Shown in pieces: positions 1 through 64,000 of a stretch of DNA of 64,000 nt; position 1 is the stretch's first letter, and each line of letters opens with the position of its first letter. The position numbers and the translations under genes are program-made. Location: NCBI RefSeq assembly GCF_016907715.1, contig NZ_JAFBCM010000001.1, positions 3,038,001-3,102,000 of the forward strand. Reading direction: 5' to 3'. Under the pieces are notes generated by a model. The model was not told the DNA's origin. It made no database searches and saw only the letters and a list, made by a program, of their open reading frames with translations. This DNA comes from Tenggerimyces flavus (GTDB taxonomy: Bacteria; Actinomycetota; Actinomycetes; Propionibacteriales; Actinopolymorphaceae).

Positions 1-992
1 GGCTGGTCGCCTGGTTCGTCACGAGGCAGGTCGTGTCGCCGGTCCGGATGGCTCGTGAGATCGCCGAACGGCTCGCCGCCGGCCGGCTCGACCAGCGGAT
101 GCGCGTCCGCGGCGAGGACGACCTGGCCCGGCTCGCGACGTCGTTCAACCAGATGGCCGCCAGCCTGCAGCGGCAGATCCGGCAGCTGGAGGAGCTCTCC
201 CGGGTGCAGCGCAGGTTCGTCTCCGACGTGTCGCACGAGCTCCGGACGCCGATCACCACCGTACGGATGGCCGCCGACGTCCTGCACGACGCGCGGCGCT
301 CGTTCGACCCCAGCATCGCCCGGTCCGCGGAGCTGTTGCAGAACGAGCTCGACCGCTTCGAGGCGCTGCTGACCGACCTGCTGGAGATCAGCAGGTTCGA
401 CGCCGGTGCGGCGGCGCTGGAGCTCGACGACGTCGACTTCCGCCCCCTCGTTCGGCAGGTCGTCGACGCGGCGCAGCCGCTCGCGACCCGCAAAGGCAGC
501 CGGCTCGTCCTCGATCTTCCCGACACCGCGTGCGTGGCCGAGGTCGACCCGCGCCGGCTGGTGCGGGTGCTGCGCAACCTGGTGATCAACGCGATCGAGT
601 ACGGCGAGGGCAGGGACGTCGAGATCCGCGTCGCGTCCGACGAGCAGGCCACCGCGGTGTCCGTCCGCGACCACGGCATCGGGCTGAAGCCAGGGGAGTC
701 GGCCATGGTGTTCGACCGGTTCTGGCGCGCCGACCCCGCACGGGCGCGGACGACCGGGGGAACCGGCCTCGGGCTCGCGATCGCGATGGAGGACGTCTTG
801 CTACACGGTGGTTGGCTGCAGGCCTGGGGGAGCCCGGGCGAGGGCGCGCACTTCCGGCTCACCGTGCCGCGGCGGCCGAGCGAGCCGTTGGACCACTCGC
901 CGATCCCGTTGGTGCCCGACGACGCCCGCCGCCCGTTCGCGGAGTTGACCGCGAGCCCGGAGAACGCCGAGTCGCCGGGAGCGTCGACATGA
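1..992 (+). CDS. mtrB: MtrB-type sensor histidine kinase (3' part, 5' end outside window)
   Basis: The gene enters the window already open, in the frame whose first full codon is at base 3; about 329 residues are visible. They begin at the end of a transmembrane segment and a HAMP linker (roughly residues 10-60), followed by a HisKA dimerisation helix with the phospho-accepting His in VSHELRTP (near residue 79). The HATPase_c domain has an N-box around NLVINAIEYG and a G-box around GTGLGLAIA. MtrB is the membrane kinase of the actinobacterial MtrAB system, which coordinates cell division and wall metabolism. The assignment rests on the domain order and on lpqB starting inside its stop codon (ATGA overlap), a conserved mtrA-mtrB-lpqB arrangement. 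mtrA should lie just upstream. Confidence 0.93.
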   Translation, partial: LVAWFVTRQVVSPVRMAREIAERLAAGRLDQRMRVRGEDDLARLATSFNQMAASLQRQIRQLEELSRVQRRFVSDVSHELRTPITTVRMAADVLHDARRSFDPSIARSAELLQNELDRFEALLTDLLEISRFDAGAAALELDDVDFRPLVRQVVDAAQPLATRKGSRLVLDLPDTACVAEVDPRRLVRVLRNLVINAIEYGEGRDVEIRVASDEQATAVSVRDHGIGLKPGESAMVFDRFWRADPARARTTGGTGLGLAIAMEDVLLHGGWLQAWGSPGEGAHFRLTVPRRPSEPLDHSPIPLVPDDARRPFAELTASPENAESPGAST

Positions 993-2785
993 GGCGCCTG
1001 CTCGTCGGTCTCGTCGCGGTGGTGGCGCTCACCGGATGCGCCGCGCTGCCGATGGACCGGGAGGTACGTTCGGCGCCGGTCGATCTTCAGCAGGGCGACG
1101 ACGAGCTGATCCCGGCGGCCCCGGAAGGCCCGCGGGCGGGGGACACGCCGGAGCAGATCCTCGAGGGCTTCCTCGCCGCGATGGCGACGTACCAGCGCGA
1201 CTTCCCGGTGGCTCGCGAGTTCCTCGTTCCGTCCGAACGTGCCCTGTGGCGGCCGACGGACCTGCGCGTGCACGAGTCCAGTGTGCCGCGACCGTTCGAC
1301 GCCAAGACCAACAGCCTGCGGATGCAGACGGGCTGGATCGGAACCGTCGGCGCGGACGGTGGCTGGACGCCGGCCGCGCGGGACGCGCAGGTCGGCTACG
1401 ACTTCAAGTTCGTCCAGGCGGGCAAGGAGTGGCGGATCGCGAACCCGCCGAACTTCCTCCTGATCTCGGATGCGAGTTTCAAGGCCGAGTATCTCCGCTA
1501 CGACACCTACTTCTGGGACTCCTCCGACGACTATCTCGTCCCCGACCCCGTCTACCTGCCGTTCCGCGGGAACGTCGTGACGATGCTCGTTCAGGCGGTC
1601 CTCGACGGCCCGACCGCGTGGATGAAGCCGGCGGTGCGGACGGCGATCCCGCGAGGGACCCGGCTGACCACGCAGTCGGTGCCCGTGGTGGACGACCAGG
1701 CGAGCATCGACCTCGACGGCATCCCGCCCGACCTGTCGTACAACGAGCGCAGGCTGATCGCCAACCAGCTGAGCTGGACGCTGCGCCAGGTCCCCGACCT
1801 GAAGCAGTTGCAGCTCCTCAGCCAGCACGAGCCCCTGCAGGTCGTGAAGGACCAGCCAGGGTCGAGCGTGCAGGCGCTGGACGCCGCGTCCAACGACAGA
1901 GCCGAGGATGGGACGTTCTCGACGAACGCGTACGCCCTCCGCGACGGCCGCGTCGTGCAGGTCACCGCGATCTCGACCGCGCCGGCACTGGGGCGACTGG
2001 GCAACGGGCAGGTCCAGGTCGGTTCGATGGCGGTGAGCCCGGTTCCGGTGAGCTTCACCCCCGCCGGGGGGCAGGACACCGCGTACGCCGACCGGTACGT
2101 CGTGGTGTCGCCGAACGGGCGCGAGGTGCTGCTCGTCAACCCGCGGCTGGACAAGGAGGCGAAGTCGCCGACCTCGGCCCTGAACTACAACGCGCCGCCC
2201 GAGCTGATCTACACCGGGCAGCGGGTGCTGGAACCGTCCTGGGACCGGGAGGGGCTGGCGTGGCTGGTCGACCGGCGCTCGGACGGGACGCGGATCGTCG
2301 CGCTCGACCCGATTCAAGGCAAGGGCAAGCCCATGGTGGTGAAGGCGCCGGCGTTGCTGACGCGCGGGCTGCAGGCGTTCAAGGTCAGCAGGGACGGGAT
2401 CCGGATCGCGGCGCTGGTGCGGATCGACGGCCACAACCGCCTGATGATGGGCTGGATCAGTCGTACGGGCACGCCGCAGATCGGCGGCATCCGAGAGCTG
2501 CCGCTGGATCTGACCGACCTGAGCGACCTGGCCTGGTCGAGTGTGGACCAGGTCGCGGTCCTCGGGCGGGACGCGACCGGCGTTCCGGCGGTGGGGCGGG
2601 TCAGCATGGACGGGCGCTTGGTCGAGACGACCCCGCCGCCGGGGACGGCCGAGCCGAAGAGCATCGCCGCGGCGCCCGGGCTGCCGCTGCTGATGGGGGC
2701 GACGGACGGCTCGCTGTACCGGGAGGACCGCGAGGTGCGCTGGGTGTTGGTCGACCGGGGCGCGTCGCCGGTCTATCCCGGGTAG
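989..2785 (+). CDS. lpqB: LpqB family lipoprotein with GerMN domain
   Basis: A 598-residue protein whose ATG overlaps the mtrB stop (ATGA). The N-terminus is a short lipoprotein signal ending in lipobox LTGC, so Cys18 is the likely lipidated residue on the outer face of the membrane. A GerMN domain follows (around residues 190-270, near VTMLVQAVLDGPTAWM), then a C-terminal region of repeated beta strands typical of the LpqB propeller. In mycobacteria LpqB binds the extracytoplasmic part of MtrB and tunes its signalling; overlap with mtrB supports the same role. Its stop is followed after 5 bp by family A repeat copy 1. Confidence 0.93.
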   Translation: MRRLLVGLVAVVALTGCAALPMDREVRSAPVDLQQGDDELIPAAPEGPRAGDTPEQILEGFLAAMATYQRDFPVAREFLVPSERALWRPTDLRVHESSVPRPFDAKTNSLRMQTGWIGTVGADGGWTPAARDAQVGYDFKFVQAGKEWRIANPPNFLLISDASFKAEYLRYDTYFWDSSDDYLVPDPVYLPFRGNVVTMLVQAVLDGPTAWMKPAVRTAIPRGTRLTTQSVPVVDDQASIDLDGIPPDLSYNERRLIANQLSWTLRQVPDLKQLQLLSQHEPLQVVKDQPGSSVQALDAASNDRAEDGTFSTNAYALRDGRVVQVTAISTAPALGRLGNGQVQVGSMAVSPVPVSFTPAGGQDTAYADRYVVVSPNGREVLLVNPRLDKEAKSPTSALNYNAPPELIYTGQRVLEPSWDREGLAWLVDRRSDGTRIVALDPIQGKGKPMVVKAPALLTRGLQAFKVSRDGIRIAALVRIDGHNRLMMGWISRTGTPQIGGIRELPLDLTDLSDLAWSSVDQVAVLGRDATGVPAVGRVSMDGRLVETTPPPGTAEPKSIAAAPGLPLLMGATDGSLYREDREVRWVLVDRGASPVYPG

Positions 2786-2790
2786 GCAGT

Positions 2791-2935
2791 GTCTCGATCT
2801 TTCGTCCGGCGGTTGGTTCGACCGGCCCGCCCCACCCCGCCCTGGGCAAATGATCATGTTTACATGATCATTTGCCGCTTTACGTGGGGTGGACGCCAGG
2901 TAGAGCGGCCACTGGCCGGGTAAGGCGACCACGAC
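2791..2935 (+). repeat. Family A intergenic repeat, copy 1 (truncated at the 3' side)
   Basis: Begins 5 bp after the lpqB stop with GTCTCGATCTTTCG and ends at GGCGACCACGAC. It matches copies near 18.4, 25.1 and 49.0 kb, all in the same orientation. The core is a 14-bp perfect inverted repeat, GGCAAATGATCATG and its complement, around a TTTA loop (2845-2876). This copy has GGCAAA/TTTGCC where the others have GGCCAA/TTGGCC, so both arms changed together. The 3' extension seen in copies 2 and 3 is missing. Confidence 0.85.
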
Positions 2936-2995
2936 TTTCCACAGCTCTGTCTTGGCTCGCTGCGGTTGCTCGCCTGGCTTGCCAGGCTGTGCTGT

Positions 2996-3712
2996 GTGAA
3001 CCTTCGTGGCGCGTTGGGCGGACTCCTGCGGGACGAGTTCGCCGACCTGTTCCTCGGCAGCCGGTGTGTCGGGTGTCAGGTCGGCGGCCGGCCGCTGTGT
3101 GGGGAGTGTGCGCTCGGGCTGACCGGAGCGCCTCGGCGTGCCGTACCGCGGCCGCTGCCGCCGAGCTTGCCGGCGACGTGGGCGACGGTGCCGTACGAGG
3201 GCGTGGCTCGGGCGGCGATCGTGGCGCACAAGGAGGACGGCGTCGGCGCGCTCGCCGCGCCGCTCGGTGCGGCGCTTGCGGCTGCCGTGGGCGCTTCGAT
3301 GGGGGAGGAACGAACCGCCGTCACGTTGGTACCGATCCCGTCCGCCCGACGGACGATTCGGCGGCGTGGTCACGATCCGTTGGCTCGAATCACGAGACAC
3401 GCGGCGGTAACTTTGCGTCGATCTGGGCATCAGGTTCGGATTCGACCCATTGTGCGGCTCGCACGGAGGGTAGCCGACCAAGCAGGGCTGGACGCGGCCG
3501 GACGGCAGGCCAACCTCGACGGTGCGTTCCGTGTCGTACCGTTGCGGATCTCGTTGCAGGACTGGGGAAACGTCATCGTTGTCGATGACGTCGTGACGAC
3601 CGGATCGACGCTCGTGGAGGCGCATCGAGCGCTGCTTCGAGCGGGGATTCCCGTCCACGCCGCGGCGGTCATCGCGGCGACGACACGCCGGATTGCTACG
3701 GCTGGTAGCTGA
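2996..3712 (+). CDS. ComFC/GntX-like phosphoribosyltransferase-fold protein
   Basis: A 238-residue protein from GTG 2996 (a TTG 10 codons upstream is possible; neither has a strong ribosome site). The N-terminus has a zinc-finger-like CVGC...CGEC arrangement. The C-terminus has a type I PRTase motif, VIVVDDVVTTGSTL, for binding phosphoribosyl pyrophosphate. The family includes ComFC/ComF, needed for late steps of DNA uptake in naturally competent bacteria, and E. coli GntX; most actinobacterial members are uncharacterised. It sits in the usual place between lpqB and hpf. Function is inferred only from fold and synteny. Confidence 0.8.
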   Translation: MNLRGALGGLLRDEFADLFLGSRCVGCQVGGRPLCGECALGLTGAPRRAVPRPLPPSLPATWATVPYEGVARAAIVAHKEDGVGALAAPLGAALAAAVGASMGEERTAVTLVPIPSARRTIRRRGHDPLARITRHAAVTLRRSGHQVRIRPIVRLARRVADQAGLDAAGRQANLDGAFRVVPLRISLQDWGNVIVVDDVVTTGSTLVEAHRALLRAGIPVHAAAVIAATTRRIATAGS

Positions 3713-4185
3713 AACCGGAGCGCTCTCACCGGATATTCACGGGGTTGACCAGTACCGAGAACGTCCCGATGGGACTAGCGTTTCGACATGGCACCCGCCC
3801 GGGTCCGTGGTTGCGTCAGGGAGGACCTCGTGAGCGAGAATCTCCCTCGGCAAGCCGATGCCAGTCGCAGGCTAAACGGCCCACGTAAGGCGACTTCTTG
3901 TCGCTCGATCACGGTGCGGCTTAGACGTAAGTCCTGCCCCGCCGAAGGGTCCGATGCCCTTCGTCTCGGGAGAAGGGGAGTAGTGGCAACCAAGGCCGCG
4001 AGACCCTCGGCAGGCGGATGTGGGGACGAAGACCAGGTCGGCCGGGTGGGTGCTTTCGTACCGTCGGATCTCGAGCACAGGAGGGATTGCTTTCCAAACA
4101 GCAGGATTCATCGTCGCTGGTTCCGGATAGGGGTTTGAGGATCCCTTGCAACGGGGGCGGACAACTCGACGACAGGGAGGCTTTC
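3713..4185 (+). other. Long leader/intergenic region upstream of hpf
   Basis: No convincing gene in 470 bp. It contains a possible -35 TTGACC near 3745 and a hairpin GAAGGG/CCCTTC around 3953-3972. A purine-rich ribosome-binding site ACAGGGAGG (4172-4180) lies just before the hpf GTG. An open frame covering 3788-4138 has atypical composition and no recognisable domain, so I read this stretch as a long 5' leader. No known riboswitch was recognised. Confidence 0.4.
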
Positions 4186-4869
4186 GTGGACGTTGTGGTC
4201 AAGGGTCGGCACTGTGAGGTGACTGACCGATTCCGTCAGCACGTGGAAGACAAGCTGACACGTCTGGAGCGGTTTACCGCTCGAGTCATCCGGATCGAGG
4301 TGGAGGTCTCCAAGGAGCACAATCGGCGATTGGCCGATCGCTCCGAGCGGGTGGAACTCACCGTCTATTCACGTGGCCCGATCGTTCGGGCCGAGGCCGC
4401 GACGGACGACCGGCACGCGGCACTCGACATGGCCATCGACAAACTCCTTGCCCGGTTGCGCAAGGCCGCCGACCGGCGGCGGGTGCACCACGGCACGCGG
4501 ACCCCGATCTCGGTCGCCCAGGCGACGGCGGCGGTCGCGGCGAACAACGGCAATGGCAACGGTTCCAGTTCGGTGGCCGTCACGGAGATGGACGAGTACG
4601 AGCCGGAGACGTCATCGGTCGCCGGGCTCGAAGTCGTAGGGGATGGGCCTCTCGTCGTACGCCAGAAGGTGCACGAGGCGGAGCCGATGGCCTTGGGTCA
4701 GGCGCTGTACGAGATGGAGCTCGTCGGGCACGACTTCTTCCTGTTCATCGACTCCATGTCGGGGCGCCCGAGCGTCGTGTACCGCAGGCGCGGCTACGAC
4801 TACGGCGTGATCGCTCTGGACGCCGCCGGCGTTCCTGCCCAGGTTCCCGCCGAGGTGACGGGAACGTGA
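4186..4869 (+). CDS. hpf: Long-form ribosome hibernation-promoting factor
   Basis: A 227-residue protein. GTG 4186 is chosen because GGGAGG lies 6 bases before it and the product then begins with the canonical VDVVVKGRHCEVTDRF. Residues 1-105 form the S30AE/YfiA domain that occupies the mRNA and tRNA channel of the 30S subunit. The C-terminal domain (about 165-225, DSMSGRPSVVYRRRGYDYG) is the dimerisation module that pairs 70S ribosomes into 100S particles. The linker holds a short Asn/Gly/Ser run. Long-form HPF close upstream of secA is usual in actinobacteria. The long leader before it suggests regulated expression. Confidence 0.93.
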   Translation: MDVVVKGRHCEVTDRFRQHVEDKLTRLERFTARVIRIEVEVSKEHNRRLADRSERVELTVYSRGPIVRAEAATDDRHAALDMAIDKLLARLRKAADRRRVHHGTRTPISVAQATAAVAANNGNGNGSSSVAVTEMDEYEPETSSVAGLEVVGDGPLVVRQKVHEAEPMALGQALYEMELVGHDFFLFIDSMSGRPSVVYRRRGYDYGVIALDAAGVPAQVPAEVTGT

Positions 4870-4936
4870 CGTGGCTGACCCGCCCGGCCCCGGCAAACCG
4901 GGGTCGCGGCGGGTCCGTCCGTGACATCATGCGGGC

Positions 4937-5638
4937 GTGACCGAGGCCCAGCCGGGGGAGCACCCCGAACCCGCTGCCCCCGATCCGTTGCGCGTCGTGG
5001 TCGTCGACGACCACGAGCTGTTCCGTCGTGGGCTGCGCCTGCTGCTGGAGCAGGAAGACGACATCAGCGTCGTAGGCGAAGCATCGGACGGCCGCGCGGG
5101 CACGACGCTCGTCAGCGAGGTGCTGCCGGACGTCGTGCTGCTGGACGTCCGCATGCCCCAAGCGGACGGCATCGAGGCCTGCCGCGCGATCAAAGAGGTC
5201 GCGCCGACGATCAAGATCATCATGCTGACGATGTCGGACGAGGAAGCTGACCTGTACGAGGCCGTGAAGGCCGGGGCGTCCGGGTACTTGCTGAAGGATT
5301 CGTCGATCGACGACGTGTCGCATGCGGTGCGGGTGGTTGCTGAGGGTCAGTCGCTGATCAGTCCTTCGATGGCGGCGAAGCTGCTGGACGAGTTCAAGGA
5401 GATGTCCCGCCGGTCCGCCGCCGCTGAGATCCCTTCGCCGCGGTTGACCGACCGCGAGCTCGAGGTCCTGCGGTTGGTGGCCCAGGGGTTGAACAACCGC
5501 GAGATCGCGCGGCGGTTGGTGATCTCGGAGAACACGGTGAAGAACCATGTGCGGAACATCCTGGAGAAGCTGCAGCTCCACTCCCGGATGGAAGCTGTGC
5601 TTTACGCGGTGCGCGAGAACCTGCTCGAGATCACCTGA
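4937..5638 (+). CDS. NarL/FixJ-family response regulator (receiver + LuxR HTH)
   Basis: A 233-residue protein from GTG 4937. The receiver domain has the acidic pair Asp24/Asp25, predicted phospho-acceptor Asp70 in LLDVRMP, and the conserved Lys in YLLKD. A LuxR-type HTH follows (about 168-228; LTDRELEVLRLVAQG and NTVKNHVRNI). It lies between hpf and a convergent GNAT with no kinase beside it, so it is an orphan here. It is a cytoplasmic transcription activator or repressor; the signal and targets are not evident. The position next to hpf is conserved in many actinobacteria. Confidence 0.93.
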   Translation: MTEAQPGEHPEPAAPDPLRVVVVDDHELFRRGLRLLLEQEDDISVVGEASDGRAGTTLVSEVLPDVVLLDVRMPQADGIEACRAIKEVAPTIKIIMLTMSDEEADLYEAVKAGASGYLLKDSSIDDVSHAVRVVAEGQSLISPSMAAKLLDEFKEMSRRSAAAEIPSPRLTDRELEVLRLVAQGLNNREIARRLVISENTVKNHVRNILEKLQLHSRMEAVLYAVRENLLEIT

Positions 5639-5642
5639 CCGG

Positions 5643-6065
5643 TCACGCGAGGATCATGAGCTTCTCTGGGTCGGGGAACGGCACGAAGCCGACCTTCTTG
5701 TAGACCTCGTGCGCGTCGAGGGTGGACAGGATGATCCGCTTGAGTTCGTACGGGGCGAGGTGGTCGCGCACGGTGGCGGCGAGCCAGGTGCCGAGACCCT
5801 TTCCGCGGTGGGCGCGGTCGACATAGACGTCGCACAGCCACGCGAAGGTGGTGAGATCGGTGACGACGCGGGCGTAGGCGACCTGCGTTCCGTCGCTCGC
5901 GTAGATGCCGAAGTTGAGCGAAGCCTGGATCGATCGTTCGACCACGTCGCGGCTGCGGCCTAGCGCCCAGAAGGCATCAGTGGAGAGCCAGTTATGCACC
6001 TTCGCGATGTCGAATCGGCCGGGGTCGGTGTCGATCTCGTACCCGTCCTGTCGTGTCGTGATCAC
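5643..6065 (-). CDS. GNAT-family N-acetyltransferase
   Basis: A 140-residue protein ending 4 bp from the convergent response regulator. GTG 6065 gives a standard start (VITTRQDGYEIDTDP). Longer in-frame starts reach 6197 but would overlap the divergent glycosylase gene. The acetyl-CoA binding signature is RAHRGKGLGTWL, with preceding beta strands VAYARVVTDL and LCDVYVD and a terminal GFVPFPDPEKLM. It resembles the small single-domain GNATs that act on amines or small metabolites. The substrate cannot be told from sequence. Confidence 0.88.
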   Translation of the reverse strand: MITTRQDGYEIDTDPGRFDIAKVHNWLSTDAFWALGRSRDVVERSIQASLNFGIYASDGTQVAYARVVTDLTTFAWLCDVYVDRAHRGKGLGTWLAATVRDHLAPYELKRIILSTLDAHEVYKKVGFVPFPDPEKLMILA

Positions 6066-6183
6066 GACGTGAAGAGTACGACGATCCACGGACAGAAGTC
6101 GATTGCGCCTCTGACCTGCTCGTTCGCGCTCTGGCGACACCAGTGTTCGGGGATTGTCGGTGGCTTCTGGCAGCATCTGAGCT

Positions 6184-7380
6184 GTGGATACGCTCACTAC
6201 GGCTGAGGCGCGACGTATCGTGCTGGCCGCTCAGGGGTTCGCCGATCCGCGGCCGAAGGGGCGGCCGGATGCGCGGGCTCTCGCCCGGGTGCTCGGGCGG
6301 ATTGGTCTCATCCAGATCGACTCGGTCAACGTGCTCACCCGCGCCCATTTCCTTCCGCTGTGGAGCCGGCTCGGCAACTACCCGATCGACCTGCTCGCCA
6401 ACGCTGCCGGCAAGAAGCCGCGGCGGCTGTTCGAGTACTGGGCGCACGAGGCCTCCTACGTCCCCGTCGAGACCCAGCCCTACCTCCGCTTCCGCATGAC
6501 CCGCGCCGCTCAGGATGCTTGGGGCAGCATGCGGCGGCTGGCGGAGCGCGATCCTGGGTTCGTCGACAAGATTCTCAACGAGGTAAGGGAGAACGGCCCA
6601 CTCACCGCTCGCGAGGTCGAGCACGATGCCCCGCGGAGCAAGGACAACTGGGGGTGGAACTGGAGCGACGTCAAGGTCGCGCTCGAGTGGCTGTTCTTCT
6701 CCGGCCAGATCACCAGCGCTGGGCGGAACTCGGCGTTCGAACGGCGGTACGACCTCCCCGAGCGCGTCCTCCCACCGCAGGTCATCGCCACCCCGACGCC
6801 CACTGTCGAGGAGTCGCATCGCGAGCTCGTACGCATCGCCGCCAAGGCGCATGGCGTCTCCACGCAACAATGCCTGCGCGACTACTTCCGGCTCAGCGTC
6901 GCCGAGACCGCGCAAGCCGTTCAGGAACTCGTCGAGGAGGGCGACCTCCAACCCGTCACGATCGACGGCTGGAAGCGCCCCGCCTACCTGCACAAGGATG
7001 CGAAGCGCCCGAGACGGGTCAACGCGAAGGCGCTCGTCGGCCCGTTCGACCCACTCGTGTTCGAACGCACCAGAGGCGAGAAGATCTTCGACTTCCGCTA
7101 CCGCCTCGAGATCTACGTGCCCAAGCCGAAGCGCGTGCACGGCTACTACGTGCTCCCGTTCGTCCTCGGCGACCGCATCGTCGCCCGCGTCGACCTCAAG
7201 GCGGACCGCGTCGCTGGCGCGCTGAAGGTGCAGTCGGCGTTCGCCGAGACGTACGCGCCGCCGCACACGCCGGAGGAGCTGGCCCAGGAGCTCCAGGCGA
7301 TGGCCACTTGGCTCGGTCTCGATCGAATCGAGGTCAACGGCCGCGGAGACCTCGCCAAGCCGCTCAGGAAAGCTCTCTAG
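6184..7380 (+). CDS. YcaQ/AlkX-type winged-helix DNA glycosylase
   Basis: A 398-residue protein from GTG 6184. It shows the YcaQ (DUF1006) pattern: an N-terminal winged-helix region with IGLIQIDSVNVLTRAHFLPLWSRLG, a central LFEYWAHEASYVP motif, and a C-terminal domain with VGPFDPLVFERTR and FDFRYRLEIYVPKPKR. Family members (E. coli YcaQ, Streptomyces AlkX/AlkZ) are DNA glycosylases that unhook interstrand crosslinks or bulky alkylpurines. No toxin biosynthesis genes lie beside it, so it is probably a housekeeping repair enzyme. Its 3' end overlaps the convergent sigma-factor gene by 17 bp. Confidence 0.88.
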   Translation: MDTLTTAEARRIVLAAQGFADPRPKGRPDARALARVLGRIGLIQIDSVNVLTRAHFLPLWSRLGNYPIDLLANAAGKKPRRLFEYWAHEASYVPVETQPYLRFRMTRAAQDAWGSMRRLAERDPGFVDKILNEVRENGPLTAREVEHDAPRSKDNWGWNWSDVKVALEWLFFSGQITSAGRNSAFERRYDLPERVLPPQVIATPTPTVEESHRELVRIAAKAHGVSTQQCLRDYFRLSVAETAQAVQELVEEGDLQPVTIDGWKRPAYLHKDAKRPRRVNAKALVGPFDPLVFERTRGEKIFDFRYRLEIYVPKPKRVHGYYVLPFVLGDRIVARVDLKADRVAGALKVQSAFAETYAPPHTPEELAQELQAMATWLGLDRIEVNGRGDLAKPLRKAL

Positions 7381-8371
7381 GCAGCCCGAATGCGTCGAAG
7401 AGCTCCGGCCCGTACGCCATCAGCTCCACCAGCTCGCCGCCCGAGATCCGCACGAGCTCCACCACGAACGGCAGGAACGGGCCGGAGCTCCCGGCCGGGC
7501 GGATGTAGGCCCCGAGTGCGAGCTGCCGGTTCGCCCGCGTCTCCATCAGCCGGAACTCCTGCGCATGCGGTCCACGCAGGATGGGCTCCCAACCCTCGAC
7601 GATCGTCTGCCGGCCGGAGTACCAGACCGGCACCGCCTCGAGGTTGCCGCCCGCGTGGCCCTGGTGCCCGACGATCGCGTCCTCGGCGAGCAACGTCGCC
7701 AATGCGTGCTCGTCGACCCGTTCCAAGGCGGTCATGAACCGACGCAGCACCGCGAGGTCCTCAGCCGACGGATCGGCCAACCAGTCGGCGCGCCGTTCGG
7801 GCAGCTGGGTACGCATCGTCAGCCGGGCGCGTTGGAGCGCGCTGTTGACCGCCGCGACCGTCGTGTCGAGCGTCGCGGCCGCGTTCTTCGCCGGCCAGCC
7901 GAGGACGTCGCGGAGGATGAGCACCGCGCGTTCCTTGGGCCGCAGGTGCTGGATCGCGGTGAGGAACGCGAGCTCGATCGTCTCCTTCGCCACGACCATG
8001 GCGTCCGGGGTGTCGTCCGGGGCGGCGAGGTTCTCCAGCAGCTCGTCCGGGTACGGCTGCAACCACGGCACCGAGACGGGCGGCGACCCCTCGGGCGCGG
8101 TCAGCCGAGGCCGTGGGTGCTTCGCGAGGAAGTCCAGACACGCGTTCGTCGCGATCTTGTACAGCCACGCGCGGACCGGGGCGTCGCCGCGGTACGTCGC
8201 CCGCCCCGTCCACGCGCGCAGGAACGTCTCCTGGGTGAGGTCCTGGGACTCCTCGAACGAGCCGAGCATCCGGTAGGAGTGCACCTGCAGCTCGCGCTGA
8301 TGCTTGCCCACCAGGCGCCCGAATGCCGCCTCGTCGCCGGCCTGGACCGCGGCCGTCACGTCGTCAGTCAT
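7364..8371 (-). CDS. ECF sigma factor with C-terminal SnoaL-like domain (SigG/TIGR02960 type)
   Basis: A 335-residue protein. Region 2 occupies about residues 10-80 (FGRLVGKHQRELQVHSYRML, DLTQETFLRAW) and region 4 about 130-190 (LRPKERAVLILRDVLGW, AAVNSALQRAR). A further ~140 residues form a SnoaL/NTF2-like domain (ALERVDEHALATLLAEDAIV). No anti-sigma gene is adjacent. In such long ECF factors the extra domain replaces the anti-sigma factor in controlling activity. The sequence fits the actinobacterial SigG-like family rather than ECF41, whose member lies at 18.7 kb. Confidence 0.88.
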   Translation of the reverse strand: MTDDVTAAVQAGDEAAFGRLVGKHQRELQVHSYRMLGSFEESQDLTQETFLRAWTGRATYRGDAPVRAWLYKIATNACLDFLAKHPRPRLTAPEGSPPVSVPWLQPYPDELLENLAAPDDTPDAMVVAKETIELAFLTAIQHLRPKERAVLILRDVLGWPAKNAAATLDTTVAAVNSALQRARLTMRTQLPERRADWLADPSAEDLAVLRRFMTALERVDEHALATLLAEDAIVGHQGHAGGNLEAVPVWYSGRQTIVEGWEPILRGPHAQEFRLMETRANRQLALGAYIRPAGSSGPFLPFVVELVRISGGELVELMAYGPELFDAFGLPRELS

Positions 8372-8426
8372 GCCAGGTACGACGGTCGATCCGACGAGAA
8401 GTCATCGAGCGGAGCGTAGTCGCCGG

Positions 8427-9545
8427 TCACGCTCCGGGATCGAGCAGCTGATCCCAGCCAACCAGGTCGTCGAACGTCCCGTCGCCAAGCTTCTCCGCCG
8501 CGCGCTCGACGCCCGTCCGTTCGAAGCCCGCCTTCGCCGCGACCCGCTGCGACGCGGCGTTCCCGCTCGCCGTACGCAACGTCAGCCGCCGCAGCCCCAG
8601 GCCGCCGTCCTCCAGGTCGATCGTCGCGTGCCGGACCAGCAGCCGGACCGCGTCGGTCGCGACGCCGCGCCCGCGGGCGGACGGGTGCATCCAGTAGCCG
8701 ACCTCGGCGCCCCCGCCCAGCTCGTCCATGGCCATCAGTCCGAACGAGCCGAGGCACTGGCCTGTCTCCGGATCCGCCGCCGCCCAGTAGATGCCGCGGC
8801 CGCTCGCGTGCTCCTCGGCTCGGCTCTGGATGTAGCCGAGCGCGTCCTCGGGCGTATACGGATCGGGCAGCGCGCTGAGCCAGTGCCGGGTCTGCGGATC
8901 CGTGCAGCCCTCGACGACCGCCGCGACGTCGGTCTCGGCGAACGGCCGCAGCACGCAGCGCTCGCCGGTCAGCACCGGCACGTCGTACCAGGCGCGCAAC
9001 GGAGCCCGCCGATCCGTCGAACGGAGCGTGCCGACCCAGCCGTCGTACCGCTTGCCCCGCGACACCAGCAGCCCGCGGACGGCGCCCTCCATCCGGAACC
9101 CGAGCCGCCACGCGACCCGCCGCGACGCCCAGTTGCCGATGTGCGCGCGCCAGTGGACGACCTCGAGCCCCAGCCCGTCGGGCGCGAAGCCCCAGTCCAG
9201 CAGCGCCTCCGCGGCGGTGAGCGTCACGCCGCGCCCGCGTGCGGCGCGGCGCAGGCCGAAGCCCAGCTCGGCCCCGCCCGGGCCGTCCGGCCGGAGTCCG
9301 ACCGAGCCCAGGAACTCGTCGGTCTTGGCGTCGGCGATGGCGAACTCGTAGGCCGTGTCGTCCCGCCACCCGATCGGTACGTGCGACTGCACGAAGCTCT
9401 CGCCGTCGGACCGCTCGTACGGCTGCGGCACGGTCGTCCACCGCGCGGTCTCGGGATCGGTGCACTGGTCGACGATGCCGTCGATGTCTCCCGGGCTGTG
9501 TATCCGGAGGATGACGTCGCCGGCGTTGAGGGTGACGGGTTCCAT
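8427..9545 (-). CDS. Tandem GNAT (RimJ/RimL-type) acetyltransferase
   Basis: A 372-residue protein with two consecutive GNAT domains. The first (about 1-170) contains AELGFGLRRAARGRGV and the second (about 195-370) contains AEVGYWMHPSARGRGVATDAV. Both have the RimJ/RimL pattern ending in a strand such as VGTL or LVGW. ATG 9545 is chosen because codons further upstream run into the 110-bp inverted repeat and have no acetyltransferase similarity. The fusion suggests an internal pseudodimer. Substrate unknown. Confidence 0.85.
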   Translation of the reverse strand: MEPVTLNAGDVILRIHSPGDIDGIVDQCTDPETARWTTVPQPYERSDGESFVQSHVPIGWRDDTAYEFAIADAKTDEFLGSVGLRPDGPGGAELGFGLRRAARGRGVTLTAAEALLDWGFAPDGLGLEVVHWRAHIGNWASRRVAWRLGFRMEGAVRGLLVSRGKRYDGWVGTLRSTDRRAPLRAWYDVPVLTGERCVLRPFAETDVAAVVEGCTDPQTRHWLSALPDPYTPEDALGYIQSRAEEHASGRGIYWAAADPETGQCLGSFGLMAMDELGGGAEVGYWMHPSARGRGVATDAVRLLVRHATIDLEDGGLGLRRLTLRTASGNAASQRVAAKAGFERTGVERAAEKLGDGTFDDLVGWDQLLDPGA

Positions 9546-9576
9546 GCGGACGCATCCTGGCGGACACCGGTACCGT

Positions 9577-9686
9577 CCGGCAAAGCAGATCTTGGAGCAA
9601 CCCGCGTCTCGCCTGTTGTCATCGCCGGGCCGTTTGCGGATGTTCACCGCGCTCCTGGTCTGGCGGAGCGTCCGTGCGAGTCCTTC
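9577..9686 (+). repeat. Left arm of a ~110-bp inverted repeat upstream of secA
   Basis: Pairs with 9772-9882 in opposite orientation, close to 90 percent identical by eye. Arms begin with GGCAAAGCAGAT and end with GAGTCCTTCC; the matching arm begins GGAAAGACTC and ends ATCTGCTTTC. The intervening loop is exactly the first copy of an 83-bp direct repeat. The left arm starts about 30 bp upstream of the leftward tandem-GNAT start codon. Confidence 0.85.
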
Positions 9687-9769
9687 CATGGGGAACTGGG
9701 GCTCTCTCCCGCTCGTCGCCTACCATGACAGCTAGGTCGACCTGGGCGTCGACTGTGCGTTGCTGCCGT
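9687..9769 (+). repeat. 83-bp direct repeat upstream of secA, copy 1
   Basis: Identical over 83 bp to 9895-9977. Starts CATGGGGAACTGGGG, ends TGTGCGTTGCTGCCGT. Forms the loop between the arms of the long inverted repeat. Copy 2 is the one adjacent to secA, so the unit probably derives from the secA promoter/leader. Confidence 0.9.
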
Positions 9770-9771
9770 CC

Positions 9772-9882
9772 GGAAAGACTCGTGCGGAAGCCACGCCAGA
9801 CGGAGAGCGCGGTGAACATACGCAAACGGCCTGGCGATGACCACAGGCGAGACGCGGGTTTGCTCCAAATCTGCTTTCGCGG
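9772..9882 (-). repeat. Right arm of the ~110-bp inverted repeat upstream of secA
   Basis: Reverse-complement partner of 9577-9686, with a few mismatches and one 1-bp length difference. A transcript crossing both arms would fold into a very long hairpin with an 85-base loop. It contains no gene. Confidence 0.85.
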
Positions 9883-9894
9883 AGGCCTGCCGAG

Positions 9895-9977
9895 CATGGG
9901 GAACTGGGGCTCTCTCCCGCTCGTCGCCTACCATGACAGCTAGGTCGACCTGGGCGTCGACTGTGCGTTGCTGCCGT
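9895..9977 (+). repeat. 83-bp direct repeat upstream of secA, copy 2
   Basis: Exact second copy of 9687-9769, 208 bp downstream of the first and ending 50 bp before the secA start. It holds a possible extended -10 (TACCATGACA), so it is likely to contain the secA promoter or leader. Confidence 0.85.
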
Positions 9978-10027
9978 AACGCTGTGTCATGACCAAGAAC
10001 GCGACTTGTTGAAGGAGCCGAGACTCC

Positions 10028-12877
<2,850 letters not shown>

Positions 12878-12893
12878 CCGCGCCACCGTCTAC

Positions 12894-12941
12894 GCGAAGG
12901 GCGCCTCCACTCCCCAGCCAGGGAACGGAGGCGCCCTTCGC
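12894..12941 (+). terminator. Hairpin terminator behind secA
   Basis: A perfect 15-bp stem, GCGAAGGGCGCCTCC with its complement, and an 18-base loop, 17 bp after the secA stop. There is no clear U-tract, which is common for terminators in high-GC actinobacteria. Confidence 0.75.
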
Positions 12942-12951
12942 CTTGCCTGGT

Positions 12952-13050
12952 CCACAGCTCGAGGCGACTTCACCCACCGAAACGGGGTGGGGAACGCCGT
13001 TGCCACGTTGAAGAACCCCGGCCCCGTAGGTGAAGTCGGATTGGCTGTGG
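12952..13050. repeat. Imperfect inverted repeat between secA and the HTH gene
   Basis: Arms CCACAGC..CGACTTCACC and GGTGAAGTCG..GCTGTGG pair with small interruptions over about 30 bp. It lies between the convergent secA and HTH genes, so it may terminate transcription from both sides. Confidence 0.5.
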
Positions 13051-13081
13051 GTGGAGGCGACCCCCCTTGCCAGGTGCGGGG

Positions 13082-13318
13082 TCAGGTGACGTGGTTGGGG
13101 GAGTCCGCGTTGGCTTGGTCGGCTTGTCTGGCCTCTTCGGCGTAGAGGCGGGCGATGAAGGCCTCGAGCTCAGTGACCTCCACCCGGTAGATGCCCTTGT
13201 CGGGGATGCGCACCGCGCGGAGGTCGTGTCGTCGCACGAGGGCCTTCACCTGGCTGACGGACACGTTGAGGATCTCGGCGACGTCCTCGAGCTTCAGGAA
13301 CCTCGGCGTCGACATCAC
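13082..13318 (-). CDS. Small BldC/excisionase-type helix-turn-helix protein
   Basis: A 78-residue protein: MSTPRFLKLEDVAEILNVS begins a MerR/excisionase-like winged HTH (about residues 5-60), followed by a short acidic tail. The sequence LNVSVSQVKALVRRHDLRAV is the recognition helix and turn, and IYRVEVTELEAFIARLY is the last helix. A sibling of the same length lies at 15.8 kb. Family members such as BldC bind direct repeats cooperatively and control development. No integrase is nearby, so I favour a host regulator over an excisionase. Confidence 0.85.
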   Translation of the reverse strand: MMSTPRFLKLEDVAEILNVSVSQVKALVRRHDLRAVRIPDKGIYRVEVTELEAFIARLYAEEARQADQANADSPNHVT

Positions 13319-13442
13319 CCTCCTCCCATGGCAGAGGGGCCCGCGTCGCCCCTCGGGACGCGAGCCCCTCCAAGTTTCCGTACCTCACCGCGAGACGGCT
13401 CAGCTCAACCGCGAGATCCGGAAATCCATCAACTTCAACCCC

Positions 13443-14060
13443 TCAGCCCAGCACCAGGGCCGTGCACTGCCAGCGGCCGTCGAGGCCCTCCATCCGCACC
13501 GCAACCGCGCGGGAGCGGCCGCCGTGCTTGATGTGCACCGCGGACTCCGCGACGCCGTCGCGGGGCTCGGACACGTGCACCGAGCGGACCACGGCCCGGC
13601 CGAGACCCGTGCGTACCGCGGCGGTCGTCGACAGCCCGAGGGCGCTGACCCGGCTCACCACGTCGGCGAACACCTCGTCGTTCGTCCACCGCGCCAGCTG
13701 GGTCGCCGGGCGGTCGCCCGCCAGCACCTCGACCAGTGCCTGGACGAAGCGCCCGCACCACGGCTTCGGGTGCGGCAGCGCCTCCCGCGCGGTCGGCTGG
13801 CGCGCGAAGAACTTGTCCTCGCCGTCCTCCTCGTCCCGGCGGCGCCGAGACGTACGGACGACGGTGAGGTGCCTCGGCTCGATGATCTCCGGGGCCGGCG
13901 AGCTGGTCCGGAGGTCGAGTGCCAGCGTCCCCTGGGTCGCCGGCTGGTCGTGGGAGCCGTAGCCGCGCTCGTCGTCGTAGGGCGGCTCGGCCACCGGTAC
14001 GGGGACTCGACGCGGCAGGCGACGAACGTTCGTGCCGGTCAGCGTTGCGTTGGCGGTCAT
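13443..14060 (-). CDS. Rv3235-like (DUF6459-type) conserved protein
   Basis: A 205-residue protein. The first ~95 residues are charged and low complexity. The conserved domain (about 100-205) contains WCGRFVQALVEVLAGDRPATQL and ends RWQCTALVLG, the typical Rv3235-family ending. The family has an NTF2-like fold, is confined to actinobacteria and is commonly encoded next to secA, as here. No function is established. It is followed on the same strand by the small HTH gene and preceded by the LysM gene, and may be cotranscribed with them. Confidence 0.8.
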   Translation of the reverse strand: MTANATLTGTNVRRLPRRVPVPVAEPPYDDERGYGSHDQPATQGTLALDLRTSSPAPEIIEPRHLTVVRTSRRRRDEEDGEDKFFARQPTAREALPHPKPWCGRFVQALVEVLAGDRPATQLARWTNDEVFADVVSRVSALGLSTTAAVRTGLGRAVVRSVHVSEPRDGVAESAVHIKHGGRSRAVAVRMEGLDGRWQCTALVLG

Positions 14061-14114
14061 GGTGTTCCCCCGAGAGTCGTCGAGATGTCGAACGGGATCA
14101 GGGCAGGTCGCAGG

Positions 14115-14918
14115 TCAGGACGATCCGGCCTGGCCCGGCGGGGCCTTGAGGAGCTGACCGGGGAGGATCAGGTCGGGATCTTCGCCGATCACCTGGCGGT
14201 TGGCGTCGTACCACCGGTGCCACTCGCGGGTGATCTCGGCGCCGCTCGCGCCGTCGGGCAGCGTTGCCTTGGCGATGTCCCACAGCGTGTCGCCGCGCTT
14301 CACGACGTGCTCCTGCACATCGCTCACGTCGCGGGTCGGCGCCCGCGTCACCGGGTCGTTCGTGTTCGGGCGGTCCGCCGTGGGCAGCCCGGGGGTGCTC
14401 GACAACGGCCGGTCCGGCATCGAGATCTGGTCCGCGGCGTCGGCACCGCCGACACGGTCCAGGTTGGGAAGCTCGAAACCACCGGGGAGGGTGGTGCCGG
14501 GACGGTCGAGGTTGGGCATCGTGCTGGTGACCGCGGTCTGGTTGAGGTGGTCGGTGGTCGCCGCCTGCGCCGGCAGGATGCCGCCGAGAACGGGACCGGC
14601 CGTGACCGCGATACCGAGCGCGACCCGCGCCGCGCGGCGGTAGACCGCGGGCGTGATCTTCTCGGCGAGCGCACCGCACGCGGCACCCACCGCGCCCGGG
14701 ATCACCGACAGCGCCATCAGCAGCGTGCCGAACGCGAGCCAGACGAAGCAGGCCCACGCGAGCACCGACACCATCGCGATCAGCAGCGCGTCGAACGTGA
14801 GCGGGCCGGACACGACCGCCTCGATCGTGCCGCGAGTGAGCCAGCGCAGGCCCCACCCGCCCAGCACAAAGGCGGCAAGCACCCCGATCGGGGAGAGGAT
14901 CTTCCGCACCATCCTCAT
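14115..14918 (-). CDS. Membrane-anchored LysM-domain protein
   Basis: A 267-residue protein. ATG 14918 is preferred because GGAGG lies 7 bases before it and the product starts with hydrophobic MRMVRKILSPIGVLAAFVL. There are two N-terminal membrane segments (about 10-30 and 45-70) and a third near 105-125. A low-complexity linker follows, then a C-terminal LysM domain (about 205-262, HVVKRGDTLWDIAKATL to LILPGQLLKAP), which binds peptidoglycan. It probably links membrane and cell wall. A two-unit GTTTGC decamer array lies 19-38 bp before the start. Confidence 0.8.
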   Translation of the reverse strand: MRMVRKILSPIGVLAAFVLGGWGLRWLTRGTIEAVVSGPLTFDALLIAMVSVLAWACFVWLAFGTLLMALSVIPGAVGAACGALAEKITPAVYRRAARVALGIAVTAGPVLGGILPAQAATTDHLNQTAVTSTMPNLDRPGTTLPGGFELPNLDRVGGADAADQISMPDRPLSSTPGLPTADRPNTNDPVTRAPTRDVSDVQEHVVKRGDTLWDIAKATLPDGASGAEITREWHRWYDANRQVIGEDPDLILPGQLLKAPPGQAGSS

Positions 14919-14936
14919 CACTTGGCCTCCGAACCC

Positions 14937-14956
14937 TTCGTTTGCGTTCGTTTGCA
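14937..14956 (+). promoter_or_regulatory. Decamer direct-repeat array 1 (GTTTGC type)
   Basis: Two units in perfect 10-bp register: TTCGTTTGCG and TTCGTTTGCA. It sits immediately upstream of the leftward LysM gene. The same motif with the same spacing recurs at 15192 and 16170. Candidate binding site for a BldC-like protein. Confidence 0.55.
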
Positions 14957-15191
14957 TTGATATCCCGTCAGTAGCTTGGATGTCAAGCGGGATGCCTTCG
15001 GTACTGGTCTCTGACGCGTGCGTGATGTCAACGGATCCCACCTCTGACCAGGAATTTCACGGCTCACTGTCCGAAATGCCCAACTCTTCGGTTACCCATC
15101 CTCCGCCCACACGCATCCGGGCCGCGAACCGGTTCAAGCCCTGGAATTGGCCTCGACGAGCGTCGAGCTGGCTGCCTTCAGGCCCGGATAC

Positions 15192-15221
15192 CTGCGTTTA
15201 CCTACGTTTGCTTGTGTTTGC
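15192..15221 (+). promoter_or_regulatory. Decamer direct-repeat array 2 (GTTTGC type)
   Basis: Three units in 10-bp register: TGCGTTTACC, TACGTTTGCT, TGTGTTTGCC. It lies 45 bp before the rightward gene at 15266 and in the divergent region with the LysM gene. Confidence 0.6.
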
Positions 15222-15265
15222 CTGGCGAGCGAGGGTCGCCGAGGCAGGGCCGCTAGCGTGGGCGC

Positions 15266-15817
15266 GTGCGTTGGGAGAACCTCTTCGCCGACCTCGATGC
15301 CCAGCTGGAAGAGCTCGAGGCGGCAGAACAGTCGGCCGAAGTCGCCGACCGGACTCGTCGTGAGATCGCCACGTTCCGGCTCGTCGATCGGCTGCGGCCG
15401 GCGTTCGGGCACCCGGTCACGGTGCACACGCTCGGCGGCAAGGTCGCCGGCCGGATCGCCGGCGTGGGTACGGACTGGTTGCTCGTCACCGAGGACCACC
15501 GGGCCGAGGCGCTGGTGCCGCTCGACGCGATCACCGGGATCGTCGGGCTGGGCGCGCTGACGGCGGCGCCGGGCAGTGAGGGCAAGGTGGCGGCGAAGCT
15601 GACGCTGGGCTACGCGTTGCGCGGGATCGCGCGCGACCGAGCGCCGGTCGCGGTCGCGCTGCGGGACAACGTGATCGTCACGGGCACGATCGACCGGGTC
15701 GGTGCGGACTTCTTCGAGATGGCCGAGCACGCACAGGGGGAGATTCGTCGCCGTAGCGAGGTCGCCGGCGTGCGTACGGTCCCGTTCGCGGGCGTCGGCT
15801 TCGTCCGCCGCTCCTGA
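15266..15817 (+). CDS. Conserved actinobacterial hypothetical protein
   Basis: A 183-residue protein from GTG 15266. Residues 1-35 are a Glu-rich predicted helix (LDAQLEELEAAEQSAEVADR). The rest looks like two small beta domains: GHPVTVHTLGGKVAGRIAGVG to EALVPLDAITGIVGLG, and APVAVALRDNVIVTGTIDRVG to RTVPFAGVGFVRRS. The strand pattern resembles Sm/PRC-barrel folds, but no family was recognised. It is convergent with the small HTH gene and stops 2 bp before it. The upstream decamer array suggests regulation by the neighbouring HTH protein. Confidence 0.65.
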   Translation: MRWENLFADLDAQLEELEAAEQSAEVADRTRREIATFRLVDRLRPAFGHPVTVHTLGGKVAGRIAGVGTDWLLVTEDHRAEALVPLDAITGIVGLGALTAAPGSEGKVAAKLTLGYALRGIARDRAPVAVALRDNVIVTGTIDRVGADFFEMAEHAQGEIRRRSEVAGVRTVPFAGVGFVRRS

Positions 15818-15819
15818 GC

Positions 15820-16056
15820 CTAGAAGGCCTCTTCACCCTTACCGAACGGATGCGCGTCGATGAACGTCTTGGTCTCGGAGTACATCCGCTCGATGTACGC
15901 CTCCAAGGCCGCCGACTCGACCCGCCACTGGCCACGGCCGCCGATCTTGATCGCCGGAAGCTCACCGCTGCGGACCAGCGCATACGTCTGCGCGGCCGAG
16001 ATGTTCAGGATCTCGGCAACGTCGGTCAGCTGCAGGAACCTCGCCGTGCCAGCCAT
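15820..16056 (-). CDS. Second small BldC-like helix-turn-helix protein
   Basis: A 78-residue protein. ATG 16056 has GGAGGG 8 bases before it and yields MAGTARFLQLTDVAEILNIS, closely parallel to the 13.1-kb HTH protein. The winged HTH covers residues 4-60 (AQTYALVRSGELPAIKIG, GRGQWRVESAALEAYIERMY), and a short tail follows. It binds DNA and is probably a transcription factor. Three arrays of a 10-bp direct repeat lie in the three intergenic regions around it, one 114 bp before its own start, which suggests autoregulation. Confidence 0.85.
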   Translation of the reverse strand: MAGTARFLQLTDVAEILNISAAQTYALVRSGELPAIKIGGRGQWRVESAALEAYIERMYSETKTFIDAHPFGKGEEAF

Positions 16057-16169
16057 CTCATCTCCCTCCGCGGGTCCGCGCCACACCTCGGACCACCCAG
16101 CTCGGTCACTCTCAGAAACGCTCGAGCACGCTCAGACACCCGTAAGAACAGTGCATGACGAGTCTGCCA

Positions 16170-16199
16170 CGCGTTTGCCTGTGTTTGCGTTCGGTTGTC
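16170..16199 (+). promoter_or_regulatory. Decamer direct-repeat array 3 (GTTTGC type)
   Basis: Units CGCGTTTGCC and TGTGTTTGCG, followed by a degenerate third, TTCGGTTGTC, in 10-bp register. It lies between the leftward small HTH gene and the rightward SAF/CpaE-like pair, so either could be controlled. Confidence 0.55.
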
Positions 16200-16235
16200 C
16201 ACAGCTGAGTCGGCGAGTTCGCAGCCTGTGGAAAC
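16195..16235. promoter_or_regulatory. Pair of inverted DnaA-box-like sites
   Basis: TTGTCCACA (16195-16203) equals the DnaA-box consensus used in high-GC actinobacteria. TGTGGAAAC (16227-16235) is a weaker inverted partner, TTTCCACA on the other strand. There are only two sites, so this is not an origin; a DnaA-regulated promoter or chance are both possible. Confidence 0.35.
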
Positions 16236-16369
16236 CGGAGGACTGATGTCGGACGTCAGAGGGGAGAATCGACCCGGGTACCCGAAATGGGTCCCATAGA
16301 TGTCGTGGTCAGCTGGGGTGCGTACGCTGTCTCGTCGGCCCCTAGCGAAGAGATCCGGAGGGATCGAAG

Positions 16370-17020
16370 TTGTCGGATGTGCCCTCGCCTAAGGCCTCCC
16401 GCCAGCGCTTGCCCCGCTGGCTGGACCCCAAACTGATCCTCGGGATCCTGCTCGTGCTCGGCTCCATGGCGGCCGGTGCCCGCATCCTGTCCGACAACAA
16501 CCGGACAGTCGAGGTGTGGGCGCTCAAGGCCGACCTCGCCGCGGACGCCAACATCGCCGAGACCTCGCTGGTCGCGACCAGCGTCCGGTTCACCAGCAAG
16601 ACGAACGCGGACCAGTACGTCTCGGCGGCCAAGTTCCCCAACGGCGCCCGCATGCTGCGCAAAGTCAACAAGGGCGAGTTCCTGCCGCGGAACGCGTTCA
16701 CCACCGAGGAAGACAAGAGCAACCTCGTCGACCTGCCGATCCCGATCGCCGCGCAGTTCATCCCCGCCGGCGTCGCGGTCAACAAACGGGTGGACGTCTA
16801 CGTCGTCCCCGACGAGTCCAAGGCCGTGCCGAAGGACGGCTTCAAGGTCCTCGAGGACGTGGTGGTGACGAGCGTTCCACGCGAGGCCGGCCTCACCGGG
16901 TCGAACGACTCCAAGGTCACGCTCCGGTTCGGAGTCGACCCCGAGAAGATCGACATCGACACCGTCGTCTCCAAGCTGGTCACCGGCACCGCGGTCGTCG
17001 TGCTTCGCGTGGGGAAGTGA
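16370..17020 (+). CDS. SAF-domain protein, CpaB/RcpC-like pilus assembly factor
   Basis: A 216-residue protein from TTG 16370, placed 7 bases after GGAGGG. A basic cytoplasmic N-terminus precedes one membrane segment (about 22-42, LILGILLVLGSMAAGARIL). An extracytoplasmic SAF domain follows (about 48-110, VEVWALKADLAADANI), then a CpaB-type C-terminal region. In Tad/Flp systems RcpC/CpaB is the envelope protein linked to the secretion channel. The CpaE-like gene follows by 7 bp. The rest of the tad genes lie 39 kb away. Confidence 0.75.
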   Translation: MSDVPSPKASRQRLPRWLDPKLILGILLVLGSMAAGARILSDNNRTVEVWALKADLAADANIAETSLVATSVRFTSKTNADQYVSAAKFPNGARMLRKVNKGEFLPRNAFTTEEDKSNLVDLPIPIAAQFIPAGVAVNKRVDVYVVPDESKAVPKDGFKVLEDVVVTSVPREAGLTGSNDSKVTLRFGVDPEKIDIDTVVSKLVTGTAVVVLRVGK

Positions 17021-17027
17021 CCGACCG

Positions 17028-18323
17028 ATGAGCCTTCCCGTCCTCACGGCCGTGACCGGGGCGCGCTGGGAGTCCGACCTGGTCGAGGCGCTCGAGCGCA
17101 GCTCGCACGGCCTGGATGTCGTACGCCGGTGCGTCGACCTGCCCGACCTGCTCGCGACCGCGGCGTCGGGGCAGGCTCGTGCGGTCCTGCTGTCGGCGGA
17201 CCTGCGCCGGCTCGACCGCGAGTCGATCGCTCGGCTCATCTCCGGCGGCGTCGCCGTCGTCGGTGTGGTCTCACCGGGCGACGCCGAGGGCGAGGACCGG
17301 CTGCACCGGCTCGGCATCGCGAAGGTCGTTCCCGCCGACGCGACGGCCGAGGTGCTCGCCGGGGCGGTCGCCGAGGCCGTGGAGCTGTCCACCGGTGCGC
17401 CGGCGGCGGTCTCCGACTACACGGTCTCGACCCCGCAGCGCACGATGCCGAATCTGCCGCCGGTCGAGGACATCCCGCCGTACGAGGCGCCCACCGGTAC
17501 CGGGCAGCTAGTCGCGGTATGGGGCCCGACGGGCGCACCGGGGCGTACGTCGATCGCGGTGACGCTGGCGTCGGAGATGGCGCTGTTCGGCGTTCCGACG
17601 CTGCTCGCCGACGCCGACGTGTACGGCGGCGTCGTCGCTCAGACGCTCGGGCTGCTCGACGAGGCACCCGGCCTCGCGGCGGCCTGCCGTTCGGCCAACA
17701 ACGGCTCGCTCGACCTGCAGGCGCTCGCCCGGCACGCCCGCGAGGTGCTGCCGCGGCTGCGGGTGCTGACCGGCATCCAGCGCGCCGACCGCTGGCCCGA
17801 GCTGCGCGCGTCGGCGATCGAGCAGGTCTGGGAGACCGCGCGGCAGCTCGCCGCCGCGATCGTCGTCGACGTGGGGTTCAGCCTCGAGTCCGACGAGGAG
17901 ATCTCGTTCGACACCGCGGCGCCCCGCCGCAACGGAGCCACGCTGACCACGCTGGAGATGGCCAACACCGTCATCGCGGTCGGTGGCGCCGACCCGGTCG
18001 GCCTGCAGCGCCTCGTCCGCGGTGTGGCCGAGCTGCGGGAGGCCGTGCCGACCGCGAACATCCGGGTGATCGCGAACGCGGTCCGCAAGGGCCCCGTCGG
18101 CAGCAACCCCGAGAGCCAGATCCGCGACGCGCTGATGCGCTACGCGGGAGTCGACGACGTCGTGTGCGTGCCGTACGACCGGGTCGGCTTCGACGCCGCG
18201 CTCGCCCAGGGCCGGACGCTCGCCGAGGTCGCGTCGGGCTCAGCCGCCCGCACCCAGCTGCGCCAGCTCGCGGCGTCGCTTATGGGCATCCCGCTCGGCA
18301 AGAAGGGCCGTCGCCGCCGGTAG
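17028..18323 (+). CDS. CpaE/TadZ-like MinD-family ATPase with degenerate Walker A
   Basis: A 431-residue protein. The N-terminal receiver-like domain (1-125) lacks an obvious phosphorylation motif. A low-complexity linker follows, then a ParA/MinD-type domain (about 158-415) with LVAVWGPTGAPGRTS (Walker A at 166-175). The usual Lys is Arg173, so ATP hydrolysis may be weak or absent. Later motifs are LLADADVYGG and IVVDVGFSLE. TadZ/CpaE proteins localise Tad pilus machines. The Lys-less P-loop is known among TadZ proteins. Tail KKGRRRR is basic. Its stop is followed by family B copy 1. Confidence 0.8.
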   Translation: MSLPVLTAVTGARWESDLVEALERSSHGLDVVRRCVDLPDLLATAASGQARAVLLSADLRRLDRESIARLISGGVAVVGVVSPGDAEGEDRLHRLGIAKVVPADATAEVLAGAVAEAVELSTGAPAAVSDYTVSTPQRTMPNLPPVEDIPPYEAPTGTGQLVAVWGPTGAPGRTSIAVTLASEMALFGVPTLLADADVYGGVVAQTLGLLDEAPGLAAACRSANNGSLDLQALARHAREVLPRLRVLTGIQRADRWPELRASAIEQVWETARQLAAAIVVDVGFSLESDEEISFDTAAPRRNGATLTTLEMANTVIAVGGADPVGLQRLVRGVAELREAVPTANIRVIANAVRKGPVGSNPESQIRDALMRYAGVDDVVCVPYDRVGFDAALAQGRTLAEVASGSAARTQLRQLAASLMGIPLGKKGRRRR

Positions 18324-18328
18324 GCCAA

Positions 18329-18409
18329 GGCCATGTCTGGCACATAGCGCCGGTCATCGCGCGTAGCGCGATGGCGCGAGCCAGGCGATCTCTGGCAGAC
18401 ACGGCCTAG
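18329..18409 (+). repeat. Family B hairpin repeat, copy 1
   Basis: Begins 6 bp behind the CpaE-like gene. Outer arms GGCCATGTCTGGCAC and CTGGCAGACACGGCC flank an inner stem ATCGCGC/GCGCGAT around GTA. It resembles copies at 25.4 and 41.8 kb and abuts family A copy 2. Confidence 0.8.
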
Positions 18410-18681
18410 CCTCGAATTTCGTCCGGCGGTTGGTGCGACCGGTCCGGCCCCGCCCTGCGGCCAACGATCATGTTTACATGATCATTGGCCGCTTTACGTG
18501 GGGTGGACGCCAGGTAGAGCGGCCACTGGCCGGGTAAGGCGACCACGACGCCTCACGCACGGAGTGCCTTCCTGCTCGGATCACTCGAGACGTCGCTACC
18601 CCCCAGTGTGCCCAGCAGGACAGACACGTCCAGCTTTCCCAGGCCACTGTCGCTCACCAATACCTGAAATCCCGAGGCTAG
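18408..18681 (+). repeat. Family A intergenic repeat, copy 2 (full length)
   Basis: The full-length form (~274 bp) shares its 3' extension (CACGGAGTGCCTTCC, TTTCCCAGGCCA, ATCCCGAGG) with copy 3. Core palindrome: GGCCAACGATCATG / CATGATCATTGGCC around TTTA (18469-18500), with one C/T position that would still pair as G-U. It fills the interval up to 10 bp before the ECF41 start codon, so that gene's promoter must lie in or across it. Confidence 0.85.
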
Positions 18682-18690
18682 GCTGATCGG

Positions 18691-19641
18691 GTGACCACGG
18701 CGGATCAGGTCGTCGACCTGTTCGAGGCGGAACGGCGACGGCTGTTCGGCCTCGCGTACCGGCTGCTCGGCTCGGCGTCCGAGGCCGAGGACGCCGTGCA
18801 GGACGCGTACTTGCGCTGGCACGGCGCAGACCATGCCGCGATCGAGAATCCGCCTGCCTGGCTGACGAAGGTCCTCACCAACCTCTGCCTCACCCGGCTC
18901 ACCTCCGCGCGGGCTCGGCGCGAGGTGTATGTCGGCCCGTGGCTGCCCGACCCCGTGCTGACCGAGGGCGACGACGCGCTCGGTCCGTTGGAGACCGTCG
19001 AGCAGCGCGACTCGGTGTCGTTCGCCCTGCTGACGTTGATGGAACGCCTCACTCCCGCCGAGCGCGCCGTCTTCGTGCTCCGCGAGGCGTTCGGGTACTC
19101 GTTCCGCGACATCGGCGAGGTGCTCGACCACACCGAGGCGAACTGCCGGCAGCTCTTCCGCCGGAGCAAGCAACGACTGGAGGACGCGCGGCCCCGCTAC
19201 GAGATCTCGCCGGAGGCAGGTCACCGCGTCGTGGGACGCTTCCTGGCCGCGGCGTCGTCGGGCGACCTGGCCCAGCTGGAACAGCTCCTGCTCGACGATG
19301 TCGTCTCCTGGGCGGACGGGGGCGGCAAGATCGTCGCCGCGCGCCGCCCGATCATGGGCCGTGAGAAGGTCGCGCGGTACGTCGCGAGCCCGTTCAGCAA
19401 CGAGCGGGTCTATGAGCTGTACGTCTCCCAGCTCGGCGGGCAGCTCTCGTTCCGGGCGATGTCCGTCAACGGCGACCCGGCGTTCGTCGCGTTCGCCGGC
19501 GGCCGGCCTGCCGCGGTGTTCGTGCTGGAGCTCACCGCCGACGGTGTCGCCGGGCTGCGTACGGTCGTCAACCCGGACAAGCTCGCGTTCATCGCCGGCC
19601 AGGTGTCACGAATGGAGACGCTGCCCGGTTCGTCCTTCTGA
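18691..19641 (+). CDS. ECF41-family sigma factor (SigJ-like) with SnoaL-like domain
   Basis: A 316-residue protein from GTG 18691. Region 2 (about 9-75) has LFGLAYRLLGSASEAEDAVQ and region 4 (about 112-165) has LTPAERAVFVLREAFGYSF. The ECF41 hallmarks are all present: linker WLPDP (84-88), DGGGK (209-213) and terminal NPDKL (294-298). In ECF41 factors the C-terminal NTF2-like domain replaces an anti-sigma factor. The genomic partner is typically a carboxymuconolactone decarboxylase, oxidoreductase or epimerase; here an NAD-binding epimerase-like gene follows 27 bp downstream, supporting the assignment. Confidence 0.92.
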   Translation: MTTADQVVDLFEAERRRLFGLAYRLLGSASEAEDAVQDAYLRWHGADHAAIENPPAWLTKVLTNLCLTRLTSARARREVYVGPWLPDPVLTEGDDALGPLETVEQRDSVSFALLTLMERLTPAERAVFVLREAFGYSFRDIGEVLDHTEANCRQLFRRSKQRLEDARPRYEISPEAGHRVVGRFLAAASSGDLAQLEQLLLDDVVSWADGGGKIVAARRPIMGREKVARYVASPFSNERVYELYVSQLGGQLSFRAMSVNGDPAFVAFAGGRPAAVFVLELTADGVAGLRTVVNPDKLAFIAGQVSRMETLPGSSF

Positions 19642-19668
19642 AGCGTCTCGCCGAAGAAGGGCAGCACC

Positions 19669-20442
19669 ATGGAGATCCTCGTCACCGGCGGTCGTGGCGC
19701 GCTCGGCCGCCACGTCGTCCGCCGGCTCACCGACGCCGGGCAGCAGGTTCGACTGCTCAGCCGTCGACCACGACCGGCCGACGCGCCGCCGGGCGTGACT
19801 TGGCTGACCGGCGACCAGACCGATCCAGACGCCATGCGGGCCGCGCTCGTCGGAGTGGAAGCCGTCGTCCACTGCGCGACGAACTACCTCAGGCCGCGCG
19901 AGGACCTCGTGGGCGCGCGTGTTCTGGCGCAGGCCGCGTCGCACGCCGGGCGTCCGCACGTCGTCTGCCTGGGCATCGTCGGGTCGGACCGGATCCCCTA
20001 CAGCTACTACCGAGCGAAGGTCCAGGTCGAGACGATCCTCACCGAGTCCGGTCTGCCGGTGACCGTGCAGCGAGCGACCCAGTTCCACGAGCTGTTCGTC
20101 CTTGCCGCGCGCCTGCTCGGCCGGTCCCCGATCGTTCCGGTGCCGGCGGGGTTCCGTGCCCAGCCGATCGCTGCCGTGGACGTCGCGGAACGGGTGGCCG
20201 AGCTCGCTGTCGGGCCGGCCCTGGGTCGCGCACCCGATCTGGGCGGACCGGTGATCCACGACATGGCGGACCTCGTCAAGACCGCCTTGCGTCGGCTCGG
20301 GAAGCGCCGGCTCGTGGTGCCGATTCCCCTTGTGGGCAAGATCGCTCACGGTTTTCGGGCGGGCTACAACCTTGCTCCCGAACACGCCGAGGGGCGCATG
20401 ACGTTCGAGGAGTTCCTCGACCAGACAGGAGTGGCGGCATGA
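19669..20442 (+). CDS. NmrA/epimerase-type SDR protein (ECF41 partner)
   Basis: A 257-residue atypical short-chain dehydrogenase. The Rossmann glycine motif is at the N-terminus, VTGGRGALGRHVVRRL (about 5-20). VEAVVHCATNYL follows, then SYYRAKVQVETIL in place of the classic YxxxK, as in the NmrA-like/complex I NDUFA9-like group. The sequence suits an NAD(P)-binding reductase or epimerase of unknown substrate. Start and order (27 bp behind an ECF41 sigma gene, overlapping the next gene by ATGA) make a three-gene operon likely. Confidence 0.85.
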   Translation: MEILVTGGRGALGRHVVRRLTDAGQQVRLLSRRPRPADAPPGVTWLTGDQTDPDAMRAALVGVEAVVHCATNYLRPREDLVGARVLAQAASHAGRPHVVCLGIVGSDRIPYSYYRAKVQVETILTESGLPVTVQRATQFHELFVLAARLLGRSPIVPVPAGFRAQPIAAVDVAERVAELAVGPALGRAPDLGGPVIHDMADLVKTALRRLGKRRLVVPIPLVGKIAHGFRAGYNLAPEHAEGRMTFEEFLDQTGVAA

Positions 20443-20849
20443 GAGTGGTTCGGGGCGGGGTGGCGTTCCTCGGCGTCATCGAGACGGCTCTGGGGTTGTG
20501 GACCCTGCTGTTGCCGCGTTCGTTCTACGACATCGTTCCGGGCGTGAACGTGCTCCCGTTCAACGAGCATCTGATGAAGGACTACGGCGCGATGAACCTC
20601 GCGCTGGCGTTGGTGACGTGGGTGGCGTTCGTCCGGTTCGACGTGCTGATGGCCAGGCTGGCGCTCGGGGCGTATCTGGTGTTCGCGGTGCCGCACCTGA
20701 TCTACCACCAGACGCACCTGGACGGCCTCACCCCGGGCGAGGCGCTGTTCAACGTGATCGCGCTGTGGGTGGCCGTTCTGCTGCCGGCGATGCTGTTGGT
20801 GCTGACGCGTCAGGTGGCGAAGAGCAGCGTGAGTCCGCCGAGCGTGTAG
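20439..20849 (+). CDS. Small integral membrane protein of the ECF41 operon
   Basis: A 136-residue protein whose ATG overlaps the epimerase stop (ATGA). Four hydrophobic segments are apparent (about 6-24, 44-62, 66-84 and 105-126), with few charges between them. Conserved-looking polar spots are NEHLMKDYG and HLIYHQTHLDG in the loops. No enzymatic motif. Probably cotranscribed with sigma factor and epimerase, so perhaps the membrane output or sensor of the ECF41 response. Its last 40 bp overlap the convergent membrane protein gene. Confidence 0.75.
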   Translation: MRVVRGGVAFLGVIETALGLWTLLLPRSFYDIVPGVNVLPFNEHLMKDYGAMNLALALVTWVAFVRFDVLMARLALGAYLVFAVPHLIYHQTHLDGLTPGEALFNVIALWVAVLLPAMLLVLTRQVAKSSVSPPSV

Positions 20850-22132
20850 CCGACCATGACGACCAGCAGCGGGAGCTGACCGAGGAGCGCCGTACGTCTC
20901 GGGAACAGCGTGACGGCGCGGTCATGGGCGGCGATGACGCCGAGGACGTGGCCGATCACGACGGCGGAGACCTTGACGATCGCGACGGCTCCGGGGTTGT
21001 CGGCGATCGAGGTGTTGACGCCGGCGTCGGCGATGCCGAACAGGTCCATGCCGTTGGACAGTGGGTCGGAGGCGTAGATGAGCGTGCGCTGGCTCTCGAC
21101 CACGAACAGCGTGAAGTAGTGCGCGACGACGTACCCCAGCGCGATCGGGATCACCGACCCGGCGAACTGCTGGGGGAGCGTCCGCCTGTCATGGCTGCCG
21201 GACAGCCCGCCGGCGATGACGGTCGCGGCCCAGAACGTCCCGGCCACGAGCAGGACGGAGGCGAGCAGGACCGCGGTGGCGACGAACGTTCCGTCCGCGA
21301 CGTTCTGCACGAAGCCGATCCACGCGGGGCTGGTCGAGAACCCGTCGAACGCGGTCGAGCCCAGCATCACCGCGATCACCGCGACGAGGCCGGGACCGAG
21401 CTTGACGGTGTCGAGGTTCGCCAGCGGGTTGCGGAGCACGATGCGTCGGTCGGAGCTACGGCGGGCCAGCGGGGACAGCTTGGCGAACATCGTCGAGTAG
21501 ACCTCGAACGCGTCGCCGCGGTCGAACCAGCGCGAGCCGTACACCGCCGCCGCGATGAAGTGCACGCCCGCGTAGACGGCGAACCAGAGCCGTACGACCG
21601 GCAGCGTGACGTTGCCCGGGGCGACGAGCTCCAGCCAGACGAACGCGAACAGCCCGAGCGCCGCCGGCCAGTAGCCGATCCAGGTCGGGAGCTTCGCGAG
21701 CCCCTCCTCGGGCTTCATCCCCAGGATGGCGGCGAGCCCTTCGTGCAACGTACGCAGGGGATTGAGGTAGCGCCAGATCGGGCCGAGCAGGATCGAGGCG
21801 GGCACGAGACCGACCCAGAACAGCACGTAGACGGCGCCGAATGTGGGGTTGACCAGCAGGTCCGGGCCGAGGACCGCGGCGACCGCGAAGAAGCCGGTGA
21901 CGACGAGGCCGATCACCTTGAGCGCGATCCGGAACGCCCTCGAGTCGACGAAGCTCGTGAAGCCTTGGGGGAGGGCCTTGCCGCGTTCCTCGCCGTCGGC
22001 GTACCTCGGCGACTTCCAGGCGAACGCGAGGATCACGAACGACAGCACCAGCGCGGCGACGGCACCGATGAGGGCCAGGGAGAACGGGACGGGCAGGTCG
22101 CCGCGGCCGCCGATCCCGTGCGCGACGATCAC
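20810..22132 (-). CDS. Polytopic membrane protein, similar to FedB-type 'fenitrothion hydrolase' family
   Basis: A 440-residue protein with about ten membrane segments (first about 18-38, last about 418-438). Its GTG start overlaps the stop of the upstream cupredoxin-like lipoprotein gene, so the two are translationally coupled. A similar pair occurs across actinobacteria; databases often label the membrane member 'fenitrothion hydrolase', a name inherited from a Burkholderia protein. I see no hydrolase motif here. Loop sequence NPLRTLHEGL and a central RNPLANLDTVKLGPG look conserved. True function unknown. Confidence 0.75.
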   Translation of the reverse strand: MIVAHGIGGRGDLPVPFSLALIGAVAALVLSFVILAFAWKSPRYADGEERGKALPQGFTSFVDSRAFRIALKVIGLVVTGFFAVAAVLGPDLLVNPTFGAVYVLFWVGLVPASILLGPIWRYLNPLRTLHEGLAAILGMKPEEGLAKLPTWIGYWPAALGLFAFVWLELVAPGNVTLPVVRLWFAVYAGVHFIAAAVYGSRWFDRGDAFEVYSTMFAKLSPLARRSSDRRIVLRNPLANLDTVKLGPGLVAVIAVMLGSTAFDGFSTSPAWIGFVQNVADGTFVATAVLLASVLLVAGTFWAATVIAGGLSGSHDRRTLPQQFAGSVIPIALGYVVAHYFTLFVVESQRTLIYASDPLSNGMDLFGIADAGVNTSIADNPGAVAIVKVSAVVIGHVLGVIAAHDRAVTLFPRRTALLGQLPLLVVMVGYTLGGLTLLFAT

Positions 22133-22506
22133 GGCGTGACGACGAGCTGGTAGATCAGCTTGTCGGCCTTGTGGAACTCGATCTCGAACCGGCCGGTCTT
22201 GTCGGCGAGGAACGTCAGCGTGCGGGCCTGGCTCGGGATGACGGTGAGCTTCTTGTCGTACCCGTGGACGTGCAGCTCGTCCTCGGCGTCGGTGGTGACG
22301 GTGATCTTGACGATCGTTCCGACCTTGACCTCGATGCGCTCGGCGCTCGGGGTGACGTTGCCCTTGGCGATGGCGGCCGTGAGCTCCTTCGCGGGGCCGG
22401 TCGCGGTGGGCCGGGCCGTCGGCTCGTTCGCGCCGCAGCTGGCGAGCAGGAACGCGGCGGCCAGGACCGCGACGACGGCGATCAGGCGAGACGTTCGGCC
22501 GGACAT
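22129..22506 (-). CDS. Cupredoxin-like lipoprotein
   Basis: A 125-residue protein. ATG 22506 gives a lipoprotein signal MSGRTSRLIAVVAVLAAAFL with lipobox LASC. The mature part (about 55-125) is a beta-sandwich: VEVKVGTIVKITVTTDAEDE, then HVHGYDKKL and FLADKTGRFEIEFHKADKLIYQLVV. This pattern fits a cupredoxin domain, but the usual Cys ligand is absent and only the His residues remain, so copper binding would be atypical. It overlaps the following membrane-protein gene by 4 bp, implying a functional pair at the outer face of the membrane. Confidence 0.8.
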   Translation of the reverse strand: MSGRTSRLIAVVAVLAAAFLLASCGANEPTARPTATGPAKELTAAIAKGNVTPSAERIEVKVGTIVKITVTTDAEDELHVHGYDKKLTVIPSQARTLTFLADKTGRFEIEFHKADKLIYQLVVTP

Positions 22507-22669
22507 GGCGGCGACAACCTCCGCGGCTTGGCTGTTTGTACGGAACGTCACGATAGGCCAGCTCGTTGGGAGACCGGTGGCAGCCTCACGGATGTGGACC
22601 GTGTCGCCCTGCATGTCGGGACGAACGTGCCACCATGGGGGTTCCCGAGGGCCTTTCGAGGGGGTGGTG

Positions 22670-24151
22670 GTGGCAGACCGGCTGAGCTCGTTGGACGTCT
22701 CGTTCCTCTATTTGGAGGAACCCACGACTCCCATGCACGTGGGCAGCGTGGGTGTGTTCGAGGCGGTGCCGGGCTTCTCGTACGAGTCGCTGCTCGCCGT
22801 CGTCCGCCGACGGCTGGCGTTCGTGCCGCGCTATCGGCAGCGGGTGCGCTGGGTGCCGGGGCATCTGGCCAACCCGGTGTGGGTGGACGACGAGAACTTC
22901 GATCTGGGCTTCCACGTACGGCGGTCCGCTTTGCCGCGGCCGGGGCGCGAGGAGCAGCTGCGCGACCTGGTGGCCCGGTTGATGAGCCGACCGCTGGACC
23001 GGCTCCGGCCGCTGTGGGAGATGTATCTCGTCGAGGGGCTGTCCGGTGGGCGCTTCGCTTTGGTCTCGAAGACGCACCAGGCGATGATCGACGGGGTCTC
23101 GGCGGTGGACATCGGGCAGGTGGTGCTGGATGCGTCTGCCTCCCTGGCTGAGGCGCCGCCTGTGGACACCTGGCATCCGACTGCTGAGCCTTCTTCTTTG
23201 GAGCTGCTGGCTGGGGCCTTGTCGGACTCGGTGCGGCGGCCTACCGAGCTGGTGGAGACGGCACGTTCGGTCGTGAACGACTGGCAGCAGAACACCGAGC
23301 GGGTGCTGCGGGTGTTGGGCGACGCCGCTGGTGGGTTGGCGACGGCGATGCGTACGGCCGCTTCGCCTGCTCCGGTGAGCCCGTTGAACGCGGCGATCGG
23401 GGCGCAGCGGCGGTTCATGACGGTGGAGATGCCGTTGTCGGACTTCCGGCTGGTGCGGTCTGCTGTCGGCGCTTCGGTGAACGACGTGGTGCTGGCGACC
23501 ATCGCGGGGGCTTTGCGTTCTTGGATGTTCGCGCGTGGGGTCTCGGTACGGTCGAGCACTGCTGTGCGGGCGATGGTGCCGTTGTCGGTGGCCTTGGAGG
23601 GCTCTGCGGCGGCTGGCTCGGGCGGGATCGGGAGCCGGGTGACGGAGTACCTGGTCGACCTGCCGGTGGGCGAGGCGTCGCCGGCGATGCGTCTGCACCA
23701 GGTGTCGTACGCGATGAAGGCGCACCGCGAGACGGGGCGGGCGGTGGACGCGCGGTCGCTGGCGGGGATGGCTGGCTTCGGGCCGCCGACGTTGCACGCG
23801 TTGGGTGCGCGGGCGGCGAACACGTTGTCGCGGCGGGTGTTCAACCTGGTGGTGACGAACGTGCCGGGTCCGCAGACGCCTTTGTACGTGGGCGGTGCGC
23901 CGATGCTGGCGACGTACCCCGTGGTGCCGTTGGCGAAGGGGCAGGCGTTGGCGATCGGGCTGACGTCGTACAACGGGCGGGTGTGCTTCGGGCTGAACGG
24001 GGACCGCGACGCGATGGCCGACCTGTCGGTGTTGGCCTCTTCTTTGCCTGAGGCTTTGGCGGAGCTGGTGGATTCGGTGGGGCGTTCTTCTTCGGCTCCT
24101 GCTCGTTCTGCTGCGCCGCGGAAGCGTGCGGCGCGGAAGCGGGCGCGATGA
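22670..24151 (+). CDS. Wax ester synthase/diacylglycerol acyltransferase (WS/DGAT) family
   Basis: A 493-residue protein; three in-frame GTG codons (22664, 22667, 22670) are possible, and 22670 has GAGGGG 5 bases before it. N-terminus LSSLDVSFLYLEEPTTPMH is typical of the family. The catalytic HHxxxDG motif appears as HQAMIDG (136-142): the second, catalytic His is Gln, so acyl transfer may be altered or absent. Other family motifs are VNDVVLATIAGAL and FNLVVTNVPGPQTPLY. Tail is Lys/Arg/Ala rich. Expected role is storage-lipid (triacylglycerol or wax ester) formation. The patatin gene overlaps its stop. Confidence 0.88.
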   Translation: MADRLSSLDVSFLYLEEPTTPMHVGSVGVFEAVPGFSYESLLAVVRRRLAFVPRYRQRVRWVPGHLANPVWVDDENFDLGFHVRRSALPRPGREEQLRDLVARLMSRPLDRLRPLWEMYLVEGLSGGRFALVSKTHQAMIDGVSAVDIGQVVLDASASLAEAPPVDTWHPTAEPSSLELLAGALSDSVRRPTELVETARSVVNDWQQNTERVLRVLGDAAGGLATAMRTAASPAPVSPLNAAIGAQRRFMTVEMPLSDFRLVRSAVGASVNDVVLATIAGALRSWMFARGVSVRSSTAVRAMVPLSVALEGSAAAGSGGIGSRVTEYLVDLPVGEASPAMRLHQVSYAMKAHRETGRAVDARSLAGMAGFGPPTLHALGARAANTLSRRVFNLVVTNVPGPQTPLYVGGAPMLATYPVVPLAKGQALAIGLTSYNGRVCFGLNGDRDAMADLSVLASSLPEALAELVDSVGRSSSAPARSAAPRKRAARKRAR

Positions 24152-25083
24152 GCCGGCCGCGACGGGGTCTCGTCCTGGGCGGCGGCGGTGTGCTCGGCGC
24201 TGCGTGGATGGTCGGGGCACTGGTGGCGTTGGAGGAGTCGACGGGGGTTTCGGCTTCGTCGATGGACCTGCTCGTGGGGACGTCCGCCGGGTCGGTGGTG
24301 GCGGCGATGCTGGCCGGTGGGGTGTCGGCTCGGGAGCAGCTGGAGCACCAGCGGGAGGGGATGCTTCGCTCGGGGCCGTTGGCGGGGGTGGAGTTCGACT
24401 ACGCGGTGGGCGGGGCGCGGCCGCCGGCCTTGAAGCCCGGCTTCGGGTCTCGTGCTCTGCTGGCTTCTGCGGCGCGGCGGCGTGAGCTTTTGAACGGGCC
24501 GGTGCTGCTCGCCGGGTTGTTGCCACGGGGTCGGGGGCAGACGACGGAGCTGACGGCTTTGGTGGACCGGGTGACGCCTTCGTGGCCTTCGTGGCCGGAC
24601 CTGCGCGTGGTGGCGATGGACTACGCGACCGGCGACCGCGCGGTGTTCTCCGCGGGCGGTTCCGCGACCCCCGCCCTGGGCGTGACGGCGTCGTGCGCGA
24701 TCCCGGCCTGGTTCTCCCCAGTAGAGATCGCCGGCCGTTCGTACGTCGACGGCGGCACGGTGTCGATCGCGTCGGCCGACCTGGCCGCGGGTCAGGGACT
24801 GGACGAGGTCTACGTGCTCGCCCCGATGGCAGCGTTCGCCAGCTACCCGAAGACGACGTTCGCCGTCCGGTTGCTCCGCCGCTGGCGCCGGCCGCAGACC
24901 CGCCAACTCGTCGCCGAGCTGGCCCAACTCCGTTCCGAAGGCACCCGCGTGACCGTACTGGCGCCCGGCCCCGAGGACCTCGCCGTCTTCGGCGTGAACG
25001 TGATGGACGAGCAGCGCCGCCTCACCGTGCTGGAGACCTCGTTGCGCACCACCCGCGCCACGCTTCATGACCAACTCGCTTAG
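24148..25083 (+). CDS. Patatin-like phospholipase/lipid acyl hydrolase
   Basis: A 311-residue protein whose ATG overlaps the WS/DGAT stop (ATGA). Oxyanion loop GGGGVLG (11-17), nucleophile elbow GTSAG with Ser46, and the partner Asp in YVDGGT complete the Ser-Asp dyad of patatins. Coupling with a lipid acyltransferase suggests turnover of the same lipid pool. The TAG stop codon is the first triplet of family A copy 3, so the gene end is tied to the repeat boundary. Cytoplasmic; no signal peptide. Confidence 0.9.
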   Translation: MSRPRRGLVLGGGGVLGAAWMVGALVALEESTGVSASSMDLLVGTSAGSVVAAMLAGGVSAREQLEHQREGMLRSGPLAGVEFDYAVGGARPPALKPGFGSRALLASAARRRELLNGPVLLAGLLPRGRGQTTELTALVDRVTPSWPSWPDLRVVAMDYATGDRAVFSAGGSATPALGVTASCAIPAWFSPVEIAGRSYVDGGTVSIASADLAAGQGLDEVYVLAPMAAFASYPKTTFAVRLLRRWRRPQTRQLVAELAQLRSEGTRVTVLAPGPEDLAVFGVNVMDEQRRLTVLETSLRTTRATLHDQLA

Positions 25084-25354
25084 CCTCGATCTTCAGCTGG
25101 CGGTTGGTTCGCCCGGTCCGGGCCTGCCCTGGGGCCAACGATCATGTTTACATGATCATTGGCCGCTTTACGTGGGGTGGACGCCAGGTAGAGGGGGCAC
25201 TGGCCGGGTAAGGCGACCACGACGCTTCAGCCACGGAGTGCCTTCCCGCTCGGATCCCTTGAGACGTCGCCATCCCAAAGTTTCCCCAGCAGGACAGGCA
25301 CTTCTTGCTTTCCCAGGCCAAGGTCGCCCACCAACACCCGAGATCCCGAGGTCA
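25081..25354 (+). repeat. Family A intergenic repeat, copy 3 (full length)
   Basis: Starts at the patatin stop codon (TAGCCTCGATCTTC) and extends over the full 3' extension to ATCCCGAGG. Core palindrome at 25134-25165: GGCCAACGATCATG / CATGATCATTGGCC around TTTA. It directly abuts family B copy 2. Confidence 0.85.
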
Positions 25355-25429
25355 GGTCGTGTCTGGCAAAGAGCGCCGGTCATCGCGCGTAGCGCGATGG
25401 CTAGGCGATCTTTGACAGACACGGCCTAC
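25355..25429 (+). repeat. Family B hairpin repeat, copy 2
   Basis: The cleanest copy: GTCTGGCAAAGAGCGCC pairs with GGCGATCTTTGACAGAC, and the inner stem ATCGCGC/GCGCGAT closes on GTA. Almost the whole 75 bp is one imperfect hairpin. Confidence 0.85.
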
Positions 25430-25490
25430 ATCCCCAGGCTGGCGGATTCTCGGTGGCTGGAGTGCGGGAGCACAGCTAGAATCAGGGGTG

Positions 25491-25511
25491 TCGAGGCCCG
25501 GTGGGCCTCGA
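25491..25511 (-). terminator. Hairpin behind the DUF3800-like gene
   Basis: A perfect 9-bp stem, TCGAGGCCC / GGGCCTCGA, with a GGT loop, about 50 bp past the stop of the leftward DUF3800-like gene. It probably ends that transcript. Nothing else was recognised in 25430-25562. Confidence 0.55.
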
Positions 25512-25562
25512 AAGTGAGCCCGGGACCCGTCCGGACGGTCGGCTGCCCGGGCTTCGCGCTGT

Positions 25563-26096
25563 CTAGGTGACGGCATGACTCTCGGTGCGTGCGAGTACGC
25601 GTTGTCTCCACTCGCCGCCGGCGCCGTAACACCAGCCGATCGCGTCGGCCACCCAGATCAGCGGCTCGTGTCGCGAGTCGACATGCTCGTAGGTGACGTT
25701 GGTCTGACTGGGATGGGCACCGAGCCGACGGCGAAGTGTCAGCTGGTCATGTCTGTCACGACCTGCTCGCGTGTCCAACACGAGCCGCTGGGCACCTGCC
25801 TCGACCAGGTCGCCCGCGAGACTGGCCATGCAGCGCTGACGAGCGTTCTCCTCACCTGTCGCACAGTCCGCCGAGTAGATGCGGATTCGGAACAGTTCTG
25901 TCGAGACGAGGCGATCGACGATCTGCCGACGTCGAGAGCCGTTCTCCTTCGCGAAGTGCAACTCGCTCTGCCCGCGCAGTAGCAACTCGCGCATGATCCG
26001 CCGCAATCGCGTCACCGCGGCTGGATCCACGAGCGCGCAGACGAGGTAGTACGTCGAGCCTCGGCGGGTCTCGTCGACGAACGCGTGGACGGTCAT
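25563..26096 (-). CDS. DUF3800-like predicted nuclease-fold protein
   Basis: A 177-residue protein. It opens with VHAFVDETRRGSTYYLVCALV, the DUF3800 pattern of a first beta strand carrying an acidic residue (Asp8, Glu9). QSELHFAKENGSRRRQIVDRL follows, then LVLDTRAGRDRHDQ and YEHVDSRHEPLIWVADAIGW, supplying further acidic residues. DUF3800 proteins are predicted to have an RNase H-like fold; none is well characterised. It is divergent from a broken NYN gene, with tandem TGTCCACAG repeats between them. Possible accessory or defence-type cassette. Confidence 0.65.
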   Translation of the reverse strand: MTVHAFVDETRRGSTYYLVCALVDPAAVTRLRRIMRELLLRGQSELHFAKENGSRRRQIVDRLVSTELFRIRIYSADCATGEENARQRCMASLAGDLVEAGAQRLVLDTRAGRDRHDQLTLRRRLGAHPSQTNVTYEHVDSRHEPLIWVADAIGWCYGAGGEWRQRVLARTESHAVT

Positions 26097-26138
26097 GCAC
26101 CGCGACGCTAGGTCGCGTCGGTGGGTCGGCGTTGGGGC

Positions 26139-26156
26139 TGTCCACAGTGTCCACAG
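26139..26156 (+). promoter_or_regulatory. Tandem TGTCCACAG direct repeat in the divergent promoter region
   Basis: Two exact, adjacent copies of TGTCCACAG between the DUF3800-like and NYN genes. Each has 8 of 9 matches to the actinobacterial DnaA box. They could be regulator sites for the divergent pair. Confidence 0.4.
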
Positions 26157-26316
26157 GGTCAGGGGTGTCGGCGGACTGGCGTAGGATCGTCAACGAGCTC
26201 AGGCGAATGTCGGCCGGAGCGTTCAGCAGTGGGCGGGTGCCCACGTGCTCTCCACGCCGCCTCGGAGGCGTACGAATTCCGAGGCCCCCATTGGCGTCGG
26301 TTTGAGAGGGCACGGC

Positions 26317-26909
26317 ATGTCTGCTCGCGTGATGGTCTTCATGGACTACCAGAACGTCCACTTCTCGGCACTCGAGGTGTTCCATCCCAAGGGCACGCGT
26401 CGATCGGTGGGACACGTCGATCCCCGCCGCGTGGCCGACACGATCGTGGTCGGCCGACAGTTCCCCAGCAGGTTGGTCGGAGTCCGCGTCTATCGCGGCA
26501 GACCAATGCCCACGAGCAGGCCAGCGCTGCTGAGGCGAATGATCGGCAGGCGGATGGTTGGGATCGAGATCCACTGGTCACTGTCGTCCGCCGGCCGCTT
26601 CGCTATCCGCGCGGGTGGCCGCAGGTACAAGCGCAGGAGAAGGGCATCGACGTCGCGTTGGCGGTGGACTTCGTCCGTCTAGCGATCGAGGGCGCGTACG
26701 ACGTAGGGATCCTCTTCTCGTGCGACACAGACCTCATGCCAGCCCTTGAGACCGTTGCTGGACTCGGCTCCACGACGGTGGAGGTCGCGGCATGGGATGG
26801 CACCCGCCGGTTGCGGTTCGCGGGCACGAACACGCCGTGGTGCCACTACCTGGACGTGGTTCGCTATCGATCCTGCGAGGACACGACGGACACCCGTCCG
26901 GTGTCGTAA
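26317..26909 (+). pseudogene. NYN-domain (PIN-like RNase) protein disrupted by a frameshift
   Basis: ATG 26317 has GAGAGGG upstream and encodes SARVMVFMDYQNVHFSALEVF, the first Asp-bearing strand of an NYN domain. Reading stays in frame 1 to RVYRGRPMPT. Family sequence then continues only in frame 3 (EQASAAEANDRQADGWDRD, then EKGIDVALAVDFVRLAIEGA and LFSCDTDLMPALETV) to the stop at 26907-26909. One base is missing near 26505-26516. In one frame, residues Asp9, Asp of VDVALAVD and Asp of SCDTDL would form the metal site. No slippery heptamer is visible, so this is a pseudogene or a sequencing error rather than programmed frameshifting. Confidence 0.75.
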
Positions 26910-26913
26910 ACAA

Positions 26914-26954
26914 ATCATCCCCGCCAGGTCCGGGGACCGGCGGGGAGCAATGAG
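26914..26954 (+). repeat. Family D hairpin, tandem copy 1
   Basis: ATCATCCCCGCC...GGCGGGGAGCAATGAG. Stem CCCCGCC/GGCGGGG continues, after a bulged A, into GGTCC/GGACC. Copy 2 follows at a 60-bp period with the same outer stem and a different, still complementary, inner stem. Confidence 0.8.
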
Positions 26955-26973
26955 GAAAGTCTAGCCACAAATA

Positions 26974-27014
26974 ATCATCCCCGCCATTCCCGGAGGAAGG
27001 CGGGGAGCAATGAG
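26974..27014 (+). repeat. Family D hairpin, tandem copy 2
   Basis: Same outer stem as copy 1 and the same flank GAGCAATGAG; the inner stem is TTCC/GGAA with loop CGGA. Paired changes between the copies indicate selection for structure. It lies between the NYN pseudogene and the DUF6912-type gene. Confidence 0.8.
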
Positions 27015-27073
27015 AGAACACTACCACGGCGGGGCGGGTGAGGACGGGGCGTGGGTTCCGGGATGCTTGACCC

Positions 27074-27565
27074 ATGCGCGTCTATCTCGGGACCACGCTC
27101 GGCGGGTTGGCTGAGGCCGTGAAGCAGGGCGGCTTCGGGCCGGGGCCGCTCGGGGCTCATGCCGTCACGCCCAGGTTGCGGGAGTGGTACGTCGAGGGGG
27201 ACATCGAGGAGCTCGAGTACGCCGCGCTGAGTGAGGCGGCCAAGGCGTCGCTCAGGCTGCTCGCTGCCGACGACAAGACCCCCCGGCGCAGGGTGGTGGT
27301 CGCGGCGGACGTCGAGGACAGCGACGTCCAGCAGACCGCCGACGGGCCCAGGAGTCAGGCAACGGTCGCGCGGGCCATCACGATCCAGCAGATCCAGGCC
27401 GTACACGTCGACGAAGAAGACGCCACGGACACCGTCGACAAGGCGGCGAACGCCATCCAGAAGGCCGATCAGGGCGACGAGGACGCGGAGTTCGTCGTCG
27501 ACGAGGCCGAGGGGTACGAGTTGCTCTGGTTTGCCCGGCAGGAGATTCCGGACCTGCTCCATTGA
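27074..27565 (+). CDS. DUF6912-type conserved protein
   Basis: A 163-residue acidic protein. The N-terminal half (MRVYLGTTLGGLAEAV, AHAVTPRLREWY, EELEYAALSEAAKASLRLL) matches the actinobacterial DUF6912 pattern. The C-terminal half is rich in Asp/Glu and includes a predicted helix, ATDTVDKAANAIQKADQGDE, then a final strand YELLWFARQEIPDLL. No signal peptide or catalytic motif, so cytoplasmic. Function unknown. It stands alone between family D hairpins and the nagZ-like gene. Confidence 0.7.
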   Translation: MRVYLGTTLGGLAEAVKQGGFGPGPLGAHAVTPRLREWYVEGDIEELEYAALSEAAKASLRLLAADDKTPRRRVVVAADVEDSDVQQTADGPRSQATVARAITIQQIQAVHVDEEDATDTVDKAANAIQKADQGDEDAEFVVDEAEGYELLWFARQEIPDLLH

Positions 27566-27609
27566 CGCGCCCGGCACGCCGTAGGTAGGTTTCAGAGACG
27601 GGGAGTTCG

Positions 27610-27624
27610 TCAAAGATTACTTTC
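27610..27624. promoter_or_regulatory. Possible MurR/RpiR-type operator before the nagZ-like gene
   Basis: TCAAAGATTACTTTC contains the imperfect dyad AAAG-ATTA-CTTT 24 bp before the start codon. It shares TTACTT with an AT-rich dyad before murR. Weak, by inspection only. Confidence 0.3.
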
Positions 27625-27647
27625 GGTATGCCCAGCCGGGAGGATCC

Positions 27648-29420
27648 GTGCCCGTATCTCGCCCCGCCCGACGCACCGTCGTCCTCGGTGCCGCCAGCGC
27701 GCTCACGGCGCTTGCCACCGCCAGAACGGCCGAAGCCGACAGCACCGAGCCGTGGGTCCGCCGCACGCTCGCCAGGATGACCGTCGAGCACAAGGTCGGC
27801 CAGCTGTTCGTCAACCACGTTTACGGCGCCGCCGCGGACACCAGCGACGGTCGCAACACGGCCGAGTACGGCGTCGCCACCCCGGCGCAGATCATCGCCA
27901 AGTACCACCTCGGCGGCATCTCCTACTTCACCTGGTCGGCCAACATCGCCAACCCACGCCAGGTGGCGGCCCTGAGCAACGGCCTGCAAAGAGCGGCGCT
28001 CGAAGCGAACGATGTCCCCCTCCTGATCGGCACCGACCAGGAAACGGGCAGCATCGTCCGCATCGGCCCGCCCGCCACCCAGTTCCCCGGCGCCATGGCC
28101 CTCGGCGCCACCCAAGACGTGAGCGCAGCACGGGATGCCGCGGCCATCACCGGCAAAGAGCTCGCCGCGATGGGCGTCAACCAGGACTACGCCCCCGTCG
28201 GCGACGTCAACATCAACCCCGGCAACCCGGTCATCGGCGTCCGCAGCTTCGGCGAGGACCCCGAGACCGTCGCGCGGTTCATGGCCGCCCAGGTCAACGG
28301 CTACCAACGCCAAGCCGGCATCGTCGCCACCGCCAAGCACTTCCCCGGCCACGGCGACACCAGGGTCGACAGCCACACCGGCATCCCCGAGATCACCCAC
28401 ACCCGCGAGGAGTGGGAACGGATCGACGCGGTCCCGTTCAAGCTGGCCATCCAGCAGGGCCTCAAGATGATCATGACCGGCCACCTCGTCTTCCCGGCGC
28501 TCGATCCCGCCAAGGACCCGGCCACGCTGAGCAAGCCGATCATGACCGGCATCCTCCGCCACGACCTCGGCTTCCAGGGCGTGGTCATCACCGACGCCCT
28601 CGGCATGCAGGGCGTCCGCGACAAGTACGGCGACGACCGCGTCCCCGTCCTCGCCATCAACGCCGGCGTCGACATGTTGCTGCGGCCGCCGAGCTTCAGG
28701 GTCGCGTACGAAGCGGTCCTCGAGGCCGCCAAGAACGGCGAGATCACCGAAGCCAGGCTGAACGAAGCCGTCACCCGCATCCTGAGAGTCAAGGCGAGCA
28801 ACCGCGACCCGTTCGTCGACGAAGCACGCGTCGACAGGGTCGTCGGCATCGCCAGCCACCTCACCAGAGCGGCCAAGACGACCAACCGGAGCATCACCGT
28901 CGTCCGCAACGACGCGGCGACCCTGCCGCTCGACAAGAGCCCCAAGAAGGTCTTCGTCACCGGCTACGGAGTCACCGCGACCCAGACCCTCGCCAACGAG
29001 GCCACCAAGAGGGGCCACCAGGCCGGCGTCTTCCAGACCGGCACCAAGCCGTCCAACCTCGCCATCGAGACCGCCGTCACCGGCGCGACGCAGGCCGACC
29101 TCGTGTTCGTTCTCACGATGAAGGCCTGGGACCTCGAGATCACCGACCCTGAGGCCAGGCAGCAGCGGCTCGTCCACGAGCTCGTCGCCACCGGCAAGAA
29201 GGTCGTCGTGGTCGCGGTCCAGGAGCCGTACGACATCGGCTTCCTCGCCGGCGTCGAGACGTTCGTCGTCACCTACGTCCCGACCGTCGGCTCGATCACG
29301 GCCCTCGCTCAGGTCCTCTACGGCGAGATCACCCCCCAGGGCAAGCTCCCCGTCACGATCCCGTCCGGCGAGGACCCGGGCGAGGTCCTTTACCCGGCCG
29401 GTCACGGCCTTACCTGGTGA
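27648..29420 (+). CDS. nagZ: Exported GH3 beta-N-acetylglucosaminidase (NagZ-like)
   Basis: A 590-residue protein from GTG 27648, with GGGAGGA upstream. Tat/Sec-type signal SRPARRTVVLGAASALTALA with likely cleavage near residue 30. GH3 TIM barrel: substrate motif KHFPGHGDT (230-238), the NagZ-specific Asp241/His243 dyad in DSH, and nucleophile Asp316 in ITDALGM. A GH3 C-terminal domain follows (about 385-590), as in Bacillus NagZ but not in short E. coli NagZ. It removes GlcNAc from peptidoglycan fragments outside the cell, leaving MurNAc units for the next gene product. Confidence 0.92.
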   Translation: MPVSRPARRTVVLGAASALTALATARTAEADSTEPWVRRTLARMTVEHKVGQLFVNHVYGAAADTSDGRNTAEYGVATPAQIIAKYHLGGISYFTWSANIANPRQVAALSNGLQRAALEANDVPLLIGTDQETGSIVRIGPPATQFPGAMALGATQDVSAARDAAAITGKELAAMGVNQDYAPVGDVNINPGNPVIGVRSFGEDPETVARFMAAQVNGYQRQAGIVATAKHFPGHGDTRVDSHTGIPEITHTREEWERIDAVPFKLAIQQGLKMIMTGHLVFPALDPAKDPATLSKPIMTGILRHDLGFQGVVITDALGMQGVRDKYGDDRVPVLAINAGVDMLLRPPSFRVAYEAVLEAAKNGEITEARLNEAVTRILRVKASNRDPFVDEARVDRVVGIASHLTRAAKTTNRSITVVRNDAATLPLDKSPKKVFVTGYGVTATQTLANEATKRGHQAGVFQTGTKPSNLAIETAVTGATQADLVFVLTMKAWDLEITDPEARQQRLVHELVATGKKVVVVAVQEPYDIGFLAGVETFVVTYVPTVGSITALAQVLYGEITPQGKLPVTIPSGEDPGEVLYPAGHGLTW

Positions 29421-29481
29421 CGTCACGACCGTTCACCCCGCACACTGCTGACCAGCGAGTACGCCCGAAATCGGAGGACAC

Positions 29482-30819
29482 GTGATGGTTGGGAACGAAA
29501 ACGCCGGCGGTGCATCCCGCCGGGCGGTGCTCGCGTCCGCCCTGACCGGAGGCGCCGCGATGACGCTCGCGGCGACCAGCGCCAGCCCCGCCCACGCCGA
29601 GCCGCAGGCGCAGCGCGGCAGCCAGGGCCACGTACGCCCAGGCGCCGACGTCGCCGCCGCGGCCGACTGGGACATGCTCAAGGGCACCAAGCTCGGCGTC
29701 TTCAGCAACCCCACCGGCGTCCTCAAGGACACCCGCCACATCGTCGACGACATGGCGATCGCCGACGGGCTGAACATCGTCGGCATCTTCGGCCCCGAGC
29801 ACGGCTTCCGCGGCAGCGCCCAGGCCGGCGGCTCCGAGGGCGACACGGTCGACCCGCGCACCCAGCTGCCGGTGTACGACGCGTACGGCGCCAACCGCGA
29901 CAAGCTCCAGCGCCTGTTCACCAAGGCCGGCGTCGAGACCATGGTGTTCGACATCCAGGACGTCGGCGCCCGCTTCTACACCTACATGTGGGCGCTCTAC
30001 GACTCCATGGCCGTCTGCGCGAGGCTCGGCATCAAGTACGTCGTGCTCGACCGCCCCAACCCGGTCGGCGGCCGCGCCGATGGCGGCATGATGCTGCCCG
30101 AGTGGACCTCCGGCGTCGGCAAGCGCGAGGTCTGCCAGCAGCACGGCATGACGATGGGGGAGCTGGCCCGCTTCTACAACGGCGAGTTCCTTCCGAAGGA
30201 CGCCGACCCCGGCAAGGCGGTCGACCTCACCGTGATCAAGTGCAAGGGCTGGCGCCCCGACAGCCGCGCCCATGAGAGCGGCCTGCCGTGGATCCCGCCG
30301 AGCCCGAACATGCCCACGCCGGACACCGCGCTCGTCTACTCCGGCACCTGCATGTTCGAGGGCACGAACCTGTCCGAGGGCAGAGGTACCACGAGGCCGT
30401 TCGAGTTCATCGGCGCCCCGTACCTCGACTACCACTGGGGCGACCGGCTGAACGCGTACGGCCTCCCCGGCATCGAGTTCCGCGAGGCGTACTTCGTTCC
30501 CACGTTCAACAAGTACGTCAACGAGGTCTGCGCCGGCGTCCAGCTGCACATCACCGACATCTGGGACTACGAGCCGGTCCCCACCGCGGTCGCGATGCTC
30601 GTCGAGGCGAAGAAGTACGACAAGTTCGCCTGGCGGTACGACACGTACGACCCGGCTCGCCCGTACTGGATCGACAAGCTCTCCGGCTCCACAAGGCTTC
30701 GCACGATGATCGACGCCGGCGCCACCACCGACGAGGTCATCGGCGCCTGGAAGGCCGAGCTCAAGGCGTTCGACAAGCAGCGCAAGCCGTACCTGATCTA
30801 CCCGGGCCGGCGGGGCTGA
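29482..30819 (+). CDS. namZ: NamZ-type exo-beta-N-acetylmuramidase (DUF1343, GH171)
   Basis: A 445-residue protein. A Tat signal (ASRRAVLASALTGGAAMTLA) ends near AHA. The DUF1343 domain fills the rest: KLGVFSNPTGV, GIFGPEHGFRG, VFDIQDVGARFYTY, VLDRPNPVGG, and SPNMPTPDTALVYSGTCMFE. In Bacillus NamZ the Glu of a GPEHG-type motif is the proposed catalytic acid. NamZ releases terminal MurNAc from peptidoglycan chains and works alternately with NagZ; gene order next to nagZ repeats the Bacillus arrangement. A CDS starting at ATG 29485 is equally possible. Confidence 0.92.
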   Translation: MMVGNENAGGASRRAVLASALTGGAAMTLAATSASPAHAEPQAQRGSQGHVRPGADVAAAADWDMLKGTKLGVFSNPTGVLKDTRHIVDDMAIADGLNIVGIFGPEHGFRGSAQAGGSEGDTVDPRTQLPVYDAYGANRDKLQRLFTKAGVETMVFDIQDVGARFYTYMWALYDSMAVCARLGIKYVVLDRPNPVGGRADGGMMLPEWTSGVGKREVCQQHGMTMGELARFYNGEFLPKDADPGKAVDLTVIKCKGWRPDSRAHESGLPWIPPSPNMPTPDTALVYSGTCMFEGTNLSEGRGTTRPFEFIGAPYLDYHWGDRLNAYGLPGIEFREAYFVPTFNKYVNEVCAGVQLHITDIWDYEPVPTAVAMLVEAKKYDKFAWRYDTYDPARPYWIDKLSGSTRLRTMIDAGATTDEVIGAWKAELKAFDKQRKPYLIYPGRRG

Positions 30820-30824
30820 CGGCC

Positions 30825-32573
30825 ATGAAGGCCCGCCTGGCAGCAGCCTTCGTCGCCGCCACCGCGCTCGTCCTGGCCGGTATCGTGCCCGCGCAGGCAG
30901 GTCGCGGCCAGGACCGCGGCTTCGACGAGCCCTACACCGGGTTCGCGCCTCCGAACACCAAGCTCCGCGCAGCAAGCCCCGAGGAGGCAGGTCTGAACGC
31001 CGGGACGTTGACCGAACTGGTCGACAAGCTCAAGGGGTACATGGAGCCGCAGGGCACCCAGAAGCCGATCTACCCCGGCGCGGTCGTGCTGGCCGCCCAC
31101 GACGGCGAGGTCGCGCTGCTCGAGGCGATGGGCAAGGCGGTCAAGTACACCGACTTCCAGGGCACCGAGCTGCCCGCCGACCAGCAGGTCGCCATGCGTA
31201 CGGACACGATCTTCGACATGGCCAGCGTGTCCAAGTTGTTCACCTCGATCGTGATCATGCAGCAGGTCGAGAAGGGGCGCATCGACCTCGACCGGCCCGT
31301 CTGGACCTACCTCAAGCCGTTCAAAGCGAACGGCAAGGAAGCCGTCACGGTGCGCCAGCTGCTCACCCACACGTCCGGCCTGCCGTCCTGGGTCGCGCTC
31401 TGGCGCCTCTACCCGGACAAGGCGTCGCGGATCCACGCGACGCTGACGATCGCCCCGCAGGCGCCGCCGGACACGCGCTACACCTACTCCGACCTCAACC
31501 TGATCACGCTCGGCGTCCTCGCCGAGCACGTCAGCGGCAAGTCGCTCGACCAGCTCGTCAGCGACGGCATCTCCGAGCCGCTCGGCATGGTCGACACCGG
31601 CTACAACCCGCCCGCGAGCAAGCTCGACCGGATCGCGGCGACCGAGTACGAGTCCGCCCCGCCGCGCGGCATCGTCCGCGGCAGCGTGCACGACGAGAAC
31701 GCCTGGTCGCTCGGCGGCGTCGCCGGCCATGCCGGCATCTTCTCCACCGCGAGCGACCTCGCGATCCTCTGCCAGACGATCCTCAACGGCGGCCGCTACG
31801 ACCGGCACAAGATCCTCAGCCGCGAGTCGGTCGAGGCGATGATCACGAACTACAACCAGAAGTTCCCGAACAACTCGCACGGGCTGGGCTTCGAGCTGGA
31901 CCAGCTCTGGTACATGTCCGGGCTCTCCTCGCCGCACACGGCCGGGCACACCGGCTTCACCGGCACGAGCCTCGTCATCGACCCGATGTCGCGAACGTTC
32001 GTCGTGCTGCTCACCAACCGCGTGCACCCGAGCCGCGACTGGAGCTCGGCGACGATGAAGTTCGCGCGGCAGACGGCGGCGCAGTACGTCGCCCGAGCGG
32101 TCAAGGTCACGCCCCGCAAGGGCGAGACGGCGTGGTTCTCCGGGCTGGTGGACGCGTCGACGGCAACGCTCACGCTGCCGGTCGACCTGCGCAGCGAGAG
32201 CACCAAGCTGACGTTCTCCCAGTTCGTGGAGACCGAGCGCTCCGACTGGCTTACGCTCGAACTGTCTCGAGACGGTGGGACAACCTGGGCTCCCGTTCCG
32301 TTCGAGACGCGGTCGAAGGACGGCGCGGAGTCGGCGTACACCGGACAGATCTCCGGTTTCAACGGCCGGGAGTGGCGAACGGTGCGGGCAGACCTCGCCG
32401 GGCCGCCTGGACCGGTCCAGCTCCGCTGGCGGTACACGTCCGACACGCTCTACCAGGGCCGTGGCGTGTACGTCGACGCGATCAGGCTCTCCGACGCCCA
32501 GGGTGTCCTGGTCGACGGGGAGAGCGAGGCCGAGCGCTTCACCGCGGTGGGCTTCGCCGCGGCCACGCGCTGA
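30825..32573 (+). CDS. Exported serine hydrolase (beta-lactamase/AmpH-like) with C-terminal beta domain
   Basis: A 582-residue protein starting 5 bp after the namZ stop. Sec signal of about 26 residues (MKARLAAAFVAATALVLAG). The class C beta-lactamase fold has SxxK as SVSK (Ser134, Lys137), YxN replaced by YSD, and the third motif HTG. GLPSWVALW and a C-terminal jelly-roll-like domain (about 440-582) complete it. Homologues in muropeptide loci (Bacillus YbbE/AmlD type) are thought to act on peptide stems or lactyl-linked peptides. Role here inferred from context: peptide trimming before MurNAc uptake. Confidence 0.85.
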   Translation: MKARLAAAFVAATALVLAGIVPAQAGRGQDRGFDEPYTGFAPPNTKLRAASPEEAGLNAGTLTELVDKLKGYMEPQGTQKPIYPGAVVLAAHDGEVALLEAMGKAVKYTDFQGTELPADQQVAMRTDTIFDMASVSKLFTSIVIMQQVEKGRIDLDRPVWTYLKPFKANGKEAVTVRQLLTHTSGLPSWVALWRLYPDKASRIHATLTIAPQAPPDTRYTYSDLNLITLGVLAEHVSGKSLDQLVSDGISEPLGMVDTGYNPPASKLDRIAATEYESAPPRGIVRGSVHDENAWSLGGVAGHAGIFSTASDLAILCQTILNGGRYDRHKILSRESVEAMITNYNQKFPNNSHGLGFELDQLWYMSGLSSPHTAGHTGFTGTSLVIDPMSRTFVVLLTNRVHPSRDWSSATMKFARQTAAQYVARAVKVTPRKGETAWFSGLVDASTATLTLPVDLRSESTKLTFSQFVETERSDWLTLELSRDGGTTWAPVPFETRSKDGAESAYTGQISGFNGREWRTVRADLAGPPGPVQLRWRYTSDTLYQGRGVYVDAIRLSDAQGVLVDGESEAERFTAVGFAAATR

Positions 32574-32688
32574 AGCGCTTCGACGACAGGCGGTATCCAA
32601 CCCGTTCACTCGGGTCAAGCGTTGGTGAAAAGTGTTGGGAACGTGATCCTTGCCTACGGCGTTCCGGCGCGTAACGTCGAAGGTACGT

Positions 32689-32697
32689 GTAATTTAC
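32689..32697. promoter_or_regulatory. Candidate MurR autoregulatory operator
   Basis: GTAATTTAC, a 9-bp dyad within a wider GGTA...TACC dyad, 9-17 bp before the murR start. It is strikingly AT-rich for this genome. RpiR-family operators are AT-rich dyads, so autoregulation is plausible. Confidence 0.4.
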
Positions 32698-32705
32698 TTA
32701 CCATC

Positions 32706-33647
32706 ATGCCGAAGAGTTCGAAGGTTCCTGTGGGAGCGGATCCCCTCGCCGAGGGCGTCGTGATCCGCATCCGAGCGCTGTCTCCATCCTTGTCGCCCGC
32801 CGAGCAGCGCGTAGCGGCTCTCGTGCTGGAGGACCCGTCCCGCGCTGCGGGACGCACGATCACCGAGCTGGCTCGCGCGGCTGGCACGTCGGAAACGACC
32901 GTGATCCGGTTCTGCAAGGCGCTCGGGCTCGCGGGCTATCCCGACCTTCGGCTCCGGCTCGCCGCGGAGTCCGCGCGCGAGTCCGTTCGCGACAGCGAAC
33001 GAGGCCGCGTCGTCGGGACGGACATCGGCCCGGACGACACGATGGAGCAGATCGTCGAGAAGATCGCGTTCGCCGACTCCAAGGCCGTGGAGGAGACCGC
33101 GCGACAGCTCGACGTCGAGCTGCTCGAGCAGGTCGCCGACCTGATGTCGAACGCCGGCCGCATCGACGTCTTCGGCGTCGGCGCGAGTGGTTTCGTGGCG
33201 GCCGACCTGCAGCAGAAGCTGCACCGGATCGGGCGGTATGCGTTCGCCTGGCCGGACACCCACGTCGCGCTGTCCAGCGTGGCGCTGCTCGGACCGGGCG
33301 ACATCGCGTTCGGCATCTCGCACTCCGGGGCCACGTCGGAAACGATTGATGTGCTCTCGGTCGCGCGCCGGCGCGGCGCCACGACGGTCGCGCTGACGAA
33401 CTTCCCCCGCTCGCCGATCTCCGACGTCGCCGACCACGTGCTGACGACCGCGGCGCGCGAGACGACGTTCCGTTCCGGCGCGACGGCGAGCCGGATCGCA
33501 CAGCTGACCGTGGTCGACGCGCTGTTCGTCGGCGTCGCCCGCAAGCACTACCGCGAGACCGTGGACGCATTGGAGGTCACGCTCGAGGCGATCGGCGACC
33601 ACAGGTTGCCGTCCAGCAGGGGGGCCAACCGGGGGCGGCGCAAGTGA
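32706..33647 (+). CDS. murR: MurR/RpiR-family transcription regulator with SIS domain
   Basis: A 313-residue protein. The N-terminal RpiR HTH covers about 20-90 (LSPAEQRVAALVLEDPS, TITELARAAGTSETTVIRFC). The C-terminal SIS sugar-phosphate-sensing domain covers about 130-275 (RIDVFGVGASGFVAADLQQK, ISHSGATSETIDVLSVAR). Such proteins repress catabolic genes until the sugar phosphate is present. The gene lies directly ahead of murQ and behind nagZ-namZ-hydrolase, so MurNAc-6-phosphate is the expected inducer. AT-rich dyads before murR and before the nagZ-like gene are candidate operators. Confidence 0.9.
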   Translation: MPKSSKVPVGADPLAEGVVIRIRALSPSLSPAEQRVAALVLEDPSRAAGRTITELARAAGTSETTVIRFCKALGLAGYPDLRLRLAAESARESVRDSERGRVVGTDIGPDDTMEQIVEKIAFADSKAVEETARQLDVELLEQVADLMSNAGRIDVFGVGASGFVAADLQQKLHRIGRYAFAWPDTHVALSSVALLGPGDIAFGISHSGATSETIDVLSVARRRGATTVALTNFPRSPISDVADHVLTTAARETTFRSGATASRIAQLTVVDALFVGVARKHYRETVDALEVTLEAIGDHRLPSSRGANRGRRK

Positions 33648-33676
33648 GGCGGCTCTCCGACGCGGAGGAGGCACCG

Positions 33677-34615
33677 ATGGCGGTGGTCCGAGTCACGTCG
33701 CCGACAGAGACACGCAATCCACGTACGTACGACATCGACCGGCTGTCCACGCTCGAGGTTCTGCGGCTCATCAACGACGAGGACCATCGGGTGCCGGGCG
33801 CCGTGCGCGCCGTGTTGCCCCGCCTCGCGGTGGCCGTCGACCTGGCGGTCGAGGCGTTGCGCGGCGGCGGGCGCGTGCACTATGTCGGCGCGGGAACGTC
33901 CGGTCGGCTCGCGGTGATGGACGCCGCCGAGCTGCCGCCGACGTTCGCGGCTCCAGCGGACTGGTTCGTCACCCATGTGGCCGGCGGGCCGAGCTCGCTG
34001 CTGCAGGCGATCGAGAACGCCGAGGACAACGAAGAGGCCGGCAGCGCCGAGATGGAGGCGTCGGTCAAGGCCGGCGACATCGTCGTGGGCCTCGCCGCGA
34101 GTGGGCGGACCCCGTTCGTTGCCGCGGCCCTGCGTACGGCCCGGCGGCTCGGGGCCTCGACGGCGCTGATCACGGCCAACCCGGGCACGCCGGTGGGTGC
34201 GGAGGTCGACGTGTTCCTCGCGTTCGACACCGGCCCGGAGGTCGTGGCGGGGTCGACGCGGATGAAGGCGGGTACGGCGCAGAAGCTGGTGTTGAACGCG
34301 TTCTCGACCGCGGTGATGGTGCGGCTGGGGCGTACGTACTCCAACCTCATGGTCGACATGGTCGCGACCAACGCCAAGCTGCGCGGCCGGACGCTTGCGA
34401 TCCTGGCCGAGGCGACCGGGCTCGACGAGGACACCGGTGCCCGCGTCCTGACCGAGGCCGGCGGCGAGCTGAAGACCGCGATCGTGTCGGTGCTCGCCGG
34501 CGTCGACCCGAGCGACGCGCGTTCTGCCCTGGAAACGTCCGAGGGCCATGTTCACGCCGCATTGACCGCGCTCGGTGTGGCGTCGAACGCGCAGCGCGAG
34601 CGCGAAGCGCAGTAG
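33677..34615 (+). CDS. murQ: N-acetylmuramic acid 6-phosphate etherase
   Basis: A 312-residue protein from ATG 33677, with GGAGGAGG 5 bases before it. It cleaves the lactyl ether of MurNAc-6-phosphate to GlcNAc-6-phosphate and lactate in the cytoplasm. Family signatures: VHYVGAGTSGRLAVMDAAEL (SIS sugar-phosphate site, about 70-90), DNEEAGSAEM (the etherase glutamate region, about 118-128), AASGRTPFV and GSTRMKAGTAQKL. Fully intact. Neither a kinase (MurK/AnmK) nor a MurP PTS permease is in this window, so phosphorylation and uptake genes must be elsewhere. Confidence 0.95.
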   Translation: MAVVRVTSPTETRNPRTYDIDRLSTLEVLRLINDEDHRVPGAVRAVLPRLAVAVDLAVEALRGGGRVHYVGAGTSGRLAVMDAAELPPTFAAPADWFVTHVAGGPSSLLQAIENAEDNEEAGSAEMEASVKAGDIVVGLAASGRTPFVAAALRTARRLGASTALITANPGTPVGAEVDVFLAFDTGPEVVAGSTRMKAGTAQKLVLNAFSTAVMVRLGRTYSNLMVDMVATNAKLRGRTLAILAEATGLDEDTGARVLTEAGGELKTAIVSVLAGVDPSDARSALETSEGHVHAALTALGVASNAQREREAQ

Positions 34616-34714
34616 CGTAACGACCACTTGCCTACCGTCGCGCCGGGCGACAAGGTGGGTTGTTGACGCGCGCCTCTTCCCCGATTGAGCGCGCCAGAGG
34701 GCTGGGAGTTGTCC

Positions 34715-35635
34715 ATGCCACAGGCGATTTGGAAGGGATCCGTCTCCTTCGGAATGGTGACGATCCCGGTCAAGGTGTACGCCGCCACGCAGGAGAAGGA
34801 CATCTCCTTCCGTCAGGTGCACGCCGAGGACGGTGGCCGGATCCGGTACAAGCGGGTCTGCGACATCGACGGCGAGGAGGTGCCGTACTCCGACATCGCG
34901 AAGGGCTACGAGCTTCCCGACGGCGGGATCGTGATCCTGACGTCGGAGGACTTCGGCGAGCTACCGTTGCCGAGCCGGCACAGCATCGAGGTACTGGAGT
35001 TCGTCCCAGCGGATGACTTCGACCCGATCTACGTGGCGCGTTCGTATTACTTGCAGGCCGAGGGGCCCGGCGCGAAGCCGTACGTCCTGCTGCGCGACGC
35101 GCTGGAGAACACCGGCCAGGTCGCCGTTGTCAAGGTCGCCTTGCGCAACCGGGAGTCGCTCGCGATCGTCCGGAACAAGAACGACTCCCTGGTGCTGCAG
35201 ACGATGCTGTGGCCCGACGAGGTCCGCGACGACGCCACCGTGGCGCCGCCGGCGGACGTCGAGGTGCGGCCGCAGGAGGTCGCGATGGCCGAGTCGTACA
35301 TCCAGACCCTGTCGACGGTGTTCGACCCGGACCGGTACCACGACGAGTACCGCAAGGCGCTCGAGGAGCTGATCGAGGCCAAGACCGAGGGCCGCGCTGT
35401 CGAGGCGGTGGAAGAGGTCGCCCCGGCCGGTGAGGTCGTCGACCTGATGGCCGCGCTGCAGGCCTCGGTCGACGCGGCCCGCAAGCGCCGCGGCGAGGCT
35501 CCCAGGGAGGCCCCGGAGGAGAAGGCCCCGGCTGCGAAGAAGGCCGCCGCGAAGAAGGCGCCGGCCAAGAAGGCCGCCGCGAAGAAGACGACGGCGAAGA
35601 AGGCGGCCAAAGCTCCGGCTCGCAAGTCCGCCTGA
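34715..35635 (+). CDS. ku: Ku protein for non-homologous end joining
   Basis: A 306-residue protein; ATG 34715 has GGGAG 6 bases before it and gives the family start MPQAIWKGSVSFGMVTIPV. The Ku core (1-255) includes IRYKRVCDIDGEEVPYSDI and YYLQAEGPGAKPYVLL. The homodimer encircles broken DNA ends and recruits ligase LigD. The last ~45 residues are Lys/Ala-Pro repeats of KKAA type, a basic tail known to promote DNA threading in actinobacterial Ku. No ligD gene is nearby in the window. Strong palindromes follow the stop. Confidence 0.95.
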   Translation: MPQAIWKGSVSFGMVTIPVKVYAATQEKDISFRQVHAEDGGRIRYKRVCDIDGEEVPYSDIAKGYELPDGGIVILTSEDFGELPLPSRHSIEVLEFVPADDFDPIYVARSYYLQAEGPGAKPYVLLRDALENTGQVAVVKVALRNRESLAIVRNKNDSLVLQTMLWPDEVRDDATVAPPADVEVRPQEVAMAESYIQTLSTVFDPDRYHDEYRKALEELIEAKTEGRAVEAVEEVAPAGEVVDLMAALQASVDAARKRRGEAPREAPEEKAPAAKKAAAKKAPAKKAAAKKTTAKKAAKAPARKSA

Positions 35636-35653
35636 GTCCGCTTGCTGCTAGGT

Positions 35654-35700
35654 GATTGGGGAAGTTTTGGGGGTCTATGTGACCCAAACCTTCCCCAATC
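35654..35700 (+). terminator. Large hairpin behind ku
   Basis: GATTGGGGAAGTTTTGGG pairs with CCCAAACCTTCCCCAATC (17 of 18 positions) around an 11-base loop, 18 bp after the ku stop. Likely transcription terminator. Confidence 0.7.
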
Positions 35701-35755
35701 CCTTCCTTGTCTGGTGATGGTCGTCGCTCCAGTCCCACCCGTCACATCCGTATGA

Positions 35756-35799
35756 GCGTGGAGACTTCTGGTCGCCATGGCGACCAGAAGTCTCCACGC
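35756..35799. repeat. Perfect 44-bp palindrome
   Basis: GCGTGGAGACTTCTGGTCGC and its complement are joined with no loop (centre at 35777/35778). Perfect palindromes of this length are normally unstable in replication. It is one of five dyads in this gap. Confidence 0.85.
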
Positions 35800-35831
35800 A
35801 AACTCGTGAGGTGGCTGGTGTGGGGGTGGCG

Positions 35832-35908
35832 CGTGATCATGAACGTGATCATGAAGGCGGACAGTGCGTATACGCCGGTTTGGCTTCATGATCACGTACA
35901 TGATCACG
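35832..35908. repeat. 25-bp inverted repeat built from GTGATCATGA units
   Basis: Left arm 35832-35856 and right arm 35884-35908 match at 24 of 25 positions; the loop is 27 bp. Each arm contains two near-copies of the unit GTGATCATGA, so each arm is itself a direct repeat. Confidence 0.8.
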
Positions 35909-36030
35909 GTAAGGGATAGGCCCGGCTTCATCTGCACCACAAGAGGCCTGGGGCTGGGGCAGGGGAGTTCCCCTGACCTGGGATGGGCGTCTCGCAGGGG
36001 CGGCGTCGTTGCCGTCCCCGCCGCACTTTG

Positions 36031-36125
36031 GCCGGAGCCGTACGGGTCAAGGGGCGAAGCTCGCGAAGCGACGCCATCCTGCGCGAAGCGCCGTCTATGG
36101 CGCCCTTGAGGCGTACGGCTCCGGC
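36031..36125 (+). repeat. Family C repeat, copy 1 (within inverted arms)
   Basis: Arms GCCGGAGCCGTACG / CGTACGGCTCCGGC flank an internal unit starting GTCAAGGGGCGAAGC and ending GGCGCCCTTGAG. The internal unit recurs in reverse at 36263-36329. Confidence 0.75.
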
Positions 36126-36235
36126 TAAAACCCTGGCGGGCGGCAAGGACGCAGCTCAGTTCCCACTCGGGATCTTCTCGGCGAAGCTCCCCCGCGGGAT
36201 TGGTGCTCTCGGGGACTGTGGCGGCGGTCGATTTT

Positions 36236-36346
36236 GGTGGCCGGTCCGGGGCGCGTCAAGGGCGCCGTTTGGACGGCGCTTCGCGCAGTTTGCAAACGAC
36301 GTCGCTTCGCGATCTTCGACCCTTGACCCACCCCGGACCGGCCACC
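36236..36346 (-). repeat. Family C repeat, copy 2 (inverted)
   Basis: Arms GGTGGCCGGTCCGGGG / CCCCGGACCGGCCACC flank a reverse-oriented copy of the family C unit (GATCGCGAAGCGACG, CTGCGCGAAGCGCCGTC on the other strand). Outer arms differ from copy 1 but are still complementary. Confidence 0.75.
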
Positions 36347-36455
36347 TGTTTTTCACGCGCCCGCCCCTGCCCCCGGAACAGGTGTCCCGGGGGAGGTTCC
36401 TTCCTGCTGGGGTTTGTTGCCGTGCTCGCGTCGCTTGTGGTGGCCTTGCTTCCGC

Positions 36456-38081
36456 TCAGGCCATGTGGGGGTAGCTGTAGTCCGTTGGTGGGTTGAACGT
36501 TTCCTTGATCGACCTGGGGCTCAGCCATCTGATCAGGTTCCACATCGAGCCGGCCTTGTCGTTCGTCCCACTCGCCCTCGCCCCGCCGAAGGGTTGCTGC
36601 CCCACCACCGCGCCCGTGGGCTTGTCGTTGATGTAGAAGTTGCCCGCCGTGAACCGCAACCGCTCCGCCGCTGCGGCGATCGCCACTCTGTCCTGGGCGA
36701 TGACAGCGCCGGTCAGGCCGTACGGGGACGCCGCGTCCAGCTGGGACACCACCGAGTCGTAGTCCGCATCCTCGTACACGTGCACCGACAGGATGGGCCC
36801 GAAGTACTCCGTCGAGAAGATCTCGTCCGTCGGATCTGACCCCACCAACACCGTCGGACGCACGAAGTAGCCGACCGAGTCGTCGTACGTCCCGCCCGCC
36901 AGCACCTCGATCGACGGCGCAGCGTGTGCCCGGTCGATCGCTGCCTTGTGCTTGGCGAACGCGCGGTCGTCGATCACCGCGCCGATGAAGTTCGAGAGGT
37001 CGGCGACGTCGCCCATCGTCAGGGCGTCGGTCTCCGCCGCGAGGTCGTCGCGGACGCGGGACCACACCGACTGCGGCACGTACGCGCGGGAGGCGGCCGA
37101 GCACTTCTGGCCCTGGTATTCGAAGGCCCCTCGCACCAAAGCAGTCCGGAGCACCGCGGGATCGGCTGAGGGGTGCGCGAGCACGAAGTCCTTGCCGCCC
37201 GTCTCGCCGACGATACGCGGGTACGAGCGGTAGGAGTCGAGGTTCGAGCCGACCGTGTGCCACAGGTGCCGGAACGTCTTCGTCGACCCCGTGAAGTGGA
37301 TCCCCGCCAGGGCAGGCGAGGCCAGCGCCACCTCGGAGACCGCGAGGCCGTCGCCGGGTAGCAGGTTGATCACGCCCGGAGGCAGGCCGGCGGCCTCGAG
37401 CAGGCGCATGGTGTGGAACGCGGAGAGCATCTGCGTCGGCGAGGGCTTCCACAGCACGACGTTGCCGAGCATCGCCGGCGCGGTGGGCAGGTTGGCGGCG
37501 ATCGCGGTGAAGTTGAACGGGGTGATCGCGTACACGAACCCTTCGAGCGGCCGGTACTCCACACGGTTCCAGATCCCGGGGGAGGAGATCGGCTGGTCGG
37601 ACAGGATGCGCTGCGCGAACGACACGTTGAACCGCAGGAAGTCGATCAGCTCGCAGGCCGCGTCGATCTCGGCCTGCTGGATCGTCTTGCTCTGGCCGAG
37701 CATCGTCGAGGCGTTCAACGTCTCGCGCCACGGGCCGGCCGCGAGGTCGGCGGCCTTGAGGAAGATCGCTGCCCGGTCGTCGAAGCTCAATGCCCGCCAC
37801 GCCGGCGCCGCGGCCAGGGCGGCGGAGATCGCGTCCTGGGCGTCCTGCTGGCTGGCGTGCTGGAACGTCCCCAGCACCTGCGCGTGGTTGTGCGGCTTGA
37901 CCACGTTCACCGGAGCGCCCGAGCCCGAACGCTGCGCACCGCCGATCGTCGCCGTCAGCGTCACCTGCTCGTTGCCGAGTTCCTTGAGGCGTTGCTCGAT
38001 CCGTGCGCGCTCGGGCGTGCCCGGTGCGTAGGTCAGGACCGGCTCGTTGACCGGCTGAGGTACGTGCGTGACGGCGTCCAT
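36456..38081 (-). CDS. pruA: L-glutamate gamma-semialdehyde (1-pyrroline-5-carboxylate) dehydrogenase
   Basis: A 541-residue protein that oxidises glutamate semialdehyde to glutamate with NAD+, the last step of proline and arginine breakdown. Start ATG 38081 lies in a GAC-ATG-GAC context behind GGGAG. Aldehyde dehydrogenase motifs are complete: AITPFNFTAIAANLP, FTGSTKTFRHLW, general base Glu in VGETGGKDFVLAHPSA, and nucleophile Cys in YQGQKCSAASRAY. YINDKPTGAVVGQQPFGG near the end is typical of this P5CDH group. The product feeds the glutamate dehydrogenase at 44 kb. No proline dehydrogenase is in the window. Confidence 0.95.
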   Translation of the reverse strand: MDAVTHVPQPVNEPVLTYAPGTPERARIEQRLKELGNEQVTLTATIGGAQRSGSGAPVNVVKPHNHAQVLGTFQHASQQDAQDAISAALAAAPAWRALSFDDRAAIFLKAADLAAGPWRETLNASTMLGQSKTIQQAEIDAACELIDFLRFNVSFAQRILSDQPISSPGIWNRVEYRPLEGFVYAITPFNFTAIAANLPTAPAMLGNVVLWKPSPTQMLSAFHTMRLLEAAGLPPGVINLLPGDGLAVSEVALASPALAGIHFTGSTKTFRHLWHTVGSNLDSYRSYPRIVGETGGKDFVLAHPSADPAVLRTALVRGAFEYQGQKCSAASRAYVPQSVWSRVRDDLAAETDALTMGDVADLSNFIGAVIDDRAFAKHKAAIDRAHAAPSIEVLAGGTYDDSVGYFVRPTVLVGSDPTDEIFSTEYFGPILSVHVYEDADYDSVVSQLDAASPYGLTGAVIAQDRVAIAAAAERLRFTAGNFYINDKPTGAVVGQQPFGGARASGTNDKAGSMWNLIRWLSPRSIKETFNPPTDYSYPHMA

Positions 38082-38248
38082 GTCGATGCTCCCGCGTGGT
38101 CGGCTCTGAGCGTGTTCGAGGGCACGTCCGATCGGGGCGGACCTCTCAGCGCCCATGGTGCCATTCCGGAGCCATGCCGTTCCATCCACCACCATCCCGA
38201 ACAACGATTGCCAAAACCGCCGGGCTACGGCTATAGCTGGACACCGGC

Positions 38249-38273
38249 TGGAAGGCGCTTTCCCAGCGCTTCC
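38249..38273. promoter_or_regulatory. LacI-type operator-like site before the solute-binding gene
   Basis: TGGAAGGCGCTTTCCCA, a 17-bp imperfect dyad around GCGC, overlaps a second half-site AGCGCTTCC. LacI-family sugar repressors in actinobacteria use such sites. It is 33-49 bp before the start codon of the lipoprotein gene. No lacI gene is in the window. Confidence 0.45.
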
Positions 38274-38297
38274 GGCGACCCAACGGGAGGTGTGCTC

Positions 38298-39932
38298 ATG
38301 AGCCCCGGATCCATGAACAGGCGAACGGTGCTGCGCGCGATCGGAGGGGTCACCGCCGCGACCGCCTTGCCGACCCTGCTGGGCGCCTGCTCCGGTGGCC
38401 CTGCGTCGAAGCCGAACACGTCGACGTCGAACGCCAAGGTGCAGTTGCCCACGTTCGTTCCGTACGAAGGCGTCAAGCCCGACCTCGCCCCCACGACAGA
38501 CGGCATCCAGGCCGGTTTCCTCAGCTATCCCGCGGAACCCGTCGCGGGCCTGACGGAGAAGCCCGGCAGCGGCGGCGCCCTGGTGGCGATGGTGTCCAAC
38601 CCCGGACCGATCCCGCCCGTGAACGGCAACCGCTACCTGCAGTCCATGGCGCAGGTGCTGAACGTCGACCTCAAACCCCGCTTCATCCCGCTCGCCGAGT
38701 ACACGAGCAAACTCGCGACCGTCGTCGCGAGCGACGACATCCCCGACTTCCTTCAACTGTTGGGAGTCGGCCGCGTTCCCGAGCTGTTGCGGGCGAAGTT
38801 CGCCGACCTCACCGACTACCTGTCCGGCGACGCGGTGAAGGAGTACCCGTTCCTCGCCAACCTGCCGACCGAGTCCTGGCGTACGTGTGTCTTCAACGGC
38901 GGCATCTACGGTCTGCCGATCCCACGCGCCGCTGTGGGACCGCTGATGTACTACCGCGCGGATCTGCTTGCCGAGAAGGGATTGAACGGCAACCCGAACA
39001 GCTTCGAGGAGTTCCGCACGCTCTGCCGCGAGCTGACCGACGAACGCTCCAACAAGTGGGCCTGCGTCTCGCCGAACGGCGTGAAGATCTTCGTGCAGCA
39101 GATGCTGGGCGTTCCGACCTCGGACTGGCAGGAGAAGGACGGCACGTTCACCAACATCTGGGAGCTGCCCGAGACCGAGCAGGCGATCGGCGTCGTCGCC
39201 GACCTGTGGAAGGACGGGGTCTTCCACCCCGACTCGCTCAGCGGGTCGATCGACGCGAAGACCACGTTCATCGCCGGAACGGTCAGCGTCCACTACGACA
39301 ACTACACCGCGTGGTCTGGGTACGCCCAGCAGGCGTTGCCGAGCAACGCGGACTTCCGCCTGGAGGGCATGCTGCCGCCGAACTTCGACGGTTCGTCGGA
39401 ACGCTCGTTGTGGAAGGGCTATCCGTCGTACAGCACCGCCGTCATCAAGAAGGCCAGCAAGGAACGGGTCACCGAGCTGCTCCGGGTCGCAAACGCGCTC
39501 GCGGCGCCGTTCGGCACGAAGGAGTACCTGCAGTTCAAGCTCGGCGTCGAGGGCGTGCACTACACGAAGAAGGGCACCGACCCAGCCCCGACCAGCACGG
39601 GCACCGCCGAGGTCGCGACCGTGCTGAACTATCTCGCCTCACCGCCCGCGATCCTGTACGAGCCCGGCAACCCCGAGCTCACCAAGCAAGAACACGCCTA
39701 CCAGCAGAAGGCGATCCCGATCGCGAACCAGTCGCCGACGCTCGGGCTCTACTCCAACACGCAGGGCTCCCAGGGTGCGCAGCTCACCCAGGCGATGACG
39801 GACGCCCAGAACGAGATCATCACCGGGCGCAAGCCGATCTCCACGTGGAAGGACGCGGTGCGCGACTGGAAGCAGAAGGGCGGAGACAAGGTCCGCTCCG
39901 AGTACGCGGAATCGTTCGCCGCCTCCCAATGA
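38298..39932 (+). CDS. Extracellular solute-binding lipoprotein (ABC sugar uptake type)
   Basis: A 544-residue protein with GGGAGG 7 bases before ATG 38298. Twin-Arg signal NRRTVLRAIGG followed by lipobox LGAC gives a Tat-exported lipoprotein. The mature region is a family 1 binding protein of the LplA/AlgQ type used for oligosaccharides: LDLLVG-like N-lobe, MYYRADLLAEKGLN hinge, and WKDGVFHPDSLSG. The heparinase-like gene overlaps its stop, suggesting capture of a polyuronide or glycosaminoglycan fragment. The two permease genes normally beside such proteins are absent. Confidence 0.88.
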   Translation: MSPGSMNRRTVLRAIGGVTAATALPTLLGACSGGPASKPNTSTSNAKVQLPTFVPYEGVKPDLAPTTDGIQAGFLSYPAEPVAGLTEKPGSGGALVAMVSNPGPIPPVNGNRYLQSMAQVLNVDLKPRFIPLAEYTSKLATVVASDDIPDFLQLLGVGRVPELLRAKFADLTDYLSGDAVKEYPFLANLPTESWRTCVFNGGIYGLPIPRAAVGPLMYYRADLLAEKGLNGNPNSFEEFRTLCRELTDERSNKWACVSPNGVKIFVQQMLGVPTSDWQEKDGTFTNIWELPETEQAIGVVADLWKDGVFHPDSLSGSIDAKTTFIAGTVSVHYDNYTAWSGYAQQALPSNADFRLEGMLPPNFDGSSERSLWKGYPSYSTAVIKKASKERVTELLRVANALAAPFGTKEYLQFKLGVEGVHYTKKGTDPAPTSTGTAEVATVLNYLASPPAILYEPGNPELTKQEHAYQQKAIPIANQSPTLGLYSNTQGSQGAQLTQAMTDAQNEIITGRKPISTWKDAVRDWKQKGGDKVRSEYAESFAASQ

Positions 39933-41857
39933 CACAAGGACTTATGACCACTTCCATGCTCGACTCCGCCCTGTCCTCCGAACGTCTCCGCGAGCACCTG
40001 CCCGAGCCCGGGGCATGGCGGCCCGTCCCCGACGTGACCGACCGTGCGTTCTGGACGGCCGTCCATCCCGCGACGACGGCGGCGATGGTCGACCGTGCCG
40101 AGCGGCTGGCTGGCGTGGGGCCATGGCCGGCGTTGCCCGCCTCGTTGTGGCTCGACTTCGCGCGTACGGGCAACCGGATCCGCTACCAGGACCCGTACTT
40201 CGCGCGCCGCCGCCGGCTCGCCGCCGCGGTGCTCGCGGCCTGCCTCACCGACGACGAACGCTGGCACGACGAGGTCGCCGACGGCGCCTGGCTGGTCTGC
40301 GAGGAGTCGTCATGGTGCCTGCCCGCCCACGACGAGTCGCACGGTGCCCGCAACACCCATGCCCTGCCCGACGTGGACAACCCGACGCTCGACCTGTTCG
40401 CCGCGGAGACCGGCGCGCTGCTGGCGTGGACGTACGCGGTGCTCCGCCCGAAGGTGGAGGAACGCGGACTCGGCCAGCGGATCGTCGACGAGGTGCGGCG
40501 GCGGATCCTCGTACCGCAACGCACGGTTGACAGCTGGATCTGGTTCGGCCGGCGCGGGCATGTGGGCAACTGGAACCCGTGGATCAACTCGAACGTGCTC
40601 GTCTGTTCGTTGCTGCTCGACAGCACCCGCGAGGAGATCGTCACGACGGTCGAGCGCGCGGTCTTCGGGCTCGACGTGTTCGTCGGCGGCTACCCCGCCG
40701 ACGGTGCGTGCGACGAGGGGCAGCTGTACTGGTGGCGGGCTGGTGCCTCGCTCTCGGAGTGCCTGGAGGTGCTGCGCTCCGCGAGTGGTGGCGTGCTCGA
40801 CGCGTTCGATCTCCCACTGGTACGGGAGATTGGGCGCTACCTGCACCGCGTGCACATCGCTGGCGACTGGTACGTGAATGTCGCGGACGGCTCGGCGAAG
40901 CTCGATGCGGACGGTGCCAGCGCCCATGTCCTGTACCGGTTCGGGAGACGCGTCGGGGACGCCGAGATGGTGGCTCATGCCCGGTGGCTGCGGGGCGACG
41001 GCCCGCTCGCGGAGTCGACCACCGGGGTCGGGCGGGCGCTGCTCGCGCTCGCTGACAGCGACTGGGCGTCGGAGCCGTCGGCCGACCCGCCGCTCGTCGC
41101 GCAGGCGTGGTGGCCGGACACCGAGCTCCTCACCGCGCGCGAGACGGGCGGGAGCGCCCGCGGGTTGTTCCTGTCGGTCAAGGGTGGGCACAACGCCGAG
41201 GCGCACAACCACAACGACGTCGGGACGTTCCTCGTCGCGCTGGACGGTCATCCGGTGCTCGTCGATGCCGGTGTCGCGGACTACACGCGCCAGCACTTCA
41301 GTCCGGACCGGTACGAGATCTGGTCACTGCGGAGCGCGTACCACAACGTCCCGCTCGTCGACGGGTACGAGCAGGCACCGGGCAAGGAGCACCGGGCCGC
41401 CGATGTGCGCTGCGAGCTCGACGACACCGGGGCGCGCTTCGACCTCGACCTGGCGGGTGCGTACCCGGCCGAAGCTGGCCTGCTGCACTGGCACCGCTCC
41501 GTTCGCCTCGACCGGGCTGGCGGGCAGATCGTGCTCTCGGACCGCTGGGCGTTCTCGCGGGTCCCGGGGGACGTCCGTTCGCACCTGCTGGCCTCGGGCG
41601 CGCCGGTGGTCCTCGGGGCGGGAGCGCTCGAGGTGCCGACCCCCGGGCGGACACTCCGGCTGAGCTACGACGGGGCAGCGTTGGACGTCGAGGTCGAGCG
41701 CATCGACCTCGACGACCGGCGCCTGCGAGGCGCATGGGGAGACCACCTGTGGCGGATCGCGCTCGTCGTCCGCAGACCGACCGCTGACGGGGGCTACCGG
41801 CTGGAGATCGGCGCGGGCAGGTCGTGTCTGGCAAATAGCGCCGGTCATCGCGCGTAG
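39929..41857 (+). CDS. Heparinase II/III-family polysaccharide lyase-like protein
   Basis: A 642-residue protein whose ATG overlaps the preceding stop (ATGA); a second ATG lies at 39944. No signal peptide, so cytoplasmic. An N-terminal (alpha/alpha) toroid (about 60-370; ESSWCLPAHDESH, GNWNPWINSNV, GACDEGQLYWWRAGASL) precedes a beta-sandwich with HNAEAHNHNDVGTFLVALDG and PVLVDAGVADYTRQHFS, the family's His/Tyr region. It probably cleaves oligouronides imported with help of the upstream binding protein. The last 12 residues and stop are encoded by family B copy 3. Confidence 0.85.
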   Translation: MTQGLMTTSMLDSALSSERLREHLPEPGAWRPVPDVTDRAFWTAVHPATTAAMVDRAERLAGVGPWPALPASLWLDFARTGNRIRYQDPYFARRRRLAAAVLAACLTDDERWHDEVADGAWLVCEESSWCLPAHDESHGARNTHALPDVDNPTLDLFAAETGALLAWTYAVLRPKVEERGLGQRIVDEVRRRILVPQRTVDSWIWFGRRGHVGNWNPWINSNVLVCSLLLDSTREEIVTTVERAVFGLDVFVGGYPADGACDEGQLYWWRAGASLSECLEVLRSASGGVLDAFDLPLVREIGRYLHRVHIAGDWYVNVADGSAKLDADGASAHVLYRFGRRVGDAEMVAHARWLRGDGPLAESTTGVGRALLALADSDWASEPSADPPLVAQAWWPDTELLTARETGGSARGLFLSVKGGHNAEAHNHNDVGTFLVALDGHPVLVDAGVADYTRQHFSPDRYEIWSLRSAYHNVPLVDGYEQAPGKEHRAADVRCELDDTGARFDLDLAGAYPAEAGLLHWHRSVRLDRAGGQIVLSDRWAFSRVPGDVRSHLLASGAPVVLGAGALEVPTPGRTLRLSYDGAALDVEVERIDLDDRRLRGAWGDHLWRIALVVRRPTADGGYRLEIGAGRSCLANSAGHRA

Positions 41858-41999
41858 CGCGATGGCGCGCGGCGCCCCGCGCCCGGCTGGGCGTGGTGCA
41901 GGAGGAATTCATATTGGTTATATGGGTGACGAGGTGCACCGCGTCCAGGCGGGATGTGGGGTGTCGCGCGCCAGGCGATCTTTGCCAGACACGGCCTAG
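41819..41999 (+). repeat. Family B hairpin repeat, copy 3, split by an insert
   Basis: Outer arms GTCTGGCAAA / TTTGCCAGAC are perfect. Compared with copies 1 and 2, about 95 bp (roughly 41871-41963) are inserted between GATGGCGCG and CCAGGCGATC. The insert has an AT-rich centre (GGAATTCATATTGGTTATAT) and nested dyads GGTGCA/TGCACC and CATAT/ATATG. The repeat carries the stop codons of both flanking convergent genes. Confidence 0.8.
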
Positions 42000-42142
42000 G
42001 CGACCGCGACGAGGCCGGGGTCGATCTCGAGGGCGGTGCCGCAGACCGTGCATGCCCACTCGGCGCAGTCGCCGTCGGGGCAGTTCGGGTGCACGAACGC
42101 CTGGACCTGCTCGCAGCGCGGGCACGGGTACATGTCGTCCAT
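41996..42142 (-). CDS. Small zinc-ribbon protein
   Basis: A 48-residue protein with four Cys in two pairs: CPRC near the N-terminus and CTVC near residue 35, plus CPDGDC between them. This spacing fits one zinc ribbon. Start ATG 42142 (MDDMYPCPRC) is the most likely; a GTG 5 codons upstream would also work. Its TAG stop is the end of family B copy 3. Function unknown; such mini zinc ribbons are common in actinobacteria and are probably cytoplasmic. Confidence 0.6.
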   Translation of the reverse strand: MDDMYPCPRCEQVQAFVHPNCPDGDCAEWACTVCGTALEIDPGLVAVA

Positions 42143-42174
42143 ACGCTCGAGAGTGACACCCAGCCCGCGGTCGG

Positions 42175-42708
42175 TCAGGACGACACGCCGTTGCCGTCCC
42201 AGCTGAGCTCGATGTCGTGCGAACGCAACCACGCCTCGGCGTCGTACCCGTGCGCCGCGATGCCGGCCAGCGCGAGGTACGTCGTGTCCAGCGCGCGCTC
42301 GGCGGTCTTGGCGTCGACGTGCCCCGCCTCGTACGCCGCGAGCAGTTCGTCGGTGTCGAGCACGACGGCCTCCCCGCCCGTGCGGACGACGATGTCGAGG
42401 TAGTGGTCGACCGTCCGCCAGACCCGCCCGGTCACCGACGCGTCGATGATGTCGATGTAGTGGTCCTGGTGCCGCTCGAGCCCGGGATGCGGGGTGTAGT
42501 CGGTGACCCGGAGGCCGAGCTCGGGCAGGATCCAGGACTCGAACGAGGCGATCCGCGGATGCTCGACGAGCGGGCGCGCGACGTACAGCCCGAAGTCCGT
42601 CACGCGGAACGACGCCAGCGTGCGCGGGATCCCCTTCGGGTCCACGTTCGTGCCCGCCTCGAGGTCGAACGTCTCGACCTTGGGCGGGTGGATCGCGTGC
42701 TCGTTCAC
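42175..42708 (-). CDS. DUF402-domain protein (FomD/nucleotide diphosphatase-like)
   Basis: A 177-residue protein from GTG 42708, overlapping the stop of the upstream DUF2505 gene by 4 bp. The DUF402 barrel covers about 60-150: LRVTDYTPHPGLERHQDHYI, TVDHYLDIVVRTGGEAVVLD and DELLAAYEAGHVD, which carry the Asp/Glu residues used to bind metal. Characterised relatives (SA1684, FomD) hydrolyse nucleoside diphosphates or cytidylyl phosphonates. Substrate in this organism unknown. Cotranscription with the DUF2505 gene is likely. Confidence 0.8.
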   Translation of the reverse strand: MNEHAIHPPKVETFDLEAGTNVDPKGIPRTLASFRVTDFGLYVARPLVEHPRIASFESWILPELGLRVTDYTPHPGLERHQDHYIDIIDASVTGRVWRTVDHYLDIVVRTGGEAVVLDTDELLAAYEAGHVDAKTAERALDTTYLALAGIAAHGYDAEAWLRSHDIELSWDGNGVSS

Positions 42709-43202
42709 CCTCGGGAGGCCAACCACTCCTGGCCGAGGCGTTCTTGGAGCTCCAGCGCGTTCCGAACGGCAGGGGCCGCCGCCTCCTCGATCTTCTTGCC
42801 GATGATCGGGACCGACGCCTTGATCACGACCTCGACGACCTGGCGGGTGCCGGTGCCGTCGGGTACGAGCGTCATCGTCCCGCGCATCGTGACCGGAGCC
42901 TTGGCCACGTCGATCGAGATCTGGCCGGTCCGGCTCCCGTCGGCGCCGGCCGGACCCCAGTCGATGGACTGGTCGAGGTCGATGCTCTCGCCGACGAGTT
43001 TCGTCATGAAGTCCGGGACGCGCGCAGGCAGGCTTTGCTGCGTACGGGTGTTCGCGCCGCCGTTGGAGGTCGGTGTGACGGTGACTGAGTAGCTGAGCGC
43101 CGCCCCCGTGCTGACCCACCGAGTGAGGAAGACCTCGTCGGTGAGCATCGCGTATACGGCAGCTGGGTCCGCGTCGTACCTGGTCTCGCGGTGCAGATCC
43201 AT
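42705..43202 (-). CDS. DUF2505 protein (SRPBCC/START-like fold)
   Basis: A 165-residue protein. N-terminal DLHRETRYDADPAAVYAMLTD and ARVPDFMTKLVGESIDLDQS are the DUF2505 signatures, followed by strands QVVEVVIKASVPIIGKKIE and a C-terminal helix ALELQERLGQEWL. The SRPBCC fold forms a hydrophobic ligand pocket. No catalytic residues are evident; ligand unknown. ATG 43202 is used; ATG further upstream would shorten the spacing to the divergent universal stress gene. Overlaps the DUF402 gene by 4 bp. Confidence 0.78.
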   Translation of the reverse strand: MDLHRETRYDADPAAVYAMLTDEVFLTRWVSTGAALSYSVTVTPTSNGGANTRTQQSLPARVPDFMTKLVGESIDLDQSIDWGPAGADGSRTGQISIDVAKAPVTMRGTMTLVPDGTGTRQVVEVVIKASVPIIGKKIEEAAAPAVRNALELQERLGQEWLASRG

Positions 43203-43326
43203 AAGGGAGATCAAACCCCATTTGCTGCCGTTCGACGACGGTGCCCGGCCGACGAACGGTGAAATCTGGGCGGCAGGTTCCGGCAAAGCCCTGGACAGAG
43301 CGTGTTCGACGGGGCACCGTGAGTGT

Positions 43327-43782
43327 GTGACCCAGTTTCTCGTGGTCGGGGTCGACGACACTGAAGCTGGCAGACAAGCCCTCATATGGGCGCTTTCGGA
43401 GGGACGTGACGGTTGGAAGACCGTAAAAGCGGTCTCGGTCTGGAACTACGACTACAACGGCGTCGACGCGTTACTGAACCCTGACGCGGTGCAGGAGAAG
43501 ACCGCGCAGAAGCTGGACCTGGCGATCAAGGAGGCGCTGGACGGACAAGCGCCGCCGCCGATCGACACGGTGGTCCAGCAGGGCCGGCCGGACGAGGTGC
43601 TCTGTACCGAGGCGAGCGGCGCGCGAGCGCTGATCCTCGGCCCACCGGGCTCGAGTCGCCGTTCCGGCCACGTCGTAGCTGGCTGCCTCCGCCGGGCTCC
43701 GTGCCCCGTGGTGGTGCTGCCCCAGTCCTACGAGGACCCCAACGGAGGGAGGCACCGAGCCCGCCGCTTCCGCTGGCACTGA
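43327..43782 (+). CDS. Universal stress protein (UspA fold), small
   Basis: A 151-residue protein from GTG 43327. It has the start VTQFLVVGVDDTEAGRQALI and the middle helix/strand DTVVQQGRPDEVLCTEASG. The C-terminal ATP-binding-like loop reads LILGPPGSSRRSGHVVAGCL and ends with CPVVVLPQ. This matches the Usp GxxGxxxxxxxGS(V/S) pattern imperfectly, so nucleotide binding is uncertain. Cytoplasmic, monodomain. Divergent from the DUF2505/DUF402 pair; likely stress- or stationary-phase-induced by family analogy only. Confidence 0.8.
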   Translation: MTQFLVVGVDDTEAGRQALIWALSEGRDGWKTVKAVSVWNYDYNGVDALLNPDAVQEKTAQKLDLAIKEALDGQAPPPIDTVVQQGRPDEVLCTEASGARALILGPPGSSRRSGHVVAGCLRRAPCPVVVLPQSYEDPNGGRHRARRFRWH

Positions 43783-43843
43783 GCTTATGGCGACCGCTCG
43801 CACGCGTCGGCCGCGGGCGGCCTAGCGGCTTCGGGTCGCGGTG

Positions 43844-43933
43844 CTCGGCGGCGTCGGGTGGCCCTGCGGCGCCCGGACTGCGGCCTTCGGCCGATGGGGT
43901 CGTCCTCGGACCCCGGAAGCCGACGCCGCCGAG
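43844..43933. repeat. Inverted repeat between the usp and gdh genes
   Basis: CTCGGCGGCGTCGG (43844-43857) is the exact complement of CCGACGCCGCCGAG (43920-43933). Smaller stems CGGCC/GGCCG and GGGGTC/GACCCC lie between. Probably the terminator of the usp gene. Nothing else is visible in 43783-44028. Confidence 0.55.
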
Positions 43934-44028
43934 CGCGGTGGTTGACGTTGGCCCGAGCCACCCGTTCGCCGAGTGACTCGGGGCGGAGTCTTCGCTCCCA
44001 CCTCCACCGGGCTGGCCGTTGCGACTAT

Positions 44029-44052
44029 CGTCGATGTGGCGACACATCGACG
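44029..44052. promoter_or_regulatory. Dyad before gdh
   Basis: CGTCGATGT ggcgac ACATCGACG, a perfect 9-bp dyad ending 48 bp before the gdh start. It could be an operator or a leader hairpin. Confidence 0.4.
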
Positions 44053-44100
44053 TGTGGCTCCGGCCGACCCGGCCGGTGGGAGAGCAAGGGCGAGATCGTC

Positions 44101-47100
44101 ATGACTGTCACCGCGGGCAGTGTCACCGGCACGAACGGCAAGTGGGACGACGCCAAAGAGGCCCTGATCGTCGACGCGGCCAAGGTCGCCGAGCACAGTC
44201 GCTCCGCCGGGGCCTTGTCCGTCGATCGTGTCAAGGCGCTCTTGCAGGCCTACTACCGGCACGTCCCCGCCGAGGACATCGTGCGGCGCGACCCGGTCGA
44301 CATCTACGGTGCCGCCCGCAGCCACTTCCGCCTCGCCCTCGAACGTCCGCAGGGCACCGCGTCGGTGCACGTCTTCACCCCCACGGTCGAGGAGCACGGC
44401 TGGTCCTGCAGCCACACCGTCGTCGAGGTCGTCACCGACGACATGCCGTTCCTCGTCGACTCGGTGACGATGGAGCTCTCCCGCGAGGGCCGCGGCATCC
44501 ACCTCGTCGTCCACCCGCAGGTCGTCGTACGGCGCGACGTCACCGGCAAGCTGCTCGACGTTCTGGACGGCACCGACGCGACCGCGCACGACGCGTTCCG
44601 CGAGTCCTGGATCCACGTCGAGATCGACCGCGAGTCCGAGACGGTCGAGCTGGAACGCGTCGAGGCCGCGCTCACCCGCATCCTCCGCGACGTCCGCGAG
44701 TCCGTCGAGGACTGGCCGAAGATGGAGCACCGCGCCCGCGACATCGTCGCCGAGCTCGGTGACAACCCGCCGGCCGAGATCCCGCCGGACGAGATCGTCG
44801 AGGCCCGCGAGCTGCTCGACTGGCTGGCCGGCGACCAGTTCACGTTCGTCGGCTATCGCGAGTACACGCTCGAACGGCACGACGACGCCGACGTGCTGCG
44901 CGCCGTCCCCGGTACGGGCCTCGGCATCCTGCGCTCCGACCCCGACCAGAGCGTCTCCGGCTCGTTCAGCCAGCTGCCGCCCGAGGTTCGAGCCAGGGCG
45001 CGCGAACGCAAGCTGCTGATCCTCACCAAGGCCAACTCCCGCTCCACCGTGCACCGCCCCGCGTACCTCGACTACGTGGGCATCAAGACGTTCGACGAGA
45101 ACGGCGAGGTCACCGGTGAGCGCCGGTTCCTCGGGCTGTTCACCTCCGTCGCGTACACCGAGAGCTTCCAGCGCATCCCGGTGCTCCGGCGCAAGGCGTT
45201 CGAGGTCATCGCGCGGTCCGGGTTCACGCCGGACTCGCACTCGGGCAAGGCCCTGCTGGACATCCTCGAGACCTACCCGCGCGACGAGTTGTTCCAGGTC
45301 TCCGCCGACGAGCTGCTGCCGACGGCGCTCGCCGTTCTGCATCTGCAGGAACGCCGGCAGCTCCGGCTCTTCGTGCGACGCGACGACTACGCGCGCTACC
45401 TCTCCTGCCTGGTCTATCTGCCGAGGGACCGGTTCTCCACCCAGGTCCGGTTGAAGATCCAGGACATCCTGATGGAGGCGTTCGGCGGCGAGAGCATCGA
45501 CTTCGCGCTGCGGTTCTCCGAGTCCGTCCTCGCACGGCTGCACTTCGTCGTACGCCTCCCCAAGGGCACCAGCGTGCCCGACGTTGATGTCGCCGAGCTC
45601 GAGCTGAAGCTCGTGTCGACGACGCGCTCCTGGTCCGACGACTTCCACGACGCGGTCGTCGAGCAGGTCGGCGAGTCCAACTCCGCGCGGCTCATGCACA
45701 AGTACGACGACGCGTTCCCGCCGGCGTACCAGGACGACTTCCCCGCGCGTACGGCCGTCGCCGACCTGCGCCGGATCGAGGACCTGCCCAAGGACAACGG
45801 GCTCGCGCTCTCGCTGTACGAGCCGATCGACGCGGCGCCGAACGAGCGCCGGTTCAAGATCTACCGGACCGGCTCGGGCCTGTCGCTGTCCGCGGTGCTG
45901 CCCGTCCTCTCGCGGTTCGGCGTCGACGTGACCGACGAGCGGCCGTACGCGATCGAGACCAAGGACGGCGTGCAGGCCTGGATCTACGACTTCGGACTCG
46001 TCTACCGCGGCGGCCCCGGCGCCGCGGCCAGCGCGATCCGCGAGCTCATGCAGGACGCGTTCGCCGCGGTCTGGGGTGGGCTGGCGGAGAACGACGGCTT
46101 CAACGCGCTCGTGCTCCGCGCCGGCCAGACCTGGCGTCAGGCGACGATCCTGCGCGCGTACGCGAAGTACATGCGGCAGACCGGTTCGACGTTCAGCCAG
46201 AGCTACATCGAGGACACGTTGACCGCGAACGTGGACCTGGCGCGGATGCTCGTCGAGCTGTTCGAGACGCGCTTCGACCCGGCCCGCGAGCTCGGCGTGA
46301 AGGCGCGTAAAGCCCAGGTTGACGCCGTGACCGAACGCATCGAGCGGGCGCTCGACGCGGTGCAGAGCCTCGACCAGGACCGCATCATCCGTTCGTTCCT
46401 CAACCTGATGCGCACGACGCTGCGGACGAACTACTTCCAGCGCGACGCCGAGGGCAAGCCCAAGAAGTACGTGTCGTTCAAGTTCGACCCGAAGAAGAAC
46501 CCCGAGCTGCCCGAACCCAAGCCCCGCTTCGAGATCTGGGTCTACTCGCCGCGCGTCGAGGGCGTGCACCTGCGGTTCGGGCCGGTCGCGCGCGGCGGTC
46601 TGCGTTGGTCCGACCGGCGCGAGGACTTCCGGACAGAGGTGCTCGGCCTGGTCAAGGCACAGATGGTGAAGAACTCGGTGATCGTGCCGGTCGGTGCGAA
46701 GGGCGGCTTCTACGCCAAGCGGCTGCCGGACCCGGCGGTCGACCGCGAGGCCTGGCTGGCCGAGGGGATCGCCTGCTACCGCACGTTCATCTCGGGTCTG
46801 CTCGACATCACCGACAACCTGCGCGGCTCGGAGACGATCCCGCCGCTGGACGTCGTACGCCACGACAAGGACGACTCCTACCTCGTCGTCGCCGCGGACA
46901 AGGGCACGGCGACGTTCTCCGACATCGCGAACGACCTGGCGATCTCGTACGGCTTCTGGCTCGGCGACGCGTTCGCGTCCGGCGGGTCGACCGGCTACGA
47001 CCACAAGGGCATGGGCATCACCGCCCGCGGCGCGTGGGAGTCGGTCAAGCGGCACTTCCGCGAGATGGGTCGCGACTGCCAGAACGAGGACTTCACCTGC

Positions 47101-49005
47101 GTCGGCATCGGCGACATGTCCGGCGACGTGTTCGGCAACGGCATGCTGCTGTCGGAGCACACCAAGCTGGTTGCGGCGTTCGACCACCGGCACGTCTTCC
47201 TCGACCCGCAGCCCGACGCGGCCGTCTCGGTCGCCGAACGCCGCCGCCTGTTCCAGCTGCCGCGGTCGAGCTGGGCCGACTACAACGCCGACCTGATCTC
47301 GGCCGGCGGCGGGGTGTTCCCGCGTACGGCGAAGTCGATCCCGATCTCGGCCGAGGTACGCGAGGCGCTGGGCATCTCGCGGTCGTCGGTGACCTCGATG
47401 ACGCCGAACGACCTGATCCACGCGATCCTCTGTGCGCCGGTCGACCTGCTGTGGAACGGCGGCATCGGCACGTACGTGAAGGCGACGACCGAGACGCACG
47501 GCGACGCGGGCGACAAGGCCAACGACGTCGTCCGCATCAACGGCACCGAGCTGCGCGCGAAGTGCGTCGGCGAGGGTGGCAACCTCGGGTTGACGCAGCT
47601 CGGACGGATCGAATACGCCTTGCGTGGTGGGCGCATCAACACCGACTTCATCGACAACACCGCCGGTGTCGACACGTCCGACCACGAGGTCAACATCAAG
47701 ATCCTGCTCGACCGGGTCGTGCACGACGGCGACCTGACCGAGAAGCAGCGCAACGAGATCCTCGCGAGCATGACCGACGAGGTCGGCGAGCTCGTTCTGC
47801 GCAACAACTATGACCAGAACGTCGCGCTGCAGAAGGCGCAAGCCCTGGCGCCGGCGCTGCTGCACGTGCACGCGGAGTGGATCAACCGGCTGGAGAAGGC
47901 GGATCTCCTCGACCGCGAGATCGAGTTCCTGCCCAACCTGCGGCAGCTGCGGGAACGCCAGCAGCAGGGGATCGGCCTCACACCGCCGGAGCTCGCGGTG
48001 CTGATGGCGTACACGAAGATCGTGCTGTCGTCGGAGCTGCTGGAGACGAAGCTGCCGGACGACCCGTACCTGCGGCGCCAGCTCGTCGACTACTTCCCGA
48101 CGCCGATGCGCGAACGCTTCGACGCGCAGATGGACGCGCACCCGTTGCGCCGGGAGATCGTGACGACGGAGGCGGTGAACCAGCTCGTCAACACGGCGGG
48201 GATCACGTTCTACCACCGGCTGTCGCTGGAGACGGGTGCGCCGGCGGAGGAGCTGACGCGCGCGCACGTCGTGGCGCGGAACATCTACGGCGTCGACGAG
48301 GTGTGGGCCGCGGTTGAGGCCCTGGACAACACGATCGACTCGGCCGTGCAGGTGCGGATGCGCTTGGAGGCGCGGACGATCGCCGAACGTGCGGCGCGCT
48401 GGCTGGTGCAGAACAGGCGGCCGCCGATCGACATCGCGTCGACGATCGAGTACTTCGCCTCTGGGTTGTCGACCTTGATGGCGGCGCTGCCTTCGGTGCT
48501 CACTGGGCGGGAGGCCGACCAGCTGGCGAAGCGGCGCGACTCGTTGCTGAAGGGCGGCGTGTCGGAGGAGCTGGCGACGCGGGTCGCGGTGTTCTCGCCT
48601 GCCTATGCGGGGCTGGGTCTCGTGGAGACGGCGCGGCGTACGTCGACCGACGTCGTCGACGTGGCGCGGGCGCACTTCACGCTGGGGGAGCGGCTCGAGG
48701 TGGGCCGGCTGCTGGAGAAGATCCTCTCGCTGCCGCGCGACGACCGGTGGAAGACGACGGCGCGGGCCGCTTTGCGCGACGACCTGCACGCCGTGCACGC
48801 GCAGCTGACGCAGAACGTTCTGGAGGCTTCGCCTCCGGAGGCGACCGCGGCCGAACGCGTGGCGGCGTGGGAGCAGCGCGACGCGACGCTGGTGTCGCGG
48901 ACCCGTTCGACCCTGGCCGAGATCGTCGACGGCGACGTCACCGACCTCGCCCGCCTGTCCGTCGGCCTCCGCGTCGTCCGCCGCCTGCTCCCGACGACGG
49001 CCTAG
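44101..49005 (+). CDS. gdh: NAD-dependent glutamate dehydrogenase, large (180-kDa) type
   Basis: A 1634-residue protein from ATG 44101. It converts glutamate to 2-oxoglutarate and ammonia. The N-terminal ~700 residues carry ACT-like regulatory segments (HTVVEVVTDDMPFLVDSVTM, FVGYREYTLER). The catalytic core (about 720-1250) contains VARGGLRWSDRREDFRTEV, VKAQMVKNSVIVPVGAKGGF, GIGDMSGDVFGNGM, and NGGIGTYVKA. A long helical C-terminal domain follows. The family (Streptomyces, Pseudomonas GdhB) is allosterically controlled. It links with pruA for proline use. The TAG stop coincides with the start of family A copy 4. Confidence 0.97.
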   Translation: MTVTAGSVTGTNGKWDDAKEALIVDAAKVAEHSRSAGALSVDRVKALLQAYYRHVPAEDIVRRDPVDIYGAARSHFRLALERPQGTASVHVFTPTVEEHGWSCSHTVVEVVTDDMPFLVDSVTMELSREGRGIHLVVHPQVVVRRDVTGKLLDVLDGTDATAHDAFRESWIHVEIDRESETVELERVEAALTRILRDVRESVEDWPKMEHRARDIVAELGDNPPAEIPPDEIVEARELLDWLAGDQFTFVGYREYTLERHDDADVLRAVPGTGLGILRSDPDQSVSGSFSQLPPEVRARARERKLLILTKANSRSTVHRPAYLDYVGIKTFDENGEVTGERRFLGLFTSVAYTESFQRIPVLRRKAFEVIARSGFTPDSHSGKALLDILETYPRDELFQVSADELLPTALAVLHLQERRQLRLFVRRDDYARYLSCLVYLPRDRFSTQVRLKIQDILMEAFGGESIDFALRFSESVLARLHFVVRLPKGTSVPDVDVAELELKLVSTTRSWSDDFHDAVVEQVGESNSARLMHKYDDAFPPAYQDDFPARTAVADLRRIEDLPKDNGLALSLYEPIDAAPNERRFKIYRTGSGLSLSAVLPVLSRFGVDVTDERPYAIETKDGVQAWIYDFGLVYRGGPGAAASAIRELMQDAFAAVWGGLAENDGFNALVLRAGQTWRQATILRAYAKYMRQTGSTFSQSYIEDTLTANVDLARMLVELFETRFDPARELGVKARKAQVDAVTERIERALDAVQSLDQDRIIRSFLNLMRTTLRTNYFQRDAEGKPKKYVSFKFDPKKNPELPEPKPRFEIWVYSPRVEGVHLRFGPVARGGLRWSDRREDFRTEVLGLVKAQMVKNSVIVPVGAKGGFYAKRLPDPAVDREAWLAEGIACYRTFISGLLDITDNLRGSETIPPLDVVRHDKDDSYLVVAADKGTATFSDIANDLAISYGFWLGDAFASGGSTGYDHKGMGITARGAWESVKRHFREMGRDCQNEDFTCVGIGDMSGDVFGNGMLLSEHTKLVAAFDHRHVFLDPQPDAAVSVAERRRLFQLPRSSWADYNADLISAGGGVFPRTAKSIPISAEVREALGISRSSVTSMTPNDLIHAILCAPVDLLWNGGIGTYVKATTETHGDAGDKANDVVRINGTELRAKCVGEGGNLGLTQLGRIEYALRGGRINTDFIDNTAGVDTSDHEVNIKILLDRVVHDGDLTEKQRNEILASMTDEVGELVLRNNYDQNVALQKAQALAPALLHVHAEWINRLEKADLLDREIEFLPNLRQLRERQQQGIGLTPPELAVLMAYTKIVLSSELLETKLPDDPYLRRQLVDYFPTPMRERFDAQMDAHPLRREIVTTEAVNQLVNTAGITFYHRLSLETGAPAEELTRAHVVARNIYGVDEVWAAVEALDNTIDSAVQVRMRLEARTIAERAARWLVQNRRPPIDIASTIEYFASGLSTLMAALPSVLTGREADQLAKRRDSLLKGGVSEELATRVAVFSPAYAGLGLVETARRTSTDVVDVARAHFTLGERLEVGRLLEKILSLPRDDRWKTTARAALRDDLHAVHAQLTQNVLEASPPEATAAERVAAWEQRDATLVSRTRSTLAEIVDGDVTDLARLSVGLRVVRRLLPTTA

Positions 49006-49180
49006 TCTCGATCTTTCGTCCGGCCGTTAGTGCGTCCGGTCCGGGCCCGCCCTGGGGCCAATGATCATGTTTACATGATCATTGGCCGCTTTACGTGGGG
49101 TGGACGCCAGGTAGAGGGGCTATTGGCCGGGTAAGGCGACCACGACGCTTCACCTACGGAGCGCCTTCCCCCGAGGCTAG
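49003..49180 (+). repeat. Family A intergenic repeat, copy 4 (internal deletion)
   Basis: Begins at the gdh stop codon (TAGTCTCGATCTTTCG) and ends CCGAGGCTAG. Compared with copies 2 and 3 the middle of the 3' extension is missing after GCGCCTTCCC. The core palindrome GGCCAATGATCATG/CATGATCATTGGCC around TTTA (49057-49088) is perfect. Confidence 0.85.
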
Positions 49181-49255
49181 TCACAACGCCCTATTGCCTT
49201 GGGGCAAGGGGAGGCCGACCCTGCGAGGCAGAACCCTCGACCAGGGGAGGACACC

Positions 49256-49648
49256 GTGACTACGGACATGTCCAAGTCATTCATGAGATATCTCGACACG
49301 GTCATCGAGGGCGGTGACCTCAGGCCGTTCTTCACCGAGGATGTCGAGCTGGTCGTCCACGGGATGCCGGAGATCGTGCGGGGACGCGACGAGGTGGCGA
49401 CGGCCCTCGACGCCATGCACGGCGCGTTCGACGGCGGGCCGGAACCGCGGGCGATTGTCGTCGGTGACCGGAACGCGGCGGCCGAGGCCGTCTGGGTCGG
49501 CACCCACACCGGGACGTTCGCCGGGATCGAGGCGACCGGGCGGCAGGTGCGGGTCCCGTACGCCGTGCTCTACGACCTCACCGAGGACGGGATCTCCTCG
49601 CTGCGCATCCACGGCATCCACGCTGGTCTGATGGAGCAGCTGCGGTAG
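49256..49648 (+). CDS. SnoaL-like (NTF2-fold) protein
   Basis: A 130-residue protein from GTG 49256, with GGGGAGG 5 bases before it. Fold elements: SFMRYLDTVIEGGDLRPFF helix, VELVVHGMPEIVRGRDEVATA, and the C-terminal sheet TGTFAGIEATGRQVRVPYAV to ISSLRIHGIHAG. This is the standard SnoaL/polyketide-cyclase-like pattern. No biosynthetic cluster adjoins it, so substrate is unknown. It lies 75 bp behind family A copy 4 with its own ribosome site. Confidence 0.8.
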   Translation: MTTDMSKSFMRYLDTVIEGGDLRPFFTEDVELVVHGMPEIVRGRDEVATALDAMHGAFDGGPEPRAIVVGDRNAAAEAVWVGTHTGTFAGIEATGRQVRVPYAVLYDLTEDGISSLRIHGIHAGLMEQLR

Positions 49649-49732
49649 CTGAGATATGAACGAACGTGCCCTTCATCCGCATTCGCGGCCTTCGCTAGGC
49701 TTGCCCGCGGCTATGGAAGGGCGTTCCACACA

Positions 49733-52567
49733 ATGTCAAAACGGGGATGGCTGCTGATCGCTGGCGGCATTGTTGTCGTACTCGCGTTGATCGGCGGTGG
49801 CGTGGCGCTGTTCGCGCCGCGCGGCGACGGTGGGCAGCAGGCGGAGGCGGGCATCGTCGTCCACCAGATCGCCGACGCCGGTGAGCAGGACACCTATGAC
49901 GCCGCGGGCGGCGCGATCACCGCGCTGGGCGGTGAGAAGGCCGACACCGTGCTTGTCGAGGGCGCGACCGGGCGCGAGCTCGTTCCCCAAGGCAGCAAGG
50001 TCATGCCGGACCCCGCCACCTGGAAGCGCGCGGGGCGGGTCGCGACGGTCAGTACGACCGTGAGCAACGGGTCCGCCAAGCAGGCGGCCCAGGTCACGCT
50101 GCTCGGCACCGACGACGGGTGGCGCGTCCTCGAAGTCGCGCCCGCCGCCGCGAAGCCGAAGCCGTCGCCACCCAAGCCGGGCCCGACGCTGACGCCGGCC
50201 AAGTGCCCCGGCACCCAGCTCGTGTCGACGGGCAAGCCGGGCGCCGCGCCCGTCCTGCTCGTCCCCGGGCCGGACGGCGTCGCGGGGCTGCAGGCGAGCG
50301 CGGGTACGTCGGGCGTCGCAGCGGTGGCCGCCGACAACACGAGCCTCGCCGCGCGGATCGCCGCGATCCCCGGCGTCGCCGCGTACGTCCTCACCGGCGG
50401 TGACCCCACTCTCTGGGTCGACGACCCGTCCGGCAGCGGTCCGGCGGTCGGCTCGGCGATCGACTGCCTGGCCAAGGCCGCCAAGCGCAAGGTCGCGGTG
50501 GTCGCCGTCTCGACCGGCGGCCTCGCCACCCGCTGGGCGGTGGCCTCTCGCGCCGCCTCCGTGGGCGTGGTCGCGACGATCGGCACGCCGTACGACGGCG
50601 CGTACGCGGTCGACGTGGCCCGTACCCTCCGCGCCGACCGGCCGACGGCGCTGACCGCCGCGAAGCCGGCCGACTCGCGGCGCGACGTCCTCCTGCTCGC
50701 CCAGGCGATGCGCGACCTCGCCGCCTGCTCCAAGGACAACGGCCCGGAGCCGGCGTGCCGGCGCATGGCCGTCCTGACCGCGCTGACCGGGCCGCTCGGC
50801 GACGCGCTGCACCCCTCGTCGGTGCGTGCCTTGCCCGCGTGGCCGAAGGGCGTCGCCGTACTCCAGCTCGCCGCCCGCGCCAAGGTGACCGACGGCAAGC
50901 AGGTCGTCGACCTCGGCGACGGCATCACGACGGTCGACTCCGCGCTCGCCGGCGCCACCCGCAGCACCGTGCACGCCTGCTCGATCAAGGCTCGTGTTGC
51001 AGCTGCGATTCCCTGCTGGCACAGCGATCTCTCGGTACTGACGCAGACGGTCGACGACGCGGTGGGAGCGGTGCGCGCGTTCGCGCATCCGACCACGACC
51101 GCGTACGCCGCGGAGAGCGTCGCCAACGTCGTCGAGAACGGTGTGGTGGTCGCCAAGGCCGGCCACAGCGGCGGGGTGGCGTTCAGCGCGGACGGTCGCT
51201 ACGCGGTCGTCGGCGGGTACGAGAAGCTCACGGTCCTCGACCTCGAGTCCGCGACGAAGAAGTCGGTCGCGTGCTCCGGGTGTGGCGGCGTCGCCGTGGC
51301 CGGGCGGCTGGCGTACACGGTGGCGGGCCGATACACCGCCGCGCAGACGCTGCAGGCGTACGCGCTCCCGTCGTTGCGGAAGGTGTCCAGCGCGCCGGTC
51401 GGTGACTCGCGAACCTACGTCACGCCGTACGGCGCGTTCGGCGACAAGGTCGTGCTGGAACGGCTCGGCGGCAGCGGTGCGCGGAGCACGATCTCCGACC
51501 TGGTCGTGGTCGGGGCGGACGGGGTGCGGGAGAAGCCGTTCCCGCTGTACCGCTCGGGCGGGGCATCGGGAATGTACGTGGACCCGTACTCGCCGCAGGG
51601 CTCGGCTGTGGCGCTGGTGCAGGCGAGCAGCTCGGCTTGCAGTGGGTTCGTCTCGGCTCTGGCGGTGGATCTGACGGCGCGTACGGTCAAGCCGCTCGAC
51701 GGGTCGGCGTATGGGTTGCCGACACCGAAGCAGCTGTCGGCCGGCACGCGGACGGGCATCGACTTCGTGTGGATGACCGACGTCCACCGCGGCGGCGACG
51801 GTCGTGTGTATGCGAGCGCGCGGGCCGGGGCGTGCGACGAGGAGCTCAGCCAGACGCCGGTCATCCCGCCGAGCCTGTGGCGGTTGGACGGTACGAAGTG
51901 GGTGAGCGTGGACGCGGGACCGCTGTCGGCGGAGCGCTCGTTCGGGAAGCTCGGGCGGTTGCGGGTGGGTTCTACGGACTCCGCCCTGACGTGGACGGGG
52001 CCCGCTGCCGCTTCCTTCGAGTCGAAGGTGTCGAGCCTTTCCTCTCCTCCTGGCTTCGCCGTCTTCGCCGACGCGTCGATGGCGCCGCCGTCGGGCAAGA
52101 AGGTCGTGGCGCCGGAGCCGCTGGTCGTACGGCCCGACGGCATCGGGGCGCTCAAGGTCGGCGCGTCCGTCCCGTCGTTGCTGGCGTCTGGCGTCCTGAC
52201 GACGTCGGTGCCCGGCGGCCCGCGGAACTGCGGCCTCTACCTCGGCACTGGCTCGCTGTCCAAGGTGTGGGTGCTGACGCGCGAGGGCGTGACGACGATC
52301 CAGCACCTGGGGATGGACCAGCCGTACTTTCCCACCAACGCTGGCGCCCCGGCGTACCCGAAGCTGTCTGACCTGAAGAAGATCTACGGCTCAGCGCTGA
52401 AGCAGCACCAGGGCAAGCCCGAAACGAAGCCGTCCTGGTACGTGGAGGAGGGCGGCAACATCATTCTCTTCCAGATCGACTACAACGCGCCCGATCAAGT
52501 GAACGGCATCCACATGGGCACGAAGGCCGTGGTCTTCAACGACCAGCTGCTGGGTGGCCTCTGCTGA
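49733..52567 (+). CDS. Large membrane-anchored protein: hydrolase-like and beta-propeller-like regions
   Basis: A 944-residue protein from ATG 49733. One N-terminal membrane segment (about 6-28) is followed by an extracellular NTF2-like stretch and a Pro/Lys linker (about 140-158, AKPKPSPPKPGPTLTP). Residues about 165-400 resemble an alpha/beta-hydrolase: VLLVPGPDGVAG, then VAVVAVSTGGLATRWAV in which Ser takes the nucleophile-elbow place (SxGG rather than GxSxG). Residues about 440-800 contain strand repeats such as VAFSADGRYAVVGGYEKLTVLDLES, typical of a propeller. I do not recognise the family. Confidence 0.6.
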   Translation: MSKRGWLLIAGGIVVVLALIGGGVALFAPRGDGGQQAEAGIVVHQIADAGEQDTYDAAGGAITALGGEKADTVLVEGATGRELVPQGSKVMPDPATWKRAGRVATVSTTVSNGSAKQAAQVTLLGTDDGWRVLEVAPAAAKPKPSPPKPGPTLTPAKCPGTQLVSTGKPGAAPVLLVPGPDGVAGLQASAGTSGVAAVAADNTSLAARIAAIPGVAAYVLTGGDPTLWVDDPSGSGPAVGSAIDCLAKAAKRKVAVVAVSTGGLATRWAVASRAASVGVVATIGTPYDGAYAVDVARTLRADRPTALTAAKPADSRRDVLLLAQAMRDLAACSKDNGPEPACRRMAVLTALTGPLGDALHPSSVRALPAWPKGVAVLQLAARAKVTDGKQVVDLGDGITTVDSALAGATRSTVHACSIKARVAAAIPCWHSDLSVLTQTVDDAVGAVRAFAHPTTTAYAAESVANVVENGVVVAKAGHSGGVAFSADGRYAVVGGYEKLTVLDLESATKKSVACSGCGGVAVAGRLAYTVAGRYTAAQTLQAYALPSLRKVSSAPVGDSRTYVTPYGAFGDKVVLERLGGSGARSTISDLVVVGADGVREKPFPLYRSGGASGMYVDPYSPQGSAVALVQASSSACSGFVSALAVDLTARTVKPLDGSAYGLPTPKQLSAGTRTGIDFVWMTDVHRGGDGRVYASARAGACDEELSQTPVIPPSLWRLDGTKWVSVDAGPLSAERSFGKLGRLRVGSTDSALTWTGPAAASFESKVSSLSSPPGFAVFADASMAPPSGKKVVAPEPLVVRPDGIGALKVGASVPSLLASGVLTTSVPGGPRNCGLYLGTGSLSKVWVLTREGVTTIQHLGMDQPYFPTNAGAPAYPKLSDLKKIYGSALKQHQGKPETKPSWYVEEGGNIILFQIDYNAPDQVNGIHMGTKAVVFNDQLLGGLC

Positions 52568-53165
52568 TCGCGCGCATGACCTCGAGCTCCCCGCGCTCGT
52601 GCCAAGCGAGCCGGCGGAGCAGCTTCACCGCGCTCCAGCCCGTGCTTGCGGCGTCAGGGGGCATCGTGGCGATCGTCGATCGCACGTGCCCGGCTGAGGC
52701 CTCGAGCTCGTCGACGAGGTTCGGGAGCGGTTCGCGGTAGCCGAGGCCGGTAGAGGGCAGGTAGTACCGGCTCTCGGTGTCGACGACGTGCCAGGCGAGC
52801 TGCCTGATCGTCCGCCACCTGGCGTAGGTCGGCAGCTGGCGCTCGGGGTCGTCCCAGTCGAGCACCTCGTCCGAGCAGGCGCGGACCAGCGCGATCGTGT
52901 CAGCCCGGACCTCGGCCAGAATCGCCAACGTGCGCTGACGTCCCGCCTCCGTGCACGGCAACCGATCCCGCGCGAACAACCCCTCGTCACCCTCGATCCG
53001 CTCGGCCACCACCAGCCCTTCACCGACCTGCCGGGTGAGCTCAGCCAGCGCCGCCTCCTCGTCGACTCCCTGTCCGCAGACGCCCCACCAGTCCAGGTCG
53101 AAGGTCCACGCCGCGCTCCCACGGTCGAACGCCATCGCGACGCCGTTCTCCACATAGACCAACAT
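52536..53165 (-). CDS. DinB-like metal protein with HicB-like N-terminal segment
   Basis: A 209-residue protein. Residues 1-60 (VENGVAMAFDRGSAAWTFD, GVCGQGVDEEAALAELTRQV) resemble the HicB antitoxin fold. Residues about 65-209 fit DinB: RADTIALVRACSDEVLDW, first ligand region LAWHVVDTESRYY, and third region LAWHERGELEVM, giving two of the usual metal-binding His. DinB proteins include thiol-dependent transferases. Last gene of a leftward TetR-FMO-DinB operon, 22 bp behind the FMO; its end overlaps the convergent 944-residue gene by 32 bp. Confidence 0.7.
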   Translation of the reverse strand: MLVYVENGVAMAFDRGSAAWTFDLDWWGVCGQGVDEEAALAELTRQVGEGLVVAERIEGDEGLFARDRLPCTEAGRQRTLAILAEVRADTIALVRACSDEVLDWDDPERQLPTYARWRTIRQLAWHVVDTESRYYLPSTGLGYREPLPNLVDELEASAGHVRSTIATMPPDAASTGWSAVKLLRRLAWHERGELEVMRAISRGHPAAGR

Positions 53166-53187
53166 CGCGGATCCTTCCTCGTCGGAG

Positions 53188-54726
53188 TCAGGCTCTCACC
53201 TGTGCGACTCCGAACCAGGTGGCGAGCGCCCGTTCCAGACCCTCGGCCGCGCTGCCGGCCCAGGCGACGTAGCCGTCCGGACGCACCAGCACGGCCTCGG
53301 CGGGTGGGGCGTGGTCGACGGGTTGGGCGCGCACCAGCTCGACCCGATCCGCCCAGCCGGTCGCGAGGTCGGCGAGGTCGGAGCGGTCGTTCATCAGCAG
53401 CAGAACGGGCCTGGCACCGCGCATCAGGTGGGCGAAGCGGGTGAGCCCACCGTCGCCGTGGAGGGCGCGGTCGGCGAAGAAGCGGCCGGTGAGCTCGTGG
53501 TCGCCATGCTCGTAGCGGACGTCCGCGCCGGACATGAGGTCGGCGATGTGCTGGACGTTCGCCTTGTCCTGCAGCAGTTCGCCGCACAGCTCGCGGAGCG
53601 CCGTGACGTTCGGCCCGGGCGCGACGAGCGCGAGCTGCGCCCTTGTGTGCATGAGGACGCGTTCGCCGACCGGTCGGCGCTCGGTGTCGTACGTGTCGAG
53701 CAGGCCGTCCGGCGCCCATCCCTTGATCGTGGCCGCGAGCTTCCAACCGAGGTTCAGCGCATCCTGCAGGCCGAGGTTGAGCCCCGGTCCGCCCATCGCG
53801 GAGTGCACGTGCGCGGCGTCGCCGACGAGGAACACGCGGCCCTCGCGGTACCGCTCGGCCTGCCTCGAGTTGATGCCGTCGGTCGAGCGCCCCAGCATCG
53901 CCGGTACGCCGTCCGGCGGCTCGTGCATGGTCAGCTCGGCGCCGAGCACGCGGCGCGCGGCGGCGCCGAGCTCGTCGAACGTGACTGGGACGTCGTCGCC
54001 GGGGACCTCGGCGTCGGTCCACTCGAGGAACGTGACGCGGAACTGGCCGGGCACGAACATCGCGAACGCGAACAGCCCGCCCTCCGTCCTCGTGAACGTC
54101 ATCGGCCGCAGCGTGCCGTGCCCCGGGACGTCCAGCTCGCCGGTCTCCTGGTTGGCCGTCGGCGCGTCGATGCCGACGACGCCAGCGCGACCGACGAACG
54201 AGGTGTCGGTGATGCCGGGGAAGCCGATGCCGAGTTGCTTGCGGATCGCGCTGCGGCCGCCGTCCGCGGCGACGAGGTACTTGGCTTCGAGCTCGTACTC
54301 GCCACTGCTCGTCGCGATCCGCACCGTGACACTTTCGCCTTGCTGGGTGAGGCTTCTGACCTCGTGGCCGCGGCGGATCTCGACGTCGAGCTCGCTTGCT
54401 CGTTCGGCGAGAAGTTCCTCCATGCGGCGTTGCTGGATCGGCAGCACGTACATCGGGTTGCGGTCGATGCCGGCGAGGCCGAGGGTCATGGCCGCGAACG
54501 GGTACGCCGGGACCGCGGTCGGTGGCTGCGTCGTACCGGCGAAGCGCTCGTAGATGCCGCGGAAGTCCAGCGCCTGGTTGACCTGGCCGACGAGTCCGTT
54601 CGCTTTGGGTGACACGTCAACTTCTTCGCGACGTTCCAGCACGAGCGGCTTGACGCCGGCGAGGGCGAGCTCGGTGGCCATCAGGAGGCCGTTCGGTCCG
54701 GCGCCGGCGATGATGACGTCGTACAT
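53188..54726 (-). CDS. Group A FAD-dependent monooxygenase (PHBH/MhpA-like)
   Basis: A 512-residue protein from ATG 54726, with AAGGAG 7 bases before it. FAD-binding motifs are complete: GAGPNGLLMATELALAG (GxGxxG, about 8-24), YLVAADGGRSAIRKQLG (DG motif), and GDAAHVHSAMGGPGLNLGLQ (GD motif). The C-terminal thioredoxin-like domain (about 400-512) fits phenol/aromatic hydroxylases or rifampicin monooxygenase-type proteins. The TetR gene upstream on the same strand probably controls it. Substrate not deducible. Confidence 0.9.
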   Translation of the reverse strand: MYDVIIAGAGPNGLLMATELALAGVKPLVLERREEVDVSPKANGLVGQVNQALDFRGIYERFAGTTQPPTAVPAYPFAAMTLGLAGIDRNPMYVLPIQQRRMEELLAERASELDVEIRRGHEVRSLTQQGESVTVRIATSSGEYELEAKYLVAADGGRSAIRKQLGIGFPGITDTSFVGRAGVVGIDAPTANQETGELDVPGHGTLRPMTFTRTEGGLFAFAMFVPGQFRVTFLEWTDAEVPGDDVPVTFDELGAAARRVLGAELTMHEPPDGVPAMLGRSTDGINSRQAERYREGRVFLVGDAAHVHSAMGGPGLNLGLQDALNLGWKLAATIKGWAPDGLLDTYDTERRPVGERVLMHTRAQLALVAPGPNVTALRELCGELLQDKANVQHIADLMSGADVRYEHGDHELTGRFFADRALHGDGGLTRFAHLMRGARPVLLLMNDRSDLADLATGWADRVELVRAQPVDHAPPAEAVLVRPDGYVAWAGSAAEGLERALATWFGVAQVRA

Positions 54727-54803
54727 GACTTTCTCCTTGTTTTGGGCGCGTTTCATGGAGCCTGCGGCGCGCGCAAGCTTGGGTTGACGGGCGTGTGGCG
54801 GGC

Positions 54804-55403
54804 TTAGCTCTGGGGGTCGGGGAGGCCGGAGGTGACCTGTTCGAGGGACTCGCGGAGGAGGTCGCCGAGCGGTTGGGGTCGGTCGGTCGTGTGCATCCAG
54901 TGGGTGGTGGCGACGTCGTACGCGACGCCGACCATCTGGGCGACGAGCTTCGGGTAGAGGTCGCGCTCGGGGTTGGTGCCGGTACGTTCGGCGATAACCT
55001 CGGCGAGGGTGCGACCGGCGACGATGTACGCTTTGGCGATTTCGCCTTGCAGGGCAGGGGTTTCGACCATCACTCGTACGCCCTCGACCCACCCGGCGGG
55101 CGGCTCGGCGTCGAGACCGTCCTGGTCGAGAACGGCGGCGGTGATCGCCGTCCAGATCGGCTCGTCCTTGGGGCGTTCGCGAAGCAGGCTGGCGATGACG
55201 GTGATGCGGTCGAGGTGGCGGGCGGCGACGGCTTCGGCCTTGCTGGAGAAGTAGTTGTTGAACGTTCGCGGCGAGACGCCCGCCTCCGCGGCGATGTCCT
55301 CGACAAGCACGTTCTCGAAGCCGCGCTGGACGGAGAGCTTGACCGCGGCCCAGCTGAGGGCTTGGCGGGTCTGTTCTTTCTTGCGCTCTCGGAGTCCGGC
55401 CAT
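54804..55403 (-). CDS. TetR-family repressor
   Basis: A 199-residue protein from ATG 55403. N-terminal HTH (about 8-55): RERKKEQTRQALSWAAVKLS, FENVLVEDIAAEAGVSPRTF and NNYFSSKAEAVAARH. The rest is the helical ligand-binding domain (MftR-type C-terminal features). Encoded 77 bp before the monooxygenase on the same strand, so likely regulates its own operon. The upstream divergent region holds GTGCGCAC, a palindrome that is a candidate operator. Confidence 0.92.
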   Translation of the reverse strand: MAGLRERKKEQTRQALSWAAVKLSVQRGFENVLVEDIAAEAGVSPRTFNNYFSSKAEAVAARHLDRITVIASLLRERPKDEPIWTAITAAVLDQDGLDAEPPAGWVEGVRVMVETPALQGEIAKAYIVAGRTLAEVIAERTGTNPERDLYPKLVAQMVGVAYDVATTHWMHTTDRPQPLGDLLRESLEQVTSGLPDPQS

Positions 55404-55459
55404 GGTGAGGAGGCTAGCACGATTATTGCGCGGTGCGCACTTTTGCTGGACATGCAAGG

Positions 55460-55488
55460 TTGCCTTAGTGGAAAGCTTGGGTTACTTT
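55460..55488 (+). promoter_or_regulatory. Sigma70-type promoter candidate
   Basis: -35 TTGCCT (55460-55465), 17-bp spacer, -10 TACTTT (55483-55488), 29 bp before the hypothetical gene at 55517. Best canonical promoter match seen in the window. Confidence 0.45.
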
Positions 55489-55516
55489 CCTCTCAGGCAA
55501 CCAACGAGGGAGGGCC

Positions 55517-56065
55517 ATGGTGGATCCGGGAACGGCGGACGAGGCGCTGGGCATCCTGCGCTCGGGGCGGGATCAGGTCCGGCGGGAGAACGACCGGCGC
55601 GAGCGGGCGATGCTCGGGGCGCGTGCGGTGGCGACGATGCTCCGGCTGGGGTGCGGGGACATTCGAAGCCCGGGGCTGCGGCGAACGAGCGGCGTCGCGG
55701 TGCGGCTCGGGATCGTCGGTTGGGCCTGGTGGATGGGCGACCGCACGAAGGTGATGGGGCTGTGGAGCGGCCAGGGAGAGCGCATCCGGGCGGCGGCTGA
55801 GCGGCTCAAGCAGTCGCGGGAGGAAGGCGCGCCGGACCCGCCGCTGAAGGAGCAAGTGCGGACGGCGTGGGGAGCGATGGGTCCGGAGGCCAAGCGGGCG
55901 TTGGCGCTCAGCCTGGGTCTGTCGGTGACGGAGTGGGTGGTGGTGGCGGGCTTCCGGCGGAGCAGGATGCGGTACCCGCACCTCGCGGCCGGCGTGGTGA
56001 TGGCCGCGGCCCACACGACGGTGGGCTGGCTCCGGCTGCGAAAGCGGGCGGCCGATGACAACTGA
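55517..56065 (+). CDS. Hypothetical protein with one or two hydrophobic segments
   Basis: A 182-residue protein preceded by GAGGGAGGG. A charged helix at 10-40 is Arg/Glu rich (SGRDQVRRENDRRERAM). Modestly hydrophobic stretches occur at about 60-75 (AVRLGIVGWAWWMG) and 120-160 (ALALSLGLSVTEWVVVAGF, AAGVVMAAAHTTVGW). The C-terminus is basic (RLRKRAADDN). I recognise no family. It overlaps the following winged-helix gene by 11 bp, so the two are coupled and it may be that regulator's partner or target. Confidence 0.6.
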   Translation: MVDPGTADEALGILRSGRDQVRRENDRRERAMLGARAVATMLRLGCGDIRSPGLRRTSGVAVRLGIVGWAWWMGDRTKVMGLWSGQGERIRAAAERLKQSREEGAPDPPLKEQVRTAWGAMGPEAKRALALSLGLSVTEWVVVAGFRRSRMRYPHLAAGVVMAAAHTTVGWLRLRKRAADDN

Positions 56066-56375
56066 CCCGGCCCCGGTAAGCGGGCTGCACGACCTTCTGC
56101 TCGACCCCACCCGCCTCCGCATCGTGGCCGTGGTGGCCCCGGCGTCGAAGGTGGAGTTCAGCTTCGTCCGCGAGGCCACGGGCCTGAGCGACTCGGCATT
56201 GTCGAAGCAGCTGCGGACGCTGACCGAGGCGGGGCTGGTAGAGCAGGAGAAGCTGCGAACGGGACCAGCCCGTTCGCGAACGTGGATCAAGCTGACCCCC
56301 GACGGCCGCGCAATCCTCACCGCCCACACCGAGGCCCTGACCTCGATCGCCCGCCACTCGGCCACGCCGGAGTAG
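56055..56375 (+). CDS. Small winged-helix regulator (ArsR/MarR-like, PadR-group)
   Basis: A 106-residue protein starting inside the upstream gene. It is nearly all one winged HTH: LHDLLLDPTRLRIVAVVAPA, FSFVREATGLSDSALSKQLR (recognition helix) and LTEAGLVEQEKLRTGPARSR wing. This matches the 'winged helix DNA-binding domain' group often found with a membrane protein. No metal-binding Cys as in ArsR metal sensors. Ligand unknown. A strong hairpin terminator follows its stop. Confidence 0.85.
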   Translation: MTTDPAPVSGLHDLLLDPTRLRIVAVVAPASKVEFSFVREATGLSDSALSKQLRTLTEAGLVEQEKLRTGPARSRTWIKLTPDGRAILTAHTEALTSIARHSATPE

Positions 56376-56391
56376 CCGCCGCCCAGTCGAC

Positions 56392-56435
56392 TTGTTGGAC
56401 AGATCTCGGCCTAGATCCCGGGATCTGTCCAACAA
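56392..56435. terminator. Hairpin terminator
   Basis: Perfect 14-bp stem TTGTTGGACAGATC with its complement and a 16-base loop containing CCCGGG, 17 bp after the winged-helix stop. Separates that operon from the tad operon. Confidence 0.75.
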
Positions 56436-56632
56436 CTCCGCCGACCGCTCTCACCGCCGCGCCGCACGGGGGAGCCGACGCCTGCTCCCGCCGAGCGCGA
56501 CACGCCGGTCACTCTCCGTGACAAGGAACCGTCCCCACCCGGCCAGCGTCTCTCGTATCGCCTGTCATGCAAGGGACGCCAAGGACGACGTCCGGACCCT
56601 GTGGACATCGGTTCGCGCAGGCAAACACACGC

Positions 56633-56770
56633 ATGACAGAATCCCGAGGCGGGCAGGACCAACCGGACTATCCGGCGGCTGCGGGATTCGGCGGGATGCA
56701 GGGGCACATGCAGGGGTATCACCAAGAGCGACACGACTCACCGAGAGCGCGGGGTGCGACGGGCTCATGA
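56633..56770 (+). CDS. Possible short leader protein overlapping tadA
   Basis: A 45-residue frame, MTESRGGQDQPDYPAAAGF and onward, Gly/Gln/His rich, with no domain. It is kept because its TGA overlaps the tadA ATG (ATGA), the arrangement used for coupling elsewhere in this operon. There is no strong ribosome site. It could be a chance open frame. Confidence 0.3.
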   Translation: MTESRGGQDQPDYPAAAGFGGMQGHMQGYHQERHDSPRARGATGS

Positions 56771-58005
56771 CTGCGGTCGACATCATCGACGCCGAAGTGC
56801 GGGAGCAGGTACGCCGGCAGGGGTTGGATCCCCTGGTGGAGGCCGCTGCCGTACGGAGGCTCATCGACGCGGCGGTGCTCCAGTACGACGAGCGCACGCT
56901 GGTCCAGACACTTCCTCCACTCGGCGACGTCCGCGAGGTGGTCCGCGAGGTCTTCAACGCGATCGCCGGCTTCGGCCCACTCCAGAAGTACCTCGACGAT
57001 CCCACGATCGAAGAGATCTGGATCAACGAGCCCTCGAAGGTCTTCATCGCGAGGAACGGTCGCAGCGAGCTCACCACGACGGTGCTCACCGCCGACGAGG
57101 TGCGCGACCTGTGCGAGCGCATGCTCAAGACCACCGGCAGGCGGATCGACTTCTCCACCCCGTTCGTCGACGCGATGCTCCCCGACGGCAGCCGGCTGCA
57201 CGTCGTGATCCCGGACATCACCAGGACGCACTGGGCGATCAACATCCGGAAGTTCGTCGTCAAGGCGACCCACCTCGAGGACCTCGTGTCGCTCGGCACG
57301 ATCTCCAGCCAGGGCGCGGCATTCCTCGAAGCGTGCTCGGTCGCCGGCCTCAACATCCTGGTCGCCGGTGGTACGCAGGCAGGCAAGACCACCTTGCTCA
57401 ACTGCCTCGCCGCCGCCGTTCCCCCGCGGGAGCGCGTGATCAGCTGCGAAGAGGTCTTCGAGCTGAAGATCCCGCTGCCCGACTGGGTGTCCATGCAGAC
57501 AAGGCAGTCCAACCTCGAGGGAACGGGCGAGATCCGGCTCCGCAACCTCGTCAAGGAAGCCTTGCGGATGCGCCCCAGCCGCATCATCGTCGGTGAGGTA
57601 CGTGCCGAGGAGTGCCTCGACCTCCTCATCGCACTGAACTCCGGCCTCCCCGGCATGTGCACCATCCACGCCAACTCCGCGCGCGAGGCCATCACCAAGA
57701 TGTGCACGCTCCCGCTGCTCGCGGGAGAGAACATCGGCTCGAGGTTCGTCGTCCCCACGGTCGCCGGCGCGGTCGACATCGTCGTCCACACCCAGCTCAT
57801 TGAGAGCGGCAGACGACGTGTAAGAGAGATCTGCGCGGTCCCCGGCCGCGTCGAGGGCGACATCGTCGAGCTCGAGCCGATCTTCGTCCTCCGCGGCGAC
57901 CGCCTGGTCCGCGCCGACGGTTACCCGCCGCACGTCGAGCGCTTCGAGCGCATCGGGTACGACCTGTCCCGCCTCCTCGCGCCTCGCTTCGAAGGAGTGG
58001 CGTAG
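56767..58005 (+). CDS. tadA: TadA/CpaF secretion ATPase of the Tad pilus system
   Basis: A 412-residue cytoplasmic motor that powers pilin assembly. N-terminal domain about 1-165 with GFGPLQKYLDDPTIEEIWIN. Walker A GGTQAGKTT (201-209), Asp box, and EEVFELKIPLPDWVSM in which Glu is in the Asp-box place. Walker B RIIVGEVRAEECLDLL and the His box GMCTIHANSAREA follow. Start ATG 56767 fits the family length. First main gene of tadA-tadB-tadC-flp-tadE-tadE-tadG, with 3-bp gap to tadB. Confidence 0.92.
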   Translation: MTAVDIIDAEVREQVRRQGLDPLVEAAAVRRLIDAAVLQYDERTLVQTLPPLGDVREVVREVFNAIAGFGPLQKYLDDPTIEEIWINEPSKVFIARNGRSELTTTVLTADEVRDLCERMLKTTGRRIDFSTPFVDAMLPDGSRLHVVIPDITRTHWAINIRKFVVKATHLEDLVSLGTISSQGAAFLEACSVAGLNILVAGGTQAGKTTLLNCLAAAVPPRERVISCEEVFELKIPLPDWVSMQTRQSNLEGTGEIRLRNLVKEALRMRPSRIIVGEVRAEECLDLLIALNSGLPGMCTIHANSAREAITKMCTLPLLAGENIGSRFVVPTVAGAVDIVVHTQLIESGRRRVREICAVPGRVEGDIVELEPIFVLRGDRLVRADGYPPHVERFERIGYDLSRLLAPRFEGVA

Positions 58006-58008
58006 TCG

Positions 58009-58872
58009 ATGGGCATCCTCGTCGGCCTCATGCTCGGCCTCGGGATCGTTCTGATCGCGCGGACGTTCATGAAGCCCGCGCCGAAGCAGGAGAAGACCGG
58101 TCCGAGCTTCCAGGACCGGACCGAGGACCTGCTTGCCCAGGCGGGCATCGAGGCCGTGTCGCCCGGACAGCTCATCGGCGCGTGCGTCGGCATGGGCCTG
58201 TTCGTGCTGCTCATCGTGTTCCTGGTGTCCGGCGGCGTGATCCCCGTCGCCCTCGCGTTCGGCACGATGGCGGCCTACCTGCCGCTGGCGCTCGTACGCA
58301 TGCGCGCGCGGGCACGACGGCAGGAGCTGCGTGAGCTGTGGCCGGACGTCGTCGACAACCTCGCGTCGAGCGTACGAGCCGGCCTCTCGCTCCCCGAGGC
58401 CCTGATGCAGATCGGCCACCGCGGACCCGAAGCGCTCAGAAGGCAGTTCCAGCGCTTCGGCGAGGACTACCGCGCGACCGGTCGCTTCAACGACTGCCTG
58501 GACCGGCTCAAGCGCAACCTCGCCGACCCCGTCGGCGACCGGATCGTCGAGTCGCTGCGGATCGCCCGAGAGGTCGGCGGTAGCGACCTCGGCCGGCTGC
58601 TGCGCACGCTGTCGGGCTTCCTCCGCGAGGACGTACGGACCCGCGCCGAGCTCGAGGCCCGCCAGTCCTGGACCGTCAACGGCGCGAAGCTCGCGGTCGC
58701 GGCGCCCTGGATCGTGCTCGCGTTCCTCGCCTTCCAGCCGGAGATCATCTCCCGGTACAACTCTCCGATCGGTTTCCTGGTCCTCCTCATCGGCGGCGGC
58801 ATGTGCGCGCTGGCGTACCGCCTGATGCTCCGGATCGGACGCCTCCCCGAGGAAGAGCGGGTGCTGCGATGA
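58009..58872 (+). CDS. tadB: TadB-like inner-membrane platform protein (T2SSF)
   Basis: A 287-residue protein. N-terminal membrane segment 2-18, two more at about 62-88 (FVLLIVFLVSGGVIPVALAF), and two at the C-terminus (about 223-245, 252-270). The T2SSF domain lies at about 105-225: ELRELWPDVVDNLASSVRAG, LSLPEALMQIGHRGPEALRR, and GGSDLGRLLRTLSGFLRED. With TadC it forms the assembly platform driven by TadA. Overlaps tadC by 4 bp (ATGA). Confidence 0.88.
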   Translation: MGILVGLMLGLGIVLIARTFMKPAPKQEKTGPSFQDRTEDLLAQAGIEAVSPGQLIGACVGMGLFVLLIVFLVSGGVIPVALAFGTMAAYLPLALVRMRARARRQELRELWPDVVDNLASSVRAGLSLPEALMQIGHRGPEALRRQFQRFGEDYRATGRFNDCLDRLKRNLADPVGDRIVESLRIAREVGGSDLGRLLRTLSGFLREDVRTRAELEARQSWTVNGAKLAVAAPWIVLAFLAFQPEIISRYNSPIGFLVLLIGGGMCALAYRLMLRIGRLPEEERVLR

Positions 58873-59810
58873 GAGTCCTCTTGCTGGGTGGGCTGTTCGG
58901 CGCCCTCATCGGGTTCGGCCTGCTGCTGATGTTCGTCCGCGTCCCGGCGTTTCGCAGGCCCCGCTTGGACGATCGGCTCGCACCGTACGTACGCGACGCG
59001 CCCGGGGTCGGTGGCTTTTACCAGCTGGGTGACCGTACGTTCACGCCGTTCCCCACGCTGGAACGCATCCTCCGGCCGTACTTCCGCGACGGCGCGCGAC
59101 TGCTCGAACGCATCCTCGGCGGCGGCGCGGTCGTCCGGCGAAGGCTGCAGCAGGCCGGCCAGGACATGACGCTCGAGGAGTTCCGCATCGAGCAGCTGAT
59201 CTGGGGCGCGCTCGGGTTCGCGTTCGCGCTGGTGATCTCGCTGCTCGCGTTCGTGGCGCGCGGCGCCAGCCCCGTCGCGTTGCTGGTGCTGTGTGTGGCG
59301 GCGTTCGTCGTCGGCGTGCTGCTCCGCGACCGGCGGCTGGTCAGTCAGGTCAAGCACCGCGAGTCGCTGATGATCGCCGAGTTCCCCACCGTGGCGGACA
59401 TGTTGGCGTTGTCGGTGACCGCGGGCGAGGGTCCCGTCGCGGCGCTCGAACGGGTCTCTCGCACCAGCAAGGGCGAGCTCGCCAAGGAGTTCCGCTCGGC
59501 GATCCAGGACGCGCGCACCGGCCTCTCGCTGGTCGAGGCGCTGGAGAAGGTCGGCGACCGTACCAACCTGACCGCGCTGGCGAGATTCGTCGACGGTATC
59601 GCGATCTCGGTCGAGCGAGGCACGCCGCTCGCGGACGTGCTTCGTGCTCAGGCCGCCGACGTTCGCGAGTCAGGCAAGCGCGAACTCATCGAGACCGGCG
59701 GTAAGAAAGAGATCGGGATGATGATCCCGATCGTGTTCCTCGTGCTCCCTGTGACCGTGCTCTTCGCGTTCTTCCCTGGCGCCATCGGGCTCCAGATGGT
59801 GACCCAGTGA
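58869..59810 (+). CDS. tadC: TadC-like inner-membrane platform protein (T2SSF)
   Basis: A 313-residue protein from ATG 58869 overlapping the tadB stop. N-terminal membrane segment (1-23), pair at about 115-150 (ALGFAFALVISLLAFVA), and C-terminal segment about 285-308 with MIPIVFLVLPVTVLFAF. T2SSF motifs: IAEFPTVADMLALSVTAGEG, ARTGLSLVEALEKVGDRT and FVDGIAISVERGTPLADVLR. Partner of TadB in the membrane platform. Confidence 0.88.
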   Translation: MRVLLLGGLFGALIGFGLLLMFVRVPAFRRPRLDDRLAPYVRDAPGVGGFYQLGDRTFTPFPTLERILRPYFRDGARLLERILGGGAVVRRRLQQAGQDMTLEEFRIEQLIWGALGFAFALVISLLAFVARGASPVALLVLCVAAFVVGVLLRDRRLVSQVKHRESLMIAEFPTVADMLALSVTAGEGPVAALERVSRTSKGELAKEFRSAIQDARTGLSLVEALEKVGDRTNLTALARFVDGIAISVERGTPLADVLRAQAADVRESGKRELIETGGKKEIGMMIPIVFLVLPVTVLFAFFPGAIGLQMVTQ

Positions 59811-59834
59811 GATTGCAGTGAGAAAGGACCAACG

Positions 59835-60059
59835 ATGAAAGACGCAACGAAGGAGAACAAGGTGCTCCGCGTCATAGCGGGCCTGCACGCACGCCTGCTG
59901 AACGCCCGGTCTGGCGAGCGTGGCGACATGGTGGGCTGGGTCCTCATCACGGTGATGACGGCTGCCCTCATCGCGGCCCTCTGGCTGTTCCTCGGCCCGC
60001 AGCTCACCCAGCTTCTGCAGGACGCCCTGAACAAGGCGCGAGGCTCCGTACCGGGATGA
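59835..60059 (+). CDS. Small Flp-like prepilin candidate
   Basis: A 74-residue protein with GAAAGGA upstream. A basic N-terminal leader of about 30 residues ends in GERGD, then a single hydrophobic helix (about 32-56, MVGWVLITVMTAALIAALWL). Size and position between tadC and tadE fit the major pilin. However, the canonical +5 Glu after the Gly cleavage site is Trp here, so processing and helix packing may differ. Ends in LNKARGSVPG. Confidence 0.7.
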   Translation: MKDATKENKVLRVIAGLHARLLNARSGERGDMVGWVLITVMTAALIAALWLFLGPQLTQLLQDALNKARGSVPG

Positions 60060-60062
60060 CGG

Positions 60063-60464
60063 GTGACTGACGCGCGCGGCAGTGGCGGGTCGGAGGACGG
60101 CTCGGCCGCGACCGAGTTCGTCCTCGTGATGCTGGTGCTGCTGCCCTTGTTCCTCGGCATCTTCCAGCTCGGGCTGTTCCTGCACGTACGGAACACCCTC
60201 ACCGCGTGCGCGCACGAGGGAGCCCGGCAGGCCGCCAACTACAACGGCACCCTCGGCGAGGGCAGGGCCGTTGCCGAGGACTGCATCTCGGACTCGCTGT
60301 CGCCCGGCATGGCCGGTGGCACGACGACGGGTACCGGAAGCGCCGGCGGCCAGTTGCTGATGGTCGTGAGCGTGCGGGCGACCATGCCGGCGATCGGGTT
60401 CTGGGGGCCGCGCTTCCAGTTCGTCGTGTCGGGGCACGCCGTGAAGGAGCCGACGCCGGCATGA
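60063..60464 (+). CDS. TadE-like pseudopilin, first
   Basis: A 133-residue protein from GTG 60063. The prepilin-type site is DG^SAATEFVLVM: Gly at -1 and Glu at +5. One hydrophobic helix follows (about 19-40). The extracytoplasmic part has Cys in LTACAHEGARQAA and EDCISDSL. TadE/TadF pseudopilins prime or regulate pilus assembly. It overlaps the next tadE-like gene by 4 bp (ATGA). Confidence 0.85.
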   Translation: MTDARGSGGSEDGSAATEFVLVMLVLLPLFLGIFQLGLFLHVRNTLTACAHEGARQAANYNGTLGEGRAVAEDCISDSLSPGMAGGTTTGTGSAGGQLLMVVSVRATMPAIGFWGPRFQFVVSGHAVKEPTPA

Positions 60465-60934
60465 GAGCGATCCTGGCGCGCCTCCGCGACGAGCGAGGCA
60501 GCGGCGAACGAGGCAGTGGCGAACGGGGCAACGCGGTCGTCGAGTTCTGCTATCTCGCGATCCTGTTCCTCATCCCGCTCGTCTACATCATGCTCGCGGT
60601 CTTCGACGTGCAGGCGGCGGCGTACGGCGTCTCGGCGGCGACCCGCGAGGCCGGCCGGGCGTTCACGCTCGCCAACAGCGTGGGCGAGGCGGAGACGCGG
60701 GCGCGGCAGGCCGCGGACTACGCGCTGCGCGACCAGGGCCTGTCGATCGGCGCGGTCGACTTCACGTACCGGTGCCCGGGCGGTTGCCTCCAGCCGGACT
60801 CGACGGTGGTCGTCACGATCACTCGTACGGTGCCGCTGCCGTTCATCCCGGACGCGATCGGCGGCCCGCTGGCCTCGATCCCGGTGACCAGCACCCACAC
60901 GACGCCGTTCGGTCGCTACCGGGCGGGGAGGTGA
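60461..60934 (+). CDS. TadE-like pseudopilin, second (TadF-like)
   Basis: A 157-residue protein from ATG 60461 overlapping the previous stop. The leader contains the direct repeat RGSGERGSGERG. Then G^NAVVEFCYLAILFLIP shows Gly -1 and Glu +5 before one membrane helix (about 26-46). Extracytoplasmic part with YRCPGGCLQPDSTVVVTITR, where two Cys may form a disulfide. Paired with the first TadE-like protein as in other Tad operons. Confidence 0.85.
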   Translation: MRAILARLRDERGSGERGSGERGNAVVEFCYLAILFLIPLVYIMLAVFDVQAAAYGVSAATREAGRAFTLANSVGEAETRARQAADYALRDQGLSIGAVDFTYRCPGGCLQPDSTVVVTITRTVPLPFIPDAIGGPLASIPVTSTHTTPFGRYRAGR

Positions 60935-60940
60935 GACGCG

Positions 60941-61375
60941 ATGCGACGCATGGCTGACGAACGCGGCCAGATGACGGTGTTGATCATCGGCTTCGGCGTG
61001 ATCATCATCCTGCTGATGGTGGTCGTCTTCGACGCCTCTCAGGTCTTCATCTACCGCCGCGGCCTGGCCGCCATCGCCGACGGCGCGGCGCTAGCGGCGA
61101 CGAACGGCATCGACGACGAGGCGATCTACACCGGCGGCGTGATCGGCAACAAGGTCGTGCTGAGCGAGGAGCTCGCCCGCATCGAGGTGCAGGCGTACAT
61201 GCAGGACGTGGCCGACGACTCGATCAACTGCGACGTGACCGGGATCAACGCGGCCGAGGTCACGGTGGATTGCGAGGGTACGGCGCACCTCCCGATCGTC
61301 AACGCCATCTCCGGAGCGGGCGCGCTGACCGTCTACGCGGAGGCGTCCGCGGAGACCTTCGCCACGGCGGGCTGA
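60941..61375 (+). CDS. TadG-like Flp pilus protein (TadE/G-like N-terminal domain only)
   Basis: A 144-residue protein. [20 protein letters not shown] begins a 'putative Flp pilus-assembly TadE/G-like' helix (about 12-34), followed by [20 protein letters not shown], the conserved part of that domain. It lacks the von Willebrand A-like region of full TadG, which is normal for actinobacterial versions. Cys pair at CDVTG and VDCEG. Last gene of the tad operon, 23 bp before prfB. Confidence 0.8.
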
Positions 61376-61398
61376 TCCGGCGCGTAGGCTTGGCGTTT

Positions 61399-62511
61399 GT
61401 GGCTGGACCCGATTTCGACGCTGACCTCAAGGCTCTCGACACGACACTGCGCAGCATCGAGGCCGTTCTCGACCTGGATCGCATGCGCAAGGAGATCGCC
61501 GAGCTGTCCGAGCAGGCGTTGGCGCCCAACCTGTGGGACGACCAGGCGAACGCCCAGCGCGTGACGAGCCGGCTGTCGGTGCTGCAGAGCGAGGTCGACC
61601 GGGTCAGCTCGCTGCGATCGCGCCTGGACGACCTCGGTGTGCTGGTCGAGCTGGCCGAGGACGAGTCCGACGCGGACGTGCTCGGCGAGGCCGAACGCGA
61701 GCTCACGTCGATCAAGCGGGCGATCGACGCGCTCGAGGTCCGGACGCTGCTGTCGGGGGAGTACGACTCCCGCGAGGCGCTGGTGACGATCCGTTCCGGC
61801 GCCGGCGGCGTGGACGCGGCCGACTTCGCGGAGATGCTGTTCCGGATGTACCTGCGGTGGGCGGAGCGGCACAAGTACCCGACCGAGGTGTACGACACGT
61901 CGTACGCCGAAGAGGCGGGCATCAAGTCCGCCACGTTCGCGGTGAAGGCGCCGTACGCGTACGGGACGCTGTCGGTCGAGCAGGGCACGCACCGGCTGGT
62001 GCGGATCTCGCCGTTCGACAACCAGGGCCGCCGGCAGACGGGCTTCGCCGCGGTCGAGGTCGTGCCGGTGATCGAGCAGACCGACGAGGTCGACATCCCC
62101 GAGGACGAGCTGCGCGTGGACGTCTACCGTTCGTCCGGGCCGGGCGGGCAGGGCGTCAACACGACCGACTCCGCGGTGCGGATCACCCACCTCCCGACCG
62201 GGATCGTGGTGTCGTGTCAGAACGAGCGGTCGCAGCTACAGAACCGCGCGACCGCGATGACGATCCTCAAGGCGAAGCTGCTCGCGCTGCGCAAGGCCGA
62301 GGAAGAGGCGAAGCTCAACGTGCTGCGCGGCGACGTCGCCGGCTCGTGGGGCGACCAGATGAGGTCGTACGTCCTGCACCCGTACCAGATGGTGAAGGAC
62401 CTGCGGACCGAGTACGAGACCGGCAACACCCAAGGTGTCCTCGACGGCGAGATCGACGGCCTCGTCGAAGCCGGCATCCGCTGGCGCCGCCAGCAGCAGT
62501 CGCCCGCCTAG
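61399..62511 (+). CDS. prfB: Peptide chain release factor 2
   Basis: A 370-residue protein from GTG 61399 that releases finished proteins at UGA and UAA codons. Stop-codon recognition motif SPF (204-206); catalytic GGQ (249-251) in [14 protein letters not shown] at 135-138. The gene reads in one frame throughout: there is no programmed frameshift site after codon 25 such as controls E. coli prfB. The last codons overlap the convergent antiporter gene by 4 bp. It follows the tad operon directly. Confidence 0.96.
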
Positions 62512-63680
62512 GGCGACGGGGCGGGCCGCTTCACCAGGTCGGTCAGCCGCCGGGCGAGCGGCTCGACGAAGCGGGCGGTCAGCGGGCCGACGACGACCAG
62601 GATCAGGACGTACGCCGTCGCGAACGGACCGATCCGTGGCTCCACGCCCGCGCTGACCGCGAGCCCGGCGATGATGATCGAGAACTCGCCGCGCGCGACC
62701 AAGGCGCCGCCGGCACGCCAGCGGGCCGCGACCGTGTGGCCGGCGCGCCGCGCCGCGTAGTAGCCCGTGGCGATCTTCGTTCCCGCGGTGACGAACGCCA
62801 GCAGCAGCGCCGGTAGCAGGACCCCGGGGATGCTGGCGGGGTCGGTGTGCAGGCCGAAGAAGACGAAGAACACGGCGGCGAACAGGTCGCGCAGCGGCGA
62901 CAGCAACGTGTGGGTCGCCTCGCCGACCTCGCCGGACAACGCGATGCCGACCAGGAACGCGCCGACCGCCGCGGACACCTGCAGCTGCTGTGCCAGCCCG
63001 GCGACGAGCAGCGTCAGGCCGAGGACCATCAGCAGCAGCGTCTCGGGGTTGTCGCTCGCGACGAGCTTGGAGATGAACCGGCCGTACCGCAACGCCACGA
63101 ACAGCACGACCGAGATCACGCCGAGCGCGATCGCCAGCGTGATGCCGCCCTCCAGCCAGCCGATGCCTGCCAGCAGCGCGGTGACGATCGGCAGGTAGAT
63201 CGCCATCGCGAGGTCCTCGAGTACGAGGACGCTCAGGATCACCGGCGTCTCCCGGTTGCCGAGCCGGCCGAGGTCGGAGAGCACCTTCGCGATCACGCCG
63301 GACGACGAGATCCACGTGACCCCCGCCAAAGCCACCGCCGCGACCGGGCCCCACCCCAGCAGCAGCGCGGCGATGGCGCCGGGCAGACCGTTCAGCACCG
63401 CGTCGACGATGCCGGAGGGGTACTGGGTCTTGAGGTTCCGGACCAGGTCGGACGCCGTGTACTCCAGGCCGAGCATGAGCAGCAGCAGGATCACGCCGAT
63501 CTCGGCGCCGGTCTCGACGAACTCCTCGGTCGTGGCGAGCGGGAGCAGTCCGCCCTGGCCGAACGCGAGCCCGGCCAGCAGATAGAGCGGAATCGGTGAG
63601 AACTTCAGCCGGCTCGCGACACGCCCGAGAATCCCGAGGGCGAGAATGATCGCACCGAGCTCGATCAGGAACAACGCCAC
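62508..63680 (-). CDS. CPA2-type cation/proton antiporter (KhtU/KefB-like)
   Basis: A 390-residue protein from GTG 63680 with about twelve membrane segments. Na+/H+ exchanger domain features: [44 protein letters not shown] and [15 protein letters not shown] (the conserved acidic LED in the ion site), and [16 protein letters not shown]. No RCK domain of its own; the regulatory TrkA_C protein is the separate gene just upstream. Expected to export K+ in exchange for protons, under alkaline or salt stress. Confidence 0.92.
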
Positions 63681-63684
63681 GCGG

Positions 63685-64000
63685 TCAGTCCTGCCCGAGG
63701 ATGGCCGCGGCCGCGTCCACGCCCTCGCGGGTGCCGATCACGATCAGGGCGTCCCCGGTGGCGAGCCGGAAGTCCGGCGTCGGCGAGGGGATGGCCTCGT
63801 TCCGGCGGAGCACCGCGACCACCGAGGCACCGGTCTCGGTACGGATCCGGGCCTCGCCGAGCACGCGCCCGTTCCACGCTGACTCGCTCTCCAGCTCGAT
63901 CCGCTCCGCGACGAGGCCGAGCGAGGTCGTGTGCAGGATCGACGGGTTCTGGTGGTCCGGCGCCAGCGCGTTGATGATCAGCCCCGCCTCGTCGCCGGTG
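63685..64000 (-). CDS. TrkA_C (RCK_C) regulatory subunit, KhtT-like (5' end outside window)
   Basis: About 104 C-terminal residues are visible, open at the window edge. RCK_C fold: AERIELESESAWNGRVLGEA, ETGASVVAVLRRNEAIPSPT and FRLATGDALIVIGTREGV, followed by AAAAILGQD and stop. It lies 4 bp before the antiporter start on the same strand, the KhtT-KhtU arrangement, in which the KhtT-like subunit gates the antiporter in response to a nucleotide such as cyclic di-AMP. Confidence 0.88.
   Translation of the reverse strand, partial: TGDEAGLIINALAPDHQNPSILHTTSLGLVAERIELESESAWNGRVLGEARIRTETGASVVAVLRRNEAIPSPTPDFRLATGDALIVIGTREGVDAAAAILGQD

Follow-up and report, generated by a model that had tools for sequence, protein, structure and literature searches.

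GTTTGC direct-repeat arrays beside a small winged-helix gene look like an old control switch in actinobacteria

Introduction

Which protein reads the short arrays of the word GTTTGC that surround a small helix–turn–helix gene in the actinobacterium Tenggerimyces flavus, and what would it control by doing so? The arrays lie in a 64-kb window, a term used here for the whole stretch of DNA that was analysed (64,000 nucleotides), among genes for a DUF6459 protein, a cell-wall-binding LysM protein, a hypothetical protein here called HYP, the helix–turn–helix protein HTH2, and a SAF-like and a CpaE-like protein. A first-pass annotation had proposed that the repeats belong to a small self-regulating circuit run by a BldC-like protein. 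Within the literature searched, the scope of one library, we found no description of a GTTTGC array.

Arrays in the window and in the genome

The pattern GTTTGC-N4-GTTTGC occurs exactly on the forward strand of the window at 14940-14955, 15206-15221 and 16173-16188, so that the three arrays in 10-bp register reported in the first-pass annotation are real. Array A (GTTTGC-GTTC-GTTTGC; 14940..14955, + strand) overlaps the predicted transcription start of the LysM gene and has equivalents in Actinopolymorpha, Kribbella, Nocardioides and other families. Array B, about 45 bp upstream of the HYP gene, is lengthened by a one-mismatch unit, GTTTAC, to 15196-15221 (+ strand; GTTTAC-N4-GTTTGC-N4-GTTTGC), and a second array is likewise present at L014 and L016-L019, though not at L015 or L020, making five of the other seven Actinopolymorphaceae loci. 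Array C (GTCTGC-N5-GTTTGC-N4-GTTTGC-N4-GGTTGT; 16162..16198, + strand) occupies the divergent promoter of HTH2 and the SAF-like gene. Its flanking units are degenerate, with GTCTGC at 16162 standing 11 bp off and GGTTGT at 16193 in register, and the block is conserved in five Actinopolymorpha loci and found in a variant form in Kribbella. The arrays are not distributed one to each intergenic region, as had been stated: A and B share the region between LysM and HYP, C lies between HTH2 and the SAF-like gene, and the convergent HYP/HTH2 region holds none.

Array matches with at most one mismatch number four in the window, against a mean of 0.15 and a maximum of 2 in 100 shuffles. The genome scan that the annotation had suggested returned four exact arrays in the whole 8.52-Mb genome, three of them in the LysM/HTH2 block; the rough chance of three of the four falling within 1.3 kb is about 1e-7. 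The fourth (G000:C1:3427217) stands behind a terminator-like stem and ahead of an acetolactate-synthase-like open reading frame, within an ilvB leader; given its place after the stem we rejected it as a further target, and it is probably a chance occurrence. Lone GTTTGC words are about as common in the window as expected (17 against 14.8), so it is the 10-bp register that is the special feature. Abundance at unrelated sites, which would have counted against the original reading, was not what we found: among 57 related genomes, 40 of the 50 exact arrays are at this locus, nine are elsewhere and one is uncertain (a hand count), while a reversed control pattern gave 19 matches. Genome-wide rarity and conservation together led us to reject a chance origin of the arrays.

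The register itself is strict. Across 98 regions, 62 pairs of units are spaced at 10 bp and none at 9 or 11, compared with three pairs at 10 bp and one at 11 in 2.8-kb control stretches, which bears out the proposal of one helical turn per unit. Arrays hold two to four units in this register. In a logo of 75 distinct sites, unselected bases recur every 10 bp (T-3 0.76, T+7 0.88, T+17 0.77, G+20 0.79), giving a unit consensus of GTTTGCnTnn. The units are same-strand repeats, and the palindromic site of classical MerR regulators is not seen in them.

Conservation of the array and its association with HTH2

Co-occurrence of array and HTH2 was scored in 97 distinct LysM/HYP promoters, with 800 bp scanned and an array defined as a match of 11 of 12 or better. 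An array is present in 70 of the 84 promoters whose genome holds HTH2 (three with only ~55%-identical copies) and in none of the 13 where HTH2 was not found or falls below 50% identity (Fisher 4e-9 without correction for relatedness, a p-value that overstates independence because close relatives are common among the loci). Where HTH2 is in the locus and at least 60% identical, the count is 65/76, with 64 arrays in one orientation and one in the other; where it is elsewhere in the genome, 5/8; where it is less than 50% identical, 0/9; and where it is not found or there is a contig end, 0/4. In the group of 76, where the locus has a close HTH2, eleven promoters thus score without an array: at L166, L174, L294 and L361 it lies outside the scanned 800 bp, and the remainder have none at that score. 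Before de-duplication, the tally was 74 of 88 promoters with a close HTH2. The reversed unit CGTTTG was rejected as a control (69/88 in promoters; 36 versus 59 over all loci) because it overlaps CGTTTGC; the controls used in its place were the opposite strand (1/88) and downstream windows (20/88, where array C can fall).

The LysM/HYP promoter is the constant place of the array, Nocardioides included, and we conclude from these comparisons that the GTTTGC array looks like an old control switch that recurs in many actinobacterial families. At several loci lacking a LysM match, the array stands ahead of the DUF6459 gene, which in the window lies between secA and LysM (13443..14060, - strand). 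In two genomes whose HTH2 is 56-59% identical, the units at the same place read GTTTGA.

It is unlikely, though the best of the rival readings, that the arrays are operators of another direct-repeat regulator, of the OmpR/PhoB type or HTH1, and that HTH2 is a mere neighbour. OmpR/PhoB-type response regulators, too, bind tandem repeats with a spacing of about one turn; in Nocardioides the array remains with LysM while HTH2 lies at a distance of 0.1-1.5 Mb or on a different contig; and genome G067, where the search for HTH2 yielded no more than a distant relative, still has a decayed array (GTTTAA/GTTTAC, 10 of 12), so that it is no clean natural knockout. The HTH2-less genomes were indeed rejected as natural knockouts, being too few, with G067 keeping its decayed array and G123 being a contig end; G169 and G123 have no array of 11 or better. 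Against another regulator stand the promoters with a diverged HTH2 (9/9) or with none found (4/4), all lacking an array of at least 11, and the small number of exact arrays per genome, unlike a global regulon. HTH1 (13082..13318, - strand) is a paralogue 52% identical to HTH2, and no comparable second copy was found in the other Actinopolymorphaceae genomes searched, where second matches are at most 36% identical, yet the array is present in many families. The MtrA box GTCACAGCG, as given in PMC4285127, mismatches the array unit.

The HTH2 protein

The putative array binder HTH2 (15820..16056, - strand) has 78 amino acids and is an HTH_17/excisionase-type winged helix, with matches to Pfam HTH_17 (E 3e-14; 53.4 bits against a cut-off of 27) and TIGR01764 (37.7 bits against 28.8). 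Against the mad1 models, which belong to an antiphage system, it scores 27.3 bits, far below the NCBIfam cut-off of 80. The AlphaFold2 model (pLDDT 88.6) has helices at 9-16 and 20-29 and one C-terminal helix at 47-67, followed by a short tail and no further domain. It superposes on the BldC-DNA chain 6amk with an rmsd of 1.3 over 51 residues (Z 7.5) and on the Xis protein 4j2n with Z 7.3; the highest Z, 7.8 with an rmsd of 3.8, is to a small phage-related protein (6hn7), and Z values of 7-8 are middling. Foldseek gave no match for HTH2 at E 0.001 (best 3.1e-3), and a sequence profile search of the PDB did not return BldC at E up to 5.

An apparent counterpart in Micrococcus luteus and a probable link to competence

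By gene order and domain, as PMC8467076 describes them, HTH2 is the apparent counterpart of Mlut_14660 of M. luteus, which affects competence gene expression. According to the same source, the R64W change in Mlut_14660, reintroduced alone, was enough to bring back the elevated comEA/EC activity seen in the original mutant; when the SAF gene was lost, comEA/EC rose and transformation fell 10^4-fold; binding of Mlut_14660 to the com promoter was still to be verified, with transcriptional interference proposed; and like gene arrangements were described in Geodermatophilus, Rothia, Jonesia and Cellulomonas. We infer that Mlut_14660 residues S27, S46 and R64 fit HTH2 positions 11, 30 and 48, by spacing alone.

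ComEC was found in 36 of 37 genomes, and the comEA/EC stretches of 20 of these were scored for GTTTGC pairs alone. In none of the 20 does a pair score 11 of 12 or more, and one (L271) reaches 10 of 12. We therefore rejected the idea that the array controls comEA/EC directly, and any link to competence is not a direct one in these stretches.

Promoters and proposed mechanism

We assign a probability of about 0.68 to the reading that the arrays are HTH2 operators, bound by head-to-tail multimers, and that LysM is repressed from the array over its start site. The reading as direct repeats occupied head to tail by a multimer of a small winged-helix protein is preferred because the array tracks HTH2, the predicted fold is Xis- or BldC-like, and the units are one turn apart.

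The LysM gene (14115..14918, - strand; Pfam LysM E 7e-5) was given the start indicated by its ribosome site, GGAGG at 14926-14930, and the N-terminus of its product looks membrane-spanning by eye, with the LysM domain following. A predicted -10 element, TATCAA (14957..14962, - strand), and a predicted -35 element, TTGACA (14981..14986, - strand), are separated by 18 bp. A consensus promoter scan reported no LysM promoter (the TATCAA hexamer is without the final T), and the promoter was called by eye with the relatives' sequences alongside; TTGACA recurs in the corresponding position in the five array-A sequences from Actinopolymorpha that were compared and in some Nocardioides. From the position of array A, directly downstream of this promoter, a filament of HTH2 would cover the LysM start and thereby repress the gene. 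The divergent HYP gene would be under the control of array B, while array C would serve HTH2 autoregulation and control of the SAF-CpaE pair in Actinopolymorphaceae and Kribbella.

The proposed self-regulation is not supported in its original form. HTH2's own promoter regularly bears an array in Actinopolymorphaceae and Kribbella alone, and elsewhere in single cases (L135, L199 and L291). The divergent genes are the SAF/RcpC-CpaB-like gene (16370..17020, + strand), whose position is that of Mlut_14650 as PMC8467076 describes it, and the CpaE/Ssd-like ATPase (17028..18323, + strand; TIGR03815 E 1.6e-9, below cut-off). Pfam SAF is above cut-off in two of five relatives scanned (E 2e-6 and 2.3e-6), and the SAF-like protein of the window itself has no such match.

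The promoter between HTH2 and the SAF-like gene also carries a DnaA box, TTGTCCACA (16195..16203, + strand), which overlaps the last, degenerate unit of array C; across the five aligned Actinopolymorpha loci, the box word is kept in all five and the GGTTGT unit in three. The DnaA box consensus is that of Table 1 of PMC4285127. TT[AG]TCCACA, scored as a high-affinity box, is present in 42 of 119 distinct HTH2/SAF regions, in many families, where single-base shuffles predict 0.16; the boxes number 59 in 28.7 kb of HTH2/SAF regions and 10 in the remaining 1.10 Mb of these loci, and five permuted words gave none in the HTH2/SAF regions. DnaA boxes at the HTH2/SAF promoter and the link to competence are both additions to the earlier reading. 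Binding of DnaA there would add an input from the replication initiator, and, as the M. luteus counterpart suggests, the circuit probably keeps competence-related functions low in rich medium, the com genes being indirect targets.

A wider version of this mechanism is possible but doubtful, namely a class-wide switch in which DnaA and the HTH2 filament compete or cooperate and the arrays set the dose of LysM and of the Hfq-like HYP, which would act on the competence genes post-transcriptionally. If true, such a switch between replication, surface and uptake would explain why com is raised in the M. luteus mutant despite comEA/EC genes that lack arrays in the genomes examined.

That HTH2 acts at the arrays as an activator or a DNA-bending architectural protein, not as a repressor, seems improbable. 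The place of array B upstream of HYP would suit it, as would the 80-150 bp at which arrays often stand upstream of HYP, and BldC itself introduces a DNA bend of about 50 degrees (PMC5859096). Array A, by contrast, sits on the predicted LysM start, and alteration of the M. luteus counterpart, as PMC8467076 describes it, raises com as loss of a repressor would, possibly indirectly.

HYP (15266..15817, + strand) is a predicted tandem Sm-fold, Hfq-like protein (AlphaFold2 pLDDT 91.8). Its Foldseek matches are mostly Hfq chains, several with an rmsd of 1.0 over 67 columns (best Hfq E 1.1e-2), below a top row held by the viral protein ORF137 (2x4j; E 1e-3); no sequence family, Pfam included, is above cut-off. 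A-rich repeats suit the distal face of Hfq, and array A would fall in the LysM 5′ leader shortly ahead of the ribosome site, so HYP or another RNA-binding protein might grip GCAAAC-N4-GCAAAC there and control translation, but this is the least likely of the readings, since 9 of the 13 loci that lack a HYP match keep the array (a diverged HYP being possible in some) and since the array is inverted relative to LysM in L298, differs in position and strand relative to the genes at B and C, and has the spacing of one DNA turn.

Comparison with known systems

The window and M. luteus share an HTH_17 gene divergent from a SAF (RcpC/CpaB-like) gene followed by CpaE (Mlut_14660-14650/14640), and the parts of PMC8467076 used here name no operator; this work adds the arrays, a DnaA box and LysM/HYP as a target. 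The DNA target of the HTH_17 gene from that screen was, as far as those parts go, previously unrecognised, and the array is a concrete, conserved candidate for its operator. It also gives a short list of putative direct targets, comprising LysM, the Sm-fold protein and, in some families, HTH2 and SAF-CpaE, to which the putative DnaA input is an unexpected addition.

Two other likenesses concern the proteins. HYP resembles Hfq and other Sm proteins in its two five-strand barrels, to which Hfq chains align singly (TM-score to the target up to 0.84), and differs in that a single chain carries both, preceded by a long N-terminal helix; Hfq is not known from actinobacteria. Known Xis proteins bind tandem sites cooperatively. 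HTH2 shares with Xis and other recombination directionality factors (4j2n, Pukovnik Xis; TIGR01764) the small winged-helix fold and a sequence model above cut-off, and differs in its setting, a conserved chromosomal block beside secA, DUF6459, LysM, SAF and CpaE in many families, as seen in neighbourhoods searched with eight proteins of the window.

For the proposed mode of binding, the parallel is BldC of Streptomyces (6ama and 6amk), as described in PMC5859096. HTH2 is by its model a small winged helix like BldC, with no C-terminal effector domain and apparently no separate dimerisation domain, and both are associated with direct repeats in variable number about one turn apart, on the HTH2 side as seen in the DNA arrays alone. 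Helices 14-21 and 25-34 of BldC correspond to 9-16 and 20-29 of the HTH2 model, giving an offset of 5, at which HTH2 has mostly conserved hydrophobic residues in the positions equivalent to the head-to-tail interface of BldC. The same offset equates Arg30 of the BldC recognition helix, which makes the YpG contact, with Ala25 of HTH2, which is invariant in both alignments examined. The BldC site is AATTXXXX(C), each protomer taking up 9 bp in crystals, as opposed to GTTTGC at 10 bp, and His46 of the BldC wing has no histidine to match it in the conserved HTH2 wing, IGGRGQWRV, where the wing length differs by one residue and the exact equivalent is uncertain. The label 'BldC-like' suits the predicted small winged-helix fold and fails for the base-reading arginine and the site. 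The head-to-tail, direct-repeat mode of BldC may extend to a separate and widespread family with very regular helical phasing, and a second such family would allow the code that relates recognition helix to repeat unit to be compared between the two.

Three arrays at one chromosomal block

The finding of 10-bp arrays, same-strand GTTTGC units repeated every 10 bp, is real and is broader than sequence alone could tell the first-pass annotation. The arrays form a conserved putative operator for a small winged-helix regulator; a DnaA element adjoins them, and the block is linked to competence. The gene order in Tenggerimyces flavus is secA (+), HTH1 (-), DUF6459 (-), LysM (14115-14918, -), arrays A and B, HYP (15266-15817, +), HTH2 (15820-16056, -), array C, SAF (16370-17020, +) and CpaE (17028-18323, +). 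HYP, a hypothetical protein, and HTH2, the 78-aa HTH_17 protein proposed to bind the arrays, are encoded convergently with stop codons 2 bases apart. A family search recognises no SAF domain in the window SAF protein, and finds one above the cut-off in two of five relatives (E 2e-6 and 2.3e-6). HTH1 (13082-13318), between secA and DUF6459, is a paralogue that shares 52% identity with HTH2 and differs from it in the wing (IPDKGIYRVE versus IGGRGQWRVE). No comparable second copy is found in the other Actinopolymorphaceae genomes searched, where the best second match is at most 36% identical; one Kribbella genome (G022) has a second match (54%) with an internal stop.

The motif scan places array A at 14940-14955 (two units), B at 15196-15221 (three units, the first GTTTAC) and C at 16173-16188 (two units, flanked by degenerate ones at 16162 and 16193), within a few bases of the positions first reported; A and B share an intergenic region, so the description of one array per intergenic region was slightly off. 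Single GTTTGC words are not enriched in the window (17 against 14.8 expected), while in-register pairs with at most one mismatch are (4 against 0.15 in shuffles). Scanning the whole genome, a single contig of 8,519,422 bases, for 10-bp-spaced GTTTGC was a check suggested at the outset, and it bore the observation out: three of the four exact arrays (GTTTGC-N4-GTTTGC) lie in this block. The fourth (G000:C1:3427217; L091 6218-6233), directly after a terminator-like stem and before an acetolactate-synthase-like gene, is probably a chance occurrence in an attenuator.

Anatomy and conservation of the putative operator

Across 75 distinct sites, T at -3, +7 and +17 and G at +20 are conserved in a 10-bp rhythm. 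Because these positions were unused in site selection and recur every 10 bp, the unit can be written GTTTGCnTnn, with the conserved block running into a third unit. Among same-strand GTTT[GA][CA] pairs no more than 45 bp apart in 98 regions, 62 are spaced at 10 bp, 3 at 20 and none at 9 or 11, the remainder being scattered singles and pairs; control stretches give 3 at 10 bp and 1 at 11. Array A lies between a putative promoter, TTGACA-18-TATCAA, and the LysM ribosome site. By eye, TTGACA stands at the same place in Actinopolymorpha and some Nocardioides, and the spacing is longer in Kribbella; an automatic promoter scan makes no call at the LysM promoter in the window. Judged by its placement, array A is in a repressor position, where predicted binding of HTH2 would repress LysM.

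Exact arrays occur in 35 of 57 relatives' genomes, which include Actinopolymorpha, Kribbella and Nocardioides, at 50 sites in total; the reversed control pattern has 19 matches. Forty of the 50 are near HTH2 or HYP (within 2 kb of a match by coordinates, counted by hand), nine are elsewhere and one (G051) is 5.3 kb from HYP. HTH2 is further present in Frankia, Phycicoccus, Terrabacter, Acidothermus, Jatrophihabitans and others, and examples from these five genera carry an array in the HYP-LysM gap (L184, L132, L151, L155, L174). The Nocardioides genomes in the comparison carry HTH2-SAF-CpaE at a distance of 0.1-1.5 Mb or on another contig, and the array remains at LysM. A draw of 246 genomes from the class gives HTH2 in 124 (E up to 1e-10), HYP in 117 (E up to 1e-4) and both in 110.

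The HYP/LysM region was scanned in 107 loci, 97 once repeated contexts were dropped, scoring an array as present at 11 or more of 12 core bases within an 800-base limit. Where an in-locus HTH2 is at least 60% identical, the array is present in the usual orientation in 64 of 76 loci and inverted in one more (L298); where HTH2 lies elsewhere in the genome, in 5 of 8, three loci having only copies about 55% identical. At this threshold no array is found in the nine loci with HTH2 below 50% identity, nor in the four where HTH2 was not found or a contig ended. The 800-base limit itself accounts for some of the misses (L078, L166, L174, L294, L361). Two genomes with HTH2 56-59% identical (G010, G026) have GTTTGA units at the same place. 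Since the array tracks HTH2 identity and is kept in 9 of 13 loci with close HTH2 and DUF6459 and without a HYP match, it follows HTH2, not HYP. One exception is G067, whose best HTH2 match is not a close one (E 1.7e-8) and which nevertheless has a decayed array.

Two further cases stand apart. Genome G265 (L302, L303, L364) has two HTH2-like paralogues, 51-56% identical and away from LysM, and GTTTAC-type units at its LysM promoter, a possible case of changed specificity. Family f39 (L299, L350-L358) has a diverged HTH2 (below 50% identical), retains HYP and DUF6459 and, in several loci, the DnaA box, and shows no LysM match and no GTTTGC array.

DnaA boxes at the HTH2/SAF promoter

A DnaA box at 16195-16203 overlaps the last unit of array C. 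PMC4285127 gives TTGTCCACA as the high-affinity box for Streptomyces coelicolor and M. tuberculosis, and TTATCCACA as the one for E. coli and B. subtilis. One box at one place means little, because the window's word occurs 87 times genome-wide (reversed word, 63); what counts is its recurrence at this promoter across families. TT[AG]TCCACA is found in 42 of 119 distinct HTH2/SAF divergent regions against 0.16 expected from single-base shuffles, and five permuted words in none; of 95 HYP/LysM regions, 1 contains a box. Counted per record, 59 boxes fall in 28.7 kb of HTH2/SAF regions versus 10 in the remaining 1.10 Mb of the same loci, a density about 225-fold higher, in many families. Four array-less loci with diverged HTH2 (L299, L352, L355, L358) keep the box, which is thus an element independent of the array. 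DnaA input would reach the HTH2/SAF promoter through this predicted box.

A probable link to competence

According to PMC8467076, nearly all sequenced M. luteus mutants with raised comEA/EC expression have a change in one of three places: an HTH_17 gene, the leader of that gene or the SAF gene divergent from it. The shared gene order makes this HTH_17 gene the likely HTH2 counterpart. Three changes re-introduced one at a time reproduced raised com (R64W of the HTH gene, one in the leader and one in SAF); a second leader change did not. When SAF was lost, com expression rose and transformation fell 10^4-fold, and a knockout of the HTH gene was not obtainable (PMC8467076). Competence would be an indirect output, since no array with 11 or more of 12 matches is found in comEA/EC stretches of 20 genomes; the route perhaps runs through HYP. 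The predicted structure of HYP, a helix and two Sm barrels, matches Hfq, and such a tandem Hfq-like protein in actinobacteria is worth a study of its own.

HTH2 compared with BldC

The 78-aa HTH gene was originally described as BldC-like. In the AlphaFold2 model of HTH2 (pLDDT 88.6), the closest Foldseek matches are phage Pukovnik Xis and DNA-bound BldC, none reaching E 0.001; the highest Z scores from another aligner go to 6hn7 (7.8, with rmsd 3.8), BldC 6ama (7.6), BldC 6amk (7.5, with rmsd 1.3 over 51 residues) and Xis 4j2n (7.3). With residues equated by the helix limits in PMC5859096, HTH2 is mostly conserved hydrophobic at the BldC interface positions, whereas an invariant Ala stands where BldC has its base-reading Arg30, and no His occurs in the conserved HTH2 wing. 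The likeness holds for fold and interface positions and fails for Arg30, the wing His and the site: by its defining contacts or its site HTH2 is not BldC, although its mode of action is probably like that of BldC.
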